Assembly (NCBI GenBank): GCA_016744335.1
Contig: JADGEO010000009.1
Location: forward strand, 1-64,000
Source: Anaerolineales bacterium
GTDB lineage: Bacteria > Chloroflexota > Anaerolineae > Anaerolineales > Villigracilaceae
Direction: 5' to 3'
Length of the DNA: 64,000 bases
The position numbers were made by a program, and so were the translations under genes. Of this stretch, positions 1-64,000 are shown one piece after another; the first letter of the stretch is position 1, and each line of letters begins with the position of its first letter. Below the pieces are notes generated by a model. It searched no databases, was not told the origin of the DNA, and saw only the letters and a program-made list of their open reading frames with translations.

Positions 1-61
1 AACGCTTCAAATGTGCTTTGAGCACCCAGTATCTTGAAAAGGTCTTGTTAGGGGCTAAATT

Positions 62-646
62 TCATGCGTAAGCCCTGGGTAAATCATCGAGGGCAAAAAA
101 ACCTACATCAGGGGTTTCGTGGCTGGGACGCGCTTCTCCGTCTAAAATTTCGCAGAGAAAAAGTAATTTGAAGGCATGATAAAAAGGCATCCACTCTTCG
201 TTGGGGACGCGGTTGGCATCGTAAACGCCAACAACGCGCATCACGCGCACATTAAATCCGCTTTCTTCGCGTACTTCTCGGATAATTGCTTCGGAGGGTG
301 TATCGCCCACATCTGCCCAACCACCAGGGAGACTCCAGCGGTTATCATTAACTTCTTGGACAAGCAGAATTTTATCATCGCGAAAGACTGCGGCGCGCAC
401 ATCCACTTTTGGCGTGATATAGCCAGGTTGCATGGCGAAACTTGCAGAAACTTCTTCTTGCGAGAGTGTGTTTTTCGAAGCGACAATCTCCGCAGAAATC
501 TCTCGCAATCTTTCGTAGCGTTCGGTATCGTATCCGCTATGGGCGTGTTCCAAGCCAACTTGCGAAATCGAGTGCAATTCACGCGCGATTTTTAGCCATT
601 CTGGAATTTTCACATTTTCTCCAAAGCCTTTCGGCAATATCATCAT
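62..646 (-). CDS. NUDIX hydrolase with N-terminal Nudix_N-type domain
   Basis: The 194-residue protein carries a NUDIX box at about residues 109-131 (GGWADVGDTPSEA followed by REVREESGF), the Mg-binding motif of enzymes that hydrolyse nucleoside diphosphates linked to another moiety. The first ~60 residues (IPEWLKIARELHSISQ, then a Tyr/Glu/Arg-rich helix) match the helical N-terminal extension of the ADP-ribose/CDP-choline pyrophosphatase subgroup. The usual GGxxExGE appears as GGWADVGD, with Asp for the last Glu. The protein ends soon after LDDLP, a little shorter than many relatives, so the C-terminus may be slightly trimmed. Two ATGs are adjacent (646, 643) and no clear ribosome-binding site is visible. 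The exact substrate cannot be read from sequence. Confidence 0.9.
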   Translation of the reverse strand: MMILPKGFGENVKIPEWLKIARELHSISQVGLEHAHSGYDTERYERLREISAEIVASKNTLSQEEVSASFAMQPGYITPKVDVRAAVFRDDKILLVQEVNDNRWSLPGGWADVGDTPSEAIIREVREESGFNVRVMRVVGVYDANRVPNEEWMPFYHAFKLLFLCEILDGEARPSHETPDVGFFALDDLPRAYA

Positions 647-675
647 TTGACTTGAGGCGTTCCCGTTCTTTAGTT

Positions 676-1311
676 CTAACGCAAAAAATAGGCGGCAATC
701 CCAAAGGCAACCGTTAAATTAAGAGACTCTTTCCCACCTTGCATAGGGATATATAAAATACGCTCAGAAATCTGCATAACTTCAGGGTCAATGCCAGCAA
801 GTTCGTTACCAATCACTAGTGCAATTTTCTGCTTATATTGCGGAGGCTTTGCATCAAATAGCGATGTGGCTTCTTCTCCGCCCTCAATAGCCCATAGAGA
901 AAAGCCATCATCTTGCAAACTTTTTGCCGCGTGCAACGCGTTATTGTGATATTCCCAAGCGACCAATTTTTCTGCCCCAATAGCGGTTTTGGCTAGACGC
1001 GGATTTTCTGGGGTCGCTGTCATACCACAGAGATGTAGTTTACTAACGCCCACCGATGCCGCGGTTCTAAAAATTGAGCCAACATTATAAATACTACGGA
1101 TATTATCGAGCAAAACTTCTGTTTCGAGAGAAAGGGGAGAAAGACTTTCTTTTTTCACCCGATGTCGTCCATACGAAAGACCAACCTTTTTTAGTGGGGC
1201 AGCACATTTAGGACAAGAACTAATCACTTTTTCACCTTCCATTATTGGAAAGCGAAAACGGCAATTTTCAGCGGTACATTCTTGAATTTGAAAGGAAGGA
1301 TTTTTGCTCAT
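676..1311 (-). CDS. TrmH/SpoU-family RNA 2'-O-methyltransferase with N-terminal zinc ribbon
   Basis: The SPOUT methylase domain spans about residues 62-211 with the three SpoU motifs: LDNIRSIYNVGSIFRTA (motif 1), IGNELAGIDPEV (motif 2) and IPMQGGKESLNLTVAFG (motif 3, part of the SAM-binding trefoil knot). The first 40 residues contain C12, C17, C33 and C36, spaced like a zinc ribbon (CX4C...CX2C), probably for RNA binding. Such enzymes methylate a ribose 2'-OH in tRNA or rRNA; the target nucleotide is not predictable here. The start codon overlaps the stop of the upstream membrane-protein gene by 4 bp, implying translational coupling. Confidence 0.88.
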   Translation of the reverse strand: MSKNPSFQIQECTAENCRFRFPIMEGEKVISSCPKCAAPLKKVGLSYGRHRVKKESLSPLSLETEVLLDNIRSIYNVGSIFRTAASVGVSKLHLCGMTATPENPRLAKTAIGAEKLVAWEYHNNALHAAKSLQDDGFSLWAIEGGEEATSLFDAKPPQYKQKIALVIGNELAGIDPEVMQISERILYIPMQGGKESLNLTVAFGIAAYFLR

Positions 1312-1922
1312 GAGTGATGGGGTTCAACCTTTAAAACCTTAAAACCCCACTGTATTGTAGGGCCAATTAATAATGCGAAAGCAAGTGTCCCGATACCCAC
1401 AGGGCCACCAATGAGCCATCCGATAGTGACAACCGTAATCTCGATAATCGTGCGTGCCGTGCGAAGGCTAAGTCCCGTTGTGCGTTTCAAGCCCAACATC
1501 AAGCTATCTCGCGGCCCCGCACCTGCATCTGTGCCGATATAAATTGCACTGGCGAATCCCATCATCAGAATGGCTGACAAGAGCATGGAGATTTGCACCA
1601 ATGATTTGTCGTTAACCGAAGGAATAAAGCGAAGAAATAAATCGAGCCAAGGTCCAATGCTAAGGATATTCGCAAGCGTACCCCAGCCTATTTGCTCGTG
1701 CATCAACAAGGCACCTGAAAGCACTAAAAACCCAGAGATTACCGTCATTGTTCCTGGCGTAATATGTAAAAGATTAGCAAGTCCCACCTCAAGCACACCC
1801 CAAGCCCCTGTGCCTAAATTTGCTTGAATCAAGAATGCAATAGAAAGCCCAAAAATTGCAAAGCCAATTTGAATTCGAAGAAAATCACGCGGGAAAGTTT
1901 TCCAAATAATAGGTTTAAACAT
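1308..1922 (-). CDS. YczE/YitT-like integral membrane protein
   Basis: The 204-residue, strongly hydrophobic protein has about five or six predicted membrane helices. It shows the family pattern IQANLGTGAWGVLEVGL after the first helix and the repeat-like GTDAGAGPRDSLMLGL in the middle. These glycine-rich segments recur in YczE/YitT proteins, whose function is poorly defined. It overlaps the SpoU methylase gene by 4 bp and lies downstream of the large glycosyltransferase gene on the same strand. No functional inference is safe beyond an integral membrane protein. Confidence 0.8.
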   Translation of the reverse strand: MFKPIIWKTFPRDFLRIQIGFAIFGLSIAFLIQANLGTGAWGVLEVGLANLLHITPGTMTVISGFLVLSGALLMHEQIGWGTLANILSIGPWLDLFLRFIPSVNDKSLVQISMLLSAILMMGFASAIYIGTDAGAGPRDSLMLGLKRTTGLSLRTARTIIEITVVTIGWLIGGPVGIGTLAFALLIGPTIQWGFKVLKVEPHHS

Positions 1923-2014
1923 GCCGGCGATAATACCACGTATTAAAGACTATCGAAAAGAAAATATAAGAACCCGCTCCCTTTAGGCGAAGGGATTTTT
2001 ATATTTCATTAAAC

Positions 2015-4531
2015 TCACTCACCACTACTACAAAAAACAAACCCTTTTTCACTGATGATCGTCTTTTCTTCATCTATTACATAGACCAAACGCGATTCTA
2101 TGTGGGTGTCTGTAAGACATCCTAAAACGATGACATCTACACCATTAGGGAAGGTGGCGGGCATATCTTTAACGGGGAAGACCATATCCACTCTTTTATC
2201 TTTGATGAGAATAAATCCCATACGTGAAAAATCTTGTGCATCGTAGGCGGGCCAAGGGTTAGCGGAGACCATCCCATCGTTGCGATAATAGTAGCGTGGA
2301 TAAATCAATCTCCCCATGACGATTTTTGCGTTTTCTTGCTCGGCAAATGTAGCGACTTCTGCACTATAAGGCACGATTGCTGTCAGAAGTTCTTCTTCGG
2401 TGAGCGCGGGGTAATGTGCGGGGATATTTTTCTCTAAGAGAATGGGGGAGAAGCCAATGATGAGAAAAAATACAGCGCTAAAGAAGATTTTTTTATAAAG
2501 ATGTGGGGTTTTCTTGACAGAAGGGCTAAAGCCCTGCCTACTCGGAGAAGAAATCCCCAAAAGGGAAGCCAGAATAATGACAAGTTCTATAAACCCAATG
2601 CCAAAATAAAAATAGGCAACCCAATCACCGGGGAAGTCGTACCGCCAACCAGAGAAGCGGGCAATGCCATTGGAGAGGGCATAACCGAGATTAATAGCCA
2701 GAGGCACCAAGCCCGCCCATTTTAGTTTTCTCCATGCCGTGCCAATTCCTAGGGCTATAATGGCGAGATAAAAAACAAGTAAAAATTGATTGGCGAGACT
2801 AATATGCCCGTCCCAGTTTGTCCAGTAGATATTGATGGGTTCTTGAAAACCGTAAAAGGGTTCTATATGCGGGAGGGCGTTTAGTCCATTAATTTCTGTA
2901 GATAAAAAGTGCGTGGCGATAAAATGACTAACATAAAGAGGGTTTTCAAGTGCAAACTCGAGAACGGAATTAGAAACACTTTCATTTTCATAGTCAAAAT
3001 CGAGCGATAAATTATCTGTTTTTCTGTATTGGCTGGCTAAAACCGAGAGTTGTTTGGGGTCGTCAAAGGTGAATTTGCCTGTCAGTTTGGCGTTGCGCGT
3101 TAGCCATGGAGAGATGACTAGAGCTAATCCAAAAATAAAAATCAGACTACCTTTTATCCATTTTTTCCAATTGGGGAGATAAGCAAAAAAGCTAAGAAGA
3201 AAAACAAAGGGCAGAATTAGCATGGTTTGCGTGCGGAGGAGGAGTAGCATTCCAAAAACACCACCAGCCACGAAAGGAAGCCCTTCGTCTGCGCTCTTCC
3301 CTTTGGTCATCGCTCCGCTCAGGGACTGGCTTTGTTTCAGCCAGTAAATGATGACTAGGGCAACCAAGCCCAAAACAAGGGCGGTCGGGAGGTCTGTTAG
3401 CGTCATCCGAGAATTGGAAACACGCGTCTGCGAGGAGACGAGGAGATTCGTCCACTCGCGGAATATCCCTAAAAAAGCAATAACGATGCCCGCTTCTTTG
3501 CTATGGAGCGTCTTCCCAAGAAAATAAAGGAGAACAGGGAAAAGGGCATAAAAGAGGGTTTGCCCAAGCATGATGTGATCGTAATTATTAATGCCAACAA
3601 GGGCGCGTAAGCCCGTTAGAAAGACGATATAGAGCGGGCGGGGTGGAATTTGGGTGATAAATCCCTGCCCGAGCAAAAGCCCCTGCGAGAGATAGTCATA
3701 AAAACCTGCGTCTGAATAGGGGAGCGATTTGCCAAGCGGATAGGCAAAAGGGGCGTAGAAGCTGTTTTTGAGCACTTCCATTGGCACGCTCCACCAAATG
3801 ATGACAGCAATGCTCCAAATGAGGAGAGGGATGAAGATATTGCCAAGTTTTTTAGATGTTTTTCTGTATGAAAAAAGGAGCGTGAGAAAACCAAGCGTGA
3901 GAGCGAGAATAAATTGCCAGCCCTGTATAGCGATGCCGGGTTCTGACCAATATGCTGTATCGGGAATTAGCCCAATGCGAGTGATGGAGACAAAGGCAAA
4001 GAGGGCGAGAAAAATGGCGAAAATAATCAGTGAAATTTTATCCACAAATACTTCATCTCGGCTCAGTACAGGTTTTGTAGATTTTTTTGTTTTGTTGCGA
4101 AGATAAAATAACCAAAGAGAAAGTTGATAGCCTAAAACGATGATATAAAAGACAAGTGGTGCGGCACGCAAGTAGAGTGGAAGATATTTTTCAGGGTCAT
4201 AATAACGTAAAAAGAAAAGGATAATTGAAGTAAAAAGAGCAAGAAAAAAAGAAAGCCAATTTAATAGACTGTAAGCTTTAGGATAATTTTGGGGGTTGAG
4301 ATATTCTCTAAATTTCCCCTTTCTTTTTGTGAGAAATAATAGCCCCAAAAAGAAGAAAATAGCGAAGAAAAGAATAACTGCCATCAGCAAACGAGATGCT
4401 GAAAGTCCTAAAATAAGTGCATTTGAAGAATCTGTAGGAATACTAAGAAGCTTAAATAACGCAAAGCCTCCTTCAAGGGAGGCGATGATGAAAAAAAACT
4501 GCCAGTGTTTTAGTCTTTTTGTGGGGGACAT
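2015..4531 (-). CDS. GT39-like membrane glycosyltransferase (ArnT/PMT superfamily)
   Basis: The 838-residue protein has a dozen or more hydrophobic helices over its first ~650 residues and an extracytoplasmic C-terminal domain, the layout of GT-C enzymes that transfer sugars from polyprenyl-phosphate donors. The segment PYSDAGFYDYLSQGL matches the acidic first external loop of the GT39 family, followed by a conserved GQTLFYALFPVLLYFLG helix. I chose the ATG at 4531 (MSPTKRLKHW) rather than the in-frame ATG at 4585, because the longer version would start inside a terminator-like hairpin (4541-4604). Residues encoded near 2518-2551 (SSPSRQGFSPS) come from a palindromic repeat also found in hypF. 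Sugar and acceptor are unknown. Confidence 0.8.
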   Translation of the reverse strand: MSPTKRLKHWQFFFIIASLEGGFALFKLLSIPTDSSNALILGLSASRLLMAVILFFAIFFFLGLLFLTKRKGKFREYLNPQNYPKAYSLLNWLSFFLALFTSIILFFLRYYDPEKYLPLYLRAAPLVFYIIVLGYQLSLWLFYLRNKTKKSTKPVLSRDEVFVDKISLIIFAIFLALFAFVSITRIGLIPDTAYWSEPGIAIQGWQFILALTLGFLTLLFSYRKTSKKLGNIFIPLLIWSIAVIIWWSVPMEVLKNSFYAPFAYPLGKSLPYSDAGFYDYLSQGLLLGQGFITQIPPRPLYIVFLTGLRALVGINNYDHIMLGQTLFYALFPVLLYFLGKTLHSKEAGIVIAFLGIFREWTNLLVSSQTRVSNSRMTLTDLPTALVLGLVALVIIYWLKQSQSLSGAMTKGKSADEGLPFVAGGVFGMLLLLRTQTMLILPFVFLLSFFAYLPNWKKWIKGSLIFIFGLALVISPWLTRNAKLTGKFTFDDPKQLSVLASQYRKTDNLSLDFDYENESVSNSVLEFALENPLYVSHFIATHFLSTEINGLNALPHIEPFYGFQEPINIYWTNWDGHISLANQFLLVFYLAIIALGIGTAWRKLKWAGLVPLAINLGYALSNGIARFSGWRYDFPGDWVAYFYFGIGFIELVIILASLLGISSPSRQGFSPSVKKTPHLYKKIFFSAVFFLIIGFSPILLEKNIPAHYPALTEEELLTAIVPYSAEVATFAEQENAKIVMGRLIYPRYYYRNDGMVSANPWPAYDAQDFSRMGFILIKDKRVDMVFPVKDMPATFPNGVDVIVLGCLTDTHIESRLVYVIDEEKTIISEKGFVFCSSGE
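2518..2551 (-). repeat. Palindromic repeat R3, copy inside the GT39-like gene
   Basis: The core AGGGCTAAAGCCCT is a short hairpin. On the minus strand the segment reads almost the same as 16486-16518 inside hypF (TCTTC, CGTAG/AGTAG, then GGGCTTTAGCCCTT). Both copies are read in the same frame, giving SSPSRQGFSP here and SSPRSKGFSP in HypF. It lies where the protein leaves its last membrane-anchored core region, a place likely to tolerate an insertion. Confidence 0.65.
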
Positions 4532-4540
4532 ATAAATAAA

Positions 4541-4604
4541 AACCGCCAAGATACGGAGCTCGCTAAGATTTAAAAAACTTGGCATTCTCTGTATCTTGGC
4601 GGTT
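4541..4604 (-). terminator. Terminator-like hairpin downstream of the 100-aa gene
   Basis: A perfect 14-bp inverted repeat (AACCGCCAAGATAC at 4541-4554, GTATCTTGGCGGTT at 4591-4604) is followed on the minus strand by TTTTTATTTAT. It sits just past the stop of the gene at 4620-4922. The 36-nt loop is long for an intrinsic terminator, so efficiency is uncertain. Confidence 0.55.
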
Positions 4605-4619
4605 CTGCTTTGAGATTAG

Positions 4620-4922
4620 CTAAAACTGAAATCCCGTTCGCGCAGGGACAATTTTATAAGAAAAATTATCGATAAAATCAAGGAGTTTTTCTTCTAAAAC
4701 GCCCCATTCGACTGTACTTAACATGCGTTGCACTTCAGCAATATCTACGGCAATCATCCCGACCTGAATTTGGGGATAATCGCCATAAACGGTTGCCCAA
4801 GCATCAAGGGAATGAAAGCCAAGCTTTTGAACGCCAGGGATAAATTCACTAATAATGAACTCGAAGTATTTCTGTTCGTTTTCTTGAGAAATATCCCAAG
4901 TCATTATAATTTTTACAGCCAT
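4620..4922 (-). CDS. Small hypothetical protein, possibly a dimeric alpha/beta-barrel fold
   Basis: This 100-residue soluble protein (MAVKIIMTWDISQENEQKYF...) has no motif I recognise with confidence. The alternation of a beta strand (KIIMTWDI), a helix (ENEQKYFEFIISEF), a strand around DAWATVYGD and a second strand-helix pair (QVGMIAVDIAEVQRMLS) resembles ferredoxin-like dimeric barrel proteins such as NIPSNAP/ABM relatives, but that is inference. A good Shine-Dalgarno (AGGAGC) precedes the ATG. It follows the metallo-beta-lactamase-fold gene by 16 bp and is probably co-transcribed with it. Confidence 0.7.
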   Translation of the reverse strand: MAVKIIMTWDISQENEQKYFEFIISEFIPGVQKLGFHSLDAWATVYGDYPQIQVGMIAVDIAEVQRMLSTVEWGVLEEKLLDFIDNFSYKIVPARTGFQF

Positions 4923-4938
4923 AAATTTGCTCCTATTT

Positions 4939-5574
4939 TTACTGAGCTTCGAGAACGACTACGCGCGCATCCTCTGATAGGCTTCCTGATTTAATCTTAA
5001 GTGATTCTTCAGCTTCCACAGTCCCCATGCCCATTTCTTTGATAAATTTATCTAAAGAATCAAGAGGCAATTTCGTATTAGGGGTAGCATAATTCATCGG
5101 GATAATAATACTCGGCGACAAAACACCAACAACCTCAGCCGCTTTTGCCGCGCTCAACCCCTCCCCTCCGCCAATTGGCACGAGAACGACATTCACTTCA
5201 CCTAAAGCATCCACTTGTGAACGGCTGGGCACAGCGCGCAAATCACCGAGATGGGCAATTGTGATGCCATCGTAATCAAAAACATAAAGGGTGTTGCGGA
5301 GCTGGTCATCTTGTGTTTTTCCGTTTGTTCGCACGCCTGTTATAAAAACACCACCAATTTCATATTCGCCAGGTCCATTGAGCAAATGTTTATAGCCTTT
5401 CACGCCATCTACAAAATTATGCCCAGCGGCTTCATGACTCACCGTTACGATATCCGATTTGAGTTTTAAAGCATTATAACCAACGACCTTGTGATCGAAA
5501 GGGTCAGTAACAACAGAGTCTGAACCACGCTCTGCTAATCTAAAACAAGATTGTCCGTACCAAGTAATTTCCAT
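4939..5574 (-). CDS. MBL-fold metal-dependent hydrolase (UlaG/Lactamase_B_3-like)
   Basis: The 211-residue protein begins with MEITWYGQSCFRL, the typical start of the short metallo-beta-lactamase-fold family (PF13483 type). The metal-site region reads TVSHEAAGHN: the canonical HxHxDH is degenerate, with two His kept. A second conserved site is IAHLGDL near the middle. A C-terminal helix (SLDKFIKEMG) follows an IIIPMNYATPN segment typical of the group. Family members are often annotated as L-ascorbate-6-phosphate lactonase-like, but the active-site variation makes the substrate unknowable from sequence. The start is supported by GGAGGA upstream. Confidence 0.82.
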   Translation of the reverse strand: MEITWYGQSCFRLAERGSDSVVTDPFDHKVVGYNALKLKSDIVTVSHEAAGHNFVDGVKGYKHLLNGPGEYEIGGVFITGVRTNGKTQDDQLRNTLYVFDYDGITIAHLGDLRAVPSRSQVDALGEVNVVLVPIGGGEGLSAAKAAEVVGVLSPSIIIPMNYATPNTKLPLDSLDKFIKEMGMGTVEAEESLKIKSGSLSEDARVVVLEAQ

Positions 5575-5959
5575 AGTTGTTCCTCCACACCCTATTATAC
5601 CTGCATTTTTTAGGATAGAAAAAGCGATTCGCTCGCGTTTTTGGCTTGCTAATTACTCTTCAACATCTATGCGAAGATGAGCCTCAACCTGACCGAAAAA
5701 AGCACCCAAGCTCCTCTGCCAAATCCGGGCATCTATATGGCAACCAAGCTCAAAGCAGGGGTGTTTCGACACTTTACTCCACGGACTAAACAATCCGACT
5801 AATACCACCCACTCTGTATTGTGACTTCTGTCACTCTTTGCCTGTAACACAAGTCACTATCCTGTTTGTGAATATAATCACATAATGAGTATAGAGGACC
5901 CCCTGCTCACTCCTGTTTCGTTATAGTAACGCAGGTTTTATGTTGTAGAGGAGTGGTCT
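5575..5959. other. 385-bp intergenic regulatory region before hdrC
   Basis: No convincing gene lies here; a 65-codon minus-strand reading frame has no ribosome-binding site or family resemblance. The right half holds three operator-like dyads (listed separately), then a TATAGT hexamer at 5922-5927 that could be a -10 element. A small inverted repeat (CGTTA-TAG-TAACG, 5919-5931, flanked by CCTG/CAGG) overlaps it, followed by the GAGGAG ribosome-binding site at 5948-5953. The region is probably divergent-promoter DNA for the MBL-fold gene and the hdr operon. Confidence 0.6.
5820..5882. promoter_or_regulatory. Three tandem CRP/FNR- or Rex-type operator dyads
   Basis: Three 16-bp dyads of the form TGTGA-N6-TCACA occur in a row: 5820-5835 (TGTGA cttctg TCACT), 5843-5858 (TGTAA cacaag TCACT) and 5867-5882 (TGTGA atataa TCACA, perfect). 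Centre-to-centre distances are 23 and 24 bp. The pattern fits CRP/FNR-family proteins. The outer sites also read TTGTGA, so the NADH/NAD sensor Rex is an alternative. If the -10 is TATAGT at 5922, the nearest site is centred about 60 bp upstream of transcription start, a class I activator position. Confidence 0.6.
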
Positions 5960-6532
5960 ATGTCTCATCTCGCCCCCCAAACAGAAAAAAACTTCAAATT
6001 AATGGAGCAAGTGGCTCAAAAAACTGGTAGCGACTCTAAATTAGAGACTTGCATTCAGTGCGGCACTTGTGGTGGCTCATGCCCTTCAGCAATGGATATG
6101 GAGCATACACCACGCAAGCTTTTTGCACTCTTGCGCGCTGGTGAACGAGAAGAAGTACTCAGCAGTAACACCCCCTGGGTTTGCGTCTCGTGCTATTTTT
6201 GCGCCGTGCGTTGCCCGCAAGAAATCAAAATTCCCGATGTGATGTATACCCTAAAAAGTATGGCGGTTGCAGAAGGCGCATATCGCGATTCGACCGCATC
6301 TGATTTTTCTCGAACCTTTGTTAGCATGGTCGAAAATTATGGGCGTAGTTACGAGTTAGGGCTGGCTACAAGACACTACCTTAGGCATTTTCCCTTGCGT
6401 TTGCCCAGTATGGCACCGATGGGCATAGGGCTACTCAGTAAAAAACGGCTCAATCTCAAACCTAAAAAAATTCAGGGCATCAAGCAACTTAACGCCATTC
6501 TTGATCGCGCCAAAGAACTGGAGGCAGCATGA
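5960..6532 (+). CDS. hdrC: Heterodisulfide reductase subunit C-like iron-sulfur protein
   Basis: The 190-residue protein has two CX2CX2CX3CP [4Fe-4S] motifs at C31-C41 (CIQCGTCGGSCP) and C75-C85 (CVSCYFCAVRCP), as in HdrC. HdrC relays electrons between HdrA and HdrB. Helical sequence between and after the clusters (EHTPRKLFALLRAGE, VMYTLKSMAVAEGAYRD) is family-typical. It is the first gene of a plus-strand operon, has a clear GAGGAG ribosome-binding site, and its stop overlaps the hdrB start by 4 bp. In a bacterium the HdrBC acceptor is usually not CoM-S-S-CoB, so the physiological electron acceptor is unknown. Confidence 0.93.
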   Translation: MSHLAPQTEKNFKLMEQVAQKTGSDSKLETCIQCGTCGGSCPSAMDMEHTPRKLFALLRAGEREEVLSSNTPWVCVSCYFCAVRCPQEIKIPDVMYTLKSMAVAEGAYRDSTASDFSRTFVSMVENYGRSYELGLATRHYLRHFPLRLPSMAPMGIGLLSKKRLNLKPKKIQGIKQLNAILDRAKELEAA

Positions 6533-7563
6533 GCAAATATCTCTACTACCCCGGCTGTTCAATGGAAGGAAGTGGCAAAGCCTATCATAATTCTCTTATG
6601 CCCGTTTGTGAAAAAATAGGGTTAGAGTTACAAGAAATTGATGATTGGAATTGCTGCGGTGCCACCGAATATCTCGGCATCAACAAAATTCCCGCTTACG
6701 CGCTCATCGGGCGCAATTTAGCACTCGCCGAAGCACAATCAAATGGTGCGCAGGATATTGTTGCGCCCTGTAGTGCGTGCTATCTCAACCTGACCAAAAT
6801 CGATTCTTATATGGCAAAAAAAAATGGGGTGGATGAATTGATTAACGATGCATTATCCGCTGGTGGGCTTAGCTACGAACCCGGGCAACTCGGCATTCAT
6901 CATCTTTTGGACCTAATCGTCTATGAAATTGGGCTTGACACCGTTAAAGAAAAGGTGGTGCGCCCCTTAACAGGCTTGCGTGTTGCCCCCTATATTGGTT
7001 GCATGGCTCCCCGCTACGATTATGCCAAACGCTGGTCAGATAGCGAACATCCCCTCGAACTCGATTGGCTTCTCGGAGCTTTGGGCGCAGAAGTAGTCGA
7101 TTATCCCCTCAAAACCCATTGTTGCGGTGGACACATGCCCCAAATTGGTCCCGATACTGCCTATGAGCTAATTCATCGTCTCGTAGATTATGCCGAAGAA
7201 GTCAAAACCGACATTATGGTCGCCGTCTGCCCGATGTGTCAGATGAATATAGATGCCTACCAAAACGAGACCAATCAACACCTCGGCACAAAGCACAAGA
7301 TGCCGATCGTCTTCTTTACTCAATTAATGGGACTTGCCTTCGGCATGAGGGAAAGAGATCTTGGGTTTGGTTCAGAATTGGTCAGCGCAAAAGAAGCTAT
7401 ACAAAAAATTGGATCAGAAGTGCCCAAGAAAAAACGCAAGAAAAAAGATAAATTTGCCTTACCCATGCCCCACCCCTTAGGAAATGGCATTCTAAAAAAC
7501 GGCACTAATGGTAAGGAACTGATTCTCCCCACTGAGGGGAGAGCTAGAGGGGGGCGAGCATGA
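6529..7563 (+). CDS. hdrB: Heterodisulfide reductase subunit B-like (two CCG domains)
   Basis: Two cysteine-rich CCG domains are visible: C10...C42-C43...C81-x2-C84 and C158...C198-C199...C234-x2-C237. These coordinate the paired non-cubane [4Fe-4S] clusters that form the disulfide-reducing site of HdrB. The catalytic core ends near residue 290. The remaining ~50 residues are an unusual tail: a Lys-rich patch (KKKRKKKDKF) and then low-complexity sequence ending RARGGRA, encoded by a palindromic stretch (CTCCCCactGAGGGGAG near 7526-7541). The tail is probably repeat-derived. Start and stop overlap hdrC and hdrA by 4 bp each, so the three are translationally coupled. Confidence 0.92.
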   Translation: MSKYLYYPGCSMEGSGKAYHNSLMPVCEKIGLELQEIDDWNCCGATEYLGINKIPAYALIGRNLALAEAQSNGAQDIVAPCSACYLNLTKIDSYMAKKNGVDELINDALSAGGLSYEPGQLGIHHLLDLIVYEIGLDTVKEKVVRPLTGLRVAPYIGCMAPRYDYAKRWSDSEHPLELDWLLGALGAEVVDYPLKTHCCGGHMPQIGPDTAYELIHRLVDYAEEVKTDIMVAVCPMCQMNIDAYQNETNQHLGTKHKMPIVFFTQLMGLAFGMRERDLGFGSELVSAKEAIQKIGSEVPKKKRKKKDKFALPMPHPLGNGILKNGTNGKELILPTEGRARGGRA

Positions 7564-9554
7564 ATACGCCAAAAGAACGTATCGGTGTATATATTTGTCA
7601 CTGCGGCACCAATATCTCAGCCGTAGTCGATGTAGAAGATGTTGCCCAATGGGCAGCAAATAAATTAGAGCATAAAGGCGTAGTGATTGCACGAGACCAT
7701 AAATTCATGTGCTCCAGTTTAGGACAAGAATTAGTCGAGAACGACATCAAAGAACTGGGTTTAACCCGTGTGGTTGTTGCCGCCTGTTCCCCACATCTGC
7801 ATGAAAAGACTTTTAGAACAGCTTGTGAGCGAGCGGGGTTAAATCCCTATCTCTGCGAATTAGTTTCTATCCGTGAACAAGTTTCTTGGGTACATAGCGA
7901 TAAAGTTGTTGCAACACAAAAATCAAAAGCAATTGTCTCTAGTGGCGTAGAAAGGCTCATATACCATGAAGCCCTTGAGCAGCTCTCTGTACCGATCAAT
8001 CCTGCTACGCTAGTCGTTGGCGGCGGGATTGCCGGCATCCAAGCCACGCTAGAGTTAGCCGATGCGGGCAGTCCCGTTTATTTGGTTGAGCGTGAGCCAT
8101 CAATTGGCGGGCACATGGCTCAATTTGACAAAACTTTTCCCACATTAGATTGCTCTGCCTGCATCTTGACCCCAAAAATGGTAGATGTGGGCATACATCC
8201 CAACATCACTTTATTGACTTGGGCAGAAGTAGAGCAAGTGAATGGCTATGTGGGCAATTTTGATGTAACCGTGCGTCAAAAAGCACGCAAGGTTATCACC
8301 GACCTTTGCACGGGATGTGGAATCTGCATAGAAAAATGCCCAAAGAATGTGCTAGATGATATTTACGAAGTAGGGATGAATTACAGAAAAGCCGTTTATA
8401 CACCTTTTCCACAAGCTGTGCCGAATTATCCCGTCATGGATTTGGATAACTGCATCTATTTTGACACCGGGAAATGCAAAGCCTGCGAGAAGTTTTGCCC
8501 CACTAATGCGATAGATTTTGAACAAGAAGATGAAATGCTCAAATTTCAAGTTGGGAATATCATCTTAGCCACAGGGTTCGATCTCTTCGATGCCCGCAAA
8601 ATGAGCAATTATGGTTATGGGCGTTTAGAAAATGTTTTTAACAGTCTCGAATTTGAGCGCATGTGCAATGCTTCTGGTCCTACAGAGGGTGAGATTGTCC
8701 TACGCGATGGTGTGACCACGCCGAAAGCAGTTGGCATCATCCACTGCGTGGGAAGCAGAGATAAAAGCCATAATGCCTATTGCTCATCCATTTGCTGTAT
8801 GCAAAGCCTAAAATTTGCTCATCTGGTCGAGGAACGCACGGGCGCGCATGTTTATAACTTTTATATCGATATTCGCACGCCAGGCAAAGGCTACGATGAG
8901 TTCTATAATCGCATTGTTGAAGAAGGGACTCATTTTGTGCGTGGAAAAGTAGCAGAAGTGACCAACGCCGCGCGTCAGCCCGATGAAAAGAAAAAACTCA
9001 TTATCCAAGTCGAAGATACATTGATTGGCAAACAGCGCAGAATTCCCGTAGATATGGTCATCCTTTCAGCGGGATTAGAGCCACGTCACGATGCCAAAGA
9101 AGTCGCCAAATTATTTGGCATTTCTTGTAGCGCAGATGGCTGGTATATAGAAAAACACCCCAAACTAGACCCAGTAGCCACAATGACAGATGGCGTATAT
9201 ATTGCGGGCTGTGTACAGGGACCAAAAGATATTCCCGCCAGCATAGCGCAAGGCGCCGCGGCGGCAGCTCGTGTGCAGGGCAAAATTCAGCAAGGTGAAA
9301 TGCTAATGGAACCAATTCGTGCCAGCATCATCGAGGAACAATGTTCTGGATGCCGAATCTGCAACGATCTCTGTCCCTATAATGCAATTCTGTACCATGA
9401 CGCCACGATGACGAGTGAAATTAATGCAGCACTATGTCAGGGATGCGGCACTTGTATCGCAGCCTGTCCCGCAGGAGCAGTTATCGGCACTAGTTATAGC
9501 AATGAGCAGGTTTTGGCACAGATTGAAGGGTTGTTGATGGATGTGAGTGTGTGA
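7560..9554 (+). CDS. hdrA: Heterodisulfide reductase subunit A-like flavoprotein (electron-bifurcating)
   Basis: At 664 residues this is a full-length HdrA. It has the N-terminal domain with CHCG, an FAD-binding GGGIAGIQ motif at about 154-161, the family-specific CSACILTPKM site at C198/C201, two internal ferredoxin clusters (C250-C260; C298-C313 with altered spacing) and two C-terminal [4Fe-4S] motifs (CSGCRICNDLCP, CQGCGTCIAACP) near residues 595-635. HdrA holds the bifurcating FAD that splits H2-derived electrons between ferredoxin and the HdrB disulfide site. It is followed by a repeat-filled gap and then by the hydrogenase partner genes. Confidence 0.94.
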   Translation: MNTPKERIGVYICHCGTNISAVVDVEDVAQWAANKLEHKGVVIARDHKFMCSSLGQELVENDIKELGLTRVVVAACSPHLHEKTFRTACERAGLNPYLCELVSIREQVSWVHSDKVVATQKSKAIVSSGVERLIYHEALEQLSVPINPATLVVGGGIAGIQATLELADAGSPVYLVEREPSIGGHMAQFDKTFPTLDCSACILTPKMVDVGIHPNITLLTWAEVEQVNGYVGNFDVTVRQKARKVITDLCTGCGICIEKCPKNVLDDIYEVGMNYRKAVYTPFPQAVPNYPVMDLDNCIYFDTGKCKACEKFCPTNAIDFEQEDEMLKFQVGNIILATGFDLFDARKMSNYGYGRLENVFNSLEFERMCNASGPTEGEIVLRDGVTTPKAVGIIHCVGSRDKSHNAYCSSICCMQSLKFAHLVEERTGAHVYNFYIDIRTPGKGYDEFYNRIVEEGTHFVRGKVAEVTNAARQPDEKKKLIIQVEDTLIGKQRRIPVDMVILSAGLEPRHDAKEVAKLFGISCSADGWYIEKHPKLDPVATMTDGVYIAGCVQGPKDIPASIAQGAAAAARVQGKIQQGEMLMEPIRASIIEEQCSGCRICNDLCPYNAILYHDATMTSEINAALCQGCGTCIAACPAGAVIGTSYSNEQVLAQIEGLLMDVSV

Positions 9555-9579
9555 GAAGCAAGTAATTAAACGAAACCTT

Positions 9580-9695
9580 AGCGGAGGTTGAGTAACCGAT
9601 TCTCTTCGGCGTATCGAAACCAAAGTGTATTAGCAATACCCGCTTTGGTTTCGATACGAATGACGATAACACTGTCATTCTACTCAACCACCGCT
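9580..9695. repeat. Palindromic repeat R1, copy 1 (between hdrA and mvhD)
   Basis: The outer arms AGCGGAGGTTGAGTA (9580-9594) and TACTCAACCACCGCT (9681-9695) pair, as do the inner arms CGTATCGAAACCAAAGTG (9610-9627) and CGCTTTGGTTTCGATACG (9641-9658). A second, more decayed copy lies at 11262-11400 before mvhA. The two copies share arm sequence but not the spacer, which suggests a dispersed palindromic family rather than a functional site of these genes. Confidence 0.7.
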
Positions 9696-9750
9696 CTAAA
9701 TTATTTAGTTCTAGAAAATGCTTCGCACATCGCATCATTTGGAGAAAACC

Positions 9751-10227
9751 ATGACAGAAAAATCAAATTTTGAACCCACTATAATCGGCTTTACCTGCAA
9801 TTGGTGTAGTTATCGAGCCGCAGACTTAGCAGGAATTGCGCGCATCCAATATCCAGCAAATATCCGTTTGGTGCGGTTGATGTGCTCTGGTCGCCTTGAC
9901 CCGACCTTTGTGCTAAAAGCCTTCGCCGAAGGTGCAGATGGGGTAATGATTACTGGCTGTCATCCTGGCGAGTGCCATTATTTGGAGCAGAATTACAAAG
10001 CCTTGCGCCGTTATCTGCTTTTACGGCGCACACTGGTTGCTATGGGCATCGAAGCCGAACGTTTGCATTTAGCGTGGGCGAGCGCGGCAGAGGGCATTCA
10101 GTTGGCACGCGAGATTACAGAGATGGTTGAACGCGTTAGAGTTTTGGGCCCGCTCAACTGGCACTTAAACGGCGACCAAGTTCAAATCACGCACGACGCG
10201 ACAGCGGAATTGGAGGTAGTAGCATGA
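9751..10227 (+). CDS. mvhD: MvhD-like [2Fe-2S] subunit (hydrogenase-Hdr adaptor)
   Basis: From the ATG at 9751, which follows GGAG at 9741, the product is 158 residues. C16-x2-C19, C45, C70 and C75 (FTCNWCSYRAAD, RLMCSGR, TGCHPGECHY) are the signature of MvhD/FlpD-type subunits. These carry a [2Fe-2S] cluster and pass electrons from the [NiFe] hydrogenase to HdrA. An upstream in-frame ATG at 9718 lacks a ribosome-binding site and lies next to repeat DNA. The stop overlaps the start of mvhG by 4 bp. Confidence 0.9.
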   Translation: MTEKSNFEPTIIGFTCNWCSYRAADLAGIARIQYPANIRLVRLMCSGRLDPTFVLKAFAEGADGVMITGCHPGECHYLEQNYKALRRYLLLRRTLVAMGIEAERLHLAWASAAEGIQLAREITEMVERVRVLGPLNWHLNGDQVQITHDATAELEVVA

Positions 10228-11198
10228 AACCAAAATTCGCCATGTACTGGGCATCCTCCTGCGGCGGCTGTGAGATAGCTGTCCTCAACACCCATGAAAA
10301 AATCTTAGATGTAGACGCTAATTTTGATGTCGCATTTTGGCCCGTTGCGATGGACGCAAAATATAAAGATGTTGAAGCGATGGAAGACAAATCAATTTTG
10401 CTAACGCTCTTTAATGGCGGCATCCGCAACGATGAAAATGAAGAAATCGCCAACTTATTGCGCCAAAAATCGCAGATTTTGGTTGCCTTTGGCTCATGCG
10501 CCACTGAAGGCTGTATTCCTGGGATGGCAAATTTTAGCCCCTCACACGAGATTGTTGAGACCGCTTTTCACACCCTCAGCACCGAAAACCCCAATAGCAT
10601 TTACCCGCAAACGAGCTACAAAATGCCCGAAGGCACGATATATATCCCCACCATCAACTCGCGCGTGAAAACGCTGGTAGATGTGGTACCAGTGGATTAT
10701 TTTATGCCCGGCTGCCCGCCAGAATCGCATCAGATTTCAGCAGTGCTCGATTTGGTAATTGCGGTGGTGAAAGGCGAAGCCGAGTTGCCGCCAAAAGGCG
10801 CGGTGATTGGTGTGGGGAATTCGACTGTCTGTGACGAATGTGACCGCGAACGAGATGTGAAAAAGATTCGTGAATTTACCCGCGCACATCTGGTGGGCGC
10901 ACTTGACCCGAACTTGTGTCTGCTCGAACAAGGGATCCCGTGTAACGGATCTGCTACCCGCTCAGGATGCGATGCGCGTTGCCCCACCGCTGGTGCGCAG
11001 TGCATCGGATGCTACGGTCCTGCCCCCGGCGTGATTGATTATGGAGCGCGGCTGATTTCATCCTTTGCTTCGGTGGTTGATAGCAACGATCCCGATGAAA
11101 TCGAGCGCATCTTAGACGGCATCCCCGACCCGGCTGGGCAATTTTATAGGTTTAGTTTGGCGGGGTCACTTTTGAAAGGTGCGAGAGAAGCGGTTTGA
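10224..11198 (+). CDS. mvhG: [NiFe] hydrogenase small subunit, group 3c (MvhG-like)
   Basis: This cytoplasmic 324-residue small subunit has no Tat signal. It shows the proximal-cluster motif SSCGGCE at C13/C16, GSCATEGCIPG, and MPGCPPES, then a Cys-rich C-terminal half (CDECDRERD, CNGSATRSGCDARCPTAGAQCIGC split over two segments) for medial and distal clusters. The arrangement is that of F420-non-reducing hydrogenases coupled to HdrABC. It overlaps mvhD by 4 bp. A 231-bp gap with a second R1 repeat separates it from the large subunit gene. Confidence 0.93.
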   Translation: MKPKFAMYWASSCGGCEIAVLNTHEKILDVDANFDVAFWPVAMDAKYKDVEAMEDKSILLTLFNGGIRNDENEEIANLLRQKSQILVAFGSCATEGCIPGMANFSPSHEIVETAFHTLSTENPNSIYPQTSYKMPEGTIYIPTINSRVKTLVDVVPVDYFMPGCPPESHQISAVLDLVIAVVKGEAELPPKGAVIGVGNSTVCDECDRERDVKKIREFTRAHLVGALDPNLCLLEQGIPCNGSATRSGCDARCPTAGAQCIGCYGPAPGVIDYGARLISSFASVVDSNDPDEIERILDGIPDPAGQFYRFSLAGSLLKGAREAV

Positions 11199-11261
11199 AT
11201 ATTTGAAGAGTAAAAAGTTTGCCCCTTGCAATAAGGTCTTTAGACCTTTCAAAATTAAATA

Positions 11262-11400
11262 ATAGCGGCGATTGATATGAATGACAACATTACCATCATT
11301 CATATCGAAATCAAAGCGAGTAAGCAAAAGAGCATTTCATTTACAAAATCCGCTCTGGTTTCGATACGCCAAAAAGCATCAGCTACTCAACCGCCGCTAG
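11262..11400. repeat. Palindromic repeat R1, copy 2 (between mvhG and mvhA)
   Basis: The left half (AGCGGCGATTGA near 11262-11275 and ATATCGAAATCAAAGCG near 11303-11320) pairs imperfectly with the right half (CGCTCTGGTTTCGATACG at 11351-11368 and CTACTCAACCGCCGCTAG at 11383-11400). It matches the R1 copy at 9580-9695. A reading frame running through it into mvhA is a by-product; the real mvhA start lies downstream. Confidence 0.65.
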
Positions 11401-11429
11401 CACAAAAACACTCCCCAACGGAGGAACCC

Positions 11430-12899
11430 ATGTCACAACGAATCACTATTGATCCCATCACCAGATTAGAAGGTCACGGAAAAATTGAAATTTTTCTTGA
11501 CGATGAAGGCGATGTAGCCAACACTTATTTCCAAATTCCCGAACTACGCGGATTTGAACGTTTTTGCATAGGTCGCCCTGTGGAGGAGATGCCCTTACTC
11601 ACCAACCGAATTTGTGGCGTTTGCCCAGAAGCACATCACATGGCGGCCGCTAAAGCCGCTGATGCCGCCTATCAGGTTGACCCACCCTCCGCCGCAAAGA
11701 AATTGCGCGAATTGCTCTATATGGCATTCTATTGCACCGACCATACCACCCATTTTTACGCTTTGGGCGGTCCCGATTTTGTAATGGGACCCGATGCCCC
11801 AGTCGCCGAGCGCAACATCTTGGGCGTAATCCACAAAGTTGGCATAGATGTGGGCAAGCAAGTCATCCAAATGCGAAAATATGGGCACGAAGTCATCGAA
11901 ATGATCGGCGGACGAAAAGTACATCCCTGCACCGCCATCCCCGGCGGGCTAACCAAGGGAATCACGGAGGAGCAGCGCGTAGAAATCGAAAAAATGGGAC
12001 ATTGGGCAATAGACTTTGCTCAATTTAGCCTAAATCTCTTCAACGATGTAGTCCTCAGTAACCCCGATTATCTCGACCTCATCATTGGCGATATTTACAC
12101 CCACGAAACCTACTATATGGGCATGGTAGATGAGAATAATCATGTCAATTTTTATGATGGCAAAATTAGAGTTGTAGACCCCGAAGGAAAAGAATATATT
12201 AAATATGCCCCGCATGAATATCTCGACCATATCGCAGAGCATGTTGAACCGTGGACATATCTAAAATTCCCCTATCTCAAAAATATAGGCTGGAAAGGTT
12301 TCGTAGATGGCAAAGATTCGGGCATTTATATGGCAACACCGCTCTCCCGTCTCAACGCCGCCGAGAGTATGGCAACACCCTTAGCGCAAGAACATTACGA
12401 AAAGATGTATGAAACATTGGGCGGCAAACCCGTTCACCAACGCCTCGCAACCCATTGGGCGCGTCTGATCGAACTTCTCTACGCCGCGGAGCATTGGGTA
12501 GAGTTGGCAACTGACCCAGAAATTACCTCACCCGATATTCACACAGTCCCCACCGCTATCCCCACCGAGGGCATCGGCATAGTCGAAGCCCCACGCGGCA
12601 CGCTCACGCACCACTATAAAACTGATGAACGTGGCATTCTCACCGATGTCAATCTGGTTGTCGGCACGACCAATAATTACGCACCAATCAGCATGTCGAT
12701 CAATAAAGCCGCCAGTAGCCTAATCAAAAAAGGCACAGTCGTCACTGAAGGCTTGCTCAATATGATCGAAATGGCATTCCGTTCCTACGACCCCTGTTTC
12801 GGATGCGCCACACACTCCCTCCCCGGGCAAATGCCAATGGAAGTAACCATCCGAGATGCAAATGGTGAAAAAGTTGACGTTTTGAAGCAGTATTATTGA
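11430..12899 (+). CDS. mvhA: [NiFe] hydrogenase large subunit, group 3c (MvhA-like)
   Basis: The start at 11430 (MSQRITIDPITRLEGHGK) follows GAGG and gives 489 residues. The Ni-Fe ligands are present: the L1 motif RICGVCPEAHH with C62/C65, and the L2 motif DPCFGCATH with C456/C459. About 27 residues follow the L2 His, the tail expected to be cleaved after Ni insertion by the protease encoded next. The CO/CN ligands would be made by the Hyp proteins encoded in the facing operon. The frame continues upstream to 11277 only through repeat DNA. With mvhD, mvhG and hdrABC it should form a soluble H2-oxidising, ferredoxin-reducing bifurcating complex. Confidence 0.94.
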   Translation: MSQRITIDPITRLEGHGKIEIFLDDEGDVANTYFQIPELRGFERFCIGRPVEEMPLLTNRICGVCPEAHHMAAAKAADAAYQVDPPSAAKKLRELLYMAFYCTDHTTHFYALGGPDFVMGPDAPVAERNILGVIHKVGIDVGKQVIQMRKYGHEVIEMIGGRKVHPCTAIPGGLTKGITEEQRVEIEKMGHWAIDFAQFSLNLFNDVVLSNPDYLDLIIGDIYTHETYYMGMVDENNHVNFYDGKIRVVDPEGKEYIKYAPHEYLDHIAEHVEPWTYLKFPYLKNIGWKGFVDGKDSGIYMATPLSRLNAAESMATPLAQEHYEKMYETLGGKPVHQRLATHWARLIELLYAAEHWVELATDPEITSPDIHTVPTAIPTEGIGIVEAPRGTLTHHYKTDERGILTDVNLVVGTTNNYAPISMSINKAASSLIKKGTVVTEGLLNMIEMAFRSYDPCFGCATHSLPGQMPMEVTIRDANGEKVDVLKQYY

Positions 12900-12902
12900 A
12901 GC

Positions 12903-12932
12903 ATAGGAGCGCAACATGCTGTGCCCCTACTG
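12903..12932. repeat. Decayed copy of palindromic repeat R2
   Basis: The segment ATAGGAGCGCAACATGCTG, continuing to TGCCCCTAC, aligns with the perfect 40-bp palindrome at 16887-16926 inside hypF, with several substitutions. It occupies the short gap between mvhA and the protease gene, so an upstream in-frame ATG at 12921 is unlikely to be the real protease start. Confidence 0.5.
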
Positions 12933-12941
12933 CATATACCT

Positions 12942-13409
12942 ATGACAAAAACCCTCATCATCGGACTAGGCAACCCCATTCTCGGAGACGACGGTGTCGG
13001 CTGGGTTGTGGCAGATGCGCTCAAAGAAAAGGGGGTAAAAGAAGAAATCATTCGACTTTCTTTGGGCGGATTAAGCCTCATGGAGCGAATCAGCGGCTAC
13101 GAACGTGTCATTCTCATAGATGCCATGCAGACTGGACAACATCCGATTGGCACCGTCAGCGTATTCCCCATAACGGACCTCCCCAACCCCTTTAGCGGAC
13201 ATTCCGCCTCCGCCCATGACACCAGCTTGCTCACCGCACTGGACACAGGTCACCGGTTGGATATTCCTCTGCCCACGAATAAAAACATCACCATCGTTGC
13301 CATCGAAGCAGAAAACATCTACAGTTTTTCGGAAGAGTTATCGGAGAAGGTTGAAGAAGCAGTGGATGTTGCAGTGGGGGAAGTGCTAAGGATATTGAAA
13401 AACATTTGA
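12942..13409 (+). CDS. Hydrogenase maturation endopeptidase for the Mvh-type enzyme
   Basis: From MTKTLIIGLGNPILGDDG the protein has about 155 residues. The N-terminal GxGNxxxxDDGVG signature with its metal-binding Asp, the central VILIDAMQ segment and the SAHDTSLLTAL region with conserved His are typical of the HybD/HycI/FrcD protease family. These proteases bind Ni in the precursor and remove the C-terminal tail of the large subunit. Position directly after mvhA indicates that this is its dedicated protease, while a different paralogue (19316-19801) serves the Isp-type hydrogenase. No strong Shine-Dalgarno is visible. Confidence 0.88.
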   Translation: MTKTLIIGLGNPILGDDGVGWVVADALKEKGVKEEIIRLSLGGLSLMERISGYERVILIDAMQTGQHPIGTVSVFPITDLPNPFSGHSASAHDTSLLTALDTGHRLDIPLPTNKNITIVAIEAENIYSFSEELSEKVEEAVDVAVGEVLRILKNI

Positions 13410-13421
13410 TAATTTAAGAAT

Positions 13422-13451
13422 AAAAAGCCAGATTTTACAATCTGGCTTTTT
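13422..13451. terminator. Bidirectional terminator between the two hydrogenase operons
   Basis: AAAAAGCCAGATT (13422-13434) pairs perfectly with AATCTGGCTTTTT (13439-13451) around a 4-nt loop. The T-run on either strand allows termination of both the hdr-mvh operon (plus) and the hyn-hyp operon (minus), which converge here. Confidence 0.85.
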
Positions 13452-13499
13452 ATTTTAGAAATCTTCTATTGGCGTAGCGACATCTACTCAAACTGTAGA

Positions 13500-14591
13500 T
13501 TATATAATCCCTCGCCCGTACTTATAATAAGCCGCACAAGCCCCTTCTGTAGAAACCATAGTCGCCCCAAGCGGTTTTTCGGGCGTACACTCTTTGCCAA
13601 AAGCGGGACAATCATTTGGCTTCTTCAAACCCTGTAAAATCTCACCCGCAATACAAAGTGGAGATTCATCTGTCTTGATTTCGCCAACATCAAAACGTTT
13701 TTCGGCGTTAAAGGTATCGAACTCAGAACGTAATTCCCAGCCGCTCATAGCAATTGTGCCAATACCGCGCCATTTTCGGTCACATTCCTGAAAAACTTTT
13801 TCAATCGTCTTTTGAGCGGCTTTATTTCCTTCAAAAGTGACCGCACGCGGATAAGTATTTTCTATATCCACGCGCCCCGCTTCAAGTTGTTTTACATTTG
13901 CTAAAATCCCCTGCACGATGTCGAGGGGTTCAAATCCCGTAATTGCCATCGGGATTCCATATTGCTTTGCAATGTCGGGATATTCCCAATAGCCCATCAC
14001 CGCGCAAACGTGACCCGCCAGCAAAAACCCCTCCACGCGGTTGTGGGGCGATCCTAAAATAACATGCAAAGCTGGTGGCACGCGCACATGTGAAACAATG
14101 ATGCTGTAATTTTTCAACCCCATCATTTGCGCGCTCAAAACGCTCATCACATTGGCTGGGGCGGTCGTCTCAAAGCCTATGGCAAAGAAAACCACTTCTT
14201 TATCGGGGTTATCTTTGGCGATATTCACCGCATCTAAGGGAGAATAAACGACACGCACATCGCCACCATTGGCACGGATTGAGAAAAGGTCGTCCACAGA
14301 GCCAGGGACGCGCAACATATCTCCATACGAGCAAAAGATTACGTCTGGTTTAGCGGCAATCACTAGGGCACGGTCAATCAGCTCGAGGGGCGTCACACAA
14401 ACCGGACATCCAGGTCCGTGTACCAGCTCGATTTCCTTTGGGAGCAGTTGGTCTATCCCATGTCGTACAATCGCGTGGGTCTGCCCTCCGCAGATTTCCA
14501 TCAGCGTCCAATCTCGTGTTACTGTGTTTGCGATCTCGTCAATTACACCGCGCACCAACTCTGCATCTCGATATTCTGCAACATATTTCAT
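13500..14591 (-). CDS. hypD: Hydrogenase maturation factor HypD
   Basis: HypD (363 residues) is the [4Fe-4S] scaffold on which the Fe(CN)2CO group is assembled together with HypC. Signature motifs are [15 protein letters not shown] (Cys34), [11 protein letters not shown] (Cys62/Cys65) and the C-terminal cysteines for the cluster ([27 protein letters not shown]). Length and motif order match the family. Its start overlaps the hypC stop by 4 bp. It is the last gene of the long minus-strand operon, just before the shared terminator. Confidence 0.95.
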
Positions 14592-14860
14592 AGGTCAGAA
14601 GCCTTACCCTCGTAGCCCAGCCCCAACTCATCTTCGAGGCTGACCAATTCTTTGAGCGCGTCAAGCGAACTGAGGGCTTCTTCTTCGCTCAAAAGGCTAA
14701 TCGCAAAACCAACATGAATAACGGTATAATCGCCAACTTTTGCTTCTGGCACATATTCCAAACAGGCTTCGCGTACAATGCCGCCAAAATCTACTTTTGC
14801 CATTTTCAGGGCTTTGCTATCGTCTATTTCAATAATTTTTCCGGGAACACCTAAGCACAT
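14588..14860 (-). CDS. hypC: Hydrogenase maturation chaperone HypC
   Basis: The 90-residue protein begins [13 protein letters not shown]. The N-terminal Cys2 (exposed after Met removal) is the residue that binds the iron group and the large subunit. The [15 protein letters not shown] segment is also typical of HypC/HupF. It is overlapped by hypD and preceded by AAGGAG. Only one HypC-type protein is present in the window for two hydrogenases, so it may serve both, or a second copy lies elsewhere. Confidence 0.93.
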
Positions 14861-14890
14861 TTTTTACTCCTTTTTTCACTTAAAAATTTT

Positions 14891-14993
14891 TGAACACAGA
14901 GTTCACGGAGAACACAGAGAAAAACTTTTTTTGTTTTTTCTCTGTAATACTAAAAGTTCTCTCCGTGCAATCCACATAATCCGTGTTCAAAAA
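14891..14993. repeat. Repeat R5, imperfect inverted repeat between hypC and hypF
   Basis: The 134-bp gap holds a stretch rich in CACAGAG/ACGGAGAACAC units, flanked by TTTTTGAACAC on one side and GTGTTCAAAAAA on the other, so the whole forms an imperfect hairpin. Related sequence (ACACGGAGAACACAAAGA) recurs at 52200-52255. It lies inside an operon and does not look like a terminator. Confidence 0.45.
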
Positions 14994-14994
14994 A

Positions 14995-17505
14995 TCATCC
15001 TTTTAACTTCCAGGCGGCAATTACCGCCTGGCCCAACGCCAGCCCACCATCATTAGTAGGCACTTCTTTATGAATAAGAATTTCAAATTTCTCATCTTCC
15101 AACGCTTTCATTGTGCGCCGCAAGAGAAGCATATTTTGCCATACTCCACCACTCAAGGCAACTGTATTTAATCCGCTTTTTTCACGCTGAGAGATACAAA
15201 TCTCAAGCACCATTTGAGCGATTCCCTTGTGGAATTTCGCAGAAATAATAGGGATGGCGACATTATTTTCTACATCTTCTAAGAGGGATAAAATACCGCG
15301 ACGCACGTGAATTTTAGCTTGCTTACCGCTAAAAGCATAGTGCCCAACTTCATCATCTACCGCCCCTTCGGCTCCTCTCAGGGCAAGAGCCTCGAACTCA
15401 ATCGCCGCTTGCCCCTCGTAATTGATGCGTTGCCGCACCCCCGCCAAAGCCGCCACCGCATCAAAAAATCTACCCATGCTGGATGTCATCGGCGTATTGA
15501 TTTTCTTCTCTAATTGCACCCGCAACGCCATCCGCTCTTCAGAGCAAAGGTCTTGTGTGGGGGCAAAAGTCTCATCCCATTCTATGCCTAACGCCCAAAG
15601 CAACCCCAACGCCGTGCGAGAGGGACGCTTGGTCGCCGCGTCTCCACCTGCAAGGGGGAAATAGGGCAAATGCGCCACACGTTCATATCCTGCATAATCG
15701 GCAATCAAAAATTCTCCGCCCCAAATATTGCCATCTTCACCGTAGCCTGTGCCATCGAAGGCAACGCCAATCACTTTTTTGCTTCCATCCAATCCATTTT
15801 CTGCCATGACGGATGCGATATGGGCATGATGATGTTGAATGGGAAAAGTTTTCACCACACTATGCTCTATACGGCGGCTAGAGCTACTTTCAACAAGATT
15901 TTCACGCTCAATTCGTTCTAGGGCGTAGCGAGTAGAGAGGTAATTAGGGTGAAGGTCATAAGCGATGGCTTCGGGTTTTACTCGAAAGAGTTTCTCAAAA
16001 TGCTCGATGCCTTGCTCAAAAGATTGCAACGTTTCAAAGTTTGATAAATCGCCAATATGATGGCTCATAAAGGCATATTTTTGGTTGGTGACGCAGAAGG
16101 TGCTTTTGAGTTCTGCGCCTACGGCTAAGATGGGCGGAACATCCCAAGGAAGTTTGACAGGGAAGGGAGCGTAGCCGCGTGAACGGCGCAGAGGATAGGT
16201 AATTAGTGATTGGGTATTAGGTAATTGTTTTTCCTGATTTCTGATTGCCTGATCCCGAATCACTCGTACCACAGAATCATCACAACGCACATGAACATCT
16301 CTATTATGCATCAAAAAAGCATCGGTTAGAGAAGAAAGTCTTTCACGCGCATCTTCATTGGTAAAGGCGATAGGCTCTTCAGAAAGATTTGCACTGGTCA
16401 TGACGAGCGGAGGCAGGTTGAAAGTTAAGGGTTGAAGGTTTTCGTTCCCTTGTAGTGACGACTTTAGTCGTCCTTCTTGCTCACCGAAAGGGCTAAAGCC
16501 CTTACTACGAGGGGAAGATGCAAAAATAAGATAATGCAACGGCGTATAGGGCAACATCACACCAATAGAATCTTGATTGGGCGCAACTTCTTTGGCAATT
16601 TGCGACTCTGCTTTTCGTTGAAGAAGAACAATTGGGCGGGAATTAGATTCTAGCAATTCTCGTTCGGCATCGTTGAGGTAGCAATGCTCTTCTACCGTCT
16701 TCAAATCTGGCATCATGAGGGCAAAGGGTTTGTCTACACGAAGTTTTCGCTTGCGGAGTTCGCTCACAGCTTCAGCGTTGGTCGCATCGCAGGCGAGATG
16801 GAAGCCGCCAAGCCCTTTGATGGCGAGGATTTTGCCTTTGAGAAGGAGAGTTTGGGTTTCTAAAATAGCGGCATCTTTCTCGTATTGTCGTTGTAGGGGT
16901 GCAGCATGCTGCACCCCTACAACGACGGTTTCCAACCAGATATTAGGTCCACAATCTGAGCAAGCAACAGGTTGAGCATGAAAACGCCTATCTAGCGGGT
17001 CTTTGTATTCTGCCGCGCAAACTTCGCACATGGGGAAGGGCGACATTGTGGTTTCAGGTCTGTCGTAGGGGATGTCTTTGATGATGGTGAAACGAGGCCC
17101 GCAATTTGTGCAATTGATGAAAGGATAACGATAACGATGATCGGCGGGAGTGAAGAGTTCACGCAGGCAATCTTTGCAAATCGTAAAATCGGGGGAGATA
17201 GGTTGAAAGGCACCCTCCACAGCTTCGGAATGTACGATGTCAAACGAAGGGTATCCAGCCCAAATCACGGGCGTTGCGGTGATGTCGTCTATGCGGGAAA
17301 GTGGGGGGGCTTCATCTCGTAGTGCCTGGGCGAAGGAATCCAGCACATCTTTATCCCCATCCACTTCAATATCTACCCCCGCAGAGGTGTTTTTTACCCA
17401 GCCATTTAACGCAAAACGAGTCGCTAATCCATAAACGAAGGGGCGAAATCCTACCCCCTGAACTACGCCGTTGATGTGGATTTTAAGACCCGTTTTTCTT
17501 GTCAT
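14995..17505 (-). CDS. hypF: Carbamoyltransferase HypF with repeat-derived insertions
   Basis: HypF makes the thiocarbamate on HypE that becomes the cyanide ligands. Domains in order: acylphosphatase (about 1-95, GVVQGVGFRPFVYGLA), paired CX2C-X18-CX2C zinc fingers (CKDCLRELF...CTNCGPRF; CEVCAAEY...CSDCGP), YrdC-like domain, and the C-terminal Kae1-like domain (HHHAHIASVMAENG, VAFDGTGYGEDG). At 836 residues it is longer than most HypFs, because at least three stretches look like non-coding repeats read in frame: VVVGVQHAAPLQRQ after the second zinc finger, SSPRSKGFSPF...NENLQPLTFN in the YrdC region, and a Gln/Asn-rich stretch near QLPNTQSLITY. I start at ATG 17505; the frame extends upstream only to a TTG. 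Confidence 0.93.
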   Translation of the reverse strand: MTRKTGLKIHINGVVQGVGFRPFVYGLATRFALNGWVKNTSAGVDIEVDGDKDVLDSFAQALRDEAPPLSRIDDITATPVIWAGYPSFDIVHSEAVEGAFQPISPDFTICKDCLRELFTPADHRYRYPFINCTNCGPRFTIIKDIPYDRPETTMSPFPMCEVCAAEYKDPLDRRFHAQPVACSDCGPNIWLETVVVGVQHAAPLQRQYEKDAAILETQTLLLKGKILAIKGLGGFHLACDATNAEAVSELRKRKLRVDKPFALMMPDLKTVEEHCYLNDAERELLESNSRPIVLLQRKAESQIAKEVAPNQDSIGVMLPYTPLHYLIFASSPRSKGFSPFGEQEGRLKSSLQGNENLQPLTFNLPPLVMTSANLSEEPIAFTNEDARERLSSLTDAFLMHNRDVHVRCDDSVVRVIRDQAIRNQEKQLPNTQSLITYPLRRSRGYAPFPVKLPWDVPPILAVGAELKSTFCVTNQKYAFMSHHIGDLSNFETLQSFEQGIEHFEKLFRVKPEAIAYDLHPNYLSTRYALERIERENLVESSSSRRIEHSVVKTFPIQHHHAHIASVMAENGLDGSKKVIGVAFDGTGYGEDGNIWGGEFLIADYAGYERVAHLPYFPLAGGDAATKRPSRTALGLLWALGIEWDETFAPTQDLCSEERMALRVQLEKKINTPMTSSMGRFFDAVAALAGVRQRINYEGQAAIEFEALALRGAEGAVDDEVGHYAFSGKQAKIHVRRGILSLLEDVENNVAIPIISAKFHKGIAQMVLEICISQREKSGLNTVALSGGVWQNMLLLRRTMKALEDEKFEILIHKEVPTNDGGLALGQAVIAAWKLKG
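16196..16255. repeat. Low-complexity repeat inserted in hypF
   Basis: The run of GTAATTAGTGATTGGGTATTAG followed by CCTGATTTCTGATTGCC is an AT-rich micro-repeat of the kind otherwise found between genes (compare 33480-33505 and 57288-57328). Here it is read in frame in hypF and encodes the Gln/Asn-rich segment between two conserved HypF blocks. Confidence 0.5.
16417..16518. repeat. Compound repeat (micro-repeat plus R3) inserted in hypF
   Basis: A GTTGAAAGTT/GTTGAAGGTT tandem micro-repeat (16417-16440) is followed by a palindromic element: GACGAC-TT-TAGTCGTC near 16457-16471 and AGGGCTAAAGCCCTT at 16489-16503, bounded by GTAGT and ACTAC. The R3 part matches 2518-2551. It adds about 34 codons to hypF without breaking the frame. 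Confidence 0.65.
16887..16926. repeat. Perfect 40-bp palindrome (R2) inside hypF
   Basis: GTCGTTGTAGGGGTGCAGCA is followed immediately by its exact reverse complement, giving a 40-bp palindrome within the hypF coding region. It encodes VVVGVQHAAPLQRQ, directly after the second zinc-finger pair. A diverged copy of the core lies at 12903-12932. Perfect symmetry despite coding suggests recent insertion. Confidence 0.8.
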
Positions 17506-17541
17506 AGATTTCTTTTCCAACGCAAAGCGTTGGGAAAAGGG

Positions 17542-18207
17542 TTATTTCTTATTGGCTTCGACTTCGGCAACAATCCAATTGACCCATTCGTCTACGCCTT
17601 CGCTGGTAGCGCAGGAAATTGAAAAGGTGACAAGCTCGGCGTTGAGGACTTCGACACCTTTGCGGAAGTAATCCATTTTGAAGGGGATGTAGGGGAGAAG
17701 GTCGACTTTGTTGATGATGAGGGCATCTACGCCACGATACATGCCTGGATATTTATAGGGTTTATCGTCGCCTTCGGGGACGGATGCCACGAGGACGCTT
17801 TTATGTGTGCCAAGCACGAAATTGGCGGGGCAGACGAGGTTGCCGACATTTTCAACAAGGAGGAGATCAATTTCAGAGAAATCAATTTCTTCCATACCTT
17901 TTTGGAGCATAACGGCATCGAGGTGACAGTTTCCGCCTGTGTTGACCTGAACGGCTACGTCTGCGCCAGCTTCGGCAGCGCGGTCTGCATCTATGCTGGT
18001 GGCGATGTCGCCATCAATCACTGCAATGCGATAGCGTTCTGCCAACTTAGGCAAAGTCTGCTCGATAAGCGAGGTTTTGCCTGCGCCAGGGGATGCCATC
18101 AGGTTGATGGCGTATACGCCGTGTTCGTCAAGAAGAGCACGGTTTTTTTCGGCGAGGGTTTCGTTTGCGCCGAGAATCTTTTCTACTACAGGAATTTTTT
18201 TCGTCAT
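17542..18207 (-). CDS. hypB: Hydrogenase nickel-incorporation GTPase HypB
   Basis: The 221-residue GTPase delivers Ni to the large subunit together with HypA. Visible motifs: P-loop ASPGAGKTSL (about 38-47), DGDIATSIDADRA, the nickel/zinc-site GGNCHLDA (C94, H95), LLLVENVGNLVCPANF with a further metal-ligand Cys, and NKVDLLPY (G4). It lacks the N-terminal His-rich storage stretch seen in some HypBs. It lies 36 bp before hypF, separated by a small hairpin (17513-17538). Confidence 0.95.
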   Translation of the reverse strand: MTKKIPVVEKILGANETLAEKNRALLDEHGVYAINLMASPGAGKTSLIEQTLPKLAERYRIAVIDGDIATSIDADRAAEAGADVAVQVNTGGNCHLDAVMLQKGMEEIDFSEIDLLLVENVGNLVCPANFVLGTHKSVLVASVPEGDDKPYKYPGMYRGVDALIINKVDLLPYIPFKMDYFRKGVEVLNAELVTFSISCATSEGVDEWVNWIVAEVEANKK

Positions 18208-18261
18208 GAGGTTCCTCTTACATATCTGCTCAAATGTGGGTAATTTTAAAAAACACTTCTT

Positions 18262-18870
18262 TTACTGATTATCATACATTCTGATAATTTCGCCAGTTCC
18301 TTTTCCTTCAACACTTTTGACATAGCCATTGATTACTTTTCTCATCGGGATAGGGTTATGACCGGGAAAATAGGCTTCGTACTTTTCAACGGCATCTTCA
18401 ACAAGCCCCGGTGAAACAACATTTATTCTTTGTCCCTTTTCCAGCTCAAGAGAAACAGCTTTCACGAAACTATGTATTCCACCATTAACCATAGCTGCAC
18501 TTACTGTCATCATCACAGGATGATCAGCCAAAATGCCTGTTGTAAGTGTAAAAGAACCACCTATATTTAAATAATCTTGTCCAATTCGCACAAGGTTTAC
18601 TTGCCCCATAAGTTTACTTCTTAAGCCAATATAAAAATCTTCTTCATTCAACTCATTAAAGGGTGCCCATTTGGCTTCACCTGCGATACAGACAATGGCA
18701 TCAACAGTCCCTATTTTTCCGAACATGCTTTCAATTGAGCTACTATCGGCAATATCGACTAATACATCACCTGCCTTTCTTGCCGCAATGATAACTTCGT
18801 GCTTTTTTTCAAAATGCTTACTTACCTTTTTACCTATTGTTCCGTTTCCGCCAACAAGTAGAATTCTCAT
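18262..18870 (-). CDS. Atypical short-chain dehydrogenase-like protein inside the hyp operon
   Basis: The 202-residue Rossmann-fold protein starts MRILLVGGNGTIGKKVSKHF (dinucleotide-binding GxxGxxG) and has the CIAGEA segment equivalent to the NAG motif. In the active-site region, TTGILADHP then SAAMVNGGIHSFVKA replaces the usual S...YxxxK: I see no Tyr and no Lys at the expected places. It thus belongs to the small group of short SDR-like proteins without the classical catalytic pair, and a dehydrogenase function is not assured. It sits between hypA and hypB with close spacing (14 and 54 bp) and its own AGGAG, so it is probably a recent passenger. Confidence 0.78.
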   Translation of the reverse strand: MRILLVGGNGTIGKKVSKHFEKKHEVIIAARKAGDVLVDIADSSSIESMFGKIGTVDAIVCIAGEAKWAPFNELNEEDFYIGLRSKLMGQVNLVRIGQDYLNIGGSFTLTTGILADHPVMMTVSAAMVNGGIHSFVKAVSLELEKGQRINVVSPGLVEDAVEKYEAYFPGHNPIPMRKVINGYVKSVEGKGTGEIIRMYDNQ

Positions 18871-18884
18871 TTTTTCTCCTCTAA

Positions 18885-19229
18885 CTAATTTTCTATCTCA
18901 ATCGAATCGATATTAAATTCATCACCTTTCGATACTTTTATGCGCGTGCTCTCACATCTAGGGCAAATTAGCTCTTCGTCTGTGGGCGTGTAGGTGTTGG
19001 CGCAATCTAGGCAAAATAATTCTACAGGAATGCGCTCAAAATGCAAAGTCGCACCTACGGCGATGGTATTTTCACTGAGTATATCCCAGTGAAATTGAAT
19101 GGAATCATCAATAATAGTAGACCATTGCCCAAGAACGAGATAGATATCGGTTACCTTTGTAGCATTATGCGTTTCGGCATGGCGCAGGGTAATTTTTAGG
19201 ATGCTTTCAGTTACAGGGAGTTCGTGCAT
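18885..19229 (-). CDS. hypA: Hydrogenase nickel-incorporation protein HypA
   Basis: The 114-residue protein starts MHE, with His2 the nickel ligand. It has a zinc finger FCLDC...ICPRC (C73, C76, C89, C92), as in HypA/HybF. It partners HypB in nickel insertion. Separated from hypB by the SDR-like gene; the separation of the two partners by an unrelated gene is unusual. The 86-bp gap upstream toward the protease gene shows no clear feature. Confidence 0.94.
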   Translation of the reverse strand: MHELPVTESILKITLRHAETHNATKVTDIYLVLGQWSTIIDDSIQFHWDILSENTIAVGATLHFERIPVELFCLDCANTYTPTDEELICPRCESTRIKVSKGDEFNIDSIEIEN

Positions 19230-19315
19230 AATCTAACTCTTCAAATAATTTTTTATTAGTCAGGCAAATTTTAGCATTTACTTATCTAAAAACACAGGGA
19301 TAAAACTCATAATAA

Positions 19316-19801
19316 TTAGTCTTCAAGTAATTGCCATTCACGTAAAATATTTTCGGCTCGTTCTAAAATTTCAGGAATTAAGGCTTCAACTTCGGGCGTC
19401 ATGCCTACGCCAATTTCAATGCTAACCGGGTGAATACCAATTAGATGAAGATGTTCCGGAAAGAGTTCGCGGAATTTGGCTAACCCTAGCACTTCTTGGA
19501 AGGTAATTTGATGATCGGACATTTTTATGTCACGGTAGAGGGGAATTTCATCTTTTTTCAATTCCATTATTTGACCAGGGAGAGAAAACTTGGAATGAAC
19601 CGCGTCCAGGACAAGCAAATGACTCGCTTCTTCTACCCAAGGGAGAAGATTTAGCCCTAATGCTCCACCGTCTAAAAACTCCACATCTGGTGCTTTATCT
19701 GCTAAGTGCTTTTCAAGCAACTCAACAGCATGAACACCAAGTCCTTCATCTAAATTAAGGGTATTGCCAATGCCCATCACGATTTTTCGTTTTTTTTCCA
19801 T
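19316..19801 (-). CDS. hynD: Hydrogenase maturation protease for the Isp-type hydrogenase (HyaD/HynD family)
   Basis: The start at 19801 (MEKKRKIVMGIGNTLNLDEG) is favoured by GGAGA upstream; an ATG at 19822 is in frame but lacks one. The 161-residue protein has the GIGNTLNLDEGLGVH signature with a metal-binding acid, FLDGGALGLNLLPW, LLVLDAVHS and SDHQITFQEVLGLA with the conserved His. These place it nearest to HyaD/HoxM-type proteases acting on group 1 large subunits. Location downstream of the Isp-type large subunit gene agrees. Confidence 0.9.
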   Translation of the reverse strand: MEKKRKIVMGIGNTLNLDEGLGVHAVELLEKHLADKAPDVEFLDGGALGLNLLPWVEEASHLLVLDAVHSKFSLPGQIMELKKDEIPLYRDIKMSDHQITFQEVLGLAKFRELFPEHLHLIGIHPVSIEIGVGMTPEVEALIPEILERAENILREWQLLED

Positions 19802-19832
19802 GCTACGCTTTCTCCATTTCAACAGTTAAGGT

Positions 19833-19860
19833 AACGCTCAGGGTATTAAGCCTGAGCGTT
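19833..19860. other. Intra-operon hairpin
   Basis: AACGCTCAGG (19833-19842) pairs with CCTGAGCGTT (19851-19860), flanked by GGTAA/TTACC a few bases out. No T-run follows on either strand, so it is a stem-loop between the DUF302 and protease genes rather than a terminator. It might act in RNA processing. Confidence 0.5.
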
Positions 19861-19895
19861 AGAATCTTACCAGATAAATACTAAATCTAATCTTT

Positions 19896-20366
19896 CTATT
19901 TTTTAATCAAAGGTGCTACCATAGCAGATTCTTCAGCTGCAACAAGTGCCATCACTTTTGCGATATTGCCACCGAACATTTTGCTCATCAAGCCCATATT
20001 CATCTCTGCAATATAGGTTTTACCATCTTCTTGCCCCTTATATATCGCAATACGACAAGGCATAATGCCAGCAACAACTTTATCTTTATCATTATGGGTC
20101 AAAATATCATAAGCGTAGTCTGGCTGGCAAAGAGATATAATTTTCAACTCACTCATATCTTCATGACCATTTTTTTTCAAGGTGCTTTGAATATTGTAGA
20201 TCTTGGGAATCAACCAATCCTTTTCAAGGATAGATTTCTCAAGTGCGGCAACGGTCTCATCAACAGAGAGCTTGCTTTCGTGCACGGGTATCATCAGTTT
20301 TGGCATAAGTACTAATACAGCAACAGCTGTTAGAATAATGCCTAGAATTAATCCATAAATAAACAT
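19896..20366 (-). CDS. Membrane-anchored DUF302 protein
   Basis: A single N-terminal membrane helix (MFIYGLILGIILTAVAVLVL) is followed by a DUF302 domain, recognisable by SVDETVAALEKSILEKDW, the SLCQPDYAYDIL strand and MPCRIAIYKG. The 156-residue protein would have its domain outside the cytoplasm or on the membrane face. DUF302 has no proven activity; members often accompany respiratory or sulfur-related redox genes. Being inside the Isp-type hydrogenase operon, it may help the membrane complex, but this is inference. Confidence 0.82.
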   Translation of the reverse strand: MFIYGLILGIILTAVAVLVLMPKLMIPVHESKLSVDETVAALEKSILEKDWLIPKIYNIQSTLKKNGHEDMSELKIISLCQPDYAYDILTHNDKDKVVAGIMPCRIAIYKGQEDGKTYIAEMNMGLMSKMFGGNIAKVMALVAAEESAMVAPLIKK

Positions 20367-20383
20367 ATCATTCTCCTATTCAC

Positions 20384-20425
20384 ACACCTGCCCCTTACTA
20401 AAATAGAAGGGGCAGGTGTTTTTTT
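20384..20425 (+). other. Stem-loop between hynL and the DUF302 gene
   Basis: ACACCTGCCCCTT (20384-20396) pairs with AAGGGGCAGGTGT (20407-20419), followed by a T-run on the plus strand. All nearby genes are on the minus strand, where the T-run lies upstream of the hairpin, so it should not stop operon transcription. It may shield the 3' end of the hydrogenase part of the mRNA, or stop antisense transcription. Confidence 0.65.
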
Positions 20426-20438
20426 AATCAATTTAAAT

Positions 20439-22181
20439 TTAGCTCAAACAAACATTAAGCCCGCCAGCTTGAACTTCGCCGAGGTCTTTTCCATCTGCAT
20501 CAACCATGTGAATGGCGCAAGCCATACAAGGATCAAAGGAGTGGATTGTGCGCAAAATTTCGAGAGGCCACTCTGGTTTTGCAAGAGGTGTATTAACAAG
20601 GGACATCTCATAAGCGCCAGCCTGTTCATTATGGTCGCGCGGGGAGGCGTTCCACGTTGTGGGGACAACCATTTGGTAATTATCAATCTTCTTATCTTTG
20701 ATAACAATCCAGTGACCGAGCGCACCACGCGGGGCTTCCATATAGCCAAAGCCTTTTGCTTCTTTGGGCCAAGTATTTGGCTCCCATTTGGTCTCGTTGA
20801 AAGTGCGGGTATCGCCTTCTTTAATAGTTGCGATAAGTTCGTTATAGGTTTCAAGCATATGGTCTGCGAAAACCTTTGTCTCAAGAGCACGGGCGGCAGT
20901 ACGTCCCAGCGTAGAGAAAAGTGCTTCAACAGGCGCACCAAGTGTGGTCAACGTATAATCGACCAATTCTTTGGTCTGTGCATGACCTTTTGCGTACATC
21001 ATCAACACACGGGCAAGGGGTCCTACTTCCATAGGCGCATCATTCCAGCGTGGAGCTTTGAGCCATGAATACTTTTGCTCTACTTCAAGATGCTCGTAAG
21101 GAGGTTGCGGACCTGTGAAATTAAATTTAGTCTCGCCTTCCCACGGGTGCAAACCTTCTTTATCACCAACACTCTGTTCGTACCATGAGTGCGCCACAAA
21201 TTCTTTCATTTTATCGAAATCATTCGGGTCTGGTTCGATGATATTACTTAAGTCGCGGTTCATGATAACACCACGAGGTACTAAGAATTTTGAAGTATCG
21301 CTATTATCCGTTCCAGGGAATTCACCCCAAGAAAGGAAGTTGCCAAGACCTTCGCCAATTGCCGCATAATCGAGATAATAGGGCGCGATTGCCAGCAAAT
21401 CGGGGATATAAACTTGGTCTACAAACTCAATCATACGGTCAATTGAGTCTTTAATGATGCCCAAACGCTCTGAGTTAAGTGCGGCATCTGAATTCAAGTC
21501 AATGGGGAAAGGAACGCCACCAACAACAAAGTTAGGATGCGGATTCTTGCCACCAAAGATGGTGTGAATTTTAGTGAATGTACGCTGTGCATCGAGGGCT
21601 TCAAGGTAATGCGCCACGCCCAAAAGATTGATTTCAGGTGGGAGCTTATATGCGGGGTGTCCCCAATAAGCATTTGCAAAAATGGAGAGTTGTCCACTGT
21701 CTACAATAGCTTGGACTTTTTTCTGCACATCGGCAAAATAGCCTGGGGATGATTTTCCCCATTTGGAGATAGATTGTTGAATACGGGACGTTTCGTTGGG
21801 GTCAGCTTGGAGCGCGTTAACCACATCTACCCAATCCAAAGCGTGGAGGTGATAAAAGTGCATTACATGATCGTGCACATATTGCTGAGCAATCATCAAG
21901 TTACGGATTAGATTTGCCGCTTTCGGGATTTGAATATCAAGCGCATCTTCAACTGAGCGGATAGATGCAAAAGAATGTACTGTTGTACAAACGCCACAAG
22001 TTCGCTGGGTAAATGCCCAAGCCTCACGAGGGTCACGCCCCTGCAAGATAATTTCGATACCGCGCACCATCGTGCCAGATGAGTAGGATTTCGTGATTTT
22101 ATTATCGGCATCCAACTCCGCTTCAACACGTAAATGACCTTCAATACGCGTAATCGGGTCTACTACAATTCGTTCTGCCAT
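20439..22181 (-). CDS. hynL: [NiFe] hydrogenase large subunit, group 1 Isp-type
   Basis: The 580-residue subunit has L1 RTCGVCTTVHS (C62/C65) and L2 DPCMACAIH (C552/C555), the four Cys ligands of the Ni-Fe centre. About 22 residues follow the last His and would be cut off by the protease encoded two genes later. Overall length and the N-terminal VVDPITRIEGHLRVE match group 1 (membrane-bound) enzymes. The gene order small subunit-isp1-isp2-large subunit is diagnostic of the Isp-type (group 1e) hydrogenase known from Thiocapsa and Aquifex relatives. Confidence 0.94.
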   Translation of the reverse strand: MAERIVVDPITRIEGHLRVEAELDADNKITKSYSSGTMVRGIEIILQGRDPREAWAFTQRTCGVCTTVHSFASIRSVEDALDIQIPKAANLIRNLMIAQQYVHDHVMHFYHLHALDWVDVVNALQADPNETSRIQQSISKWGKSSPGYFADVQKKVQAIVDSGQLSIFANAYWGHPAYKLPPEINLLGVAHYLEALDAQRTFTKIHTIFGGKNPHPNFVVGGVPFPIDLNSDAALNSERLGIIKDSIDRMIEFVDQVYIPDLLAIAPYYLDYAAIGEGLGNFLSWGEFPGTDNSDTSKFLVPRGVIMNRDLSNIIEPDPNDFDKMKEFVAHSWYEQSVGDKEGLHPWEGETKFNFTGPQPPYEHLEVEQKYSWLKAPRWNDAPMEVGPLARVLMMYAKGHAQTKELVDYTLTTLGAPVEALFSTLGRTAARALETKVFADHMLETYNELIATIKEGDTRTFNETKWEPNTWPKEAKGFGYMEAPRGALGHWIVIKDKKIDNYQMVVPTTWNASPRDHNEQAGAYEMSLVNTPLAKPEWPLEILRTIHSFDPCMACAIHMVDADGKDLGEVQAGGLNVCLS

Positions 22182-22192
22182 AAGTTACTCCT

Positions 22193-23461
22193 CTAATTTA
22201 GAACCAAAGCATCAGCAACCATCTCAATTAAGCCTTTGACTTCAACATCTTCTACGTTATAGAAGCCAAGACCTTCTTTGAGTTGTAACTGGCAATTATT
22301 ACAGGTGCTAACAACCACATCTGCATCAACTTCTTCTACTTCATCAAGCTTAAGCTTGAAAGCCGCCATGCGGTTGTCAAAGGCTTCAGGGATAGCGCGT
22401 AAACCACCGCCACCACCACAACACAGCCCTTCTTCACGATTCGATGCCAATTCCTTAAAGGAATTATCACCAACCAGAAGTTTCAACGCTGTGCGTGGCT
22501 CATCCATGATACCACCAGCGCGTTGAATTTTACATGAGTCATGGAAAGTGTAGGTCTTGCCATCATCATATTTGCTGGCATCAACTTTTATCTTTCCATC
22601 GTCAATTAGTTTTGGCAAAAATTCGGCGATATGTGTAACTTCAAAGGGAAGTGCTTCGCCAAAGATATTGGGCATATTATCGCGAAGGGCAACGAAACCG
22701 TGCCCACATTCGGTAACAAGAATTTTCTTGACACCTAGATTCTTTGCCGCATCATAAATACGACCAAGCAATTTCTTTTGCAACTTTCCGTTGCCAACAA
22801 TAGTGCCCATATTAAAAGCATCACGCGCTTCGAGACTTGTTGTCCAGGAAACACCGCCAGCCTCAAGCACTTGCGCTAAGCTATAGAGATTACTCTTCTT
22901 ACCTGTAATCTCCAAACTTGTAAAGACGACTAAAACATCTGCGCCCTTAACATCAACTGGTACCTTGATCCCAACTTCTTTTTCTGCTGAGGCGAACCAA
23001 TCTGCATAAGCTTCTGGTCCATCACCATTGGGGCTGCCAAATTCATCTTGTGCTTTGGCTTTGTCCATTAAGCCTTTTGGGGTATATCCAGCTGCAGTTA
23101 CTCCAGCTCGAACAGTACCAATCAGTTTATTTATTTCTATGCCCATAGGGCAGACCGCAGCACATTTACCACACATAGAGCAAGCGTTAAAATCGATCAG
23201 GCTCCAATCTCGAACATCTTCATCACTAATTGCTTTATTGAAACCAAGAGCTGTCTTGACTTTTCCAACCAGCGTATAGCGTTGCTGATAAGCACGGCTC
23301 AAAAGCTCTACTTTCCAGATGGGGGTGTAGTCAGGGTTGCCCGTGGAGAGATAATAGGGGCAAGCTTCTGCACATATGCCACAGCGAGTGCAAGCTTCCA
23401 GTTGGCTAGCTGCCCAGCCACCGGTTTTCTTTATAAATACGTCCATTGTTTTATCAGTCAT
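22193..23461 (-). CDS. isp2: Isp2: HdrD-like iron-sulfur protein of the Isp-type hydrogenase
   Basis: This 422-residue protein has two ferredoxin-type clusters (C24-C34, CTRCGICAEACP; C94-C104, CSMCGKCAAVCP). The C-terminal half shows one full CCG domain (CCGGGGG...STCNNCQ) and a degenerate one around TECGHGFVALRD, in which the double Cys is not kept. This is the HdrD/GlpC architecture of Isp2, which is thought to connect the cytochrome b Isp1 with a cytoplasmic electron partner. Short spacing (9 and 11 bp) to its neighbours shows co-transcription. Confidence 0.9.
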   Translation of the reverse strand: MTDKTMDVFIKKTGGWAASQLEACTRCGICAEACPYYLSTGNPDYTPIWKVELLSRAYQQRYTLVGKVKTALGFNKAISDEDVRDWSLIDFNACSMCGKCAAVCPMGIEINKLIGTVRAGVTAAGYTPKGLMDKAKAQDEFGSPNGDGPEAYADWFASAEKEVGIKVPVDVKGADVLVVFTSLEITGKKSNLYSLAQVLEAGGVSWTTSLEARDAFNMGTIVGNGKLQKKLLGRIYDAAKNLGVKKILVTECGHGFVALRDNMPNIFGEALPFEVTHIAEFLPKLIDDGKIKVDASKYDDGKTYTFHDSCKIQRAGGIMDEPRTALKLLVGDNSFKELASNREEGLCCGGGGGLRAIPEAFDNRMAAFKLKLDEVEEVDADVVVSTCNNCQLQLKEGLGFYNVEDVEVKGLIEMVADALVLN

Positions 23462-23470
23462 CTCATTCTC

Positions 23471-24148
23471 CTATGGCATCGTGCCACGTTTGCCCCACTC
23501 TACGCCATGAATTGTGCGTGAGAAGAAGTAAAAGACAAAGTGGGAAATTCGGCTCAGCGGAATCCAAATCAGTAAAATATTAATCGAGACCATGTGCAAA
23601 GCAAACAGATTTTCGTATGGCAAGAACATATGATGTGTCATCATATAGCCAGTAACCATTGGCACAAAAACCAAGAACCAATTAAAAAATTCGGCTGCGC
23701 CAGAGAGACGCTTGAGCACAGGGTGATTTAAGCGATTGATGAGCAGCATAACCATAGCAATAATGCCAACTGCGGCCATAAAATCTACGATGGGAAGTGG
23801 GAGAGTCCACCAGCCGAAGCCGAGTAAGCTCTTCCAGGCGAGCATGTGTGCAGCACCCAAGATAACGACAATAAAGAGACTAAGGTGAAATAATCCGCCA
23901 GCAAGATAGGTGATAGGGTTATTCACAAAAGCTTTTTTCTCACGGGGGAAAAATGGAAGGATCAAGCCTCCACGCAGGAAGGATTTCACGACACCGAGAC
24001 CTTTACTGCCGCGCGGTTTCGATAAGTCTTTACTCCATCCAAGAAAGATTACATTTGCTATGCGGTAGAGCATTCCCGCAATGAAGAAGGTTATCGCGAC
24101 ATTGAAGAAGGGACCACGGGCAAAAGCGAGCATTGCTTGTGGATTCAT
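23471..24148 (-). CDS. isp1: Isp1: NarI-like cytochrome b membrane subunit
   Basis: The 225-residue protein has about five membrane helices (around 10-32, 75-98, 115-135, 145-170 and 185-205). Conserved His residues fall in or near helices (GGLFHLSL, GAAHMLAW, MMTHHMF, LHMVSIN), as needed to bind two b-type haems. It resembles the NarI/DsrM family of quinone-reactive cytochromes. As Isp1 it would link the periplasmic hydrogenase to quinone and to Isp2. The start overlaps the small-subunit stop (ATGA). Confidence 0.9.
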   Translation of the reverse strand: MNPQAMLAFARGPFFNVAITFFIAGMLYRIANVIFLGWSKDLSKPRGSKGLGVVKSFLRGGLILPFFPREKKAFVNNPITYLAGGLFHLSLFIVVILGAAHMLAWKSLLGFGWWTLPLPIVDFMAAVGIIAMVMLLINRLNHPVLKRLSGAAEFFNWFLVFVPMVTGYMMTHHMFLPYENLFALHMVSINILLIWIPLSRISHFVFYFFSRTIHGVEWGKRGTMP

Positions 24149-25248
24149 TTTTTATTCTCCTTTTTTGCTTTTGCTGTGGCTGCCATGCCCGCACCAATTG
24201 CGAGACCAGCGGCACCAGCAACGCCAGCGGTTGTCATACTAGGTTTCTGCAAGGGGGCAGATTGACCCTGATAGAAGCCGCCACCGTCCCAGAAATCTGG
24301 TTCGGAACAACCCAAGCAGGGGTGGTTAGATTGCACAGGGAAGGATAAGCCAGAATCCCAGCGAATGGATGCGCAAGCGTTATAGGTTGTGGGTCCTTTA
24401 CAGCCAAGTTTATAGAGGCACCAACCTTCTCGTGCGCCTTCATCGTCAAAAGTCAGAGCAAATTTACCCGCTTCGTAGAAGGGGCGGCGTAAACAACGAT
24501 CGTGAACTGTTTTGCCGTAGAATGCCATTGGACGATTAAGTTTGTCTAACTCTGGCAATACGCCAAAGAGAGCAAAGTGAGTGATTACAGCAACAAAAGC
24601 TTCGGGAATAGGGGGGCAACCGGGGATATTTACAACTGGTTTATCTGTTATTAAATCCGTTACACTGGCTGCAGTGGTGGGGTTAGGCGAAGCCTTTGGC
24701 AAACCGCCAAAAGATGAGCAGTTGCCGATAGCAATAATTGCGGCGGCTTTCTCAGCGGCTTCCTTCAAAATCACTTCGGCTGTTCGACCACCTATCGCAC
24801 AATAAGCAGCGTGCTCGCCCGTTGGAATGGAGCCTTCTACAACCAGAACATATTGCCCTGCGTATTTTTCCATTGCCTGTTGCTTGGCTTCTTCAATCTG
24901 AAAGCCTGCGGCGGCAGAGAGTGCCTCGTGATGCTCAATCGTGAGCGTATCAAGCACCAAACTCCCCAATGTAGGGGCATTTGCGCGGGTGAGTGCTTCA
25001 CTGCACCCTGTACAATCTTGGAATTCAAGCCAAATTACAGGTAAGCGGGGTTGAGTTTCCATTGCTTTGGCAACATGATCGATTGATTTCTTCTCAACAT
25101 GATTAAGTGTGGCGGGCAAACCACTTGCTTCTAGCGGGGGCATTGAGGTCATTCCCATTGCGCCAACAGCTAGTCCACACATTTTCAGAAAATCTCGTCG
25201 AGAAACTCCTTCGTCTTTCATATGACCATAAATTGAATCATCTGTCAT
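24145..25248 (-). CDS. hynS: [NiFe] hydrogenase small subunit with Tat signal, Isp-type
   Basis: An N-terminal Tat signal (SRRDFLKMCGLAVGAMG, R17-R18) targets the folded enzyme across the membrane. The proximal cluster motif is CTGCSEA (C79/C82). Further cluster ligands are visible in GNCSSFGG, IPGCPPIPE, the C-terminal HDRCLRRPFYE and LGCKGPTTYNAC, and HPCLGCSEPDFWD. The C-terminus has an Ala/Gly-rich helix (AGVAGAAGLAIGAGMAA) and then Lys-rich residues, a likely membrane anchor. GAGGAG precedes the start. It is the first gene of the operon; the PocR-domain regulator ends 139 bp upstream. Confidence 0.94.
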   Translation of the reverse strand: MTDDSIYGHMKDEGVSRRDFLKMCGLAVGAMGMTSMPPLEASGLPATLNHVEKKSIDHVAKAMETQPRLPVIWLEFQDCTGCSEALTRANAPTLGSLVLDTLTIEHHEALSAAAGFQIEEAKQQAMEKYAGQYVLVVEGSIPTGEHAAYCAIGGRTAEVILKEAAEKAAAIIAIGNCSSFGGLPKASPNPTTAASVTDLITDKPVVNIPGCPPIPEAFVAVITHFALFGVLPELDKLNRPMAFYGKTVHDRCLRRPFYEAGKFALTFDDEGAREGWCLYKLGCKGPTTYNACASIRWDSGLSFPVQSNHPCLGCSEPDFWDGGGFYQGQSAPLQKPSMTTAGVAGAAGLAIGAGMAATAKAKKENKK

Positions 25249-25387
25249 TTGTATTCTCCTCGTAAAAATTTTTCAAATCTAAGCCTAAACACTTAGAATT
25301 TTTTTATTACCTCAAATAAAGTTCTATAAAAAACAATAAAAACCTCCTTTTATCAACACCTTCGGTATTTATTAATAAAATTCTAAA

Positions 25388-26134
25388 TTACAAGGCACTA
25401 ACTTCTGATATTGTTTGTAAACGAAGCATCATATCGGCACGCTCTGTGCTAATATCTACAAAAGTGTCAGCAACACGCGCCAACCATTTTTCTAAATCTT
25501 TTGGTTTACTACTTTCAAATAAATGAATTTCTTGCGCGGCTTGTAAAAGCAAGCTGGGGTTAATTTGACATTTTTTTGCCAACTTTTCTACTCTTTTTCT
25601 TTCTTCTTCTGCATCAGGGGGGGCTGTATAAAATTGCCCAGAGACCAAAGAGGCAACTAATTCACCCTTTACTTCAATCTTTGCTCTGGCATATTCCAAG
25701 CCTGCATGACAATGCCTAAATTCTGTATCTGTACCTTCTGCTTCTGCCAACTCTTTCCATGAAGAAAAACACCCTTGTCTTCCTTCTGCGCTCCCCAAAA
25801 TTAGTTTACAAAAGTCGCAAGAATTACTGATTCGAGTAATAGGATTGCCATCTTTGTCTGTCACCACAGAGCCAACCTCAGCGATTTCAGCAAAAACATC
25901 TTGAATGGGCTGCATGCAGTGAATGGGGAGGGCTTCTTGCAAATTACTGGCAGAAATATCTATATCTTCGTCTATTGATCCCCCTAGCATTTCTTTTACT
26001 TTCTCATCAGAAAAACGCCATTGGTTGCCAACCTTAACACCTTCCAAGCGACCGTCTTTTAACATACGATAAATCGTAGTGCGGTCTACGCTAAGCAACT
26101 CTTGAACTTCTTTGGCGGTCAATAAATTAGGCAT
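25388..26134 (-). CDS. Transcriptional regulator: excisionase-type HTH plus PocR sensory domain
   Basis: Residues 1-52 form a MerR/AlpA-like HTH_17 domain (LTAKEVQELLSVDRTTIYRML, then VGNQWRFSDEKV). Residues ~70-230 match the PocR sensory domain: CDFCKLILGS, GRQGCFSSW, FRHCHAGLEYARAKIEVKGELVAS split by family-typical turns. PocR-type domains sense small molecules such as diols or formate-like ligands and have conserved Cys that could bind a metal. It lies directly upstream of, and on the same strand as, the Isp hydrogenase operon, so it is the best local candidate for its regulator. The ligand is unknown. Confidence 0.85.
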   Translation of the reverse strand: MPNLLTAKEVQELLSVDRTTIYRMLKDGRLEGVKVGNQWRFSDEKVKEMLGGSIDEDIDISASNLQEALPIHCMQPIQDVFAEIAEVGSVVTDKDGNPITRISNSCDFCKLILGSAEGRQGCFSSWKELAEAEGTDTEFRHCHAGLEYARAKIEVKGELVASLVSGQFYTAPPDAEEERKRVEKLAKKCQINPSLLLQAAQEIHLFESSKPKDLEKWLARVADTFVDISTERADMMLRLQTISEVSAL

Positions 26135-26262
26135 TTTTTATCCTGCGTCACAATTAAGTTGCGCAAATGTACTACAAAGAGCACGTATTTGCAATGGTTT
26201 GCTATAGTTTGTTGTTGCAAACACCAAACTTAAGTAAACTGTCACTCAAAATATATGACAAC

Positions 26263-26297
26263 AAAAAAGAGACTTGATTATCTCAAGTCTCTTTTTT
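26263..26297. terminator. Intrinsic terminator downstream of the selenoprotein gene
   Basis: AAAAAAGAGACTTGA (26263-26277) and TCAAGTCTCTTTTTT (26283-26297) form a perfect 15-bp stem with a 5-nt loop. On the minus strand it follows the stop of the deiodinase-like gene at 26315 and precedes the PocR-regulator promoter region. Confidence 0.85.
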
Positions 26298-26314
26298 CTT
26301 TTGCCTTTTTATAA

Positions 26315-26926
26315 CTATTCAGCTAAATAACGCTCAATCTCTTCCTCTAATTTGGATGGATGGAAGTCGTAGGGACCCAGCCCAGCGGCGTAGACAACGA
26401 CCCCATCTGTGTCGATTAGGTATAGGCGGGTGGGCCAACCAGCATAGGATTTGTTGACTGCGTCATCCATCTCGTCAATATAAGTTCTAACGCCATAGGA
26501 TAGGGAAGCTTCGCACGTGCTCGCAACTTGCCTCCGTTCATCCATCGTTTGCGGGTCGTAAACATCCATAGCCACTTTGGGAGAAAAGATTTTCATTAGT
26601 TTCTTGGTGAAAAAGTTGCCGCCAAACCACCACCCATCTACGGGATGCGCTTCGCGGATATAGATGGGAATAAACTTCACGCGCTCGTGGTATTTTGCGT
26701 AAATATCGGTGAGACTTACAGTCCCTTTTACATAAGGCGGTCAGGTAAAACTGCCAAAGATGAGGGCAACAGGCTCTTTTTTGCGAAAATCTGATAAACG
26801 CAGGGGGTTCTGCCCTTTTGCATCGCGCAAGCTAAAATCAGGGGCGATATCGCCCACTTTTGGGGCTTGCGAATCGTATTTCTTTTGCCATCCCGTTGCT
26901 GTTTTGCGGTTTTTTATCATCGCCAT
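26315..26926 (-). CDS. Deiodinase-like thioredoxin-fold selenoprotein (in-frame TGA = candidate Sec62)
   Basis: Two adjacent reading frames are in the same frame, separated by one TGA (26741-26743). Read through it, they give a single 203-residue protein of the T4_deiodinase/thioredoxin-like family: APDFSLRDAKG near residue 28, then FGSFT-U-PPY (Sec at 62), KFIPIYIREAHPVDGWW, DPQTMDERRQVA, TYIDEMDDAVNKSY and WPTRLYLIDTDG. Family homologues have Cys or Sec exactly here (GSxTC/U-PPF). Right after the TGA, GGGACT-GTA-AGTCTC (26725-26711) folds as a bacterial SECIS-like hairpin with G first in the loop. It follows the phosphofructokinase gene by 2 bp. The bacterial family is presumed a thiol/selenol redox enzyme; iodothyronine is not an expected substrate. 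A nonsense mutation is the alternative. Confidence 0.85.
26711..26725 (-). promoter_or_regulatory. Candidate bacterial SECIS hairpin
   Basis: On the minus strand, GGGACT pairs with AGTCTC (one G-T) around a GTA loop. The stem begins 15 nt after the TGA and its apical loop starts 22 nt after it, inside the spacing bacterial SelB-binding elements use. The first loop base is G, as required in the general bSECIS pattern. The stem is short, so confidence rests mainly on the protein context. Confidence 0.6.
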
Positions 26927-26928
26927 CC

Positions 26929-28125
26929 TTATAATTCACTGGTCATAATAAAGAGAGGCTTCATTTCAAAACTTTCATAATTTGGGCGGTAGCGGTCGGT
27001 ATTATAGAATTGATCTACATTAACGAGTTTTTTGCGACTGGTGATTATTTCGATAGGAACATTATCATAGCGTCCATTTTTCAAGACGACCAAACGACCG
27101 TGTAAGCCTTTTAGTATCAGATCAAGAGCTAGGTTTCCGAAAGCCATCGGGACGATTGAATCGATGGCATCGGGGTCGCCGCCGCGCACCATATAGCCTA
27201 GTTTTTGATGTACGGTGCTAATTGTTTTTCCCTTATTAAATTGTGGAGAGAGTGCTTTTACCTCTTCAGAAACTAAATCGCCAATGCCGCCTAGTTTTGC
27301 GTGTCCGTAAGCATCGGTTGTGCGGTCTTTGAAGATCATTTCTCCCCCTTTAAACATGGAACCTTCTGAGATGAGGGCTATGGCATAGTGACTGGGATTA
27401 TCTCTGCGATCTTTAGAGAGTAGCTCTGTTAGTTGGGCTATATCAAATTCATATTCGGGGATTACGCAACGATTTGCCGCACCTGCCATCGTGGGGAGCA
27501 AGGCGGTGAAGCCGGCATAACGCCCGAAAACTTCAAGAATAAGGAAACGCTCATGTGAGCCGGCTACGGTACGCAGGTTGTTGGTGAGTGCAATGGTGCG
27601 TGTAACGCAGGTGCTAAAACCAATGCAATAATCTGTGCCGGGCACATCGTTATCCATTGTTTTAGGAATAGCGACTACTTTTACACCTTCTTGATATAGA
27701 CGCACACCGTAGCTGAGGGTATCGTCACCCCCGATGGGGATAAGGTAATCTACGCCAAGAAACTCTAGATTTTTGAGCACTTCTTCGGTGAGGTCATTCA
27801 TATCATCTGTATATATTTCTTTAAGATGTTCAGGGACAGCCGTTTTTTTTACTCGACTTGGCTTGGTGCGTGATGAGTGTAAAAATGTCCCCCCTGTGCG
27901 CCCTGCTCTATCTACAATTTTTCGTGAGAGTACTCTATAGTTATTGCTATTGTCTACTTTTTTATCACGAATAATTTCGACCATGCCCGCCCAACCACGC
28001 CGAATACCAATGACTTCATACCCCTCGCGCAAGGCACGAATAGTGACTGCTCGTATAGCAGGGTTTAGCCCAGGCACGTCTCCCCCACCTGTTAAGATTG
28101 CGATTACACCTTTTTTTGTAGCCAT
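26929..28125 (-). CDS. pfp: Phosphofructokinase, PPi-dependent type by active-site residues
   Basis: The 398-residue protein has the PFK core LTGGGDVPGLNPAIRA, IPIGGDDTLSYG (D134-D135) and VAIPKTMDNDVPGTD (K155, D158). ATP-dependent PFKs have GGDG and PGTIDND at these two places. The Asp after GGD and the Lys before the catalytic TxDND are the established marks of PPi-dependent enzymes, so this is likely a reversible PPi-PFK for glycolysis and gluconeogenesis. AAGGAG precedes the start, and a TATAAT lies at 28190-28195 upstream. It probably shares a transcript with the selenoprotein gene. Confidence 0.88.
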   Translation of the reverse strand: MATKKGVIAILTGGGDVPGLNPAIRAVTIRALREGYEVIGIRRGWAGMVEIIRDKKVDNSNNYRVLSRKIVDRAGRTGGTFLHSSRTKPSRVKKTAVPEHLKEIYTDDMNDLTEEVLKNLEFLGVDYLIPIGGDDTLSYGVRLYQEGVKVVAIPKTMDNDVPGTDYCIGFSTCVTRTIALTNNLRTVAGSHERFLILEVFGRYAGFTALLPTMAGAANRCVIPEYEFDIAQLTELLSKDRRDNPSHYAIALISEGSMFKGGEMIFKDRTTDAYGHAKLGGIGDLVSEEVKALSPQFNKGKTISTVHQKLGYMVRGGDPDAIDSIVPMAFGNLALDLILKGLHGRLVVLKNGRYDNVPIEIITSRKKLVNVDQFYNTDRYRPNYESFEMKPLFIMTSEL

Positions 28126-28190
28126 AGATAAATCTCCTTATAATTTGCATTTCTCATTTAGAAGAAATTTGTAATAATAATTTCGCTCTA

Positions 28191-29066
28191 TTATACCCTT
28201 CCCCTTTTACTGCGTGCCCACCAGCCTTCACCCCAAAAAAGGAGGAGGGCGACCCAAATAATACTAAACCCGATGGCTTGTGAACGTGTGAACTCTTCTT
28301 TATAGACCATTACGCCAATAAGAAATTGGATTGTTGGTGCTATATATTGCATTAGTCCTATGGTAGAAAGGGGGATGCGGTGTGCGGCTTTGGCAAAAAG
28401 AAGCAGGGGGATAGAAGTCACTGCTCCCGCACCAACAAGATAGGCAGATGTTTTGAAATCACCTTGTAGAAATACGCCTGTTCCGGTGGAAGCAAGATAA
28501 AGTAGATAGCCCAAAGCAGGAATAAAAATAATACCCGTTTCTAAGGTTAAGCCATAGAGTGAGCCGAGCATAGATTTTTTCTTAAATAACCCGTAAAAAC
28601 CGAAGCTAAAAGCAAGGATTAGGGCTATCCACGGGAGACGGCCATAAACGAAGGTGAGGTAGAGAACGCCGATAGTTGCTAATCCCAGCGGAAGCCATTG
28701 AAAAGGACGCAATCTTTCGCCGAAGAAAATCATGCCAAGAAAGACACTAAGAAGAGGATTGATGAAATACCCCAAGCTACTTTCAATAATATAGCCATTA
28801 TTGACCGCCCAAACATAGGTGAGCCAATTAATGCCGAGGAGCAGTGCGGCAACGCCATGTGCACGAAGTGTTTTCGGGTTTAGCTGTGCGCGAAAATCAT
28901 TTTTTCTACGTGTAAAGAGAATGATGCTGAAAAGCATAAGAAAAGACCACAAAATTCGATGGGCTATAACTTGCTCTGCTGAAATATGCTGTAGTTGTTT
29001 CCAGTAGAGAGGAAATACACCCCATAAAATATAGGTGCCAAGCGCGTAAAGGATGCCAGAGTTCAT
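28191..29066 (-). CDS. rarD: EamA/DMT-family transporter, RarD type
   Basis: The 291-residue protein has ten hydrophobic helices in two EamA halves. The start GILYALGTYILWGVFPLYWK, then EQVIAHRILWSF, and the middle GYIIESSLGYFINPLLSV are specific marks of the RarD subfamily. It is an inner-membrane transporter of unknown substrate; the old chloramphenicol-sensitivity name is not functional evidence. It lies upstream of the PFK gene on the same strand, but a TATAAT at the gene junction suggests separate transcription. Confidence 0.9.
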   Translation of the reverse strand: MNSGILYALGTYILWGVFPLYWKQLQHISAEQVIAHRILWSFLMLFSIILFTRRKNDFRAQLNPKTLRAHGVAALLLGINWLTYVWAVNNGYIIESSLGYFINPLLSVFLGMIFFGERLRPFQWLPLGLATIGVLYLTFVYGRLPWIALILAFSFGFYGLFKKKSMLGSLYGLTLETGIIFIPALGYLLYLASTGTGVFLQGDFKTSAYLVGAGAVTSIPLLLFAKAAHRIPLSTIGLMQYIAPTIQFLIGVMVYKEEFTRSQAIGFSIIWVALLLFWGEGWWARSKRGRV

Positions 29067-29146
29067 AAATAAATATCTCCATTCAGAAAGAGAGGCGGCA
29101 AGAGCTTCCTTCCTTTTTATTTAGCCTTTATCGGGAGTAGGCTAGA

Positions 29147-29176
29147 AAAACCCGTTCCTTAATGGGAACGGGTTTT
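29147..29176. terminator. Intrinsic terminator of the TPR gene pair
   Basis: AAAACCCGTTCC (29147-29158) pairs with GGAACGGGTTTT (29165-29176), giving a 12-bp stem and a T-run on the minus strand, about 75 bp after the stop of the downstream TPR gene. Confidence 0.8.
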
Positions 29177-29249
29177 GAGTTTAATGATTCCTATTTTACT
29201 GCTTCCTACAGATTTTGTGGTTTATTAATTTACTAATTCCTAGTTTAAT

Positions 29250-30599
29250 TTATTCCTCCAAAGATTGACAAATCGATTCCCCTGCTTGAACAATGCCCAT
29301 GATGTCTCTGTCTCCGCTAAATTCAGCTTCGACTTCGCCCATAACAAGCATGGCTTCTTCGCAATAATTCTCTTTGGGTCTGCTAAGAGCGGCGAGGACT
29401 GAGCCATAGGTATAATAGTAAACAACGGTATTTGCAGAAAGGTCTAAACCTTCTACGGCGGCGGGTTCATCGTTGGGACCACATCCGCCGCGACCATCGC
29501 AAGATTCTTCAGCGGTACAGCCACGAATGGCGCATTTTAAGGCGGGAATTGATCCCTCATAGTTACGAGATTTAAAAAAGACAATGCCCAATTGCCCATA
29601 AATATCGGCATTGGCAGGGTCTATTTCGAGGGCTTTTTGCACATTTCTCGCCGCGATGAAGTATTCCCCTTCTTGGGAGTAGGTTTTGGCAATAGAGAGA
29701 TAAGGGATAGGGTCTTCTATGCCTAATTGCTCATTTAGACGTGCGGCTTTGGCAAAATACTCTAATGATTTTTCGTAGAGTTGCGTGCGCGTTTCATCGT
29801 TTTGACTGCCAAAGGCAAGGCGGCGATAATTTGCCCCCGCTCGTAAATGCAAAAAGGTCAGATTTGGGGAAATGGCTAAGGCTTTGTCGTATTCTTGAAT
29901 TGCTTGGTTATATTGCCCAAATGATTCCAGCACATACGCATAAACACGATGTACGTCCATGAGGTTTTCGTCTATTTCTAAGGCTTGAAGAACGTATTGC
30001 TCGGCTTGATTCCATTTTTGTTCATCTACCAAGATTTCGGCATAATAGGCAAGGGCAAGCGGATTCTTATTGTCTAGCTGAATGGCGCGGACAGCTTCTT
30101 GTTCGGCTTCGAGGAGATAATCGGCGGCTTGGTCTTCACCGAATAAAATAGAGTTTGAGTTCCAATCTAGCACAAAAGCTCGGGTGGCGTGGGCGGCACT
30201 ATCGTCTGGAGCCAGTTCCACTGCTTTGTCGGCAGAGTCAAGCCCCTCTTGGAGTCGGTCGCGCTGTTCGTCATCCGTTGTTAAAAGGGCAGAGGAGTAG
30301 GTTTGAATACGTGCTAATTTTGCCCATACTTCTGCATTAGTTGGGTCTACATTAGCGGCTTCTTGATAGGCGGTGATGGCGGCATCTAGTTTTCCCGCTT
30401 CAAATTGAGCGTCCCCTTCAGACGCGTAGGATTGAGCAAAACGCGTTGGGGTAGGCGTAGGCGTAAAGGGGCGTTCTATATCCCCTTGCTCCACTTGTAT
30501 AACTAACCAAATGCCCCCCATAATTAGAATTAGCAGAATAAAAATGCGATAGGGGTTGGTTGCGGGTTTACGAAAGAAAAGATCTCGTTGGCGTTTCAT
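29250..30599 (-). CDS. Membrane-anchored TPR protein, paralogue B
   Basis: A short cytoplasmic N-terminus and one membrane helix (IFILLILIMGGIWLVIQV) are followed by a Pro/Thr linker (PTPTPTRF) and about eight tetratricopeptide repeats (e.g. AITAYQEAANVDPTNAEVWAKL, split across repeats). It is a tandem paralogue of the next gene, sharing helix, linker and repeat order. A cysteine-rich insertion (GCTAEESCDGRGGCGPND) interrupts the last repeats near residue 370 and is absent from the paralogue. The start overlaps the upstream gene by 4 bp. TPR arrays bind proteins; no partner is suggested by the neighbours. Confidence 0.85.
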   Translation of the reverse strand: MKRQRDLFFRKPATNPYRIFILLILIMGGIWLVIQVEQGDIERPFTPTPTPTRFAQSYASEGDAQFEAGKLDAAITAYQEAANVDPTNAEVWAKLARIQTYSSALLTTDDEQRDRLQEGLDSADKAVELAPDDSAAHATRAFVLDWNSNSILFGEDQAADYLLEAEQEAVRAIQLDNKNPLALAYYAEILVDEQKWNQAEQYVLQALEIDENLMDVHRVYAYVLESFGQYNQAIQEYDKALAISPNLTFLHLRAGANYRRLAFGSQNDETRTQLYEKSLEYFAKAARLNEQLGIEDPIPYLSIAKTYSQEGEYFIAARNVQKALEIDPANADIYGQLGIVFFKSRNYEGSIPALKCAIRGCTAEESCDGRGGCGPNDEPAAVEGLDLSANTVVYYYTYGSVLAALSRPKENYCEEAMLVMGEVEAEFSGDRDIMGIVQAGESICQSLEE

Positions 30600-31915
30600 G
30601 CTTCTGGGGTCGGGGTTTCATCAACCAGAGCGTCTTCTGTTTCTGCGTCTTCTGTTTCTGCTTCGTCTGGCTCATCTTCTTCTACAGATGTTGATGGTGA
30701 ATCAAGGTTCTCTTGACAGAGATTAATGGCTTCTTGGGCGTTATAGAGGGCTAACTCGTTGCTGGGAATGGTGCCTATTATTTGTTGGGCTATTTGAAGC
30801 GATTCGCCACAACGCTTGAGACGCGCAAGTACGAGTGCGTAAGTAAAATAGTATTCAGCAACACGAGTACCCTCATTGAGGTTTAATGCTTCTATGCTCA
30901 TATCTTCGCCAAGTGTGCCACCGTATACAGATAGGGCTAATTCTTCGACAGCTTCTGTCCATTGATAATTGTGGTAATACATTACGCCTAAATTGCCGTG
31001 TGCATTAGCTTCTGTGGCATCATCTTTAACCGCTTGCTCAGCATATTGTACAGCTTTAGCATATTCGCCAATCGTAGAATAGGTACGCGAAATATAAAGG
31101 TCGGGCAGGGCATCGGCAGGATTAAGCGCATTCGCACGAGTGAATTCTTCGATTGCTTTATCGTAAACGCCTAGCGCACGGTAGTTTCGTCCAAGAGAGA
31201 GGTGAAGATCGGGGATATTTTCGTTGAGTGTAACTGCCTCTTCGTACTCTCTAATGGCATCTTCATAGTTGGCGGTGCTTTCTAGCACATAGGCTCGTGC
31301 GCGATGGGCTTCCATTAAGTTAGGGGCAAGGCTAAGTGCAACACGGGATTCTTCTGCGGCAAGTTCTATTGCATCAATGGGACCTGTGCCGGCATAATAA
31401 GAATCGGCAAGAATTTCAGCATAATAAGCATGAGCAAGGGCGTTATTGGGGTCAATTTCAAGAGCGCGTTTAATCGCGGCTTCTGCGGCAAGGTGGTCGC
31501 TTTGAAAATCAAGAGACCACGCACGCACAGCGTGTGCGGTTGAGTTATTAGGATTAAGCAATAAAGCTTTCTCTGCACTCTCTTGGGCATCTTCGTATAG
31601 ACCAAGAAAAACCTGTGTACGCGCCATAGCTATATAAGCCGAGGCATCGTCTGGATCAGAGCGAATGGCTTCTTTATACGCGTCAATAGCCTTAACCAAT
31701 TTGCCTTGCTCAAAATAATTCTCTGCATCAGCTATAAAAGATTCAGGTGCGCGAGTCGGGGTGGGGGTATCTATCCACGGCGGTTGAACTTCTGGAGCAA
31801 CATAGCGATTGAAGTAAGCAACAGAAAAAATTGCCATTACTAAAACAACCACCCAGAACCAATTAATTCGTCTTCGCCGCCGCGTCATAGACCATTTATT
31901 TTTTTTCAAATACAT
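30596..31915 (-). CDS. Membrane-anchored TPR protein, paralogue A
   Basis: The 439-residue protein has an Arg-rich start (SMTRRRRRINW), a single membrane helix (FWVVVLVMAIFSVAYF), a TPTPTRAP linker, then about eight TPR units with the typical A...Y..A...P pattern, and an acidic tail (DEPDEAETEDAETEDALVD). The promoter is visible: TTGCGC-17 bp-TAAGAT (31950-31922), with the -10 ending 7 nt before the ATG, so the mRNA should be leaderless. It forms an overlapping pair with paralogue B. Confidence 0.85.
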   Translation of the reverse strand: MYLKKNKWSMTRRRRRINWFWVVVLVMAIFSVAYFNRYVAPEVQPPWIDTPTPTRAPESFIADAENYFEQGKLVKAIDAYKEAIRSDPDDASAYIAMARTQVFLGLYEDAQESAEKALLLNPNNSTAHAVRAWSLDFQSDHLAAEAAIKRALEIDPNNALAHAYYAEILADSYYAGTGPIDAIELAAEESRVALSLAPNLMEAHRARAYVLESTANYEDAIREYEEAVTLNENIPDLHLSLGRNYRALGVYDKAIEEFTRANALNPADALPDLYISRTYSTIGEYAKAVQYAEQAVKDDATEANAHGNLGVMYYHNYQWTEAVEELALSVYGGTLGEDMSIEALNLNEGTRVAEYYFTYALVLARLKRCGESLQIAQQIIGTIPSNELALYNAQEAINLCQENLDSPSTSVEEDEPDEAETEDAETEDALVDETPTPEA

Positions 31916-31921
31916 ATTTGC

Positions 31922-31950
31922 ATCTTACCATTAGGGGAGAAAGGGCGCAA
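31922..31950 (-). promoter_or_regulatory. Sigma-70-type promoter giving a leaderless TPR mRNA
   Basis: On the minus strand TTGCGC (31950-31945), a 17-bp spacer and TAAGAT (31927-31922) precede the ATG at 31915. The A of the ATG lies 7 nt beyond the -10, the usual start site. No Shine-Dalgarno is present in between. Confidence 0.5.
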
Positions 31951-32202
31951 TGTTTGCAATCTTTCCGTAGGATTATTTATAATTCAGGGTTTCTCAGGCT
32001 TTGTGGTGTAACTTTCCCGAAGTTTCAAATTTGCTCACTGATTTCACCAGCTTCACTGACTTCTCCTGCTCTTTCGTATCGTTTTATATGATTTCGATAG
32101 CTACTCACCTAAGTCTAAGAAACTCGTTTCTGCTTGTAGCCTGAGTAGTTACTGATTTCGTAAATAAAGTTTTGCATTAGATTGAAATCCCGAAGAGCCA
32201 CA

Positions 32203-32232
32203 TTTCAAATTAGACGATATATGCTGTATACT
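32203..32232 (+). promoter_or_regulatory. Promoter of the HHH-trmD gene pair
   Basis: TTTCAA (32203-32208), an 18-bp spacer and TATACT (32227-32232) are followed by a ~35-nt leader with AAGGAG before the ATG at 32274. The -35 is weak, the -10 good. Confidence 0.45.
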
Positions 32233-32273
32233 TGTTCCTACGCTAATGAACATCATATACAAGGAGCAAAATA

Positions 32274-32651
32274 ATGAGACTAGCCATCTTTCTACTCGGC
32301 ATACTCGCAGGACTATATATAAAAGGCAGCAATATAAATGAATGGCTAGAAAAAATCAAAAGCTATTTCGAAGGGCGTAAACCCAAAGAGCCTCAAATCC
32401 CCCTTCTCGTGGAAAAAGAAGAAAGCAAAGTAAAAGTTGAAAATACAGAAGAAATTTTCCCCGACCCGCTAGAAAAAGTCAAAGGAATTGGTCCCGTTAT
32501 CAAAGGCAAACTTAACGAGCAAGGCATTTTCACCTTTGCCCAACTTGGTGCACTCACCCCCACAAAACTAGAAGAAATTGTCGGCGCAAGCATCAAACGC
32601 TTTGCAGATGAAGAAGAAATCATCCGCCAAGCGCAAGAACTTGCGAAATAA
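32274..32651 (+). CDS. Small membrane-anchored helix-hairpin-helix protein
   Basis: A hydrophobic N-terminus (RLAIFLLGILAGLYIKG) anchors a 125-residue protein. After a charged linker the C-terminal half is a helix-hairpin-helix unit: VKGIGPVIKGKLNEQGI, then FAQLGALTPTKLEEIVG, as in the HHH_5/DUF4332-type domains found as single units in many bacteria. Such domains contact DNA or protein backbones; the function here is unknown. AAGGAG precedes the start. It lies 3 bp before trmD and is probably co-transcribed. Confidence 0.8.
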   Translation: MRLAIFLLGILAGLYIKGSNINEWLEKIKSYFEGRKPKEPQIPLLVEKEESKVKVENTEEIFPDPLEKVKGIGPVIKGKLNEQGIFTFAQLGALTPTKLEEIVGASIKRFADEEEIIRQAQELAK

Positions 32652-32654
32652 ATA

Positions 32655-33389
32655 ATGCACTTTGACCTCTTCTCTCTGCTCCCCGAAGTTTTCCCGCCCT
32701 ATCTCAACAGTAGCATGATGAAACGCGCCCAAGAAAAAGGATTGCTCAGCTTTGGCGTTCACAATATCAGAGATTGGACGCAAGACAAGCACCATGTCAC
32801 AGACGATAATCCCTACGGCGGCGGGGGCGGGATGATTATGAAGCCCGAACCCATTTTTGACGCAGTCGAAGATGTGATAGGATCGCCGCCCGATTGCCCC
32901 ATCATCTTACTAACTCCACAAGGACGTGTCTTTAATCAGGATGAAGCACAACGCCTCGCGCGTGAACCAAGGCTTGCGTTGCTGTGTGGACGCTACGAGG
33001 GCGTAGACGAACGGGTGCGTGCCCATCTCGTTACAGACGAAATCTCCATCGGAGACTATGTGCTAACCGGAGGGGAATTGCCCGCCCTTATACTCATAGA
33101 CGCACTAACACGCCTAATCCCTGGCGTGTTAGGCGCAGAAAATGGCGCAGCAAACGACTCCCATGCAACAGGCTTATTAGAGGGCGCACACTACACCCGC
33201 CCTGCCGAATATCGAGGCTGGGATGTCCCAGCTATTTTGCGCTCTGGCGACCACGGCAAAGTAGCGCAATGGCGGCGTGAGCAAGCGTTAATCCGCACCT
33301 TTGAGCGCAGACCAGAAATGCTAGAGAAAACAGAATTAAGCAAAAAAGATAAAGTCTTTTTAGAAAAAATTAAAAAAGGAAAAGCGTGA
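32655..33389 (+). CDS. trmD: tRNA (guanine-37-N1)-methyltransferase TrmD
   Basis: TrmD methylates G37 next to the anticodon, preventing +1 frameshifts. The 244-residue protein shows all hallmarks: [69 protein letters not shown] (the knotted SAM site) and the C-terminal [28 protein letters not shown] segment. It normally sits with rpsP/rimM/rplS; here it stands alone with the HHH gene, so that operon is broken up in this genome. Confidence 0.95.
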
Positions 33390-33667
33390 GTGGGACACTG
33401 CTTCCGCATAGATGTATGCAACTATACGAAGAGAGCTTTCTATCCAACGAGACTTTGCCAGCCACGTGAAAAGTTTAGGAATCAGGTAATTGGGGATTGG
33501 TAATTGCGAATTCGGCATCATACAAAATGAGTAAGACAACGCGTCCCCTTGCGGTGAGCTTTACTTAGAGCGTAGACGTTTATCTTATACCCTAGCTCCA
33601 GATGGGGTATTTTTGTTTTTTCTTGAAGTATAATCTTCGCCCATACGATGATGACAAAAGGATAATC

Positions 33668-34168
33668 ATGAGACTTTCAGTATTAGAAAATAAGATAAAA
33701 AACACCACCACCCCCCTCGTCGTGGATTTTTGGGCGCCGTGGTGTGGTCCCTGTAAGATGACCAAACCGATTCTTGAAAAACTTCGAGAGGAATACGCCG
33801 GCAAAGTAGACGTACTCTTTATTAATGCGGATAATTCCAAGAAAATTATGCAGCATTACCGTATTATGGGCATTCCGACAATGATGGCATTTCGTGATGG
33901 GGAATCGATGTTCCGAAGAACAGGTGGACAAACAGAAACAAGCTATCGTGCAGTTTTTGATGCACTGCTCGCGGATGGCAAATTCAAGGCTCCTATGAAG
34001 CCCATCGATCGTTTTTTGCGTCTGGGTGCTGGGGCTGTATCTATTCTCTGGGGACTAAACACAGGTATTTGGTGGCTGATGGGAATCGGTGGGGTGGTCG
34101 CTTTGATGGGGATTGTTGACCTTCGTTCCTTGTGGACGACACTTACAAATTTCTTCCGAAGAAAGTAA
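33668..34168 (+). CDS. Thioredoxin fused to a DUF2892-like membrane hairpin
   Basis: From the ATG at 33668 the first ~105 residues are a thioredoxin with the WAPWCGPCK active site (C26/C29) and the cis-Pro in IMGIPTMMAF. A linker leads to PMKPIDRFLRLGAGAVSILWG and two membrane helices, the pattern of DUF2892 proteins. The fold would be tethered to the membrane with the redox domain probably in the cytoplasm, as there is no signal peptide. The frame runs upstream to 33602, but that part is not thioredoxin-like. Confidence 0.85.
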   Translation: MRLSVLENKIKNTTTPLVVDFWAPWCGPCKMTKPILEKLREEYAGKVDVLFINADNSKKIMQHYRIMGIPTMMAFRDGESMFRRTGGQTETSYRAVFDALLADGKFKAPMKPIDRFLRLGAGAVSILWGLNTGIWWLMGIGGVVALMGIVDLRSLWTTLTNFFRRK

Positions 34169-34400
34169 ATCTAAAAGAAAAACACCGAGCCTTTAAAATC
34201 TTTGGTATTTTTTATTGCTAATTGAGCATCAGGAAAAACGAGAAAGACGACGAGCCTGAAACTTCTCCCAATATGACTCAAAAAACAAGCAAAAATCATC
34301 GACATCAATAAACAACTCAACTAAACTCATGTTAAGCTATATTCTAACTGGGACCCCTTCCCTATCTGAAATTCAGGTTACTGATTCACTGGAGACAAAA

Positions 34401-35468
34401 ATGGACATCAAAATTGCAAACCGGCTCATCGGCAAAAACCATCCCACCTACTTCATTGCCGATATCGCCGCCAACCACGATGGCGATATTGAACGGGCAA
34501 AAGAGCTGATCCGCTTAGCAAAAGAAGCAGGCGCAGATGCGGCAAAATTCCAGAATTTTAAAGCAAAGAAAATAGTCTCGGATTACGGATTTAAGTCAAT
34601 GGGCGGGCAAGTTTCACATCAGGCATCGTGGGACAAATCCGTTTTTGATGTTTATAAAGCCGCCGAAGTCCCACTCAACTGGACATCGGAACTTGCCGAA
34701 GAATGTAAAAAGATTGGGATTGAATACTTTTCTTCCCCTTACGATTTTGAAGCCGCCGACACGCTCTATGATTTTATGCCCGCCTACAAAGCTGGTTCTG
34801 GGTTAATTTCTTGGCCCCAAATGCTCGTTTATATGGCAAAAAAGGGCAAACCGATTTTGATCGCCACCGGCGCATCTGATATCGGCGATGTGACCCGTGC
34901 TGTGCGTGCCGTGCAAGAAGTGAACGAGCAAATTATTCTCTTCCAGTGCAATACCAATTACACCGCCAGTGACAATAATTACGACCATCTAAACTTAAAC
35001 GTCCTAAAAACCTACGCAACTATATTCCCTGATATGGTTTTGGGATTATCGGATCATACCCATAGCATCGCCCCTGTTGTTGGTGCAGTAGCGATGGGCG
35101 CACGCGTTATCGAACGTCACTTCACCGACAGCAACGAGCGCGAAGGTCCCGACCATAAATTTGCGATGAATCCCGATATTTGGGCAGAGATGGTGCACGA
35201 AGTCCGCACGCTAGAACGCGCACTTGGCTCACCTGATAAATTTGTCACGCCAAATGAAAAAGAAACCTATATGCTCCAACGCCGCTGCCTGCGTGCCGCT
35301 CGTGACATCAAAGCTGGCGAAACTTTCACCGCTAAGATGGTCGAGCCGCTCCGCCCCGCAGTCCCTGGCGCGCTAATGGCATGGGATATAGACGATGTTA
35401 TCGGCAAAAAGGCGTTGGTCGATATGGTTTACGGGAAAGAACTTCGTTCAAATGCGTTAGAAGGTTAG
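34401..35468 (+). CDS. N-acetylneuraminate synthase family protein (NeuB-like) with SAF domain
   Basis: The start at 34401 follows GGAGA; an upstream in-frame ATG at 34329 has no such site. The 355-residue protein matches the NeuB TIM barrel (FIADIAANHDGDIERAKELI, AKFQNFKAKKIVS, FSSPYDFEAADTL, GLSDHTHSI, ERHFTDSNEREGPDHKFAM) and ends with a SAF domain (RRCLRAARDIKAGETFTAKMV). Such enzymes condense PEP with an amino sugar to make sialic, legionaminic or pseudaminic acids. No cytidylyltransferase or epimerase gene is nearby, so the exact sugar is open. Confidence 0.87.
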   Translation: MDIKIANRLIGKNHPTYFIADIAANHDGDIERAKELIRLAKEAGADAAKFQNFKAKKIVSDYGFKSMGGQVSHQASWDKSVFDVYKAAEVPLNWTSELAEECKKIGIEYFSSPYDFEAADTLYDFMPAYKAGSGLISWPQMLVYMAKKGKPILIATGASDIGDVTRAVRAVQEVNEQIILFQCNTNYTASDNNYDHLNLNVLKTYATIFPDMVLGLSDHTHSIAPVVGAVAMGARVIERHFTDSNEREGPDHKFAMNPDIWAEMVHEVRTLERALGSPDKFVTPNEKETYMLQRRCLRAARDIKAGETFTAKMVEPLRPAVPGALMAWDIDDVIGKKALVDMVYGKELRSNALEG

Positions 35469-35530
35469 AAAGTTTAAATCTAATAACCTTTCAACCTTCT
35501 AACATTCAAACTCTTAAACAGGAATATAAG

Positions 35531-36748
35531 ATGACCTCAGAAAGCTACGAAATTACTTTATCAAAATTTATCTACGGCGGCGAGACAATGGGACGCCTCC
35601 CCGACCCTGACAAGCGTGCCGTATTTGTTCCCTATGCCCTTCCCAACGAACGTGTTGAAGTAAAGTTAACATTCGAAAAGCGCGGCTATGCACGTGCGAA
35701 TTTACTCAAAGTTCTTGAAACTGCACCAGAGCGAATTAGCGCAAAATGCGCGCATTTCACAAATTGCAAAGGCTGTCATTATCAGCATATCCCTTACGAA
35801 AGCCAACTGCGCGCAAAAGAAGAAATTCTCAAAGACCAACTAACTCGAATTGGCAAAATTGAAAACCCACCTATAAGCAAAATCGTTCCTTCACCAGAAA
35901 TTTGGCACTATCGTAACCAAATGGATTTTCAGATTGGCAGAAGTGCCTTAACGCCAAATATCCTTGAAGTTACAGAGTGCCACATCCCCGCGCCCGCCAT
36001 CAATGAATTTTGGCAAGAACTAGAATTTGGCGAAAACAACCTTTTTAATCGCTTCACCCTGCGTCAAGATGCCGCCGACAACATCATGCTCATCTTCCAT
36101 TCTGAGAATCCCGAAACACCAGAAATGACCCTCGAAGATGACCTTTCTGTCGTTCACGTCACCGCAGGTGAAATCATCGTCATGGGCGGCGATGACCATA
36201 TCGTTACCACCCTGCACGGTCTCCCTTTCCGTGTTTCTGCCACATCCTTCTTGCATCCCAACACCGCGGTTGCGGAGAAAATGATTACACACCTACTCGA
36301 AACTTTACCCCTCAATGATGACACAACTCTTCTCGAACTGCATAGCGGCGTTGGCACATTTAGTGCCTTTTTAGCCCCCAAAGTAAAAGAATTGATTTGT
36401 GTTGAAAACTCAGCCACTGCATGTCAAGATTTCGCAATTAATTTGGATGAGTTTGAGAATGTTGCGCTCTACGAAGCCCCAGCAATGAATATCTTCCCCA
36501 GCTTAGATGCCCCCCCCAACATTATCCTCGTAGACCCGCCCGCGAGTGGGCTTGGTCGTCATACCATAGACAGGATGCTAAAAGTGGGCGCGTCCACGCT
36601 GGCATATGTCTCACGTGACCCATCCACTTTGGCGCGAGATGCAAAAAAACTAATCAAAGGCGGGTATACACTAAAAAATGTCACTCCTTTTGATGTTGCC
36701 CCGCAAAACGCGCAAATTGATAGTATCGCGTTATTTTTATTGACGTAA
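35531..36748 (+). CDS. TrmA/RlmD-class RNA m5U methyltransferase-like protein lacking the catalytic Cys
   Basis: The protein of 405 residues starts at 35531 (GGAATATAAG upstream). It has an N-terminal TRAM-like domain (SKFIYGGETMGRLPDPDKRAVFV split over a turn), four Cys resembling the RlmD iron-sulfur motif (CAHFTNCKGCHY), and the methylase core with HSGVGTFSAFLAP and VDPPASGLG. The nucleophile block reads AYVSRDPSTLARD: the expected Cys of SCxPxTLARD is Arg362 (CGT at 36614). The terminal H-x-E block reads PQNAQIDSIALF, with Asp instead of the general-base Glu. It may be inactive as a m5U methylase or have taken another role. Confidence 0.8.
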   Translation: MTSESYEITLSKFIYGGETMGRLPDPDKRAVFVPYALPNERVEVKLTFEKRGYARANLLKVLETAPERISAKCAHFTNCKGCHYQHIPYESQLRAKEEILKDQLTRIGKIENPPISKIVPSPEIWHYRNQMDFQIGRSALTPNILEVTECHIPAPAINEFWQELEFGENNLFNRFTLRQDAADNIMLIFHSENPETPEMTLEDDLSVVHVTAGEIIVMGGDDHIVTTLHGLPFRVSATSFLHPNTAVAEKMITHLLETLPLNDDTTLLELHSGVGTFSAFLAPKVKELICVENSATACQDFAINLDEFENVALYEAPAMNIFPSLDAPPNIILVDPPASGLGRHTIDRMLKVGASTLAYVSRDPSTLARDAKKLIKGGYTLKNVTPFDVAPQNAQIDSIALFLLT

Positions 36749-36780
36749 AAAAAAGAGCATGATAAAATGCTGTTTGTTCT

Positions 36781-36854
36781 GGGCGCGTAGCTCAATCCGG
36801 CAGAGCAGTGGCCTTTTAAGCCATTGGTTGTGAGTTCGAGTCTCACCGCGCTCA
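36781..36854 (+). tRNA. tRNA-Lys (anticodon TTT)
   Basis: The 74-nt gene folds as a standard cloverleaf. The acceptor stem is GGGCGCG with CGCGCTC, the D-arm GCTC/GAGC, the anticodon stem GTGGC/GCCAT around CTTTTAA (anticodon TTT at 36815-36817), and the T-arm GTGAG-TTCGAGT-CTCAC. The discriminator base is A and CCA is not encoded. A terminator follows directly. Confidence 0.96.
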
Positions 36855-36855
36855 C

Positions 36856-36887
36856 AAAAAAGCCATCCATTATTGGATGGCTTTTTT
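36856..36887. terminator. Intrinsic terminator after tRNA-Lys
   Basis: AAAAAAGCCATCC (36856-36868) pairs with GGATGGCTTTTTT (36875-36887). It ends the tRNA transcript and can also serve the converging urocanase gene. Confidence 0.88.
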
Positions 36888-36971
36888 ATTTAAGCTGAAG
36901 AAACTATTTTTAGCAAATTATACTTAATCTTGAAAAAAAGGCGATTTTATAATTTGTTTTTTCCTAATCGC

Positions 36972-38627
36972 CTATTTCTCTAACATCGGCATTTGGATTT
37001 TGTGACGTTTTGCCGCATCAATGGCGATTTGATAACCAGCATCTGCGTGGCGAACAACGCCCATACCAGGATCGGTCGTGAGTACACGTGAGAGGCGTTG
37101 GTGAGCTTCAGGTGTGCCGTCAGCAACAATCACTTGCCCCGCGTGCTGTGAATAGCCCATCCCCACACCACCCCCATGATGGAAGGAGACCCAAGTCGCT
37201 CCACCAACGGCGTTGATTAGGGCATTCAAAATTGCCCAATCGGATACCGCATCTGACCCATCTTTCATGGCTTCGGTTTCACGGTTGGGGCTGGCAACAG
37301 AACCAGCATCCAGATGGTCACGTCCGATAGCAATGGGGGCAGAGACGATGCCTTTTTCTACCAATTCGTTAAATTTCAAGCCCGCTTTTTCGCGCTCACC
37401 GTATCCCAACCAGCAAATACGGGAGGGTAAACCTTGCACAGGCACTTTCTCTTGCGCCATCTTAATCCAACGGTGGAGATGTTCATCTTCGGGGAAGAGT
37501 TCAAGAATAGCTTCATCTGTGTGGCGAATATCTTCGGGGTCTCCAGAGAGAGCGACCCAGCGGAAGGGTCCCTTTCCTTCGCAGAAGAGGGGGCGAATAT
37601 AAGCGGGGACAAAGCCAGGGAAATCAAAGGCTTTTTCTACACCATAATCAAATGCCTGTTGGCGAATATTGTTGCCATAATCGAAAACTTCGCTACCTAC
37701 TTTTTGGAAATCTAGCATCGCCTGAACATGGTCTGCCATCGATTCGCGTGCCATCGCTTTATATCTTTCTGGGTTAGATTCTCGTAAAGCATCTGCTTCA
37801 GCAACGCTCAGACCTGAGGGGACGTACATCAATGCCTCATGTGCGGAGGTTTGATCTGTGACCACATCTGGGACGATGCCACGATCGACCAGTTCGGGGA
37901 AAATATCTGCGGCGTTGCCAACCAATCCAATGGAGAGGGGCTTTTTGGCGGCAACCGCGTCATTTACCAAATCTAACGCTTCGTCAAGGGAACTCACGAC
38001 CACATCCACGTAGCGATCCGCTAGGCGGCGATTTGCGCGCGCCGCGTCCACTTCTACACAAAGCCCAACGCCCTCGTTCATGGTTATAGACAGCGGCTGC
38101 GCGCCGCCCATTCCGCCTAATCCTGCTGTGAGAACAAATTTGCCCGCAAGAGATTTCCAGCCACGCTGACGGGCGAGTGCGCCGAAGGTTTCGTAAGTGC
38201 CCTGTAAAATGCCTTGCGTGCCGATGTAAATCCACGAGCCAGCGGTCATTTGCCCGTACATCATCAACCCTTTTGCCGCGAGTTCATCGAAATGCTCCCA
38301 ATTTGCCCACGCGGGGACAAGATTTGAGTTGGCGATGAGCACGCGGGGGGCATCGGTATGCGATTTGAAAACGGCGACAGGCTTGCCCGATTGAACGAGC
38401 AGCGTCTCATCTTCTTCGAGATTCTTGAGCGATTCAAGAATGGCATCGAATGATTCCCAGTTGCGGGCGGCTTTGCCACGTCCACCGTAAACAACCAGTT
38501 TTTCAGGTATCTCGGCGACTTCGGGCGAGACATTATGCTGAATCATACGGTAGGCGGCTTCGATGAGCCAATTTTTGCAGGTTAGCTCGGTGCCTGTTGG
38601 AGGGTGTACTACACGGGGTTGGGACAT
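36972..38627 (-). CDS. hutU: Urocanate hydratase
   Basis: The 551-residue protein is a complete urocanase, converting urocanate to imidazolonepropionate in histidine breakdown with bound NAD. Characteristic blocks: [52 protein letters not shown] split by the dinucleotide site, [11 protein letters not shown], and the C-terminal [17 protein letters not shown]. No hutH, hutI or other histidine-use gene is near it, so the pathway is scattered or partial. A GGAG ribosome-binding site precedes the start. Confidence 0.95.
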
Positions 38628-38704
38628 TTTTTCTCCTGTTTATGAGATGAAAATTGAGTTTTTTATTAGCCTTTGTCGGAAATAAAATTATTAACTGCTA
38701 ATTG

Positions 38705-38722
38705 GCAGGGCAGGATTCTGCC
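38705..38722. other. Short hairpin between hutU and the radical SAM gene
   Basis: GGGCAG-GATT-CTGCCC forms a 6-bp stem in the 200-bp gap. On the minus strand it could be part of a terminator for the radical SAM gene that ends at 38828, but no clear T-run follows. Confidence 0.35.
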
Positions 38723-38827
38723 CTCTAATCTTCGCTAAAAAACAAAAAATTAGCGAGAATTGGTGAAGATTGGTGGTTCTGAATCTTGAGAACTTTAATC
38801 CAAAAACTGTTTCCGATATCTTCTACA

Positions 38828-39700
38828 TTATAATCCTCGCCAAGATTCTGGTTTTAGTACTTCTTGCCCACGCAATAATGCGACATCTAAGATCGCTAAT
38901 AGTCCTTCTTTATCTTGCGGTAAAGTCCCCCGAAGCGGCAAATAATTGGAAGCGTGGTTGGTACGGAAGATACAATTACTGAGCTGTAAATGCTCTATCA
39001 CCTGACGCAATTCAGCCAGCATCTCTTCAGCGGTGAGCAGGTGAAATTCACCCGCCTGCCATTGGGCGTGGAGCTTGGTGCCCGGGACGAGCATTAAGGT
39101 GAGCATTGAAAAGAAATCGGGGTCTATGGCACTCACAACGCGTCCCGTTTCTTTGGCATGATGCGCGGATTTTTTCTGCTCTCCAAGCCCTAAAATAGCA
39201 ATAACAGAAAAGAGAATGCCTGCTTTTTTGACTTTTTTCCCCGCCTCAATCATCTCGGCAGATGTGGCACCTTTTTCGATATTTTCCAGGATTTCATCAC
39301 TGCCACTTTCTAAACCGATATAGATAATGCCTAATCCTTTTTCCCGAAGTGTTTGCAATTCTTCGGGTGTTTTTCGTAAAATATCTTGAGCATTGGCATA
39401 GCAACCCACACGCTCAAGTTGAGGAAATGCCGCTTGTAATTCTTCGAGAATTTTTACCAAACGCCTTGTAGATAAAACCAACGCATCGCCATCTGCAAGG
39501 AAAACGCGGCGCGTGGCGGGCATCCGCTCTTTGGCGAGGGCAATGTCTTCTAAAACTTCACCCATCTTTCTCGTACGAAAAGGCTTATCTAAGTAGGTGC
39601 CGCAAAAGGTACAGTGATTATGGGAGCATCCATAGCTGACTTGCAAAATATAACTCTTTGCCTCGCTAGGCGGGCGGATAACCATTCCATGATAGCGCAT
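38828..39700 (-). CDS. Radical SAM protein (COG1032-like, CX4CX2C cluster)
   Basis: The 290-residue enzyme starts with a conserved Tyr/Gly-Cys block YGCSHNHCTFC (C25, C30, C33), the CX4CX2C variant of the radical-SAM cluster seen in this subfamily. It has the barrel motifs FLADGDALVL, YANAQDIL, YIGLESGSDEIL and VIAILGLGE. The last blocks (SMLTLMLVPGTKLHAQW) are typical of the family, which has no agreed reaction. A TACAAT hexamer ends 7 nt before the ATG, suggesting leaderless transcription. Confidence 0.85.
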   Translation of the reverse strand: MRYHGMVIRPPSEAKSYILQVSYGCSHNHCTFCGTYLDKPFRTRKMGEVLEDIALAKERMPATRRVFLADGDALVLSTRRLVKILEELQAAFPQLERVGCYANAQDILRKTPEELQTLREKGLGIIYIGLESGSDEILENIEKGATSAEMIEAGKKVKKAGILFSVIAILGLGEQKKSAHHAKETGRVVSAIDPDFFSMLTLMLVPGTKLHAQWQAGEFHLLTAEEMLAELRQVIEHLQLSNCIFRTNHASNYLPLRGTLPQDKEGLLAILDVALLRGQEVLKPESWRGL

Positions 39701-39909
39701 GATTATATTGTACTCCGAATATGAACGGAGAAAAGTTTTTCGGTAAGAAACCCCGCTATATTTTCATCTAAATAACACAAGGTTTAAAAGCCTGCGTTTT
39801 CTTTTCTCATCCCTTCTTGCAACGTTCCCATAATTTCTTAAAGGAGTATTTGCGGGTAAAATGGGTGCAGAAAAAACAGATAAAATCTCAAATATGGAAG
39901 AAAAATACT

Positions 39910-40674
39910 ATGCAACTAAAACATGCCGCCCTTGTAATCGTTGATATTAGCGGATACACGCAGTTTCTGCGCCAACGAAATTTAACATTACTTCACGCCG
40001 AAGAAATCATTAGTCAACTTTTAGAATCTGTAATTGATGTTGCAGAGTTCCCCCTAACTTTGAATAAACTCGAAGGAGATGCCGCTTTTCTTTATGCTTT
40101 TATGGATGACGATTACGAAAAGGTAGCCAAGGATATTCTTAAACAGACAGTAGCCTTTTTTCCCGCCTTTGAGCGCAAGGCGGCAGAGTTATCTCAAGAC
40201 ACTGCCTATTGTGACTGCGATGCCTGCTCGCATATTAGCCGTCTTAAATTAAAAGCCTTCATTCATCACGGGGAAGTTGTGCAGAAAAAGATTCGACAAT
40301 TTGAAGAACTTGCAGGAGAGAGTGTAATATTGATTCATCGTCTTTTGAAAAATGGTATTGAGGCAAATGAATATCTTCTGTTGACAGAATCTTTTTCTAC
40401 TCTTGTTGATACTATTCCTGAATTAAAAAAAGAAAGCCGCATAGAAGAATACGATAACGCAGACCCTGTACGCGTGGATGTCTATTTCCCGCCTGCTAAA
40501 ATTCCACCCTTAAAGACACAATCTTATACGCCACAAAAAAGAAGTATGCTTATGGCACAAACTAAACGCTTATTTTCTCATGCTTTAGACAAATCAAAGG
40601 CTGATAAGTTTAAACATATTCCCAATAAAAAGGTGGGCGTTTGGGCTTATTTTAAAGATATGCTGGGGAGCTAA
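39910..40674 (+). CDS. DUF2652 protein with nucleotide-cyclase-like fold
   Basis: From ATG 39910 the 254-residue protein begins LKHAALVIVDISGYTQFLRQ, the strand-D-x-S-G-(Y/F)-(T) start shared with class III cyclase folds, followed by NKLEGDAAFLYAF in place of the second metal site (GDxxxA). A CDCDACSH cysteine cluster and KAFIHHGEV follow, as in DUF2652 proteins. It is probably a cyclase-like domain without demonstrated activity. The reading frame extends to 39817 but upstream residues are not family-like. Confidence 0.8.
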   Translation: MQLKHAALVIVDISGYTQFLRQRNLTLLHAEEIISQLLESVIDVAEFPLTLNKLEGDAAFLYAFMDDDYEKVAKDILKQTVAFFPAFERKAAELSQDTAYCDCDACSHISRLKLKAFIHHGEVVQKKIRQFEELAGESVILIHRLLKNGIEANEYLLLTESFSTLVDTIPELKKESRIEEYDNADPVRVDVYFPPAKIPPLKTQSYTPQKRSMLMAQTKRLFSHALDKSKADKFKHIPNKKVGVWAYFKDMLGS

Positions 40675-40742
40675 CTGTTTTTGGTTCAACATGAATTGAC
40701 GTGATTGCTACCAATATCCTTATGTTTTCAACATAAGGATAT

Positions 40743-40855
40743 TAGACCTCTTGCAAAAGCCTGTTTTCTCTACGCTCCCTGCGCCGTCCTCGGCGCAGGC
40801 TTCTCTAAAACACGCCGCCGAGGACGGCGGCTAGAGCACTTATGCAAGAGGTCTA
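40743..40855. mobile_element. MITE-like element with TA flanks
   Basis: TAGACCTCTTGCA (40743-40755) and TGCAAGAGGTCTA (40843-40855) are perfect 13-bp terminal inverted repeats; the outer TA on both ends could be a target duplication, as made by IS630/Tc1-type transposases. The ~110-bp inside has two GC-rich palindromes (GCGCCG-TCCT-CGGCGC and GCCGCCGAGGACGGCGGC) and no reading frame. The second palindrome recurs at 43731-43757. Confidence 0.55.
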
Positions 40856-40861
40856 TTATGT

Positions 40862-40883
40862 AAAACCCGTTGAAACGGGTTTT
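40862..40883. terminator. Bidirectional terminator between convergent genes
   Basis: AAAACCCGT-TGAA-ACGGGTTTT is a 9-bp stem with a tetraloop and a T-run on both strands. Confidence 0.75.
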
Positions 40884-40990
40884 ATTGCGCGAGTTTTAGC
40901 GCGATTTATTGCACTTTCTATTTCAGACGATGATTTCAATCATCGATTCGGACATGAATTATCATGCTAATTCACGTTAAACCCTGTTTT

Positions 40991-42667
40991 TCACTTTTTC
41001 TTCATCTGTATTCCTAGCCAAAAGAGAAAAATCCCAAATATAAGACAAAGCGTGCCTATGCAAGGGAGCAAAGGCATTTTTTGATTCTCATCTTCGGTAG
41101 ATGTTTCTTTTGTTGGGGTGCCGAGAGCAATGAGATCAACAGAATCTTCGGCATCGTAGGAAGGAATCGCGGTTGGGGGTACGAAGGCGGTTGATGAAGG
41201 CACAAATGTTGGAGATGCGGTGATGATAGCAGTAGATGTTGAGGTAGGTACAACTGGCGGGGGCGTGTACCCCTGTGTGGGTCGCGGCGGTAGCGGAGTA
41301 GATGTGGGTAGCGGGGTAAAGGTTGGTAATGGTGTAGAGGTTGGTGTCACCCACAAAAGCGCAATTGCGGCATCCATTTGAATTAGCCCATCTCCGTAAT
41401 AATCATCTCTACCCGGCGCACCTAAATCTAAAGCTGTAGATTTCATTGCCCAAGCTAAGTTTGCAGGAGAGCCACTGCCAGGGATGCCGCGCAAAATTGC
41501 GGCAAGACCAGCAACATAGGGCGCAGACATGGAAGTTCCTGAATTATAAAAATAATTGCCTATCCCTGTAGAGTAGATATTTACACCAGGAGCAACCACA
41601 TCTATTTCAGCACCATAATTTGAAAAACCAGCAATAGTATTGCTCGAATCGGTTGCACCAACAGCCATCACATTGGCATAACGTGCTGGGTAAAGAACAG
41701 AATTATTGCCATTATTTCCACTGGCGGCAACCAGCGTAACGCCCTGATTATAAGCATAATCTATCGCACTTTTAAAAATCGCTGAGTGTGAAGTAGCCCC
41801 CATACTCAAATTAATAATATGCGCGCCGTGGTCGGTTGCCCAAATAACACCCGAGGCAGCGTTAGAAAAACTCCCCCCAGCACTAGCATCGAGCACTTTC
41901 ACGGGCATAATTCGCGCCCCCCACGAAGTCCCCGCCACGCCCACGCCATTATTGCTCGAAGCCGCCGAAATCCCCGCCACATGTGAGCCATGCCCATTAT
42001 CATCATCAGCCACCGCATCATTATTTACAAAATCATAACCAGCCACAATTTTCCCCGCTAAATCGGGGTGCGTCAGGTTAACGCCCGTATCAATAATGGC
42101 AATCACAACTGCCGCAGATCCTGTAGTTGTATCCCACCCTTGCGGCGCACGGATTGCATTTAGCCCATACTGATTTCCCCAAGCGGGGTCGTTGGGAAAA
42201 GTGTCTACAGCGTATAAATGATAATTGGGCTCTGCTGTTTGAATATGGGGACAATCTTCTGCGAGGGCGATTGCTTCTGAGACGGATATTTGGTCTAATT
42301 TAAGGACGACCGCGCCAACTGCACCGAGTTCAGACGTGACTTGAACTTGCTCATTGACAAAACAAGCACTTGCCGCGGCAAGCGCGTTGCCCGTTGATGG
42401 AGCAAACCGGATGAGAATCTCATCTTCAACATAATCCCCACCTATTTGTGGAATATGCAAAGGAGCTTCGGGCGTATTTGTTGCTTGAGGAGAATCGGGA
42501 AGAGAATCAACAATTTCTGTAGCTGTAGGAGAGGCTGTTGAGCACGTAGGCGTAGCCTCTTCTTGTGCGATGACGCGAGAAGATTCCCCCAAAAACAGCG
42601 TGGTTAATAATAGAAAAAAAAGAAGAAGACTCGTAAAACGAGTCTCCTTTTGTCTTTGGACACTCAT
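40991..42667 (-). CDS. Secreted, membrane-anchored subtilisin-like serine protease (S8)
   Basis: The 558-residue precursor has a signal peptide (SLLLFFLLLTTLFLG, ending near residue 34), a propeptide-like domain (DEILIRFAPSTG...AEPNYHLYAVD), and a peptidase S8 domain with D193 (IIDTGVNLTHPDL), H226 (NGHGSHVAG), the oxyanion N318 (ASGNNG) and S379 (SGTSMSAPYVAG). It is thermitase-like. A ~90-residue Pro/Thr/Ser linker (TPTSTPLPTFTPLPTSTPLP) precedes a C-terminal membrane helix and Lys residues, so the enzyme should be displayed outside the cell. Confidence 0.93.
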   Translation of the reverse strand: MSVQRQKETRFTSLLLFFLLLTTLFLGESSRVIAQEEATPTCSTASPTATEIVDSLPDSPQATNTPEAPLHIPQIGGDYVEDEILIRFAPSTGNALAAASACFVNEQVQVTSELGAVGAVVLKLDQISVSEAIALAEDCPHIQTAEPNYHLYAVDTFPNDPAWGNQYGLNAIRAPQGWDTTTGSAAVVIAIIDTGVNLTHPDLAGKIVAGYDFVNNDAVADDDNGHGSHVAGISAASSNNGVGVAGTSWGARIMPVKVLDASAGGSFSNAASGVIWATDHGAHIINLSMGATSHSAIFKSAIDYAYNQGVTLVAASGNNGNNSVLYPARYANVMAVGATDSSNTIAGFSNYGAEIDVVAPGVNIYSTGIGNYFYNSGTSMSAPYVAGLAAILRGIPGSGSPANLAWAMKSTALDLGAPGRDDYYGDGLIQMDAAIALLWVTPTSTPLPTFTPLPTSTPLPPRPTQGYTPPPVVPTSTSTAIITASPTFVPSSTAFVPPTAIPSYDAEDSVDLIALGTPTKETSTEDENQKMPLLPCIGTLCLIFGIFLFWLGIQMKKK

Positions 42668-42715
42668 ATTCTTTTGGGGTGCATTTAGGCCTTGGGGGAG
42701 GACAAAGTTTCAGGA

Positions 42716-42803
42716 ATTTTAGCCACTGATTGCCGCTACGCTAAAACAGATTTCTTGGATTTTATTCTTAAGAAATCAGTGAAGTCCGTGGCAAATCTTA
42801 TAC
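42716..42803. repeat. Imperfect inverted repeat R7 (CACTGATT / GAAGTCCGTGGC type)
   Basis: AGCCACTGATT and CAGATTTCTT on the left face AAGAAATCAGTG and GTCCGTGGC on the right, forming an imperfect hairpin in the gap upstream of the subtilase gene. It looks like an interspersed repeat with no gene. Confidence 0.45.
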
Positions 42804-42841
42804 CTCACCTAACCTTTAGATGCGCCCTATTCTCTTTAGGG

Positions 42842-43717
42842 TTACTCAGCGTCAATCATGGCAAGCTGAAGACTCTCTTGCCAATCTGGAATTTCTATTT
42901 CAAAAGTTTTTTCAAATAAACTACAATTTAATGCCGAAAAAGTGGGGCGTTGCGCGGGGGTGGGAAAATCGGCACTTTTTGCAGGGAGAATCTTTTGCGT
43001 TTTTTGCTCATCTTTTTTAGGGTCTAAAGTTAAAATTTCTTTTGCCCAATCAAGGCGACTGCAATATCCACCACCAGCTAAATGATATAAGCCTTTTCTT
43101 TCTTTGGCATAATCTATGCCCTTTGCTAAAACTTGCACAGTTAGTTTGGCGAGCATTTTTGCCCAAGTTGGGTTAGAGATTTGATCATCTACAATGCGCA
43201 AGGTTTCGTGCTGACGTGACCAAGCTAGGGCTTTTTGTACAAATCCGCTTTGATTGCGAAGGCTATAGACCCAACTGGTGCGAAAGATGAGATAGCTACC
43301 ATCTTCGGCGATAATTGCTTCTTCGCCGTGAAGTTTTGAACGCCCATAAACGCTGAGTGGATTTGGGGAATCGCTTTCGAGATAGAGACTTCCCTTTTCT
43401 CCATCAAAGACATAATCGGTTGAATAATGGATGAGGAGCGCGTCTTTTTTTCGCGCGTATTCTGCTAGATATTGCACCCCACGCACGTTAATCGCTTCAG
43501 CAAGCTCAACCTCACGTTCGGCTTCGTCTACAGCGGTGTACGCGGTGGCGTTGACGATGAGATTCGGCGAAATTTCACGCAAAAGCGCGCACAGTCCATC
43601 TTCATCTGCCATATCCATTTGGGGATAATCTAACGCAGTCAAATCACCAAGTTGCGGTAAAAGTTCATTGAGTTCTGAGCCAAGTTGCCCTGTGTTGCCG
43701 AGTAATAATATCTTCAT
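42842..43717 (-). CDS. rfbD: dTDP-4-dehydrorhamnose reductase
   Basis: RfbD performs the last step to dTDP-L-rhamnose with NAD(P)H. The 291-residue protein shows the N-terminal GNTGQLGSEL nucleotide site, NATAYTAVDEAE, HYSTDYVFDG, YGRSKLHGEE (YxxxK) and FRTSWVYS. It is the fourth gene in the order rfbC-rfbB-rfbA-rfbD. A palindrome-containing gap of 42 bp separates it from rfbA. Confidence 0.95.
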   Translation of the reverse strand: MKILLLGNTGQLGSELNELLPQLGDLTALDYPQMDMADEDGLCALLREISPNLIVNATAYTAVDEAEREVELAEAINVRGVQYLAEYARKKDALLIHYSTDYVFDGEKGSLYLESDSPNPLSVYGRSKLHGEEAIIAEDGSYLIFRTSWVYSLRNQSGFVQKALAWSRQHETLRIVDDQISNPTWAKMLAKLTVQVLAKGIDYAKERKGLYHLAGGGYCSRLDWAKEILTLDPKKDEQKTQKILPAKSADFPTPAQRPTFSALNCSLFEKTFEIEIPDWQESLQLAMIDAE

Positions 43718-43730
43718 TTTTTGTATAATT

Positions 43731-43757
43731 CCGCCGCCGATGACGGCGGCTAGAGCG
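43731..43757. repeat. Palindromic repeat R4 between rfbA and rfbD
   Basis: CCGCCGCCGATGACGGCGGC followed by TAGAGCG matches the right-hand palindrome of the MITE-like element at 40815-40838 (GCCGCCGAGGACGGCGGCTA plus GAGC). Confidence 0.6.
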
Positions 43758-43759
43758 GG

Positions 43760-44632
43760 TTATTTTGCTTCTTTTTCTACTAATTTAGCAAGATATTCGC
43801 CATAGCTGTTGGGGTAAAGTTTTGCCAATGCGCTGAGGTCGGCTAAAGAAATATAGCCCATTCTGTAGGCAATTTCTTCGGGGCATGAAATCATTACACC
43901 TTGCCGATCTTCGACCGCTTGCACAAAGTTGGATGCCTGCAAAAGGGATTCGTGTTTGCCCGCATCAAGCCAGGCCGTGCCGCGCCCTAATTGCTGAACA
44001 TGGAGTTGCCCTAATTCGAGATAAACTCTGTTCAAATCTGTAATTTCTATCTCGCCACGTGGTGAAGGTTTTAGAGCTTTTGCGAACTCAACTACACGAT
44101 TATCGTAAAAATATAAGCCGGGAATTGCAAAATCTGAGCGTGGATTTTCAGGTTTTTCTTCGAGGCTAATGGCTATATCATTTTCATCAAATTCTACAAC
44201 GCCGTAACGTTCGGGGTCTCGAACGGGATAGGCGAAAACGGTTGCGCCCTCTTTGATTTTTGCTGATGCACGTAACTGTTGAGGAATATCATGCCCAAAG
44301 AAGATATTATCGCCCAAAATGAGACAAACGGGATCGTTGCCGATGAACTTTTCGCCAACGATGAACGCATCTGCCAGCCCGCGTGGTTCAGCTTGCTCGG
44401 CGTACTCAAAACTTAATCCCCAACGTGAGCCATCACCAAGTAAACGCTCAAAGGTGGGTAAATCTTCAGGGGAACTAATGATGAGAATTTCACGAATTTC
44501 GGCTAACATCAACATTGAAAGCGGATAGTAAATCATCGGTTTATCGTAAACGGGTAAAATTTGTTTGCTAATTGCTTGTGTGAGAGGGTATAGACGTGTT
44601 CCTCTGCCACCTGCTAGAATAATACCTTTCAT
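43760..44632 (-). CDS. rfbA: Glucose-1-phosphate thymidylyltransferase
   Basis: RfbA makes dTDP-glucose from dTTP and glucose-1-phosphate. The 290 residues contain the pyrophosphorylase motif [45 protein letters not shown] and the [16 protein letters not shown] block, all specific to this enzyme. It overlaps rfbB by 4 bp. Confidence 0.96.
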
Positions 44633-45720
44633 TTTTCTGTCTCCTTACGTTTGCTGTAATTTTTATCTACCCAAGATTGATAATCTTTTTCTTTGTGAAT
44701 GGCGTCAATCCAATCTTCTTGTGCCAAATACCAATGAAGGGTTTTTAGTAAGCCATCTTTTAGATTATGCTTGGGTTCCCAGCCTAACTCACTTTTTATT
44801 TTATCTATTTTCATCGCGTAACGCCGATCATGACCAGGGCGATCGGTGACAAATGTTTTCTGTGAAGCGTAGGGCTTGCCTTCGGGATTTGGTTTTAACT
44901 CATCTAAAATCTCACAGATAGTATCTATAATTTCCAAATTCGCTGGCTGATTATTCCCGCCTATGCAGTAGCTTTCGCCCATTTCCCCATTTTGAAGCAC
45001 TTGCCAAATGGCTTCACAGTGGTCTTCAACGTAAAGCCAATCTCTAATTTGCTGACCATCGCCATAAATGGGTAAATCTTTTCCATCAAGTGCATTCAAA
45101 ATTATTAGAGGAATTAGCTTTTCGGGGAATTGATAAGGACCATAATTGTTGGTGCAATTGGTCAATGTAGTTGGCAGTCCGTAAGTATGCGTATAGGAAC
45201 GGACTAAATGGTCACTACTTGCTTTAGATGCCGCGTAGGGAGAGTTGGGCGCATAAGGTGTATTCTCTTCAAAGGCAGGATCATCGGGAGCCAACGTTCC
45301 ATAAACTTCATCGGTTGAGATGTGGTGAAAACGTACATCATCATCTCCCAGTTTCTTTTCATCTAGCCAAACTTTTTTCGCTGATTCGAGTAAAGAGAAT
45401 GTGCCCAAGATATTTGTTTGCATAAAGGCATCGGGTCCAAGAATAGAGCGATCTACATGCGATTCGGCGGCAAAATGCACAATACCATTAATCTCGCGCT
45501 CTCTCAAGATTTTTTGTATCAATTCTTGGTCTAAAATATCCCCCTGAATAAAATGATAATTATCTTGAGAAGGCAAGTCCTTCAAGTTTTCTAAACTGCC
45601 CGCATAAGTCAACAAATCTAAATTGACAATATCTATTTCTGGGTAGTTTTCCAAAATATAACGAATAAAATTAGAACCTATAAAGCCGGCTCCGCCGGTT
45701 ACTAAAATTCGATTAAACAT
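44629..45720 (-). CDS. rfbB: dTDP-glucose 4,6-dehydratase
   Basis: The extended SDR enzyme of 363 residues has [19 protein letters not shown] (NAD site), [21 protein letters not shown] (catalytic Asp/Glu variant DE), [13 protein letters not shown] (YxxxK) and [19 protein letters not shown]. It catalyses the second step toward dTDP-rhamnose. The start overlaps the rfbC stop by 1 bp. Confidence 0.96.
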
Positions 45721-46268
45721 TAATCAAAAACCTCCGCATTTTCAAATGAACTTCCTTCTAAATCTTTTGCTGATAAAACAGGTTCTTCACCGTTGGGAAT
45801 CTGCCAATTAACCCCTAGAGTCTCATCATTCCATATAATGCATCTTTCAGCATCAGCATTATAAACATCGGTCACTTTATATAAAAAATCTGCTCGCTCA
45901 GAAAGAACGTAGAACCCGTGCGCAAATCCTGGCGGCACCCAAAATTGTTGCTTATTTTCAGCCGAAAGAAACGCCCCAACCCATTTCCCAAAAGTAGGAG
46001 ATGATCGTCGAATATCTACTGCAACATCATAAACTTCTCCCGTAGTCACCCTCACAAGTTTTCCTTGTGTATTATCAATTTGATAATGCAAGCCTCTGAG
46101 TGTACCGCGTTTAGAAGAAGAATGATTATCTTGCACAAAGTTTTGTGTAATTCCCCTCTCTTTCATTTTATTTATTTGAAAAGTCTCCATAAAAAAACCG
46201 CGATCGTCATTAAACACACGCGGCTTTATGAGCAAAACATCGGGAATATCGGTTTTAATAAATTCCAT
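45720..46268 (-). CDS. rfbC: dTDP-4-dehydrorhamnose 3,5-epimerase
   Basis: The 182-residue cupin enzyme shows KPRVFNDDRGFFMETF, QDNHSSSKRGTLRGLHYQ with the catalytic His, YDVAVDIRRSSPTFGKW and FWVPPGFAHGFYVLSE. It completes the rhamnose set. AAGGAAG precedes the start, and the promoter region is shared with the divergent transglutaminase gene only 54 bp away. Confidence 0.96.
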   Translation of the reverse strand: MEFIKTDIPDVLLIKPRVFNDDRGFFMETFQINKMKERGITQNFVQDNHSSSKRGTLRGLHYQIDNTQGKLVRVTTGEVYDVAVDIRRSSPTFGKWVGAFLSAENKQQFWVPPGFAHGFYVLSERADFLYKVTDVYNADAERCIIWNDETLGVNWQIPNGEEPVLSAKDLEGSSFENAEVFD

Positions 46269-46286
46269 AATCTTCCTTTTTAATAG

Positions 46287-46316
46287 TTGACCACAAATGC
46301 CTTTTTATTGTACACT
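46287..46316 (+). promoter_or_regulatory. Promoter giving a leaderless transglutaminase mRNA
   Basis: TTGACC (46287-46292), an 18-bp spacer and TACACT (46311-46316) place transcription start at or next to the ATG at 46323. No Shine-Dalgarno lies before this ATG, in agreement with leaderless translation. Confidence 0.55.
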
Positions 46317-46322
46317 CAACAG

Positions 46323-48650
46323 ATGCAAAAGTCATCCCCGCTACGGCGGGATTTTTCTGCAATATCTTTATTAATCACAGTTCTTCTAATAGCCTCTATG
46401 CGTCTGGTAATGACCAAGTGGACGCCTTATCTTGGGCTGGCAGAGGTGGCTTTGTTTTGGGGAATTTTACTTGGTTTTGCCCTTGGTTATAGCACCTTTA
46501 ATCGATTTAGCATTATCACCCTTACGCTAGGCTATAGCCTTTTCTTCACCCCCTGGTTACTGACAAATATATTCAACGATGCTCTTTATACAAACCTAGA
46601 AAAGTTCATCGAGATTAGCGAAAGGCTCAAGCTCACCCAAGAATTATATATTGCCCAAGACCCTATAGAAGACCCTCTTATCTTTATTCTTTTAGCCATA
46701 CTCCTTTTTTGGATCATAGGCATCTATGCTGGCTACGCCTTTCTACGTAAAAAAAATATTTTTGCCGCTCTTCTCCCTAGCACGCTCGCCATTCTCGCCA
46801 TTCAACACTACGACAATCGCAGTGCGTCCTCATTATGGATATTGGGCTTCTATTTCTTCTTCCTATTCCTTCTTCTGGCACGTCTTGACCATCTGCAAAA
46901 TCAAAAACGCTGGGAAAGAGAAAAAATTATCGCACTCCCCGATGGCAAACTAGATATTAGCATTATCACTTTCATTGCCATTGCCTCCCTGCTCCTCCTT
47001 GCATGGAACATCCCCAGCACACGCACCGAATGGCAAGCGGTATCTAGGTGGTGGCAAGAACTTCCTATTAATAATAATGAGAAGTTCGATAATTTTTTCT
47101 CTGGATTAGATAACCCCAACCAATTTGAGAATGTTGGCGTTTTTTATGGCGAAGAACTTGCGCTCGGTAATAGAAGCTATCAGGGAGAAGAAGAAATTGT
47201 CGTCGTTCACGTCCCCAAAATGGAAACTCGCCCTCCACGCTTTTATTGGCGCGTGCGTAGTTACGATACCTACCTAAACGGCTCTTGGCAAAACTCATCT
47301 AAAGAAAATCCAACCGATTTTTCCGCCCAAACTGCGCTCCCGATTCCATTTTTTCCTCATAGCGAACTTGTAGCAATCACCTTCACCAACCAGTCAGATG
47401 GATTGACGAATCTCATCACCAGCCAACAACCCATTCTCTTAGATTTAGATATAGAAGCCTATCACACCACCCTACCCGAAGGCGAACTTGACCTCAACTT
47501 GGTGAGGACTAAAGAACCCCTGCCCGAAGAAGAACGCTATACCCTTCGATCCGCCCTCAACGCCCCTACCGTAAAAGAACTAAGAGAAGCTGGCACAAAA
47601 TACCCCGATTGGGTTTTAGATCGTTATTTACAACTCCCCGCAAATTTACCTGAAAGCATAAAAGCACTGGCTACACAACTTTCTGATGGTAAAGAAACAC
47701 CTTATGATGTGGCTAGGTCTATCACCAACCACTTGCGTGGAAAAATAGAATACAGCACCGAAGTCCCCGCCCCGCCAGCGGGACGTGATGCGCTAGAATG
47801 GTTTATCTTCACTCACCAAAAAGGATATTGCAATTATTCAGCCACTGCTCAAGTAGTATTATTGCGTGCATCTGGTATCCCTTCTCGTTTAGTGGTGGGA
47901 TTTGCGCAAGGAGAGCTTAACGAAATAGGCAATTATGTGGTGCGCACGGAAAATTCGCACGCATGGGTTGAAGTTTACTTTCCTGAAATTGGCTGGGTTG
48001 AATTTGAACCAACACTCAACCAAACACGTATTCTGCGCCCCAGTGGTGAAGAAATTAATGAAGAGGAAGAAGACCTTTTTGACCTGAAACAATTGCGCGA
48101 AGATTTTATAGAAGAAGCAAATATCCCCCTCCCCGAAAGAGGTGGCGCAGAAGAAAAAGTTGTAGCAATGCTTTGGGACATGCTAAAAGTAAAAGGGCGA
48201 AAGTTCTTCTTTTGGGGTATCATTGCCTTGTTAGCAGTAGGTGTTCTCTTTGCTCTTTGGCACTTTAATCGGGAACAAGCTTGGGTCACGCGCGCGCTGC
48301 GGTCTATCATCCAAATTTATGAAAAAAACAATCGCGATGTTCCGGCTTGGATAGTGCGCTGGGCACGTTGGCGTAACACAAATCCTATTGCACGAGCATT
48401 TTATGGCGTAAATACAAGCTTGCGTTTGCTTGGCGAAGAAACCCCATCGCATTTTACTCCTCAAGAGCGAGTAGATTTATTGATAAAATTATTGCCCGAA
48501 TATGAAGAAGAAATTAAGGCTTTGCTGACAGAGCATCAACAAAGCTTTTATACCCAAAATGAAGGCGATTTGGAAACGGCTCAAGAATTGAGCCGCTCCA
48601 TTCGTTGGCAGGCATTTAAGAAAAAACTGAAAAGAGAAGATTATGGCTGA
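46323..48650 (+). CDS. TgpA-like membrane transglutaminase-domain protein (DUF3488/DUF4129 type)
   Basis: The 775-residue protein has a cluster of five or six N-terminal membrane helices, a large external loop, a transglutaminase core near residues 460-565, another helix (FFFWGIIALLAVGVLFALW) and a C-terminal DUF4129-like domain. The catalytic triad positions are visible: Cys in GYCNYSATAQVVLLRASG, His in SHAWVEVYFPE, and an acid in WVEFEPT (Glu where Asp is usual). The frame can be extended to a TTG at 46287, but that would overlap the -35. Its stop overlaps the cyclase gene start by 8 bp, so the two are coupled. Confidence 0.88.
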   Translation: MQKSSPLRRDFSAISLLITVLLIASMRLVMTKWTPYLGLAEVALFWGILLGFALGYSTFNRFSIITLTLGYSLFFTPWLLTNIFNDALYTNLEKFIEISERLKLTQELYIAQDPIEDPLIFILLAILLFWIIGIYAGYAFLRKKNIFAALLPSTLAILAIQHYDNRSASSLWILGFYFFFLFLLLARLDHLQNQKRWEREKIIALPDGKLDISIITFIAIASLLLLAWNIPSTRTEWQAVSRWWQELPINNNEKFDNFFSGLDNPNQFENVGVFYGEELALGNRSYQGEEEIVVVHVPKMETRPPRFYWRVRSYDTYLNGSWQNSSKENPTDFSAQTALPIPFFPHSELVAITFTNQSDGLTNLITSQQPILLDLDIEAYHTTLPEGELDLNLVRTKEPLPEEERYTLRSALNAPTVKELREAGTKYPDWVLDRYLQLPANLPESIKALATQLSDGKETPYDVARSITNHLRGKIEYSTEVPAPPAGRDALEWFIFTHQKGYCNYSATAQVVLLRASGIPSRLVVGFAQGELNEIGNYVVRTENSHAWVEVYFPEIGWVEFEPTLNQTRILRPSGEEINEEEEDLFDLKQLREDFIEEANIPLPERGGAEEKVVAMLWDMLKVKGRKFFFWGIIALLAVGVLFALWHFNREQAWVTRALRSIIQIYEKNNRDVPAWIVRWARWRNTNPIARAFYGVNTSLRLLGEETPSHFTPQERVDLLIKLLPEYEEEIKALLTEHQQSFYTQNEGDLETAQELSRSIRWQAFKKKLKREDYG

Positions 48651-50358
48651 AGAAAAGAACAAAAATGAAGCTCCTTTAAAAGACCAGATACTTAGCCTAA
48701 GCAGGCAAATAGGGCGTGCTTGCACTACGATAAAAACTACGACTACAGAAGTGCCGCGCAACATTACAGATGAGCTTTCTCGTCTTGAGGGGCAACTTTA
48801 TAAAATGAGCCGTAGTGCATCTGCTTTTGAAGATGAACACGACAATATGGTTGCGTTAACGAATATCAGCCAAATGGTGAACTCTTCTCTCGAAGTGGAT
48901 GAGGTTTTACGAATAGCAATGGACACCGTTGTGAAAATGATTAATGCCGAGCGTGGTTTTTTAATGCTCCGTGATGATGACAACACAATGACAATTCGTA
49001 CCGCGCGCAACTGGGAACAGGAATCAATTGATTCTAAAGAAACGGCAACAAGCCACACAATTATTAACCGTGTAATAGAAAGTGGGAAAGGGATTTTGAC
49101 CACAAATGCGCAAGAAGATCCGCGTTTTGGTGGGCAAGAAAGTATTATTGCCCACAATATGCGTTCGATTTTATGCGTACCGCTGAAAGTAAAGAACGAG
49201 CTAATTGGCGTAATTTATGCCGACAATCGTATACGCTCTGGTATTTTTACGGAAGCCTCGCGGAATGTTTTATCTACTTTTGGCAATCAGGTTGCCATTG
49301 CTATTGAAAATGCGCGTTTATTTACCTCTTTGCGCCATACGCTCGAAGAAGTGACCGAACTTAAAAACTTGATGGATAATATCTTTGCATCCATTGCTAG
49401 TGGCGTAATTACCACTGATGTACAAAATCAAATTACGCTCTGTAATAAAGCCGCAGAAGCCATTATTGGGCAATCGGCACCTGAAATTATTGGTCATAGG
49501 CTTGATAAAATTATTCCCTCTATAGCCCAAGACCTTCTTCCTCAGCTTGCGACCATGCGTGAGACTAATGAAGATATTGTTGATTTTGAAATCAACCATA
49601 ATCTTAATGAACGTGGTGCGGTAGATTGGCGGCTTAATCTTTCACCATTGAAAGATTTCAACGAAACAACCCAAGGGGTAGCCATTGTTCTAGACGATCT
49701 TACAGAGCGCAAAGCCCTCGAAGCCCAACGTCAGCTTTTTGAGCGAATGGTTTCACCCGCTGTTATTCAGCAAATTGATCCGAACAGTTTACATATGGAT
49801 GGCAAGCGTAGCCGTATTACTGTTTTATTTGCCGATATTCGTGGCTTTACCAGTTTTAGCGAGAAACAAAGCCCTGAAAAACTTGTATCTGTACTAAATC
49901 GTTATCTTGCCGCGGCGGCTGAGGCTGTTCTTGATGAAGAAGGCACTGTAGATAAATTTCTTGGTGATGCTGTTATGGCGTGGTATAACGCCCCTGTTCC
50001 GCAGTCTGATCATACCCTGCGCGCAGTTAGAACTGCATTAGCCATACGCAGTGCCATTGAAGAACTTTATCTCGAACTGCCCCTAGAAGCTCAGCTTGGG
50101 TTTGGCGTAGGCATTCATTACGGAGAAGCCGTTTTAGGGCTTATTGGCACCGAGAAGAAGCTAGAATATACAGCCATTGGCGATAGTATAAATACGGCTA
50201 AACGTATTCAAGAGAATTCAAGAAAAAATCAGATTTTAATTAGTGATGATGCTTATAAACGTGTTAAAAAATATATTTATGTTGATAAGCTAGATACAAT
50301 AAAAGTTAAGGGGAAATCTCAACCAGTTAAAGTTTATGAGGTGCTTGGTTTACGTTAG
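48643..50358 (+). CDS. GAF-PAS-class III adenylate/guanylate cyclase
   Basis: Of 571 residues, about 1-65 are an N-terminal helical region, 68-230 a GAF domain (AERGFLMLRDDD...SILCVPLKVKNELIGVIYADN in two pieces), 240-355 a PAS domain (LMDNIFASIASGVITTD), and 385-571 the cyclase. Metal-binding Asp lie in FADIRGFTSFSEK and FLGDAVMAWYNAP; the transition-state Asn/Arg lie in GDSINTAKRI. EKKLEYTAIGDS fits a Lys/Thr adenine pocket, so cAMP is the likely product. A soluble, ligand-controlled cyclase; cAMP could feed a CRP-type regulator. Confidence 0.92.
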   Translation: MAEEKNKNEAPLKDQILSLSRQIGRACTTIKTTTTEVPRNITDELSRLEGQLYKMSRSASAFEDEHDNMVALTNISQMVNSSLEVDEVLRIAMDTVVKMINAERGFLMLRDDDNTMTIRTARNWEQESIDSKETATSHTIINRVIESGKGILTTNAQEDPRFGGQESIIAHNMRSILCVPLKVKNELIGVIYADNRIRSGIFTEASRNVLSTFGNQVAIAIENARLFTSLRHTLEEVTELKNLMDNIFASIASGVITTDVQNQITLCNKAAEAIIGQSAPEIIGHRLDKIIPSIAQDLLPQLATMRETNEDIVDFEINHNLNERGAVDWRLNLSPLKDFNETTQGVAIVLDDLTERKALEAQRQLFERMVSPAVIQQIDPNSLHMDGKRSRITVLFADIRGFTSFSEKQSPEKLVSVLNRYLAAAAEAVLDEEGTVDKFLGDAVMAWYNAPVPQSDHTLRAVRTALAIRSAIEELYLELPLEAQLGFGVGIHYGEAVLGLIGTEKKLEYTAIGDSINTAKRIQENSRKNQILISDDAYKRVKKYIYVDKLDTIKVKGKSQPVKVYEVLGLR

Positions 50359-50438
50359 CTTTTCTCCAACACCCTACCGATGAGTGCAGTTGTCAAGAAA
50401 AAGAAAAAAGATAGCAAAAGCGCAGTAGTAATAGTAGT

Positions 50439-50490
50439 GTCTGTTGAAAATGTGGGCAAGATGTCTTTCTTGTCCACATTCTCAACAGAC
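50439..50490. other. Large imperfect hairpin between the cyclase gene and the IS110 element
   Basis: GTCTGTTGAAAATGTGG (and on to 50461) pairs with 50468-50490 over 23 positions, with one mismatch and one G-T. No T-run follows. It might be the cyclase mRNA 3' hairpin or a boundary feature of the neighbouring insertion sequence. Confidence 0.55.
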
Positions 50491-50608
50491 AATTCAGGAT
50501 AAAAAAAGAAAAAACGGGGATAGGCTCGTCCCCATTCCAAGCACAAAATCCCCGCTGAAAATATTGCTAGAAACGGGGCAGAAAAAACTAAGAAAAGGGT
50601 AAAAAGAG

Positions 50609-51865
50609 CTATTCAAGCAAATGATATTCAGGTAAGAGAGCCAAAACTTCTTCGGCAGGAGCGATACGTCGAGGAAGACCGTTGCGAACAATGCGTGTAA
50701 GGTGAATTCCTTTACCAAGGCGCAAGAGACCATACTTAGCGAACTGCTGGCGGGTCATCCCCCGGAGAGCATTTTCATCCATGCGTTGAGACCAAATCAA
50801 CATCTTATAAGCCAAGTCTTCCTCGGTGGAATGACAATGGGCTTCTCTTTTTGTTAGAACATGCCAAATAGAAACCAGTAATTTGCGGGCGATAGCAACA
50901 ATAGCTGCGTTAGAGTGTTTGCCGCGTTGCTTGAGTTGCTCATATTGAACTTTCCAATGCGAATCACTACGAACTGCGCCCCAAGCGGCTTCGACCATCG
51001 CCCAGCGGAGTTCTTTTCGTCCAGCTTTGGTAATCCTTTTGCCCTGATGCTTCAACCCGCTACTGTGAATGCCTGCTCCCAAACCAGCATAGCCGACTAG
51101 ATTTTTCGCATCTTCAAAGCGAGAAATCTCACCGATAGCAGAGAGAACTGTCATCGAGAGAACTACTCCCAAACCAGGTATCTGCATCAGAAAGACCATA
51201 TCTTCAGCCCAAGGATCACGATTACTCAAGCAGGACAATTCTTGGTGAACGGCTTCTTTGTGGGCAGTAAGGTGTTCAAGAATTAGCAAGTCTTGCTCAA
51301 TTTGAAGACGTACCATAGACGAGAATTCTTGTCCCTGCCACCAAGAAAGATTCTTTTTTGAAAAAAGCGGACCTTCTGGTGGAATTAGATTGAAACGGTG
51401 GATGAAACTGTGCAGGCGATTCTTCGTCATCGCGATCTGCTTGTGGATGCGCCAACGATGAGAGATCAAAGCTCGTAGGTCCCGAACATGGTCAGGTGGT
51501 ACCCAGACTTCCGGAACGATGTCAGCGATGAGCAAAATCAGTAGCCTTTCAACATCCAATTTATCAGTCTTGACCTTGGCTCCAGCGATTTGACCCACCT
51601 TCAAGGGGTTGGCAACAAGAGCTTTGGCAACCAGAGGTGAGACCAGGTCATAAATTTCCCAAGCATTAGACGTGGATTCAAGAACAATGGCATCCGTTAG
51701 CTTTAGGTTTTTCTGAACCCACTCAGGGAAACGAGACATACGCACTTTGCGTGGGCGCAAAATCCAGTCCCTTTGGCAGTTCATCCCGCCAACCAGAATA
51801 TAGTGCTTATGAATATCGAGAGCAAGAAAACGCTCGATAGGTATTGTTTCAGAATCGGCTTTCAT
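50609..51865 (-). CDS. IS110-family transposase (DEDD recombinase)
   Basis: The start at 51865 follows AAGGAG and gives 418 residues. The N-terminal RuvC-like DEDD domain shows LALDIHKHYILVGG (first Asp), IVLESTSNAWEIYD (Glu) and GAKVKTDKLDVERLL (last two Asp). The C-terminal Transposase_20 domain has LMQIPGLGVVLSMTVLSAIG, then the catalytic-Ser region GIHSSGLKHQGKRITKAG. The gene is complete and uninterrupted, so the element may be active. The frame runs further upstream to 51946 without a good start. IS110 elements lack terminal inverted repeats, so exact ends cannot be seen. Confidence 0.92.
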   Translation of the reverse strand: MKADSETIPIERFLALDIHKHYILVGGMNCQRDWILRPRKVRMSRFPEWVQKNLKLTDAIVLESTSNAWEIYDLVSPLVAKALVANPLKVGQIAGAKVKTDKLDVERLLILLIADIVPEVWVPPDHVRDLRALISHRWRIHKQIAMTKNRLHSFIHRFNLIPPEGPLFSKKNLSWWQGQEFSSMVRLQIEQDLLILEHLTAHKEAVHQELSCLSNRDPWAEDMVFLMQIPGLGVVLSMTVLSAIGEISRFEDAKNLVGYAGLGAGIHSSGLKHQGKRITKAGRKELRWAMVEAAWGAVRSDSHWKVQYEQLKQRGKHSNAAIVAIARKLLVSIWHVLTKREAHCHSTEEDLAYKMLIWSQRMDENALRGMTRQQFAKYGLLRLGKGIHLTRIVRNGLPRRIAPAEEVLALLPEYHLLE

Positions 51866-52310
51866 GCTACACTCCTTATAAGTTGGTGGAGCGTGGTTTT
51901 TTGGGTCAAGAGATACATCTACCGATACGGGCTCTCCCGCACCCAAGCGGGGTCCCAGACTAGAAAGTTCGCTGAGTGACCAAATAACCCGACGGGCTTA
52001 CTCAAAATGAAGATAGAAAGTATCCCATAGGCAGCGTCGGCCGACCCAAGCACTCATGCCCCAGGTTGTGCTCTCAGCATCGATCAAATATAGAGTAGCA
52101 CATCCTGCCACGCCCCACTGCTCTTTATTCTAATAACCCTTAAATATGATTAGATTTTTTCCACTAAGTGAGCGTCTAAAAACAACTTCCTGAAAAGCAC
52201 ACTACAAAGACACGGAGAACACAAAGAACTTCTTTGTGACTTTGTGGTGAAGCTTTAGGAATTTATATCTAGATGATTACTAAGCTATATTATTCAATGA
52301 AGTATTCCCC
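51866..52310. other. 445-bp gap: IS110 non-coding flank and repeat R5
   Basis: No gene is visible. Up to about 52130 the DNA is GC-richer and full of short hairpins and is probably the non-coding end of the IS110 element (see the candidate RNA). From about 52190 to 52255 lies a CACGGAG/AACACAAAG repeat like that at 14891-14993. TATATT-like hexamers near 52285-52295 may belong to the promoter of the CitE-like gene. Confidence 0.5.
51880..52120 (-). ncRNA. Candidate IS110 bridge-RNA region
   Basis: Upstream of the recombinase start, several hairpins cluster: CCCGC-ACCCAA-GCGGG (51936-51951), CCCGACGGG (51988-51996) and the perfect GTCGGCCGAC (52036-52045). In IS110-group elements the bridge RNA that pairs with target and donor DNA is transcribed from the non-coding end before the recombinase gene. 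Position and structure fit, but loops matching a target were not identified, so the limits are approximate. Confidence 0.35.
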
Positions 52311-53183
52311 ATGAAACTAAGACGCGCACTTCTCTACACTCCCGGTGATTCTCGCCCTAAAATTGAAAAAGCCCTTTCTCTTGGTGCAGATTCTATCTGC
52401 ATGGATATGGAAGATGGCACAGCTTATAATCGTAAAGAAAAAGCACGCAAGACCATTTCCCTTGCGCTCAAAGAATTTAATTTTGGGGCTTCTGAAAAAC
52501 TGATTCGGATTAATGGCATTGGCTCAGGCTTAGAAGAAGATGACCTCACTGAAACAGTGATTCATCATCCCGATGGTGTGGTTTTGCCCAAGGTGGAATC
52601 TTTTGAACAATTAGAATGGCTCAGTGAAAGAATTGAAGAGATGGAACTTTCGCAAGGTTGGGACCTAAACAAAATTCGCGTTTTGGCGGTTATCGAATCG
52701 GCGAAGGGGTTTATTAATTTGCGAGAAATTGCTACACACCCCCGCCTAGATGCGCTTATTTTTGGTGCAGAAGATTATGCCGCCAGCATTGGCGCCACCC
52801 GCACACGTGGCGGGCTGGAGATTCTTTACGCACGTAGCAAGTTAGTGATGCATGCCGCTGTAAATGATTTGCAGGCGATTGACGTTGTTTTTGTAAATTT
52901 CAAAGATAGTGTTAATTTGAAAATTGATGCCTTGCTCGGCGCACAAATGGGCTTTACAGGCAAGCAAATTGTTCATCCTAACCAAGTTCTTCCCGTACAA
53001 GAAGCATTCTCGCCATCAAATGCTGAAATTGATTATGCTCAACGCTTGTTATCTGCATTTAAAATCGCTGAAGCAGAGGGCGCAGGCGCGATTGATTTTG
53101 AGGGAAAGATGATTGATATGCCACTGGTCAAATCTGCACGTTTGGTGATAGAACGCGCCACCTTAGCGGGGAAAATTGAATGA
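52311..53183 (+). CDS. HpcH/HpaI-family CoA ester lyase (CitE-like)
   Basis: The 290-residue TIM-barrel protein starts RRALLYTPGDSRPKIEKAL, with the typical MDMEDGTAYNRKEKAR metal-site region (Asp/Glu), LIRINGIGSG, VVLPKVESFEQL, LAVIESAKGFINL and LIFGAEDYAASIGATRT with the catalytic Asp/Glu pair. Stand-alone CitE-like enzymes act on CoA esters such as malyl- or citramalyl-CoA. No citrate lyase alpha/gamma genes are nearby, so citrate lyase activity itself is unlikely. The stop overlaps the transporter gene start by 4 bp. Confidence 0.9.
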   Translation: MKLRRALLYTPGDSRPKIEKALSLGADSICMDMEDGTAYNRKEKARKTISLALKEFNFGASEKLIRINGIGSGLEEDDLTETVIHHPDGVVLPKVESFEQLEWLSERIEEMELSQGWDLNKIRVLAVIESAKGFINLREIATHPRLDALIFGAEDYAASIGATRTRGGLEILYARSKLVMHAAVNDLQAIDVVFVNFKDSVNLKIDALLGAQMGFTGKQIVHPNQVLPVQEAFSPSNAEIDYAQRLLSAFKIAEAEGAGAIDFEGKMIDMPLVKSARLVIERATLAGKIE

Positions 53184-54022
53184 TCGCTTCGCTTTTAGGG
53201 CTTGCTTCTGCCTTATCATGGGGAACGGGAGATTTTATTGGCGGCGTCGCTTCTCGTAGAATAGGTGCGCATCGTACAGTAATTTTTGTTCAGGTTTTTG
53301 GGTTGATTTTTATTCTTTTTGCAGTTCCATTTTTTGGTGAACCTTTTCCTGATAGTCACGTTATTAAATGGAGCATCGCCGCAGGCGTTTTGGGCACTAC
53401 AGGATTTCTCGCTTTTTATGAGGCGATGCGCAGAGGACCGCTTAGTGTTATTGCCCCTCTTTCTGCTTTGATTGGTGCGATAATCCCTGTTACGGTAGGT
53501 ATTATTACAGAGGGCCTTCCTTCTATTCGCGTTTTCTTTTCTTTTGCTTTGGCTTTTATTGCTATCTTATTGGTTTCACGAGAAAAGACTGAAGAGGAAG
53601 AAAATGCAAAGAAGAAAAAATATATTCCTCTCACTATTTTTGCCGGTATCGGGTTTGGAATTTATTTTGTGCTTATCCACGAAGCCAGCCAGAGTTTGGT
53701 TTTGGGTCCTCTTATTATTTCTCACATAGCGGGGGCAGTTGCGGTAACTGCTTATCTTTTTCTTCAAAAAGGAAGTCTGCGCACAGAAGTAAAACACTTT
53801 CCTATTCTTATCTTTAGTGCCATTCTTGACTTGGGAGGAAATGTTTTTTATATACTTGCTGGGCAAGTTGGGCGTTTAGATATGTCTGCTGTGCTGAGTT
53901 CTCTTTACCCAGGGATGACTGTTTTTTTGGCTTGGCTTATACTCAAAGAAAAGCTACAAACCTCGCAATGGATTGGGATTATTCTCGCGTTAATTGCCAT
54001 TATTTTGATGACTGTAGCATAG
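53180..54022 (+). CDS. EamA-family DMT transporter
   Basis: The 280-residue protein has about ten membrane helices in two EamA repeats (AALSWGTGDFIGGVASRR at the first, SAILDLGGNVFYILAGQ at the second, with the terminal LSSLYPGMTVFLAWLILKE typical of the family). A charged loop (REKTEEEENAKKKKY) separates the halves. Substrate unknown. Coupling with the CitE-like lyase suggests a common metabolite, but this is not proven. Confidence 0.88.
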   Translation: MIASLLGLASALSWGTGDFIGGVASRRIGAHRTVIFVQVFGLIFILFAVPFFGEPFPDSHVIKWSIAAGVLGTTGFLAFYEAMRRGPLSVIAPLSALIGAIIPVTVGIITEGLPSIRVFFSFALAFIAILLVSREKTEEEENAKKKKYIPLTIFAGIGFGIYFVLIHEASQSLVLGPLIISHIAGAVAVTAYLFLQKGSLRTEVKHFPILIFSAILDLGGNVFYILAGQVGRLDMSAVLSSLYPGMTVFLAWLILKEKLQTSQWIGIILALIAIILMTVA

Positions 54023-54045
54023 AAAATTTAGCTGTGGATGTATAA

Positions 54046-54088
54046 AACCAAAGCCCCCGCTCTTTTGAAAGGAGCGGGGGCTTTGGTT
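54046..54088. terminator. Strong intrinsic terminator
   Basis: AACCAAAGCCCCCGCTC (54046-54062) and GAGCGGGGGCTTTGGTT (54072-54088) form a perfect 17-bp stem after the transporter gene. Confidence 0.88.
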
Positions 54089-54162
54089 AAAAGACTATCA
54101 GCCGCACAAAAGCACCCATCGGGGAAGCAAGATAAATTTACGCGCGTGCCGCTTTATCCTAT

Positions 54163-54963
54163 TTAAATAAAAAAGTAGATGATTAGATAATATCCTAATG
54201 GTGCCGCCCAAATCCAGGAATCTATCCGATCGAAAATGCCACCATGACCAGGGAGGATGTGGCTGGAATCTTTAATGCCCGATTGTCTCTTGATCATGCT
54301 TTCGCCTAAGTCGCCGAGGGTGGTGAGCATAGATAAAACTAAGCCAAATATTGCGCCATTGAGCAAGGTGATTGAGATATTTTCTCGCCAGAGCCATGCA
54401 AAAAGGATGCCTGCTAGCACGCCAAAGAATACGCCGCCCCAGTAACCCTCCCAAGTTTTATTGGGGCTTAGGCGGGGAGACAATTTATGCTTGCCTAAAT
54501 TTTTACCTACAAAATATGCCCCTGAATCAGTGAACCAGATGATGGGTAGAACAAGTACAAACCACCATAAGCCGTCGGGGAGATTGCGCAATTTGATGAG
54601 GTATGCACCCACCCAACCAAAATAGACTAAAGCGGTTACGGTGATGGCAAAATCGCTCGCGGCTTGGTTGCGCCCCCGCTCAAAAGCGATTGAATGATAT
54701 GCCATTGCAAACAAAACAAGGAGTACTAAAACTACGCTTTCGTGTTGCGGGTAATAGATGCGTGTGACTAAAAGTGCCAAAACGCCCCCAACAGAAATAG
54801 GCATGGCGGGCTGTAAATTTGCGCCGCGCATTAGGTTTACGAATTCCCATGAAGCAATCCCTAGAAAAACCGCAAATAAAATCCAGAAGAAAATGCCACC
54901 GAGTATTAGCGCGGGGAGTCCTATTAAACCAAGTACAAGAACTGTTATAACTCGTTCTTTCAT
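54163..54963 (-). CDS. cdsA: Phosphatidate cytidylyltransferase
   Basis: CdsA makes CDP-diacylglycerol, the precursor of phospholipids. Starting at 54963 (AGGAG upstream; a longer frame to 55053 is not family-like), the 266-residue membrane protein has about seven helices. It shows DSGAYFVGKNLGKHKLSP, SPNKTWEGYWGG, and the signature KRQSGIKDSSHILPGHGG, FDRIDS. Together with uppS and frr upstream it forms the common frr-uppS-cdsA cluster. Confidence 0.94.
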   Translation of the reverse strand: MKERVITVLVLGLIGLPALILGGIFFWILFAVFLGIASWEFVNLMRGANLQPAMPISVGGVLALLVTRIYYPQHESVVLVLLVLFAMAYHSIAFERGRNQAASDFAITVTALVYFGWVGAYLIKLRNLPDGLWWFVLVLPIIWFTDSGAYFVGKNLGKHKLSPRLSPNKTWEGYWGGVFFGVLAGILFAWLWRENISITLLNGAIFGLVLSMLTTLGDLGESMIKRQSGIKDSSHILPGHGGIFDRIDSWIWAAPLGYYLIIYFFI

Positions 54964-54985
54964 GAATTCTCCTTTTTTAAACCCC

Positions 54986-55007
54986 GCACGGGCGTTTATG
55001 CCCGTGC
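54986..55007. other. Hairpin in the cdsA leader
   Basis: GCACGGGC-GTTTAT-GCCCGTGC forms an 8-bp stem 23 bp before the cdsA start. It may be a dispersed palindrome; a regulatory role is unproven. Confidence 0.45.
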
Positions 55008-55158
55008 TAATAAGTCTATAGGAAATAAAATTTCGGAGGTCAGAAGCCTCCACTTACATCAATAGAACGAATTCTTATGACCTATTTCTGATAAAGTCTT
55101 TTATGGATTTCTATAATATTTAGCAAAGAAAATCGAGTGCCTCAGACACTAAAATGTC

Positions 55159-55893
55159 TTACTCATAATGTTCTTCTGAAACGCCGCCAAAACGCCTGTC
55201 CCGTGTGGCGTAGGTTTTTAAGGCTTTGCCATATTCTTCTTTGTCAAAGTCGGGCCAAAAAGTGGGCGTGATATACCATTCGGCGTAGGCACTTTGCCAT
55301 ATCAAGAAGTTGCTGGTACGCAATTCACCTGAGGTGCGAATGACTAAATCGGGGTCAGGGGTGCCGGCTGTGAATAGGTATTGGCTCATCATTTCTATAT
55401 TCACTTCTTCGGGAGATACGCCTTCTGTTATCATTTTTTGAATGGCGTAAACAATTTCATCTCTGCCACCGTAGTTGAATGCGATATTTAAGATAAGCTT
55501 ATTATTTTCTTTAGTAAGCTCTATAGCCCCTAATACCTTTTTACGAAGTTTTGGCGATAATTTTTCAAGCCTGCCAATATGACGGAGTTGAACCCCTTCT
55601 TTATGAAGTTCGTTTAGTTCTTTATCTATTACATTTTCAAAGATATGCATTAAGCCTTTTATTTCTGCAGGAGGACGCCCCCAGTTTTCTGTAGAAAAAG
55701 CATAAATTGTGAGATATTTAACCCCAAACTCAACGCTGGCTTGAATGATACGCCGTAAATTTTCAGTCCCTGCCCGATGCCCAGCAAGGCGCGGTTTTCC
55801 ACGCGACAAAGCCCAGCGGCCATTACCATCCATAATGATGGCAACGTGCTGGGGAATTTTTTCGGGCTGAGGGTGCTTTATATTGCCCATCAT
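55159..55893 (-). CDS. uppS: Isoprenyl (undecaprenyl) diphosphate synthase
   Basis: The cis-prenyltransferase of 244 residues shows HVAIIMDGNGRWA (catalytic Asp22), GHRAGTENLRRI, YLTIYAFSTENWGRP, LNIAFNYGGRDEIV and DLVIRTSGELRTSNFLIWQ, the five conserved regions of UppS. It makes the C55 carrier for cell-wall and surface polysaccharides. A 6-bp gap separates it from frr. Confidence 0.96.
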   Translation of the reverse strand: MMGNIKHPQPEKIPQHVAIIMDGNGRWALSRGKPRLAGHRAGTENLRRIIQASVEFGVKYLTIYAFSTENWGRPPAEIKGLMHIFENVIDKELNELHKEGVQLRHIGRLEKLSPKLRKKVLGAIELTKENNKLILNIAFNYGGRDEIVYAIQKMITEGVSPEEVNIEMMSQYLFTAGTPDPDLVIRTSGELRTSNFLIWQSAYAEWYITPTFWPDFDKEEYGKALKTYATRDRRFGGVSEEHYE

Positions 55894-55899
55894 TTTTTC

Positions 55900-56469
55900 T
55901 TATACTTCTAAGACTTCTTTTTCTTTCTTATCGCATATTTTGTCAATTTTTTCGACAAAACGGTCGGTCTCATCTTGTACCATATCTTCTCCCCTTTTTT
56001 TCTCATCTTCTGAAATCATTTTTTCATTTTCATAATCGCGCAGGTCTCTAATTAAATCTCGGCGCACATTGCGAACAGCAACACGTGCATCTTCTGCCCG
56101 ATTTTTAACAACCTTAACCAATTCTTTGCGGCGGTCTTCTGTAAGCATGGGCAAATTAAGGCGAATAACTTTTCCATCGTTATTTGGCGTTAGCCCAACG
56201 TCAGAAGCGTATATGCCGCGCTCAATTTCTTTGAGCGTGGAGGGATCAAAAGGTCGAATTAGTATAGAACGTGGTTCAGGTACACTAATAGACGCTAATT
56301 GAATAAGTGGTGTAGGAACACCATAATACTCTACTTTAACATCATCTACTAACGCTGGGGTTGCACGTCCTGTACGGATACGCAAAAGGTCATTTTCAAG
56401 TGCATCTACGGCACCGTTCATTCGTTGTTTGGCATCTTCCTTAATATCGTTAAGCACCTTAGCCTCCAT
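55900..56469 (-). CDS. frr: Ribosome recycling factor
   Basis: RRF (189 residues) splits post-termination ribosomes together with EF-G. It shows DALENDLLRIRTGRATPALVD (split by a turn), VEYYGVPTPLIQLASISVPEPR, RPFDPSTLKEIERGI, PNNDGKVIRLNLPMLTEDRRKEL in two pieces, and the C-terminal Glu/Lys-rich coil (DEKKRGEDMVQDETDRFVEK). The usual upstream partner pyrH is not here; the adjacent gene is divergent. Confidence 0.96.
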   Translation of the reverse strand: MEAKVLNDIKEDAKQRMNGAVDALENDLLRIRTGRATPALVDDVKVEYYGVPTPLIQLASISVPEPRSILIRPFDPSTLKEIERGIYASDVGLTPNNDGKVIRLNLPMLTEDRRKELVKVVKNRAEDARVAVRNVRRDLIRDLRDYENEKMISEDEKKRGEDMVQDETDRFVEKIDKICDKKEKEVLEV

Positions 56470-56582
56470 TTCTTTTATGAATACTGTGTCTCTAAGGATA
56501 CCTTAAAATGTGTTTTTTTGCACGACACGCGCGTCTCTACATCTCTTTGCCCCATCTTAACAATTTCTAAACATCTTTCCTG

Positions 56583-56588
56583 TATAAT
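56583..56588 (+). promoter_or_regulatory. -10 element of a leaderless response-regulator mRNA
   Basis: A perfect TATAAT ends 7 nt before the ATG at 56595, with no Shine-Dalgarno between them. A -35 is weak (TTAACA at 56557-56562 would leave 20 bp). Confidence 0.5.
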
Positions 56589-56594
56589 CACCCC

Positions 56595-57284
56595 ATGAAA
56601 ACAATTTTGATAGTAGACGATAACGCCAGCATCCGCACCCTCGTTCGTGATTATCTTAACGAGCAAGGTTTTCGCACCATCACAGCAGACAACGGTCAAA
56701 ACGCCCTCTACACCGCCCGCCAAGAAAAACCCGATTTGATCCTCCTCGACATCATGATGCCCAAAATGGATGGCTACCAATTTATCACCGCCTATCGAAA
56801 AGAAAACGACGCACCAATAATCCTTCTTACTGCAAAACTCGAAGAAAGCGATAAAGTGCTAGGATTAGAACTCGGCGCAGACGATTACCTCACCAAACCA
56901 TTTGGGATGAGGGAACTCCTCGCGCGGATTCGTGCCGTCTTACGCCGAGCCGGAGCAGACGTGTTTCAATCGGACAGCCTTCGAGCGGCAGATATTCTTC
57001 TCGAACGTGATACCCGCCAAGTAAAAGTCAGCGGAGTCCCCGTCACCCTCACCCCCTCAGAATTTGATTTACTCGCCGCCCTAATAGAAAGCCCTGGCAG
57101 AGTCTACACCCGAGCCGATTTGCTCATCAAGCTACAGGGCACCACATTGGACGGCGTAGAGCGCACCATCGATGTCCACATCCGTAACCTGCGCACCAAA
57201 ATCGAGCCAGACCCCACCAAACCGCGCTATATTGAAACAGTTTTTGGCATTGGGTATAGGTTTTGTGAAACAGTGGAACCGTAA
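56595..57284 (+). CDS. OmpR-family response regulator
   Basis: The 229-residue protein consists of a receiver domain (D8/D9, phospho-Asp52 in LLDIMMPKMDG, Lys101 in TKPFGMRE) and a winged-helix DNA-binding domain (VTLTPSEFDLLAALIESPGR split, RTIDVHIRNLRTKIEPDP, VFGIGYRF). It pairs with the histidine kinase 50 bp downstream. The target genes are unknown. Confidence 0.94.
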   Translation: MKTILIVDDNASIRTLVRDYLNEQGFRTITADNGQNALYTARQEKPDLILLDIMMPKMDGYQFITAYRKENDAPIILLTAKLEESDKVLGLELGADDYLTKPFGMRELLARIRAVLRRAGADVFQSDSLRAADILLERDTRQVKVSGVPVTLTPSEFDLLAALIESPGRVYTRADLLIKLQGTTLDGVERTIDVHIRNLRTKIEPDPTKPRYIETVFGIGYRFCETVEP

Positions 57285-57334
57285 ATCAGTAGACCAGTTT
57301 CCTGATTTACTAATACCTGATTTATCCTAACCCC

Positions 57335-58684
57335 ATGAAATCAATCTCATCCAAACTCACGCTCATCTTTCTCCTCCTTAGCCTCACAATTGCAGGATTT
57401 GTCGCGTTTTTTACGCGCCAAGCCACCGAACGAGAATTTGAAACCTTTGTTGTAGGCAGAATAGAAGAAGAGTTCGTGACAAAAGTGACAGAGTTTTATC
57501 AAAGTCACGGCTCATGGCAAGGAATACAAGAAATTTTCCCGCCGCCCATAGAACAGCAACAGCAAGAAAGCTCAAAGACCTCACAACCTGCACCAATCAT
57601 ATTTGCCCTCGCTGGCGATAAGGGAAGAATTATTATTCCCGCCGGAGAATATAGTCCACGCCAAATCGTAGATGAGGATATCTTAGCTGATGGCACACCC
57701 ATCATCATAGATGATGTAGCAGTTGGAACAGCCCTCATCACAGGGAAAATCCCTGAACTAGACCCCATTGAGAAACGCTATCTGGAGCGAACAAATCAGG
57801 CTTTGCTTTGGGCTACAGGAACAGCCATCATTCTTGCGTTAATTCTTGGGGTCTTATTGGCACAATCTATGACGCGCCCTCTACGCGAGCTAACGACTGC
57901 CACCCGCGCAGTAGCCCGAGGCGAACTAGAGCAAAAAATCCCCGTGCGCTCAAAAGATGAACTGGGCGAGCTGGTAGAATCTTTTAACCAAATGTCTGCT
58001 GATTTAGCGCAGGCAACTGAATCTCGTCAGCAAATGACGGCAGATATAGCCCACGACCTCGGCTCCCCGTTAACCGTTATTGGTGGCTACCTCGAAGCAA
58101 TTGAAGAAGGTGTCCTTGAAGCTACACCAGAAAGAATTTCGGTAATGCACACAGAGATTACACATTTGCAACATCTTGTGCGTGATTTACGGACGCTGTC
58201 TCTTGCTGACGATGGGCAGATGCCCCTTAATCGGGTGCAAGTTGAAACAGGGGCGTTTCTGCGGCGGGTTGCCTCCGCCTACCAATTAAGGGCAGAAAAG
58301 AAAGGGCTAAATCTAAAAGTAAAGGCGGGAGAAAATCCGCCATCCATAAAAATAGATGAAGAGCGCATGGCGCAAGCTCTCGGAAATTTAGTAAGCAACG
58401 CATTAAGACATACGCCTGAGGGGAGCATTACACTAGCGACACAGGCTATTGATAGCGAAATACTCATTACTGTTTCTGATACAGGTACGGGGATTGCAAA
58501 AGAAGATTTGAGCCGTATTTTCGAGCGTTTTTATCGTGCCGACCAAGCCCGCACTTTAAGCGCAGGGGAGTCAGGCTTGGGCTTAGCAATTACGCGTGCC
58601 ATTATAGAAGCGCACGGTGGGGAGATTTTTGTTGAGAGCAAATTGGGGGAAGGAACAAAATTTGTGATTCGCTTGAGAAGTTAG
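57335..58684 (+). CDS. Sensor histidine kinase (BaeS-like, HAMP)
   Basis: The 449-residue kinase has two membrane helices (about 7-28 and 153-175) flanking an external domain, a HAMP domain (AQSMTRPLRELTTATRAVARG), HisKA with H240 in IAHDLGSPLTVIGGYLEA, and HATPase_c with NLVSNALRHTPEG (N box), DTGTGIAKEDLSRIFERFYR and GESGLGLAITRAII. Gly after HDL, in place of the usual Arg, is a mild variation. A Gln-rich stretch (EQQQQESSK) lies in the sensor loop. It forms a two-component system with the preceding regulator. Confidence 0.93.
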   Translation: MKSISSKLTLIFLLLSLTIAGFVAFFTRQATEREFETFVVGRIEEEFVTKVTEFYQSHGSWQGIQEIFPPPIEQQQQESSKTSQPAPIIFALAGDKGRIIIPAGEYSPRQIVDEDILADGTPIIIDDVAVGTALITGKIPELDPIEKRYLERTNQALLWATGTAIILALILGVLLAQSMTRPLRELTTATRAVARGELEQKIPVRSKDELGELVESFNQMSADLAQATESRQQMTADIAHDLGSPLTVIGGYLEAIEEGVLEATPERISVMHTEITHLQHLVRDLRTLSLADDGQMPLNRVQVETGAFLRRVASAYQLRAEKKGLNLKVKAGENPPSIKIDEERMAQALGNLVSNALRHTPEGSITLATQAIDSEILITVSDTGTGIAKEDLSRIFERFYRADQARTLSAGESGLGLAITRAIIEAHGGEIFVESKLGEGTKFVIRLRS

Positions 58685-58714
58685 ATAGAAGCTAATGCCC
58701 TTATGAGCTTTTCC

Positions 58715-58743
58715 TTGCCCGAAAAGTAACTACAGTGTATACT
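58715..58743 (+). promoter_or_regulatory. mazEF promoter
   Basis: TTGCCC (58715-58720), a 17-bp spacer and TATACT (58738-58743) lie 49 bp before mazE. The -10 overlaps the small palindrome CAGT-GTAT-ACTG, a possible site for autorepression by MazE. Confidence 0.6.
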
Positions 58744-58791
58744 GAATTTGCTGACGCGTTACAAATCCCAAAACTATCAAGTAGGTAAATT

Positions 58792-59040
58792 ATGTTAAGC
58801 AACGCGAAACTAATAAAAATTGGAAATTCTCAAGGGCTTAGGCTACCAAAATGGATGATATCGAAATATGGTTTTGGTAAAAATATCGTTTTAGAGCAAA
58901 GACCAGAAGGAATTCTTTTGCGCACGGCTGAAGAAAATAAACTTAGCTGGGAAGATACCTATAAAGCGATGGCTCAATCGGAGCAAGGGGAATGGGATGA
59001 TTGGGAAAGCGTAGATGTTGATGCCGAGGTGCATTTATGA
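58792..59040 (+). CDS. mazE: MazE-like antitoxin (AbrB/SpoVT fold)
   Basis: The 82-residue protein has the swapped-hairpin DNA-binding start KLIKIGNSQGLRLPKWMI and VLEQRPEGILLR typical of MazE, then an acidic C-terminus (EQGEWDDWESVDVDAEVH) that would block the toxin active site. Its stop overlaps the mazF start by 4 bp (ATGA), typical for a toxin-antitoxin pair. Confidence 0.92.
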   Translation: MLSNAKLIKIGNSQGLRLPKWMISKYGFGKNIVLEQRPEGILLRTAEENKLSWEDTYKAMAQSEQGEWDDWESVDVDAEVHL

Positions 59041-59369
59041 AAATCAAAAAATATGACATCTATTTAGCTAATCTTGACCCTACTATTGGTGCCGAAATCA
59101 AAAAAACGCGTCCCGTGGTCGTTGTTAGCGATAATATGATGAATAAATTTCTTCAAACTGTTGTTGTTTGTCCTCTAACTACCCAATTACACCCCAAGTG
59201 GCGCGGCAGAATTCAAATCTTGTGTGAAGAAAGAAAATCTGAGATTGCGGTTGACCAAATTCGCACAATTTCAAAATTACGCCTAATCAAAAAAACGGAT
59301 AGTTTATCAACCACAAAGGCAAAAGAATTACGCCTACTAATTACAGAGATGTATGGGGAATGTGAATAA
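59037..59369 (+). CDS. mazF: MazF/PemK endoribonuclease toxin
   Basis: The 110-residue protein begins YDIYLANLDPTIGAEIKKTRPVVVVSDN, in the form typical of MazF (DxxPxxGxExxKxRPxVVxS), with CPLTTQLHPKWRG and AVDQIRTISKLRLIKK. Such toxins cut single-stranded mRNA at short motifs; the cut site here is unknown. The key Arg/Thr/Ser residues appear intact, so the pair is probably functional. Confidence 0.93.
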   Translation: MKIKKYDIYLANLDPTIGAEIKKTRPVVVVSDNMMNKFLQTVVVCPLTTQLHPKWRGRIQILCEERKSEIAVDQIRTISKLRLIKKTDSLSTTKAKELRLLITEMYGECE

Positions 59370-59481
59370 AACACTAAAAAATAAAATTATAAAACCTTAA
59401 TTCCCCCATGCCTTCAACCCCTAAAAATACAAAGACCTCAAAAACAAGTTTTCTTTGCACCTTTGCATGAGCTAGATTTTT

Positions 59482-62271
59482 ATGCCCTCCACCCTCAATA
59501 TCCTCCGCAATCGCCGTAAAAGGCATAATAGCCCCGATGCCCGCCTTCAGCGCGGTAGTCGGAGTTTTCTCGCGGGGTGTGGGCTTATTCTCAGTATACT
59601 GCTTGCTTTGGGTATTTTTACCATCGTTTTCGCTTACCAAAACCTTACCAAAGACCTCCCTGCCCTAAACGAAATTGAAACTCAGCTTAACCCGCGCAAC
59701 GGCTCGTTACTTCAGCCCACCCGCGTTTACGACCGCAGTGGGGAAAAACTTGTCTATATTTTCTCACCTGAAGATAAAACACGCAGATATATCCCCCTTG
59801 GTGCTGAAAACCCGCAACGTATCCCTAACTCACTCGTAGATGCCACCATCGCCCTCGCTGACCCCGATTTTTGGACGCACGATGGCTATAAAATCAGCAA
59901 TTTTGACCCTGATGTACATCCCACCCTTACCCAAAAACTCGTTTACGACCTTCTCTTGTGGGGCGAAACGCCCACGCTACGCCGCGCCATTCGTGAGCGA
60001 TTGCTTGCTGTGCAACTCACTCAAAAATATGGTCGCCAGCAAATTATCGAGTGGTATCTCAACAGTGCAAACTACGGCAATCACGCCTACGGAGCAGAAA
60101 CTGCCGCCCAACTCTATTTTGAGAAATCTATTACAGAATTAGATTTAGCAGAATCTGCCACACTCGCGGCAATTAGCCAAACGCCGGCTATTAATCCTAT
60201 TTCTGCGCCTATCCCAACCCTTCAACACCGCCAAGAAACGCTTCATATTATGGATGGGTTGGATATGATAAATGCAGAAGAAGCAGACGCGGCGCGGCGC
60301 ACGCGTTTCGACGTGCTTGCCCTTAACGAACTTGAGAATCCTGCCCCAGCTTTTTTGCCCTTAATGCTCGACCAACTTTCATCTTTTTACCCCCAAGAAA
60401 GACTCGAACGCGGCGGCTTGGAAATCATCTCTACCCTCGACCTAGATTTACAAAGAGAATCCACTTGTATAGTCGAAGCACAAGTAGCGCGTTTGAGCGG
60501 AAGAAATATAGAAGAATGTGATACCGCCTACCTTCTCCCTACCTTGCCCGCCATGGATGCGTTAAATAATGCAAAAGCCAGCACAATGATTCTTGATCCG
60601 CAAAATGCTCAAGTTTTGGCGGTGGTTGGTGAAACAACGCTAAACGGTGGGCAATCTGCCCAATTGGGAGCAAACAAAGCAGGAACAAGTTTATCCCCTT
60701 TTATTTATCTAACAGGATTCACGCGTGGGCTAAGTCCCGCATCGTTATTATGGGACATTCCCACCGAATCCCAAACGCAAAACTTTGATGGCGAGTTTCA
60801 TGGTCCCGTCTCGCTACGCGTTGCACTAGCGAATGATTATTTAATCCCAATGGAAGAAGTTTTGGCGCAAATGGGAACAGAAAACGTGAACAACATCTCA
60901 GAATCTTTTGGTTTAGATTTTGATGCAATGAACTCTGCCGAAGCAATGGTTTCTCTGAGCAATTTAGCGCAATCTTATTCCGTTTTCTCAGCAGAGGGCA
61001 TGATGCACGGGAAGTTTGTGGATGAAGATTTGCAAGCCGTGACGGTGCTAGAAGTGAGAGATGTGAAGGGTGAAACTTGGCTCAATTGGAGAAATGGCGA
61101 TGCGCAAGCTGTGATTTCTCCACAATTGGCATATTTGATGAACGATATTTTGAGCGATGATGCGGCACGTTGGCAAAGCTTAGGCACGCCCAATGCCTTA
61201 GAGCTTAGCATCCCTTCGGCGGCGAAAATGGGGCAACACGCGGAGGGGCTTTCGGCGTGGACAGTAGGATATACACCCCAGCACATCGTTGCAGTTTGGG
61301 CGGGTGCTGACGAGGCTTTTGACCCCGAAATTTCTGCAGGAATTTGGCAAGCCCTGATGAAAAGAGCCAGCGTTGACCTGCCCCCCACTGGCTGGGAAAT
61401 GCCCGCTGGTGTCACAAAACAAAACGTTTGTTATCCTTCTGGTTTGTTACCCACCGTAGACTGCCCTAGTATCGTTGGTGAAGTTTTTTTGAATGGCTCT
61501 GAGCCAAGCCAATACGATAATTTATATCGTAGCTTTGATATGAATCGTGAAACGGGATTTTTGGCAACAGTTTTCACTCCGCTAGAATTGCTTGAAGAAA
61601 AAACTTACTTGATTCATCCCGATGAAGCACAGGCTTGGGCAGAGTCGGAGGGATTAGAAGAGCCACCCGATGCTTATGATGCTATTCTTGCCCCCTCACG
61701 CGTAGCAAGTGCGCATTTTACAACCCCAGACTTTTTTGATGATGTGGAGGGCGTGCTAGAGATTACTGGTACAGCGGCAGGCGAGGGGTTTGATTATTAT
61801 CGTATTCAAATTGGGCAAGGGCTAAATCCCCAAGGATGGATACAGCTCGGAGAAGATGTTCATGAGGCAGTTGCCGATAATTTATTGGCAACCTGGGATA
61901 CAAGTAAACTCAACGGACTTTACGCCATTCAACTGCTGGTTGTGCGGGATGATAAATCTATGGATATTGCTACAACACAAATTAGCATTGATAATGAAAC
62001 CCCTACAATGCAAATCATTTATCCCGAAATGGGGGAAGTCTTGAATTATCGGCGAGATAAACAAATCGAATTAGAGGTGGAGGCAGAGGATAATTTGGGT
62101 GTGCAATCCGTTGAATTTTATGTCGATTTTCAGCAAGTGGGCGTAGTCACAGAAGCCCCCTACGTTTGGACTTGGGCAACATCAGCGCGTCATCATCATT
62201 TGAAGGTTATTGTAAGAGACAGGGCGGGAAACTTGGTGGAGGAAATCGTGAGATTTAAGGTAGATGAATAA
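59482..62271 (+). CDS. Class A PBP homologue, apparently catalytically dead, with C-terminal Ig-like domains
   Basis: The 929-residue protein has one membrane helix (about 29-51), a GT51-like domain (105-240), a transpeptidase-like domain (330-650) and two Ig/PKD-like C-terminal domains (from ~750). In GT51 the catalytic Glu of AxEDxxFxxHxG is Ala126 (IALADPDFWTHDG). In the transpeptidase the SxxK box reads TSLS where (S/T)SFKPFVY is usual (AGTSLSPFIYL), and the KTG box reads KMG (AAKMGQHAEGLSAWTVGYTP). Other structural blocks are kept. It therefore looks like a pseudoenzyme, perhaps a wall-binding or partner protein. It is not disrupted by stops or frameshifts. Confidence 0.85.
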   Translation: MPSTLNILRNRRKRHNSPDARLQRGSRSFLAGCGLILSILLALGIFTIVFAYQNLTKDLPALNEIETQLNPRNGSLLQPTRVYDRSGEKLVYIFSPEDKTRRYIPLGAENPQRIPNSLVDATIALADPDFWTHDGYKISNFDPDVHPTLTQKLVYDLLLWGETPTLRRAIRERLLAVQLTQKYGRQQIIEWYLNSANYGNHAYGAETAAQLYFEKSITELDLAESATLAAISQTPAINPISAPIPTLQHRQETLHIMDGLDMINAEEADAARRTRFDVLALNELENPAPAFLPLMLDQLSSFYPQERLERGGLEIISTLDLDLQRESTCIVEAQVARLSGRNIEECDTAYLLPTLPAMDALNNAKASTMILDPQNAQVLAVVGETTLNGGQSAQLGANKAGTSLSPFIYLTGFTRGLSPASLLWDIPTESQTQNFDGEFHGPVSLRVALANDYLIPMEEVLAQMGTENVNNISESFGLDFDAMNSAEAMVSLSNLAQSYSVFSAEGMMHGKFVDEDLQAVTVLEVRDVKGETWLNWRNGDAQAVISPQLAYLMNDILSDDAARWQSLGTPNALELSIPSAAKMGQHAEGLSAWTVGYTPQHIVAVWAGADEAFDPEISAGIWQALMKRASVDLPPTGWEMPAGVTKQNVCYPSGLLPTVDCPSIVGEVFLNGSEPSQYDNLYRSFDMNRETGFLATVFTPLELLEEKTYLIHPDEAQAWAESEGLEEPPDAYDAILAPSRVASAHFTTPDFFDDVEGVLEITGTAAGEGFDYYRIQIGQGLNPQGWIQLGEDVHEAVADNLLATWDTSKLNGLYAIQLLVVRDDKSMDIATTQISIDNETPTMQIIYPEMGEVLNYRRDKQIELEVEAEDNLGVQSVEFYVDFQQVGVVTEAPYVWTWATSARHHHLKVIVRDRAGNLVEEIVRFKVDE

Positions 62272-62273
62272 CG

Positions 62274-62292
62274 CTGTATTTGTGCAATACAG
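62274..62292. other. Hairpin after the PBP-like gene
   Basis: CTGTATT-TGTGC-AATACAG is a 7-bp stem 3 bp after the stop codon, without a clear T-run. It may stabilise the 3' end of the mRNA. Confidence 0.45.
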
Positions 62293-62417
62293 TAATCTAC
62301 AGAAAAGTTGCAATAAGAGAGACAAGTAAAAAGTGATACAATCTTTAAGGAAAGACTCTATCAAACTGTTGAGTTATTTTTGAATATTATCAGTTAACCA
62401 GAAAAGACCCCAGAACC

Positions 62418-63575
62418 ATGCCTAAACAAAGAGAACTCATTTTACTTATTGAGAACGACCCAGACATTAGCGATGTTATCGCTCGTCAGGCTCTTTTGCC
62501 TTTAAGGTATCGCGTCAAAATTGTAACTGATGCAAATAAGGCAATTCAGGTTGCCATGAAGCTCTCTCCTGATTTGGTAATAGCCGATTTAAATTCACCC
62601 GGATTAAGTGGCAAAGATTTATTGGTTGCTTTTAGCGCACAGAAATTCAAATTCCCCGTTATTGTTTTAGCCGCAAAAGAACAAGAACGAGACGTAATGC
62701 AAACATTACGTCTTGGCGCAGTTGACTATCTGCTCTGGCCCGCTCGTGCAACAGAAGTCGTTACTGTTGTAGAGAATGGGCTTAGATTAACACGTGGTGC
62801 AAAAGACCAGCGCAAATTAGATCGCCGTTTAAGAGAAACAGATGCAGAGTTGGCGCATAAAACACGTGAGTTAAAAACAATACTTGCTATTGGTAAAGCT
62901 GTTGCTTCCATCAATGACCAACGCATATTATTTGACAGGATTGTTGCAGGTGCCATGCACGTTGTCTCTGCTGATATAGGGTGGCTTTTATTGCGTGACG
63001 AAAAGAATAAAAAATCTTTTCTATTAACGGCACAGCGCAATTTACCCACATCGTGGGCAAAAAAAATGAATAAGCCGCTAGACGATGGTGTTAGTACGCT
63101 TGTGGCACTATCGGGCGAAATACTCACAATTAATGGGACTCCCCTTAAACGCTTTAAAATCTCAGCTTTAGGGAAGTCTGTGGCAGTCGTTCCTATTAAG
63201 GTTAGAGCGGAAGTTATTGGATTATTGGTGATCGTACGTAAAAAAGATGTGCCAATTATGCAAAATGAAGAGGCATTGCTTGAAGCTGTCAGTGATTATG
63301 CCTCCATTTCATTAGTAAATGCTCGTCTTTTTCGTGCCTTACAGCAAAGCGCAAATGCTTCTCACTCAGGTGAAAAACGTCAAAACGCTCTTTGGGAAGC
63401 TTTGCGAGGCACACTTTATGAAGAACTTAGAACAGCTCGCTTTTCGATAAATCTTTTATCTGATGCAAAATTAGGTAATTTGAACGATGAACAAAGACAG
63501 GCACTCAAAACAGCAGAAGCCGCGCTAGAGCGTCTCCAAAACACAGCACAGAAAACAATCCCACTTAAGAAATGA
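62418..63575 (+). CDS. Response-regulator-like protein: REC-GAF-degenerate dimerisation helix
   Basis: Residues 1-120 are a receiver-like domain with acidic LIENDPDIS and a possible phospho-Asp57 (VIADLNSPGLSGKDLL), but the conserved Lys-Pro becomes Trp-Pro (DYLLWPARA). A coiled-coil stretch (LDRRLRETDAELAHKTRELK) links to a GAF domain (ILAIGKAVASIND, ADIGWLLLRDEKNKK, VAVVPIKVRAEVIGLLVIV). The C-terminal ~55 residues resemble a HisKA helical hairpin (WEALRGTLYEELRTARFSI) without a His. It overlaps the next gene by 4 bp. It may be a signal adaptor rather than a phosphorelay member. Confidence 0.82.
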   Translation: MPKQRELILLIENDPDISDVIARQALLPLRYRVKIVTDANKAIQVAMKLSPDLVIADLNSPGLSGKDLLVAFSAQKFKFPVIVLAAKEQERDVMQTLRLGAVDYLLWPARATEVVTVVENGLRLTRGAKDQRKLDRRLRETDAELAHKTRELKTILAIGKAVASINDQRILFDRIVAGAMHVVSADIGWLLLRDEKNKKSFLLTAQRNLPTSWAKKMNKPLDDGVSTLVALSGEILTINGTPLKRFKISALGKSVAVVPIKVRAEVIGLLVIVRKKDVPIMQNEEALLEAVSDYASISLVNARLFRALQQSANASHSGEKRQNALWEALRGTLYEELRTARFSINLLSDAKLGNLNDEQRQALKTAEAALERLQNTAQKTIPLKK

Positions 63576-64000
63576 CCGAATTAATTCTCCTTGCCCTTGA
63601 CAAATCATCTACGCTATCCTTATTTTCGCGTGCTTTTCAAGCTGTGGGATATAAAACCATAATCGCACACAATCGCTCTGGCGTTGAGAAGGTAATACGA
63701 GAAAGCCACCCAGATGCTCTTTTATTGGGGACAAAGCTAGATGAAGAACAGGGCATCAAGATAATTGAGAAACTTCTCACCCAATACCCTACCTTCCCCA
63801 TCATTTTTCTGGCAGATAAAAAATCGCCTGAATTAATAAGAAAAGCTTTACATGCTGGGATCAGTGCCTATCTTGAACCCCCTTTAAAAACAGATGAAAT
63901 TATTGAAGCGGTGCAAATCAGCCTTATGCGTGCTAGGCGCATAGGGGACTGGGTACGCAAAGAAATCACAGGAACAACAGCATCATTAGAAAAACGCGTC
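63572..64000 (+). CDS. Receiver-domain protein, partial (runs off the window)
   Basis: The visible 143 codons start MTELILLALDKSSTLSLFSRAF, overlapping the preceding stop (ATGA). The domain has the receiver fold (GYKTIIAHNRSGVEKVI, FPIIFLADKKSPELIRKAL, AGISAYLEPPLKTDEIIEAV), but the phospho-Asp position reads LLLGTKLDEEQG, with Gly in place of Asp. It probably continues into GAF, HD or kinase domains. With the upstream gene it seems part of a signalling operon. Confidence 0.8.
   Translation, partial: MTELILLALDKSSTLSLFSRAFQAVGYKTIIAHNRSGVEKVIRESHPDALLLGTKLDEEQGIKIIEKLLTQYPTFPIIFLADKKSPELIRKALHAGISAYLEPPLKTDEIIEAVQISLMRARRIGDWVRKEITGTTASLEKRV

Follow-up and report, generated by a model that had tools for sequence, protein, structure and literature searches.

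Deiodinase-like selenoproteins of bacteria were first described in 2005 from the Sargasso Sea, where both selenocysteine (Sec) and Cys forms were found together with bacterial SECIS elements (PMC1088965). The GOS count of 2008 gave 22 deiodinase-like sequences (PMC2398784), and reviews up to 2026 continue to list these proteins, with their function still open (PMC9312934, PMC13188914). The published bacterial forms belong to PF00837, encode their active-site Sec by a TGA in frame with a SECIS-like hairpin just downstream of it, and have Cys homologs, all of which they have in common with the gene considered here. In the animal enzymes, the proton relay of Dio2 consists of Ser127, Thr129, Tyr157, Glu160, and His162, and loop D has been tied to substrate choice (PMC11592359).

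A stretch of 64,000 nucleotides from an Anaerolineales bacterium (the window) contains a frame at 26926-26315 that is almost certainly a Sec-decoded gene of this bacterial deiodinase-like (PF00837) family. The features to which the text refers are as follows.

26315 to 26920, minus strand: deiodinase-like selenoprotein gene as predicted, 201 residues, with Sec at residue 60.
26741 to 26743, minus strand: TGA predicted to be decoded as Sec.
26711 to 26725, minus strand: SECIS-like hairpin GGGAC(U)-GUA-(A)GUCUC, 15 nt past the TGA.
26263 to 26297, minus strand: terminator-like hairpin directly past the TAG, near-symmetric and with T runs on both strands (z -6.5, pattern scan).
26929 to 28125, minus strand: phosphofructokinase gene, pfk (PF00365, 2.2e-67).
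28191 to 29066, minus strand: EamA/RarD-type transporter gene, the third member of a rarD-pfk-dio gene order.

The minus strand from 26926 to 26315 is one frame, which is broken only by the TGA at 26743-26741 and has no other in-frame stop. The initial annotation had described two minus-strand frames (26741-26926 and 26315-26740) in one phase with a single TGA between them, and these coordinates are confirmed, as is the motif, which reads GSFT-[TGA]-PPY at this site and GSxT-(C/U)-PPF in the family. When counted from the ATG at 26926, the read-through product has 203 residues, begins MAMIKNRK, and reads ALIFGSFT-[TGA]-PPYVKG around the site; 141 sense codons lie 3' of the TGA and are followed by a TAG stop at 26317-26315. 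On this count the Sec had been numbered 62. The Sec reading is supported by the evidence given below, but the number is probably 60, since the ATG at 26920 would be the likelier start: an AAGG(A) sequence stands at a fitting distance upstream of it and abuts the ATG at 26926. The starts of the nearest relatives vary, and the choice between the two ATGs is therefore uncertain. Residue numbers below count from the ATG at 26920 (Sec60; 201 residues). Because a strong terminator-like hairpin comes soon after the TAG, the gene unit seems to end with the read-through product and not at the TGA.

The selenoprotein frame starts 2 bases after the pfk stop, and the two genes are probably co-transcribed. 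A pfk gene also adjoins the homolog in L025-L028 and L035, and the rarD-pfk-dio order is kept in the nearest clade; in two loci that were looked at, hydrogenase or hyp genes come after it. A conserved partner gene was rejected, since the neighbors differ outside the nearest clade in the loci examined. A phage or plasmid origin was likewise set aside: no phage or viral-contig match was obtained, and there was one distant plasmid match at 24% identity. Elsewhere in the window, one set of NiFe hydrogenase genes at 11262-13406 (plus strand) comprises a large-subunit-like gene with hycI following in frame, and a second NiFe hydrogenase set at 20439-25248 (minus strand), which adjoins a PocR-domain regulator, encodes the small and large subunits together with a membrane protein and an Fe-S protein that has a CCG domain. 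Two further frames in the window that contain one TGA were rejected as Sec genes: the frame at 17620 (plus strand) appears, from its sequence, to run opposite a HypB-like gene, and the frame at 12897 (plus strand) is the hydrogenase gene followed by the in-frame hycI gene.

The read-through product matches the Pfam T4_deiodinase family (PF00837) with 81.2 bits against a cut-off of 27 (E 9.3e-23). Its best sequence relatives in the PDB are mouse Dio3 (1.1e-16) and Dio2 (2.8e-10), with thioredoxin-family and ResA proteins far behind. A structure model built on 72 homologs has a mean pLDDT of 90.8, and the solved folds nearest to it are Dio2 (Z 21.3, rmsd 2.9, 175 aligned) and Dio3 (Z 20.1, rmsd 2.5, 168 aligned), followed by the peroxiredoxin AhpE (Z 17) and ResA (Z 16). 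The family call of the initial annotation is upheld by both sequence and fold. A related but longer family, NCBIfam NF038285 (deiodinase_rel), has 347 positions; the product matches profile positions 174-340 (1.6e-52) and lacks the further N-terminal part, and with 179.1 bits from the C-terminal half only, it falls below the full-length cut-off of 250. Six homologs from Planctomycetota (L063, L074, L084, L086, L087, and L092) have 186-451 open codons before the TGA, compared with about 65-70 here, and these long frames may include an N-terminal part fused on in the manner of NF038285.

A name such as "deiodinase-like" does not imply deiodinase activity. The favored functional reading, whose likelihood is put a little short of even, is that of a Sec peroxidase or another thiol-dependent reductase that works with a Sec60-Cys136 pair. 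Peroxiredoxins (AhpE, BCP/PrxQ, Tpx) and ResA-type thiol-disulfide oxidoreductases have the thioredoxin-like core in common with the product (Z 14.7-17.2), and AhpE and ResA provide the next nearest folds after the deiodinases. As in peroxiredoxins, a Ser stands three residues ahead of the redox residue; in addition, Arg165 is invariant, on a strand which, from the motif, we take to be the one carrying the active-site Arg of peroxiredoxins. Cys136 is the sole cysteine of the product, is a Cys in 61 of the 72 homologs, and lies one place further on in 6 more; it is a candidate resolving partner of the oxidized selenium. However, the peroxiredoxin motif PxxxT/SxxC is found only in part, with Ser57 and Sec60 present and Leu53 at the place of the Pro, and the Tpx profile gives a weak match that stops short of the Cys136 region. 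The product also differs from both peroxiredoxins and ResA in having no CxxC and in carrying the deiodinase blocks instead.

It is a less likely prospect that this Sec enzyme acts as animal deiodinases do, by reductive removal of iodide or bromide from a halogenated aromatic. Such a role would agree with Dio3 and Dio2 being closest, in both sequence and fold, among the solved structures and with the retention of the Dio2 relay (PMC11592359), whose residues map to Ser57, Thr59, Tyr87, Glu90, and His92 of the product; the Ser, Tyr, Glu, and His are present in 72/72 homologs and the Thr in 70/72. Yet the second relay His (Dio2 His182, Dio3 His219) is absent, Pro123 being aligned with it and a Pro being found there in 71/72 homologs, and Leu181 occupies the place of the thyronine-clamp Arg275 (or Lys241). 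Phe58 and Val144 stand where Dio3 has Cys168 and Cys239, respectively. In favor of this role, loop D, the element linked to substrate choice in the animal enzymes (PMC11592359), is enlarged here by an insertion, WWFGGNFFTKKLMKIFSPKVAMD (window 26560-26626, minus strand, residues about 100-119), which occurs only in part of the clade and is modeled, at lower confidence, as two short helices. Against it, thyroid hormone is not expected in the host, and in the loci examined no neighboring gene points to halogen metabolism. In a small branch from Chloroflexota (L022, L054, and L056), U-T-V-F replaces U-P-P-F after the Sec, which is unusual so near to the active site.

Taken together, a role as a peroxide-type or another thiol reductase is favored over dehalogenation with modest confidence. 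As to the substrate, peroxide is a possibility that falls somewhat below an even chance, a halogenated compound is rather improbable, and the remainder goes to another reductase role. The product is predicted to have a thioredoxin/peroxiredoxin fold in which, according to the model, Sec lies at the start of the core's first long helix with the relay residues Ser57, Thr59, Tyr87, Glu90, and His92 nearby. In the likely reaction the selenolate would make a reductive attack, with a peroxide as the most probable target and a carbon-halogen bond as a less probable one, after which the oxidized selenium would be resolved by Cys136 and then recycled by a cellular thiol system.

Among the homologs that have the site, 82 of 84 carry TGA, and the other two carry TGC (Cys); these 84 genes come from a genome-collection scan and a phylum search and include a few near-copies from both collections, so loci are counted and not species. 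The scan contributed 80 loci, which are distributed over Chloroflexota, Latescibacterota, Poribacteria, Planctomycetota, Acidobacteriota, and other phyla. Close relatives with neither Cys nor Sec at this position had been named as an observation that would speak against Sec; every relative that has the position carries either TGA or Cys. The claim that bacterial deiodinase-like proteins occur with Cys or Sec at this place is likewise borne out, both by the literature (PMC1088965) and by the 82 TGA and 2 TGC forms counted here, numbers which also indicate that the family strongly prefers selenium. The two TGC genes (L065 and L072) are sisters from one Opitutaceae bin and are nested among TGA forms on the homolog tree, which needs only a single change. 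Within the phylum, a homolog was present at E <= 1e-15 in 6 of 400 genomes (the host included), with exactly one TGA in 6/6, and in 298 genomes of the class there was no match above the PF00837 cut-off with an uninterrupted frame.

Constraint on the coding sequence is as strong past the TGA as ahead of it. In four near relatives, dN is about 0.06-0.14 and dS about 0.7-1.8, before and after the TGA alike; L028, which seems to be out of register through an indel, was left out of this comparison. The earlier description of these 141 codons as intact and conserved in character is therefore correct, dN being far below dS there.

A hairpin in the RNA follows the TGA. The initial annotation had placed a stem GGGACT/AGTCTC with a loop GTA 15 nt past the TGA, and the stem and its position hold and are supported by covariation. 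In 28 distinct sequences of the clade, 86.9% of the hairpin pair cells are paired, as opposed to 27-51% in slid registers. Changes on both sides are seen at 3/6 hairpin pairs (A-U/G-C, G-C/C-G, and G-C/U-A), and cells with such changes number 17, compared with 4.3 +/- 3.4 in shuffles (0/500). RNAalifold recovers the same stem unaided, and the GU in the loop is invariant, so that the small apical loop contains the G that bacterial SECIS elements require; one hairpin pair is broken in L025 and L026. The shared loop, however, probably has 5 nt and not the 3 first proposed, because conservation does not extend to the innermost U-A pair. When the 33 nt past the TGA were compared with synonymous recodings of the same peptide, the mean z over 83 genes was -1.34, indicating more stability than expected, whereas eight other stretches of those genes gave z values of -0.04 to -0.32 in the same test. 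This excess is a property of the family: the host copy's hairpin (-5.9 kcal/mol) is by itself unremarkable, with z -0.62 and 27% of recodings folding as well. The two Cys genes, L065 and L072, show little structure past the codon beyond the coding need (z -0.57 and -0.33). In other clades, as judged by eye, a hairpin is present whose sequence differs and whose register is sometimes shifted, which suggests that it is the structure rather than the peptide that is kept.

These findings bear on the alternative that a nonsense mutation or a sequencing error produced the TGA, the locus being a pseudogene or a pair of fragments. Decayed relatives do exist, such as L057, which lacks the Sec stretch and has two stops, and decayed matches with 3 TGA and 1 TAA (G626) or with a TAG (G656), but the same TGA in 82/84 homologs from many phyla and assemblies, the strong constraint past it in near relatives, the absence of any other stop in the frame, and the covarying hairpin make this explanation very improbable for the present gene. 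At the level of the family it is rejected, as both the TGA and the codons past it are conserved, and the recurrence of the TGA in many independent assemblies speaks against a read error. L057 (L057:5004-5486, Chloroflexi Bse_26) may reflect lineage decay or a faulty assembly. Another homolog, L031 (L031:5001-5567, Chloroflexi bin.164), has a second in-frame TGA at the position where relatives have the latter Trp of DGWW, which may result from a read error, from decay, or from recoding at a second site.

The host genome (3.62 Mb, 95.8% complete) encodes the machinery for Sec. A tRNA-Sec with anticodon TCA scores 65 bits, and selA, selB, selD, and the tRNA-Sec are all above curated cut-offs; a search for selA, selB, selC, and selD had been proposed as a check, and all four are present. 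In addition, selD (C46:69115-70047, L017) and the formate dehydrogenase alpha gene (C42:43377-45530, L116) of the host each have one in-frame TGA and are likely further selenoproteins, so the Sec system appears to be in use. Co-occurrence with tRNA-Sec was dropped as proof, since a strong match is found in most of the sampled genomes of the Anaerolineae class and is by itself weak evidence. Four of the 14 genomes with the gene have no strong tRNA-Sec match, and all four are bins that are 79-86% complete. The idea that the host uses another genetic code, in which TGA stands for an ordinary amino acid and selenium plays no part, would also account for one frame open across a TGA, but it is rejected as very improbable, because Cys is the sole alternative at the site, the Sec machinery is complete, and TGA still terminates genes in the window, such as the hydrogenase gene at 12897.

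We infer, then, that Sec is inserted at residue 60. With the hairpin 15 nt downstream as their guide, SelB and Sec-tRNA would insert Sec60 at the UGA at 26743-26741 in place of termination; without selenium, the product would be a 59-residue stub.

For the host copy alone, the outcome is one corrected gene model. Such genes tend to be truncated or missed by automatic annotation, and consequently Chloroflexota and their relatives probably hold more of this enzyme line than has been reported. The family has retained most of the residues that serve catalysis in animal deiodinases, making it a good system in which to ask about deiodinase-type roles without thyroid hormone. A tentative and rather doubtful proposal is that the clade, which includes Chloroflexota, Latescibacterota, Poribacteria, and others, forms a separate line of enzymes, nearly all of them dependent on Sec, with most of the animal relay, its own Sec60-Cys136 pair, and in part an enlarged loop D, and that it reduces a perhaps halogenated substrate.

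How, then, does the gene compare with known systems? The animal deiodinases (Dio2, PDB 9h48; Dio3, PDB 4tr3) have the same fold, a GSxT-U-PPF-type motif, and a YIxEAHPxDGW block; however, they are only 22-29% identical to the bacterial product over the aligned core, they have a membrane anchor segment that the bacterial product lacks, and their SECIS is in the 3' UTR, whereas the bacterial hairpin here lies inside the coding region. In the literature searched, no description of a Chloroflexota form of the deiodinase-like selenoproteins was found. The reviews of the bacterial forms give a UxxC motif (PMC9312934, PMC13188914), whereas the clade here, compared by description, has U-P-P-Y/F followed by V and no Cys at that place. 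By the same kind of comparison, it differs from the published bacterial forms in its single distant Cys136 and, in part, its enlarged loop D. With these differences, the gene is a well-supported further member of the bacterial deiodinase-like selenoproteins known since 2005.
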